Origin: a bacterium
GTDB lineage: Bacteria; CSSED10-310; JAJRTK01
Reading direction: 5' to 3'
Length of the DNA: 6,990 nt
Assembly: GCA_024278345.1 (NCBI GenBank)
Contig: JAJRTK010000114.1
Coordinates: forward strand, 1-6,990
Shown: positions 1 through 6,990 of the stretch, one piece after another
Position numbering within the stretch: the stretch's first letter is position 1
Layout: the number at the start of each line of letters is the position of its first letter
Program-made: the position numbers and the translations under genes
The notes under the pieces: generated by a model
The model's input: the letters and a program-made list of their open reading frames with translations, nothing else
Database searches by the model: none
Told to the model about the DNA's origin: nothing

Positions 1-16
1 AGACACTCACCCCCTC

Positions 17-33
17 CCTGGGGTGGTGAATTT
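17..33 (+). repeat. Left terminal inverted repeat of the IS
   Basis: CCTGGGGTGGTGAATTT is the exact reverse complement of 1787-1803. The match stops on both sides: base 16 and base 34 do not pair with their counterparts. It lies just downstream of the transposase stop codon. Confidence 0.9.
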
Positions 34-38
34 CCAGG

Positions 39-1310
39 TCACGCGGTGAGAGCAAGTTGATCGTGTTTTTGTTCCGCTTTCGGAGGCTTGAAAAAGGCTT
101 CCTGTCGCTTTGTCCGGACCGTCTTGCCGAAACTGTCCTGGACCCACTTACGAACGACCTTGACAGGTGTGGACTCAAGAGCTTTTCTAACGACGTCCTC
201 AGTTGTTTCAGCGAGACCCGCCGCCATGGACAGGACAAATCCCGTTAAGCCTCCTTTAACCTGCTCGTGCTGCATCGATTTGAATTTCCCGAACACCGAT
301 TCGATGAGTTCGCTGCTCCCGAGGAGGCATTCCCCTTCTTTTGCCTTATCCGATTCATTCAGTACGTACTCAATTAAGGACCAGCGGATCCGGATTAAGC
401 GTTCCGTCCGCCGGTCGAAGTCAAGCTTTAACAGGGGCCGCAGTTTTTTGTCAGCCCCCTGGTACAGACCGTGTGTTCGGACGAAGGATTCGGCTTTTCC
501 AACTATCTCCATGACCTGGACCCATTCATCGAGGTCTTGCCTGAAATCCACTATCCAGCCGAGTTTCTTTTTGATGGTTGCAGACTCAGGGATAGGCGTC
601 TTGCTCGTCATCATATTATCGAAGAAGGTCAGGAAATCGATTCCCCAGCTCACGAGAATATCCATATTCATGTATCTGGACTTCGTTCGCTGATTCGGTG
701 GTTCAAGATATGAAAGAGATGTTTGATGCAGAGCATTTCTAGCGTCAGAAGCATGTTTTCTAAAAGATATCCACATCAATTCATCTTTGTACTCCTTTTC
801 GAGAAGTAGAGCTGTAAAGTGCTTGACATCAAAAACATAGGCAGTTGTAGGATGTTTATCCAGAAATTTATTGATTCCAGATTTTAAGTCACTACCATGA
901 TCCGCAATGATTTGCCTTGGTGGTCCTGTTTTCCTGGTTGCCTCTTCAAGCTGTTTAAAGACGATATTACCATTGGATTGTTCTACAGGGTAAAGAGCTA
1001 TTGGCTCCATGTCGCTATAGGTGAGCTTTTTATCTCTATCTTTACTTTCAAGATAAGAATAGCGCACACCTATAATAAGTAGGCATTTCATATTTCCGGA
1101 TTGAATAGTATGATCTACAATCCATATCCAATCTCCAGCTATTTCCTTTACTCTCATCAGCTTGTAATATCCGACCCTGAGCAACCACATCCGAGCGCTC
1201 GAATAGGACGGAGTCGCACAGGAAAGCCCGAAAAACTCACTCAACACCTCGCAAATCCGCGATGTGCATCGTAATCCTGCTCCCGCTGACACGATCAGGT
1301 GAATGCACAA
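39..1310 (-). CDS. Transposase orfB: DDE-type catalytic part, probably made as an orfA-orfB fusion
   Basis: This frame encodes 423 residues from a TTG at 1310, but it stays open upstream to the A9 run, giving a fusion of 88 + 28 + 423 = 539 residues. The first 50 residues, with the 28 before the TTG, look like a helix-turn-helix region (ending WLLRVGYYKL). Candidate catalytic acids, numbered from the TTG, are Asp66 in WIVDHT, Asp137 or Asp141 in ADHGSDLKSG, and Glu334 or Glu337 in SSELIESVFGKFK. The spacing and motifs suit an RNase H-fold DDE transposase, although a large insert (about residues 165-330) separates the second Asp from the Glu. The C-terminus is Lys-rich. No Shine-Dalgarno supports independent start at TTG 1310. 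The gene is more AT-rich in its middle (about 690-1100) than at its ends. The family is not named with confidence. Confidence 0.78.
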   Translation of the reverse strand: MCIHLIVSAGAGLRCTSRICEVLSEFFGLSCATPSYSSARMWLLRVGYYKLMRVKEIAGDWIWIVDHTIQSGNMKCLLIIGVRYSYLESKDRDKKLTYSDMEPIALYPVEQSNGNIVFKQLEEATRKTGPPRQIIADHGSDLKSGINKFLDKHPTTAYVFDVKHFTALLLEKEYKDELMWISFRKHASDARNALHQTSLSYLEPPNQRTKSRYMNMDILVSWGIDFLTFFDNMMTSKTPIPESATIKKKLGWIVDFRQDLDEWVQVMEIVGKAESFVRTHGLYQGADKKLRPLLKLDFDRRTERLIRIRWSLIEYVLNESDKAKEGECLLGSSELIESVFGKFKSMQHEQVKGGLTGFVLSMAAGLAETTEDVVRKALESTPVKVVRKWVQDSFGKTVRTKRQEAFFKPPKAEQKHDQLALTA

Positions 1311-1366
1311 CCTGATAAGACCCAGGCTGTAATGGTGATGGGGCGCAAATTCCGAAAAACTCGAAG

Positions 1367-1657
1367 CTACAGCGAACTCCTCCGGCTGCGCCGCTTTTTT
1401 TTTACTTTCTCCGCCAGTTGAATCTTCAGCTTCGCATTTTCTGACTCAAGCCTCTTGTTTTTGTGCCTTAGCTCCTGTGCCTCTGCTTTCCATTCGCTTT
1501 TGCTTCGCTCCAGAAACCTCACTCGGTTTCGCAGCCGCTCAAGCTTTACCTTGCTCTCCTGAAACTTCGCTTTCCACTGGTCACGGCTCTTTTTAAAGAA
1601 CGGCACTAGCTTTCGCAACGGACTCTTGTAGCCCTGGTTTCTTGGTTGGGTAGACAT
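1367..1657 (-). CDS. Transposase orfA: N-terminal coiled-coil part, upstream of a -1 frameshift
   Basis: This 96-residue frame begins at an ATG with a good Shine-Dalgarno sequence (GAGG, 5 bases upstream). From about residue 15 to 88 it is almost entirely charged and helical, with regularly spaced Leu/Val among Lys, Arg, Glu and Gln and repeated KSRDQWK-like and RSKSEWK-like segments, as in a coiled coil. There is no catalytic motif. The frame ends with a short Arg/Ser tail after a Lys-Lys-Lys stretch encoded by A9-G. A -1 shift at that point adds 28 residues and enters orfB in frame. I read orfA as the dimerisation or DNA-binding N-terminus of the transposase, with the 96-residue form as an unshifted by-product that could act as a regulator, as known for orfA proteins of IS3-type elements (analogy only). 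Confidence 0.75.
   Translation of the reverse strand: MSTQPRNQGYKSPLRKLVPFFKKSRDQWKAKFQESKVKLERLRNRVRFLERSKSEWKAEAQELRHKNKRLESENAKLKIQLAEKVKKKRRSRRSSL
1394..1400 (-). promoter_or_regulatory. Slippery heptamer A AAA AAG, predicted -1 ribosomal frameshift site
   Basis: On the minus strand the codons read GTA AAA AAA AAG CGG, so the orfA frame holds an in-phase A AAA AAG heptamer, the class used by E. coli dnaX and several IS elements. The A9 run is 1403-1395. Slipping back one base puts the ribosome on GCG GCG CAG, the frame that is open into orfB. A GGAG (1412-1409) lies 8 bases upstream, and a small hairpin CGGC-GCA-GCCG follows at once; both could stimulate shifting. Transcriptional slippage on A9 is an alternative mechanism giving the same product. 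Confidence 0.7.
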
Positions 1658-1662
1658 TCGTT

Positions 1663-1666
1663 CCTC
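1663..1666 (-). promoter_or_regulatory. Ribosome binding site of transposase orfA
   Basis: GAGG followed by AACGA and then the ATG at 1657 (minus strand). The 5-base spacing is good and fixes the orfA start. Confidence 0.6.
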
Positions 1667-1765
1667 GCTCCGTATGGCTCGACTTCAAAAGTACGTGCAA
1701 AAATCCATCGGCCAGGACTACAACATTCTCAAGCAGGAACAAAAACACACCTGTTTCTCACTCCC

Positions 1766-1782
1766 GTTTTTTTTCAAAAAAC
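1766..1782 (-). other. Subterminal T8/A6 hairpin inside the right end of the IS
   Basis: A 7-bp perfect stem (GTTTTTT, 1766-1772, with AAAAAAC, 1776-1782) with a 3-base loop lies 4 bases inside the right terminal repeat. It is upstream of the transposase gene. It could bend DNA near the end or limit read-in transcription. The stem is nearly all A-T, so it is weak as a conventional terminator. The rest of the leader between it and the ribosome binding site shows no strong promoter. Confidence 0.4.
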
Positions 1783-1786
1783 CCAC

Positions 1787-1803
1787 AAATTCACCACCCC
1801 AGG
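1787..1803 (-). repeat. Right terminal inverted repeat of the IS
   Basis: AAATTCACCACCCCAGG is the exact reverse complement of 17-33. Its last two bases (GG, 1802-1803) are also the first two bases of the hairpin array shared with 6907-6990, so the IS boundary and the repeat boundary coincide to within 2 bases. Confidence 0.9.
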
Positions 1804-1901
1804 TCCAGGGAGCTGGCTCCCTGGCGTGGGTCTGGGAGCGGCGCTCCCAGCGGAGGTCCGGAGGCGGAGCCTCCGCCGGGTTCCAGGGCTGGAAGCCCTG
1901 G
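1802..1901 (+). repeat. Left hairpin-repeat array: four phased palindromic units
   Basis: Four perfect hairpins lie in a row: 1805-1824 (9-bp stem, loop TG), 1832-1850 (8-bp stem, loop GGC), 1859-1875 (7-bp stem, loop GGA) and 1883-1901 (8-bp stem, loop GGA). Each is introduced by GGTC or GGTT (at 1802, 1829, 1855 and 1879), so the units repeat every 24-27 bases. The stem sequences differ between units while pairing is kept. Bases 1802-1885 recur at 6907-6990 with one mismatch. This resembles intergenic REP/BIME-type repeats in general form. It has no coding sense. The IS ends at the first unit. Confidence 0.85.
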
Positions 1902-1923
1902 GGCGGCGTCTGAAATCTGAACC

Positions 1924-1948
1924 GTGGCCGGTACCATGACCGAGGCCC
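1924..1948 (+). repeat. 25-bp repeat motif, left copy (inverted partner at 6851-6875)
   Basis: Bases 1924-1948 are the exact reverse complement of 6851-6875; the match ends at both borders. The motif runs GTGGCCGGTACC, then ATG, then ACCGAGGCCC, with imperfect dyad symmetry (GGCC and GGT arms against ACC and GGCC). It sits 22 bases after the hairpin array and points toward the TRAP operon. The ATG opens a 46-codon frame (to 2076) without a ribosome binding site, which I do not call as a gene. Confidence 0.85.
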
Positions 1949-2098
1949 GATGCCCCTGGTTGAGAAGGATATGGCAAGATTCCCGCTTGTTCCGTCGGTG
2001 GACTCCGGGCAGCGAGCGGCTTGAAATGAGTCAGGGAAAAATGGTAGTCATTCCAGCGAGTTTGGCCAGCGGATAGACAGAGCGTGGAATCGGTGGCG

Positions 2099-2103
2099 GG
2101 AGG
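2099..2103 (+). promoter_or_regulatory. Ribosome binding site of tatT
   Basis: GGAGG, 5 bases before the ATG at 2109. A GTG at 2103 overlaps this motif and so is an unlikely start. Confidence 0.65.
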
Positions 2104-2108
2104 TGACG

Positions 2109-3104
2109 ATGGTTCGGCAAGACATTGAAGTTTGCGGCGCGGTTTGCAATGGTGCTGTGCGTGGCCGGAAGACCGCTCTTGGACTGCGGGGGTGGGTGAC
2201 CTGGGTTCTCTTCCTTTCGGCAGCGTCGGGATGTAGCATGCAGAAACTGGCGATCCGTCAGATGACGCCGATGCTGCCCGAAGGGATTATAGCCTTTGAG
2301 GAGGAGCCGGACTACCAGTTTGCCCGGGAAGCACTGGGCGGGCAAATCAAGTTTCTGGAGACGCTCTACCGGAATGATCCGGACAATTTGGAGCTGCGGA
2401 TATTGCTTTCCAGAGGCTATTCCAGCTACGGGTTTCTTTTCTTGGAGGAAGATGCTCGGAGCCTGGAGTTCGAGGAGCCGGACCTAGCGGACGTCGAGTT
2501 CGCCCGGGCTCGGAATTTCTACCTTCGTGCCCGGAACTATTGCCTGGAGGCCCTGGCTGCCCGGAAGGGCTTCAAGAGCGCCTTGAATGCGGGGATTGGC
2601 GATGAAGGGTTGCAGACCTTCGAGCGTCACCTGAAGAAGTATGGTCCCAAGGATGTCCCGATCCTCTTCTGGACAGCTTATGCCTGGGGCGCCTACGTGA
2701 ATCTGTCTCGGGACGACATCGATATTCTGGCCGATGCGCCCAAGGCGGATGCGCTCATGAAACGCGTGCTGGAGCTTGATCCCGACTATTACAATGGCGG
2801 CGCTCATCTCTATTTTGCCGTGTTGAACGGAGTGAAGCCGGAGAGCCTGGGCGGAAAGCCCCAGGTGGCCCTCAAACATTTCGAGGCGGCCAGGAGGATT
2901 GCCAAGGGTAAGTTCCTTCTCACCGATGTCTTTTGGGCCCGATATTATGGCGTCCAGACGCAGAATCGAGAACTCTATGTGTCGAAGCTTGAGGCGGTCT
3001 TGGAGGCGCCGGACGATTTGTTTCCCCAGCAGGCGCTGGCCAACGTTTTGGCGAAGAAAAGGGCCCGAAGGCTCTTGGACAATGTTGACGAGTATTTCTT
3101 TTAG
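2109..3104 (+). CDS. tatT: TRAP transporter T-component lipoprotein (TatT family)
   Basis: This 331-residue protein is a periplasmic lipoprotein partner of a TRAP transporter binding protein. The family is typified by Treponema pallidum Tp0956, a helical, TPR-like trimer that binds its cognate P subunit. The N-terminus carries a long basic lead, a hydrophobic stretch (WVTWVLFLSAASGC) and a lipobox ASGC, giving a lipidated Cys42. The rest is soluble and helix-rich, with TPR-like segments: PDNLELRILLSRGYSSYGF, a YLRARNYCLEAL stretch, and LELDPDYYNGGAHLYFAVL near the C-terminus. FWTAYAWGAYVNLSRD is the kind of segment typical of the family. The ATG at 2109 was chosen for its GGAGG site; GTG 2103 adds two residues. 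The n-region of about 30 residues is long for a lipoprotein, so GTG 2157 is a possible later start. Lying first in a tatT-dctP-dctQ-dctM operon strongly supports the call. Confidence 0.85.
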   Translation: MVRQDIEVCGAVCNGAVRGRKTALGLRGWVTWVLFLSAASGCSMQKLAIRQMTPMLPEGIIAFEEEPDYQFAREALGGQIKFLETLYRNDPDNLELRILLSRGYSSYGFLFLEEDARSLEFEEPDLADVEFARARNFYLRARNYCLEALAARKGFKSALNAGIGDEGLQTFERHLKKYGPKDVPILFWTAYAWGAYVNLSRDDIDILADAPKADALMKRVLELDPDYYNGGAHLYFAVLNGVKPESLGGKPQVALKHFEAARRIAKGKFLLTDVFWARYYGVQTQNRELYVSKLEAVLEAPDDLFPQQALANVLAKKRARRLLDNVDEYFF

Positions 3105-3273
3105 ACCTCTGGGCCATGGGCCTTTTGGACCGAGCTGACTCCCATTCCGGTAGGCGAATGGCAGAGGGTCGTGTGAGATTGTGGCTGGATGTGGGGGTGG
3201 GTAGCGTAGCGGCCACCGTGATGGTTCGAGAGACCGGCTGTCGAGGCGTGTTTTTTTTGTAGGTCTGTTAGCC

Positions 3274-3280
3274 GAGGTGA
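3274..3280 (+). promoter_or_regulatory. Ribosome binding site of dctP
   Basis: GAGGTGA ahead of GTG 3286 (8 bases after GAGG). The GTG at 3277 lies inside this motif. The gap from tatT (3105-3285) also holds a 6-bp hairpin (CCATTC 3142-3147 with GAATGG 3156-3161) and a T8 tract at 3251-3258 with no strong stem before it, so no clear terminator separates the two genes. Confidence 0.55.
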
Positions 3281-3285
3281 CGGTA

Positions 3286-4338
3286 GTGAAGAGTCGAAAA
3301 AATAGAGTCATTGGCGTTGTAGGTGGAGTTCTTGGCGTGGCGTTGTTGCTGGCACCCTTGGGGGAGTGGATTGCCCCCTCCGCCCGGTGCGGCGGGCGCG
3401 TGGTGATCAAGTTTGCGACCCTTGCTCCCGAGGGAACTGTCTGGCACAAGGCGATTCTCCGTGCGGATCGGAAGCTGCGCAAGGCGTCGGGCAACACCAT
3501 GAGGATCAGGGTTTACCCGGGCGGGGTTGCCGGGGACGAAAAGGACGTGATCCGGAAGATGCGCCTTGGGCAGTTCCACGCGATAGGAGCGACTGGCGCG
3601 GGGATGGCGGAGATTGTGCCCGCGGTCCACGTCTTGGATCTCCCCTTCCTTTTCGACGACGGCGAGGAAGTGGATTATGTGCTGGAGAGGATTTTCCCCG
3701 ATTTCCAGAAGATGTTTCTAGACAAGGGATTCCGTCTCCTTGGCTTTACCGAGGCGGGCTTTGTCCACTTTTACTCGCAGATTCCCATTTCCTCGCCGGA
3801 AGATTTTCGTAGCAGGGAGGTCAAAGCCTGGCTCTGGGAGGGCGATCCCTTGATTACGGCCCTTTACAGGGCGTTCGGCATTCAATCGGTTCCCCTGGCT
3901 TTGACCGACGTCTTGACGGGGCTTCAGACAGGGATGATCAACACCGTGTTCGGTCCGCCGGCAGCGGTGGTAGGTTTGCAGTGGCACACCAAGATCAACT
4001 ACATGACCTCAATCCCCGTGTCTTGGGCTGTGGGGGGCGTTTTGCTCACCGAGAGGATCTGGAAAAAACTGACACCGGAGCAGCAAGAGACCTTATCGGC
4101 GGTGACAGGCCGCCTTAGCCGCGAGCTGATGAAGCTCACCCGGCAGGACAACGCCAAGGCGTTTGCAGCCATGAAGAAACGGGGTATCAAGGTGACCCGC
4201 GATCCCACGGCCAAGGAGTGGGAAGAGTTCGAAGATATCAGCCGTAAGGCCCGGGAGGCGCTGGTCGGCGAACTTTACAGCAGGGAGCTTCTGAACAAGG
4301 TAGAGGGCCTCGTCAAGGAGTATAGGGCCCAGAAATAG
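3286..4338 (+). CDS. dctP: TRAP transporter substrate-binding protein, DctP family (TatT-associated type)
   Basis: This 350-residue periplasmic protein captures the solute and hands it to DctQM. After a basic start (KSRKNR) comes a hydrophobic signal segment (about residues 8-28), with likely cleavage near APSA at residue 33. The mature part opens with VVIKFATLAPEGTVWHKAI, the first strand of the DctP fold. It continues with MRIRVYPGGVAGDEKDVIRKMRLGQFHAIGATGAGM, VLDLPFLF, the hinge segment EDFRSREVKAWLWEGDP, and DVLTGLQTGMINTVFGPP. Where many sialate or C4-dicarboxylate DctP proteins have a Lys-Ile-Arg whose Arg grips the carboxylate, this protein reads K-A-W (residues 180-182) in a WLWEGDP motif, which I recall from TatT-linked P proteins. 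The substrate may therefore not be a simple carboxylate. Length is normal. GTG 3286 was chosen over GTG 3277, which overlaps the ribosome binding site. Confidence 0.9.
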   Translation: MKSRKNRVIGVVGGVLGVALLLAPLGEWIAPSARCGGRVVIKFATLAPEGTVWHKAILRADRKLRKASGNTMRIRVYPGGVAGDEKDVIRKMRLGQFHAIGATGAGMAEIVPAVHVLDLPFLFDDGEEVDYVLERIFPDFQKMFLDKGFRLLGFTEAGFVHFYSQIPISSPEDFRSREVKAWLWEGDPLITALYRAFGIQSVPLALTDVLTGLQTGMINTVFGPPAAVVGLQWHTKINYMTSIPVSWAVGGVLLTERIWKKLTPEQQETLSAVTGRLSRELMKLTRQDNAKAFAAMKKRGIKVTRDPTAKEWEEFEDISRKAREALVGELYSRELLNKVEGLVKEYRAQK

Positions 4339-4404
4339 TCGTTTCAACAGGCTCCGCCCAGATCGTGGATCCCTTTGTTTCCTCCATCACTTCAGCGTGG
4401 AAAA

Positions 4405-5058
4405 ATGAACGTTCTAAGAGACGAAGTTGACAGCGATTCTCCACCTTCTTCAGAGCCGCCGGTGGCGGGCGAGAGAAAGAGTCTGCTCAAGCGGATCGAA
4501 TGGCTTCTCTTTAAGCTGGAAGAGGGGCTTTTGCTGTTGGCTCTGGGTGTTTTGGTGGGCCTATCGTTTTTCCAGGTGCTCTTGTTCAATCTTTCCCAGG
4601 TTGGCTTCACTTGGGCCGGTGATTGGTCGCTTTCCATGGTCTGGGGCGACCGGTTTTTACGCCACCTCGTCATCGTTATCGCTTTTTTGGGCGCGACATT
4701 GGCGACTCGGGAGGGTCGCCATCTCAACATCGATGCCATGACACGCCTCTTTCCGGCTCGTGTCAAGGTGATCATCAAGGCCGTCATCGACTTGATTTCA
4801 TCGGTCGTTTGCCTCCTCTTGGCCAAGGCGACTTGGGATATGATCGCCATCCTCCGCGATTCCAGCGGAGAAGCCTTCAAGCTCGGTTCCTTCGTGGTAG
4901 CCGACTGGGTGTTTTGCTACGCGATTTTCAGTGGCTTCACGCTCATCGCCGTACGCTTCGTCATCCGGGGGGGGCAGGACTTCTGGGGCGGCTGGACGGG
5001 CAACGTGGAGCCAGAACCACCACCGGTAGGTGCGGTGGCTCCAGTGCAGCCTCAGTAA
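4405..5058 (+). CDS. dctQ: TRAP transporter small permease subunit, DctQ family
   Basis: This 217-residue inner-membrane protein is the four-helix subunit that scaffolds DctM. A polar, acidic N-terminus of about 30 residues precedes helices near 41-61, 86-102, 123-146 and 168-187. Between helices two and three is the DctQ signature: a small-residue run GATLAT followed by REGRHLNIDAM (about 102-112). DWSLSMVWGDRF before helix two also fits the family. The C-terminal tail is Pro/Glu-rich (EPEPPPVGAVAPVQPQ), longer than needed for the fold. The frame is open back to TTG 4375, but ATG 4405 is the better start. Its Shine-Dalgarno is poor (GGA, 3 bases upstream), so translation may depend on coupling or be low. 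It follows dctP by 66 bases. Confidence 0.9.
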   Translation: MNVLRDEVDSDSPPSSEPPVAGERKSLLKRIEWLLFKLEEGLLLLALGVLVGLSFFQVLLFNLSQVGFTWAGDWSLSMVWGDRFLRHLVIVIAFLGATLATREGRHLNIDAMTRLFPARVKVIIKAVIDLISSVVCLLLAKATWDMIAILRDSSGEAFKLGSFVVADWVFCYAIFSGFTLIAVRFVIRGGQDFWGGWTGNVEPEPPPVGAVAPVQPQ

Positions 5059-5131
5059 TGGCATTGTCGAGGCGCTGACCGGAAAGACCGGAAGAGCCGG
5101 GGTAGGGCAGCGCGGAAAAAGTCCTCTTCTT

Positions 5132-5135
5132 GGAG
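5132..5135 (+). promoter_or_regulatory. Ribosome binding site of dctM
   Basis: GGAG, 10 bases before ATG 5146. It supports starting dctM at the signal-peptide-like N-terminus and not at a later Met. The gap from dctQ (5059-5145) also has a 6-bp stem, GCGCTG 5072-5077 with CAGCGC 5108-5113, whose loop holds two GACCGGAA copies; its role is unknown. Confidence 0.55.
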
Positions 5136-5145
5136 ATCTGTTCCC

Positions 5146-6771
5146 ATGTGTCGTTGGTCGTCGCTCCTCGTCTCTTTCCTTTGCATGGCCGCGGTGACGG
5201 TCCATGGACAGACTGGTCCAACTGAAGGGAGCCCCACTTCGGAGAGATCCGCAGGGGGCGATGCCGCGGCGGAGGGTCTGGATGCCGGCTCCAACAGCCC
5301 GATGATCCAAGCAGTTGCCGGTGCGGATGAATCGGACGGCGGCACTGAAAGCTCGGAGGGGTCCTTGGCCGGGGCGGAGATTCCAGACGATGATTTGGGT
5401 GCTTCAGATGCCAATGAGCCTTGGGATGACGAAGATTTTGAGGGTGAATCGCATTGGTGGATGCCTTTTGCCTGGCTTGGCGTCATACTCTTCGCGATTC
5501 TAGGAGGGCCACTCTTCATCGTCATGGGCGGTGCCGCGCTCCTGGCGTTTTACGGCTCTGGCGGTGAAAGCATGTTCGTCATCACCGAGCTGTACGGCAA
5601 AATGTCCTCGGCACCCACCCTCTTGGCGATTCCGCTCTTTACCTTTGCAGGCTACCTCATGGCCGAAGGCGGAACCTCCAGACGACTGCTTGGGCTTTCC
5701 CGGACGGTCCTGGGTTGGGCGCCGGGAGGGCTTTCCATCGTCGCCCTGATGACCTGCGCATTTTTCACGGCCTTTACCGGCGCTTCAGGAGTCACCATCA
5801 TTGCCCTGGGCGGACTCTTGTTTCCGGCGCTTGTAGCGGATGGTTACCCGGAGGACTATAGCCTGGGTCTCCTCACTGCTTGCGGTAGCCTCGGCTTGCT
5901 CTTTCCCCCTTCGTTGCCGATCATTCTGTACGGAATTGTGGCCAACAGGCCGGACTATCCCACCAATATCGACGACCTCTGGATCGCTGGTGCGGTCCCT
6001 GGGATTCTGCTCGTGCTGGTTCTTTCCGGCTACGGCATCTACATGGCCAGAAAGTCCAAAGTCCAACTGGTGCCCTTCAAGACGGCCGACGTCAAAGTGG
6101 CCCTCCGGGAGGCAGCCTGGGAAATTCCTCTTCCCATCTTGGTCTTAGTAGGGATTTACGGTGGCTATTTCACGGCGAACCAAGCGGCTGCCGTCACCGC
6201 GGCCTATGTGCTGGTGGTCCAGGTGGTGATCTACAAGGATCTCCACATCTGGCGGGATGTGCCCCGAGTCGCCCGAGATTCCATGGTGTTGGTGGGGGGA
6301 ATCCTCATCATCTTGGGGGCTGCCCTGGGCTTGACGAACTTCCTCATCGATCAGGGGATTCCCGACCAGCTCCTGGCCCTCATTCGGCAATATATCCACA
6401 GCCGGTTTGCCTTCTTCGTGGCACTGAATATCTTCTTGCTGCTTGTGGGCTGCCTGATGGACATCTTTTCGGCCATCATCGTTGTCGTTCCGCTCATCAC
6501 GCCGCTGGCCAAGGAATATGGGGTCGATCCGATTCACTTGGGAATCATCTTTTTGACGAATCTGGAGATCGGCTACCTGACGCCGCCGGTGGGAATCAAT
6601 CTCTTCATCTCCTCCTTCCGCTTCAAGCGACCGGTCCTCACGCTTTACCGGGCCTCCATCCCCTTCTTGATCCTGTTGCTGGGCGGGCTTATCGTCATTA
6701 CCTACTGGCCCGGCTTGAGCCTGGGGCTTCTACACTGGCTGCGCCCAGAATCCATCGTGGTGCTTCCATAG
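5146..6771 (+). CDS. dctM: TRAP transporter large permease subunit, DctM family, with an acidic N-terminal extension
   Basis: This 541-residue protein is the main transport subunit, working as an ion-coupled elevator-type carrier with DctQ. Residues from about 104 to 541 form the normal DctM core, close to the usual 425-440 residues, and are strongly hydrophobic. Family motifs are clear: IPLFTFAGYLMAEGG (162-176), the GASGVTIIALGGLLFPALV region (212-230), SLGLLFPPSLPIILYG (248-263), GCLMDIFSAIIVVVPLITPL (435-454) and GIIFLTNLEIGYLTPPVGIN (466-485). Those Ser/Gly/Pro-rich hairpins form the Na+ and substrate sites in SiaM-type structures. Residues 1-22 look like a signal peptide ending AVTVHGQ. 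Residues 23-103 are low-complexity with 22 Asp/Glu and a single Arg, an addition not typical of DctM. It begins at ATG 5146 with GGAG upstream and is the last gene of the operon. Confidence 0.93.
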   Translation: MCRWSSLLVSFLCMAAVTVHGQTGPTEGSPTSERSAGGDAAAEGLDAGSNSPMIQAVAGADESDGGTESSEGSLAGAEIPDDDLGASDANEPWDDEDFEGESHWWMPFAWLGVILFAILGGPLFIVMGGAALLAFYGSGGESMFVITELYGKMSSAPTLLAIPLFTFAGYLMAEGGTSRRLLGLSRTVLGWAPGGLSIVALMTCAFFTAFTGASGVTIIALGGLLFPALVADGYPEDYSLGLLTACGSLGLLFPPSLPIILYGIVANRPDYPTNIDDLWIAGAVPGILLVLVLSGYGIYMARKSKVQLVPFKTADVKVALREAAWEIPLPILVLVGIYGGYFTANQAAAVTAAYVLVVQVVIYKDLHIWRDVPRVARDSMVLVGGILIILGAALGLTNFLIDQGIPDQLLALIRQYIHSRFAFFVALNIFLLLVGCLMDIFSAIIVVVPLITPLAKEYGVDPIHLGIIFLTNLEIGYLTPPVGINLFISSFRFKRPVLTLYRASIPFLILLLGGLIVITYWPGLSLGLLHWLRPESIVVLP

Positions 6772-6850
6772 TCTGGTTGCACCGCCCTGGAAGCGCGGGC
6801 TGCGGAGGCTTTTCCATCCATCCCAAGAAGAAAGGCGCGGTTCTCTTTCG

Positions 6851-6875
6851 GGGCCTCGGTCATGGTACCGGCCAC
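6851..6875 (-). repeat. 25-bp repeat motif, right copy (inverted partner of 1924-1948)
   Basis: This is an exact reverse complement of 1924-1948, 79 bases after the dctM stop. On the minus strand it reads toward the operon, so the two copies face inward and enclose 4952 bp. As on the left, it sits between the operon and the hairpin array, here 34 bases before the first stem. Confidence 0.85.
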
Positions 6876-6906
6876 CCGAAAAAAGCGCGCAGCGCACAAA
6901 GATGTG

Positions 6907-6990
6907 GGTCCAGGGAGCTGGCTCCCTGGCGTGGGTCTGGGAGCGGCGCTCCCAGCGGAGGTCCGGAGGCAGAGCCTCCGCCGGGTTCCA
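6907..6990 (+). repeat. Right hairpin-repeat array, cut by the window end
   Basis: These 84 bases match 1802-1885 in the same orientation with one difference, G at 1866 against A at 6971. Three complete hairpins are seen at 6910-6929, 6937-6955 and 6964-6980; a fourth begins at 6988. The single difference lies in the loop of the third hairpin, leaving all stems intact. Being 3' to dctM, it could stabilise or end the operon transcript. Confidence 0.85.

Follow-up and report, generated by a model that had tools for sequence, protein, structure and literature searches.

What is a run of four phased hairpins doing beside a bacterial transporter operon, and how did it get there? The question is raised by the window, the whole 6,990-nt stretch of DNA analysed here, in which the sequence-only reading had noticed four units with GGTC or GGTT leads, a 24–27 bp period and loops of 2–3 bases, and had considered a self-spreading repeat, a structured RNA or a protein-binding array. 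That description of the array was confirmed, and the stems proved to be perfect over 7–9 bp. The lead starts are spaced 27, 26 and 24 bp apart in an array that spans positions 1802-1901, and all four units point the same way. Four perfect hairpins were observed, compared with a maximum of two in 5000 dinucleotide shuffles, and the RNA fold z-scores of the array were -2.95 for the plus strand and -5.31 for the minus strand. Each unit had also been described as having a different stem. There are indeed four distinct stems, but they are not wholly different, as GGGAGC is common to units 1 and 2 and CCAGGG to units 1 and 4; these partly related stems suggest that the hairpin units arose from one another. 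The feature also extends beyond the array that was noted earlier, on to an inverted-repeat end at 1924-1947.

Alignment of the flanks showed the four hairpins to lie at the centre of a 201-bp non-coding MITE, here family A, which consists in order of a 24-bp TIR (GGCCTCGGTCATGGTACCGGCCAC), a leader, four same-direction GGTYC hairpins, a right subterminal region and a second TIR (GTGGCCGGTACCATGACCGAGGCC). A search with the array across the genome from which the window comes (6.06 Mb in 550 contigs) gave about 40 scored copies from 454 first-look candidates, while A-type TIR ends were matched 249 times at three mismatches or fewer, versus 17 times for a reversed control, which indicates roughly 115 family A elements in this genome. 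These are dispersed among different flanks and lack a transposase gene, and full copies measure 199–204 bp. Exact 8–9 bp duplications (for example GTTTTCTG, CAACACCG, CAGGTTTG and AAAACCAG) border about half of the full copies for which both flanks are available. An exact duplication is absent from about half of the complete copies, many of which lie near contig ends, and some of the apparently missing duplications may be artefacts of an assembly that is incomplete and broken at these elements. With its TIRs, target duplication, short length, absence of genes and high copy number, family A is a MITE by structural definition, and the suggestion of a self-spreading repeat is therefore borne out. 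The window itself does contain two near-identical array copies, as would follow from a simple local duplication of one array, and the earlier reading had held that finding only these two in the genome would point that way; the roughly 115 dispersed copies in different flanks exclude this case, and local duplication is refuted.

The closest copies are about 100% identical and the most divergent about 79%, which indicates that family A has spread over a long time. ORF distances around the insertions were uninformative due to open contig edges, so an empty-site test was used instead, in which the element and one repeat were removed and a stop-free stretch of at least 150 codons was sought. Such a stretch was present at three of the eight testable empty sites, compared with 93% of random positions, showing that A insertions are mostly intergenic and depleted from open frames; one insertion (L069) breaks a frame of 611 codons. 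Array size and unit content differ between copies, and unit 1 is kept across the family with a variable loop. A copy of 174 bp (L051/L052, contig C58:214-387) has three hairpins and has lost one whole unit of 27 bp, so unit-level deletion does occur. Among eight genomes of the phylum, the element was found in its own genome alone, where the DNA relatives that could be compared were such that the family and the class are each represented by this genome only. When the genome collection was searched for the exact TIR, the matches listed included only two unrelated ones of 21 nt, a search of plasmid DNA gave chance matches only, and the hairpin-1 pattern was not found in viral contigs.

The window holds two copies of family A (Table 1). 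The array copy that begins at 6907 is 99% identical to the first over 84 nt, and the complete left end of an A element is visible at 6852-6906. In the inverted repeat pair I1 of the window (1924-1948 / 6851-6875), the first arm is the right end of copy 1 and the second arm the left end of copy 2. Copy 1 is interrupted by an unrelated insertion sequence, which, as a comparison of contigs C464 and C33 shows, abuts GGTCCAGGG at both of its junctions with the MITE; the left junction in C464, which also lies at GGTCCAGGG, implies a 9-bp duplication for the insertion sequence. In C33, the sequence to the left of the insertion sequence fails to match the MITE, which means that either the assembly is mixed there or an adjacent deletion has occurred. 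The 423-aa ORF of this insertion sequence had no significant match in Pfam or NCBIfam, and an A-run sits where a frameshift would join the 96-aa ORF to the downstream frame. Between the two MITE A copies lies the operon of a TRAP transporter that has a T-component (TAtT, DctP, DctQ and DctM; 2103-6771), and as the copies have the same orientation, recombination could in principle delete or move the operon. Many contigs end inside the MITE, and the element thereby helps to explain the fragmented assembly.

Table 1. Features of the two MITE A copies and of the insertion sequence, in window coordinates
Feature	Positions	Strand	Details
Unrelated insertion sequence in MITE copy 1	19..1801	-	TIR TGGGGTGGTGAATTT
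Transposase-like ORF of insertion sequence	39..1310	-	423 aa from first start codon
Upstream ORF of insertion sequence	1367..1657	-	96 aa, coiled-coil-like
MITE A copy 1	1802..1947	+	Lacks left TIR and leader, truncated by insertion sequence
Hairpin unit 1	1802..1824	+	Lead GGTC, stem CCAGGGAGC/GCTCCCTGG, loop TG
Hairpin unit 2	1829..1850	+	Lead GGTC, stem CTGGGAGC/GCTCCCAG, loop GGC
Hairpin unit 3	1855..1875	+	Lead GGTC, stem CGGAGGC/GCCTCCG, loop GGA (AGA in one subfamily)
Hairpin unit 4	1879..1901	+	Lead GGTT, stem CCAGGGCT/AGCCCTGG, loop GGA
Right subterminal region, copy 1	1902..1923	+	GGCGGCGTCTGAAATCTGAACC; most variable non-loop part of element (7.7%)
Right TIR of MITE A copy 1	1924..1947	+	GTGGCCGGTACCATGACCGAGGCC
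Left TIR of MITE A copy 2	6852..6875	+	
Leader, copy 2	6876..6906	+	CCGAAAAAAGCGCGCAGCGCACAAAGATGTG; homologous to family B leader
Hairpin array of MITE A copy 2	6907..6990	+	Runs past window and contig end

The hairpin cassette is common to two MITE families with different TIRs. Family B has a TIR of about 22 bp (GGGTATCCACGYAAGGCGGGACA), and in nine of the 12 copies with usable flanks its 8-bp duplications match at seven or more of the eight positions. The leaders of the two families are homologous (AAAAGACGCGCAGCGTACAAAAACGTGGGTCC in B versus AAAAAAGCGCGCAGCGCACAAAGATGTGGGTCC), and the hairpins that follow the leader in B vary in number and kind. A copies are also nested inside B copies (L018 and L091). 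Lead-hairpins and repeats were counted in a 1.05 Mb sample of contigs, where 149 of the 216 lead-hairpins had an A or B TIR no more than 350 bp away and a further 22 were close to contig ends, which indicates that the arrays belong to the MITEs; most of the other 45 are background hairpins or elements that have degraded. A repeated unit, ACCATGAAAGTACATGGTTAAATCCATCTTCGACGGCGTGGTTATGG, was additionally observed near B-type ends (L157:6660-6900, L200 and L201).

The mover of both families is probably a transposase with a DUF6399 domain (PF19936), a proposal based on the ends that flank DUF6399 genes. Family A ends match those of DUF6399 elements in three settings. In its own genome, contig C80 holds a DUF6399 relic that stops about 50 bp short of an A-type TIR and scores 23 bits, below the Pfam cut-off of 35.4. 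In a second genome of the same phylum (G006), an A-like TIR (GGCCTCGTTCATCGTTTSGGYC) lies beside each of the three DUF6399 matches. The third setting is plasmid pTs417 of Candidatus Thiodictyon syntrophicum, where a 1916-bp element (L213:968-2883) with TIRs GGCCTTGATCAT[AAA/CGT]TCCGGCC and an 8-bp duplication, GTCCAACC, encloses an uninterrupted DUF6399 gene. B-type TIRs adjoin broken genes with a DUF6399-matching C-terminus on three contigs (C188, C390 and C507), and B-type ends are found near DUF6399 genes on plasmids of the cyanobacteria Crinalium and Acaryochloris. The incomplete assembly of the genome itself revealed no intact DUF6399 gene with TIRs of the A type, and no TIR was followed by A/T in place of the MITE interior, so this route yielded no autonomous copy. 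Pfam annotates DUF6399 only as a domain of unknown function, and no mention of it was found in the literature searched.

Taken together, it is very probable on these comparisons that the hairpins are cargo of MITE A, a 201-bp non-autonomous element moved in trans by a DUF6399 transposase with an 8-bp duplication. A DUF6399-domain transposase from an insertion sequence with matching ends would recognise the MITE TIRs in trans and insert the MITE mostly between genes, generating the 8-bp target duplication, and such transposases may still act in this genome. A Pfam family without a known function would thereby gain a likely role, that of a transposase which comes with an 8-bp duplication and two TIR types that can be recognised, and which is seen in this lineage, in a gammaproteobacterium and in cyanobacteria. 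Near the Thiodictyon element there is also a MITE of about 160 bp (L213:480-640), with the same A-type ends, the duplication GTTGCGCC and a large internal palindrome.

Several bacterial MITEs are comparable to these elements. QMITE2 from Coxiella burnetii, Chunjie from Geobacter and the Correia element are about 178–235 bp long, and QMITE2 has TIRs of 23–29 bp and duplications of 7–9 bp (PMC10969869). All three resemble family A in size, high copy number, mostly intergenic sites and stable predicted folds, whereas A has an interior of perfect hairpins ordered head-to-tail, an array that is common to a second MITE family, and A is linked here to DUF6399 genes. The BrickBuilt MITE of Porphyromonas gingivalis features a tandem array of 23-nt units with a leader and a tail (PMC4596501), and is like A in having a tandem unit array inside a MITE between such regions, but BrickBuilt units repeat one sequence while the units of A are hairpins, each with its own stem. 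The DUF6399 genes on the Candidatus Thiodictyon, Acaryochloris and Crinalium plasmids have A- or B-type TIRs near the gene, as in the MITEs described here, and the Thiodictyon element shares the 8-bp duplication of A and B. Unlike the MITEs, the plasmid elements carry a transposase-sized gene, and no array of GGTYC hairpins was seen in those stretches of the Thiodictyon element that were read. A and B are new MITE families, and a shared internal hairpin cassette is uncommon.

MITEs that carry this array provide a natural experiment on what keeps perfect hairpins in such elements. Divergence of family A copies from the reference was 1.9% in stems, 1.8% in leads and spacers and 2.5–3.5% in TIRs, and reached 4.8% in the leader, 7.7% in the right subterminal region and 10.6% in loops. 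Covariation is nearly absent from family A, where most stem changes break pairs and a clear double change is seen at one pair. For the hairpins of family B, the older of the two, the evidence for covariation is moderate: 943 of 1025 cells pair, and 26 cells show double changes versus 10 in shuffles, with none of 1000 shuffles reaching 26, although the shuffles take no account of relatedness. Slid registers pair far less, in a comparison that is biased towards the reference structure. The double changes lie mostly at inner, loop-proximal pairs, a pattern as compatible with template switching that corrects palindromes as with selection. The proposal that the structure itself is selected is thus half supported, by paired changes beyond shuffles in B and not by A, which is nearly without covariation, and either selection or template switching fits.

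We tentatively favour a reading in which the hairpins damp read-through transcription and template switching keeps their arms matched. The hairpins would pair in transcripts or in single-stranded DNA, and folding in read-through RNA could damp transcription across the element, while template switching within the palindromes would maintain the match between arms. No intrinsic terminator-like site passed in a terminator scan at the window copy, which leaves a termination role without direct support. Pairing may also stay perfect without selection if template switching alone, in replication or transposition, repairs palindromes that have become imperfect, a possible explanation that draws on the loop-proximal position of the B double changes and on loop inversions among copies (such as TG to CA), but which is at odds with outer stems that are also well kept. 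It is rather unlikely that the MITE is only a vehicle for an array under selection as a structured regulatory RNA or as a protein-binding array. The low divergence of A stems and leads relative to loops and flanks, the covariation in B and the presence of the same module in two families with different TIRs would all agree with this. However, the array matched no Rfam family at the gathering score, it is absent from the other phylum genomes examined, its insertions are scattered, with at least the one at L069 breaking a long reading frame, and its size and unit content are not constant. An equally doubtful proposal is that the cassette was exchanged between the two families, both served by DUF6399, since the hairpins aid the element in transposition, insulation or replication, with units gained and lost while pairing is kept; if so, the hairpins themselves would benefit the element that carries them.

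A REP origin with a REP-associated tyrosine transposase (RAYT) had also been raised for the array. Under this view, the hairpins would be palindromes of the REP/BIME type that a RAYT disperses; such palindromes are like family A in being high-copy short hairpins with a conserved unpaired lead (PMC3733652, PMC2817692). The suggested search for a RAYT elsewhere in the genome did identify one RAYT-like gene (L157:7511-8236; NF047646, E = 1.4e-18, below the NCBIfam cut-off), but this contains a different, GTAG-tagged repeat, GTAGGGGCGGGTTCNGAACCCGCCC, which is matched only twice in the 1.05 Mb sample. The GTAG or CGTC tag that defines REPs (PMC3733652) is absent from the GGTC/GGTT leads, and the units run head-to-tail instead of in the alternating, inverted orientation of BIMEs. 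Lead-hairpins also cluster at MITE ends, mostly confined to TIR-bounded elements and not dispersed as free 20–40 bp units, and the long TIRs and 8-bp duplications are as expected of cut-and-paste transposition. Dispersal by RAYT is therefore largely refuted by the leads, TIRs, duplications and array location, and we regard it as highly improbable. Within the RAYT-like frame, two copies of a GTAG-tagged palindrome, GGGCGGGTTCGGAACCCGCCCCTAC, have apparently been inserted into the coding sequence. Another abundant palindromic repeat in this genome consists of CACCGGCATCTTGCCGGTG followed by TAGCGCCCTCCGGGCTGCACGG (L120:415, L151:17606, L158:661 and others), and the 1.05 Mb sample contains about 30 occurrences of its core 16-mers, with both strands counted.
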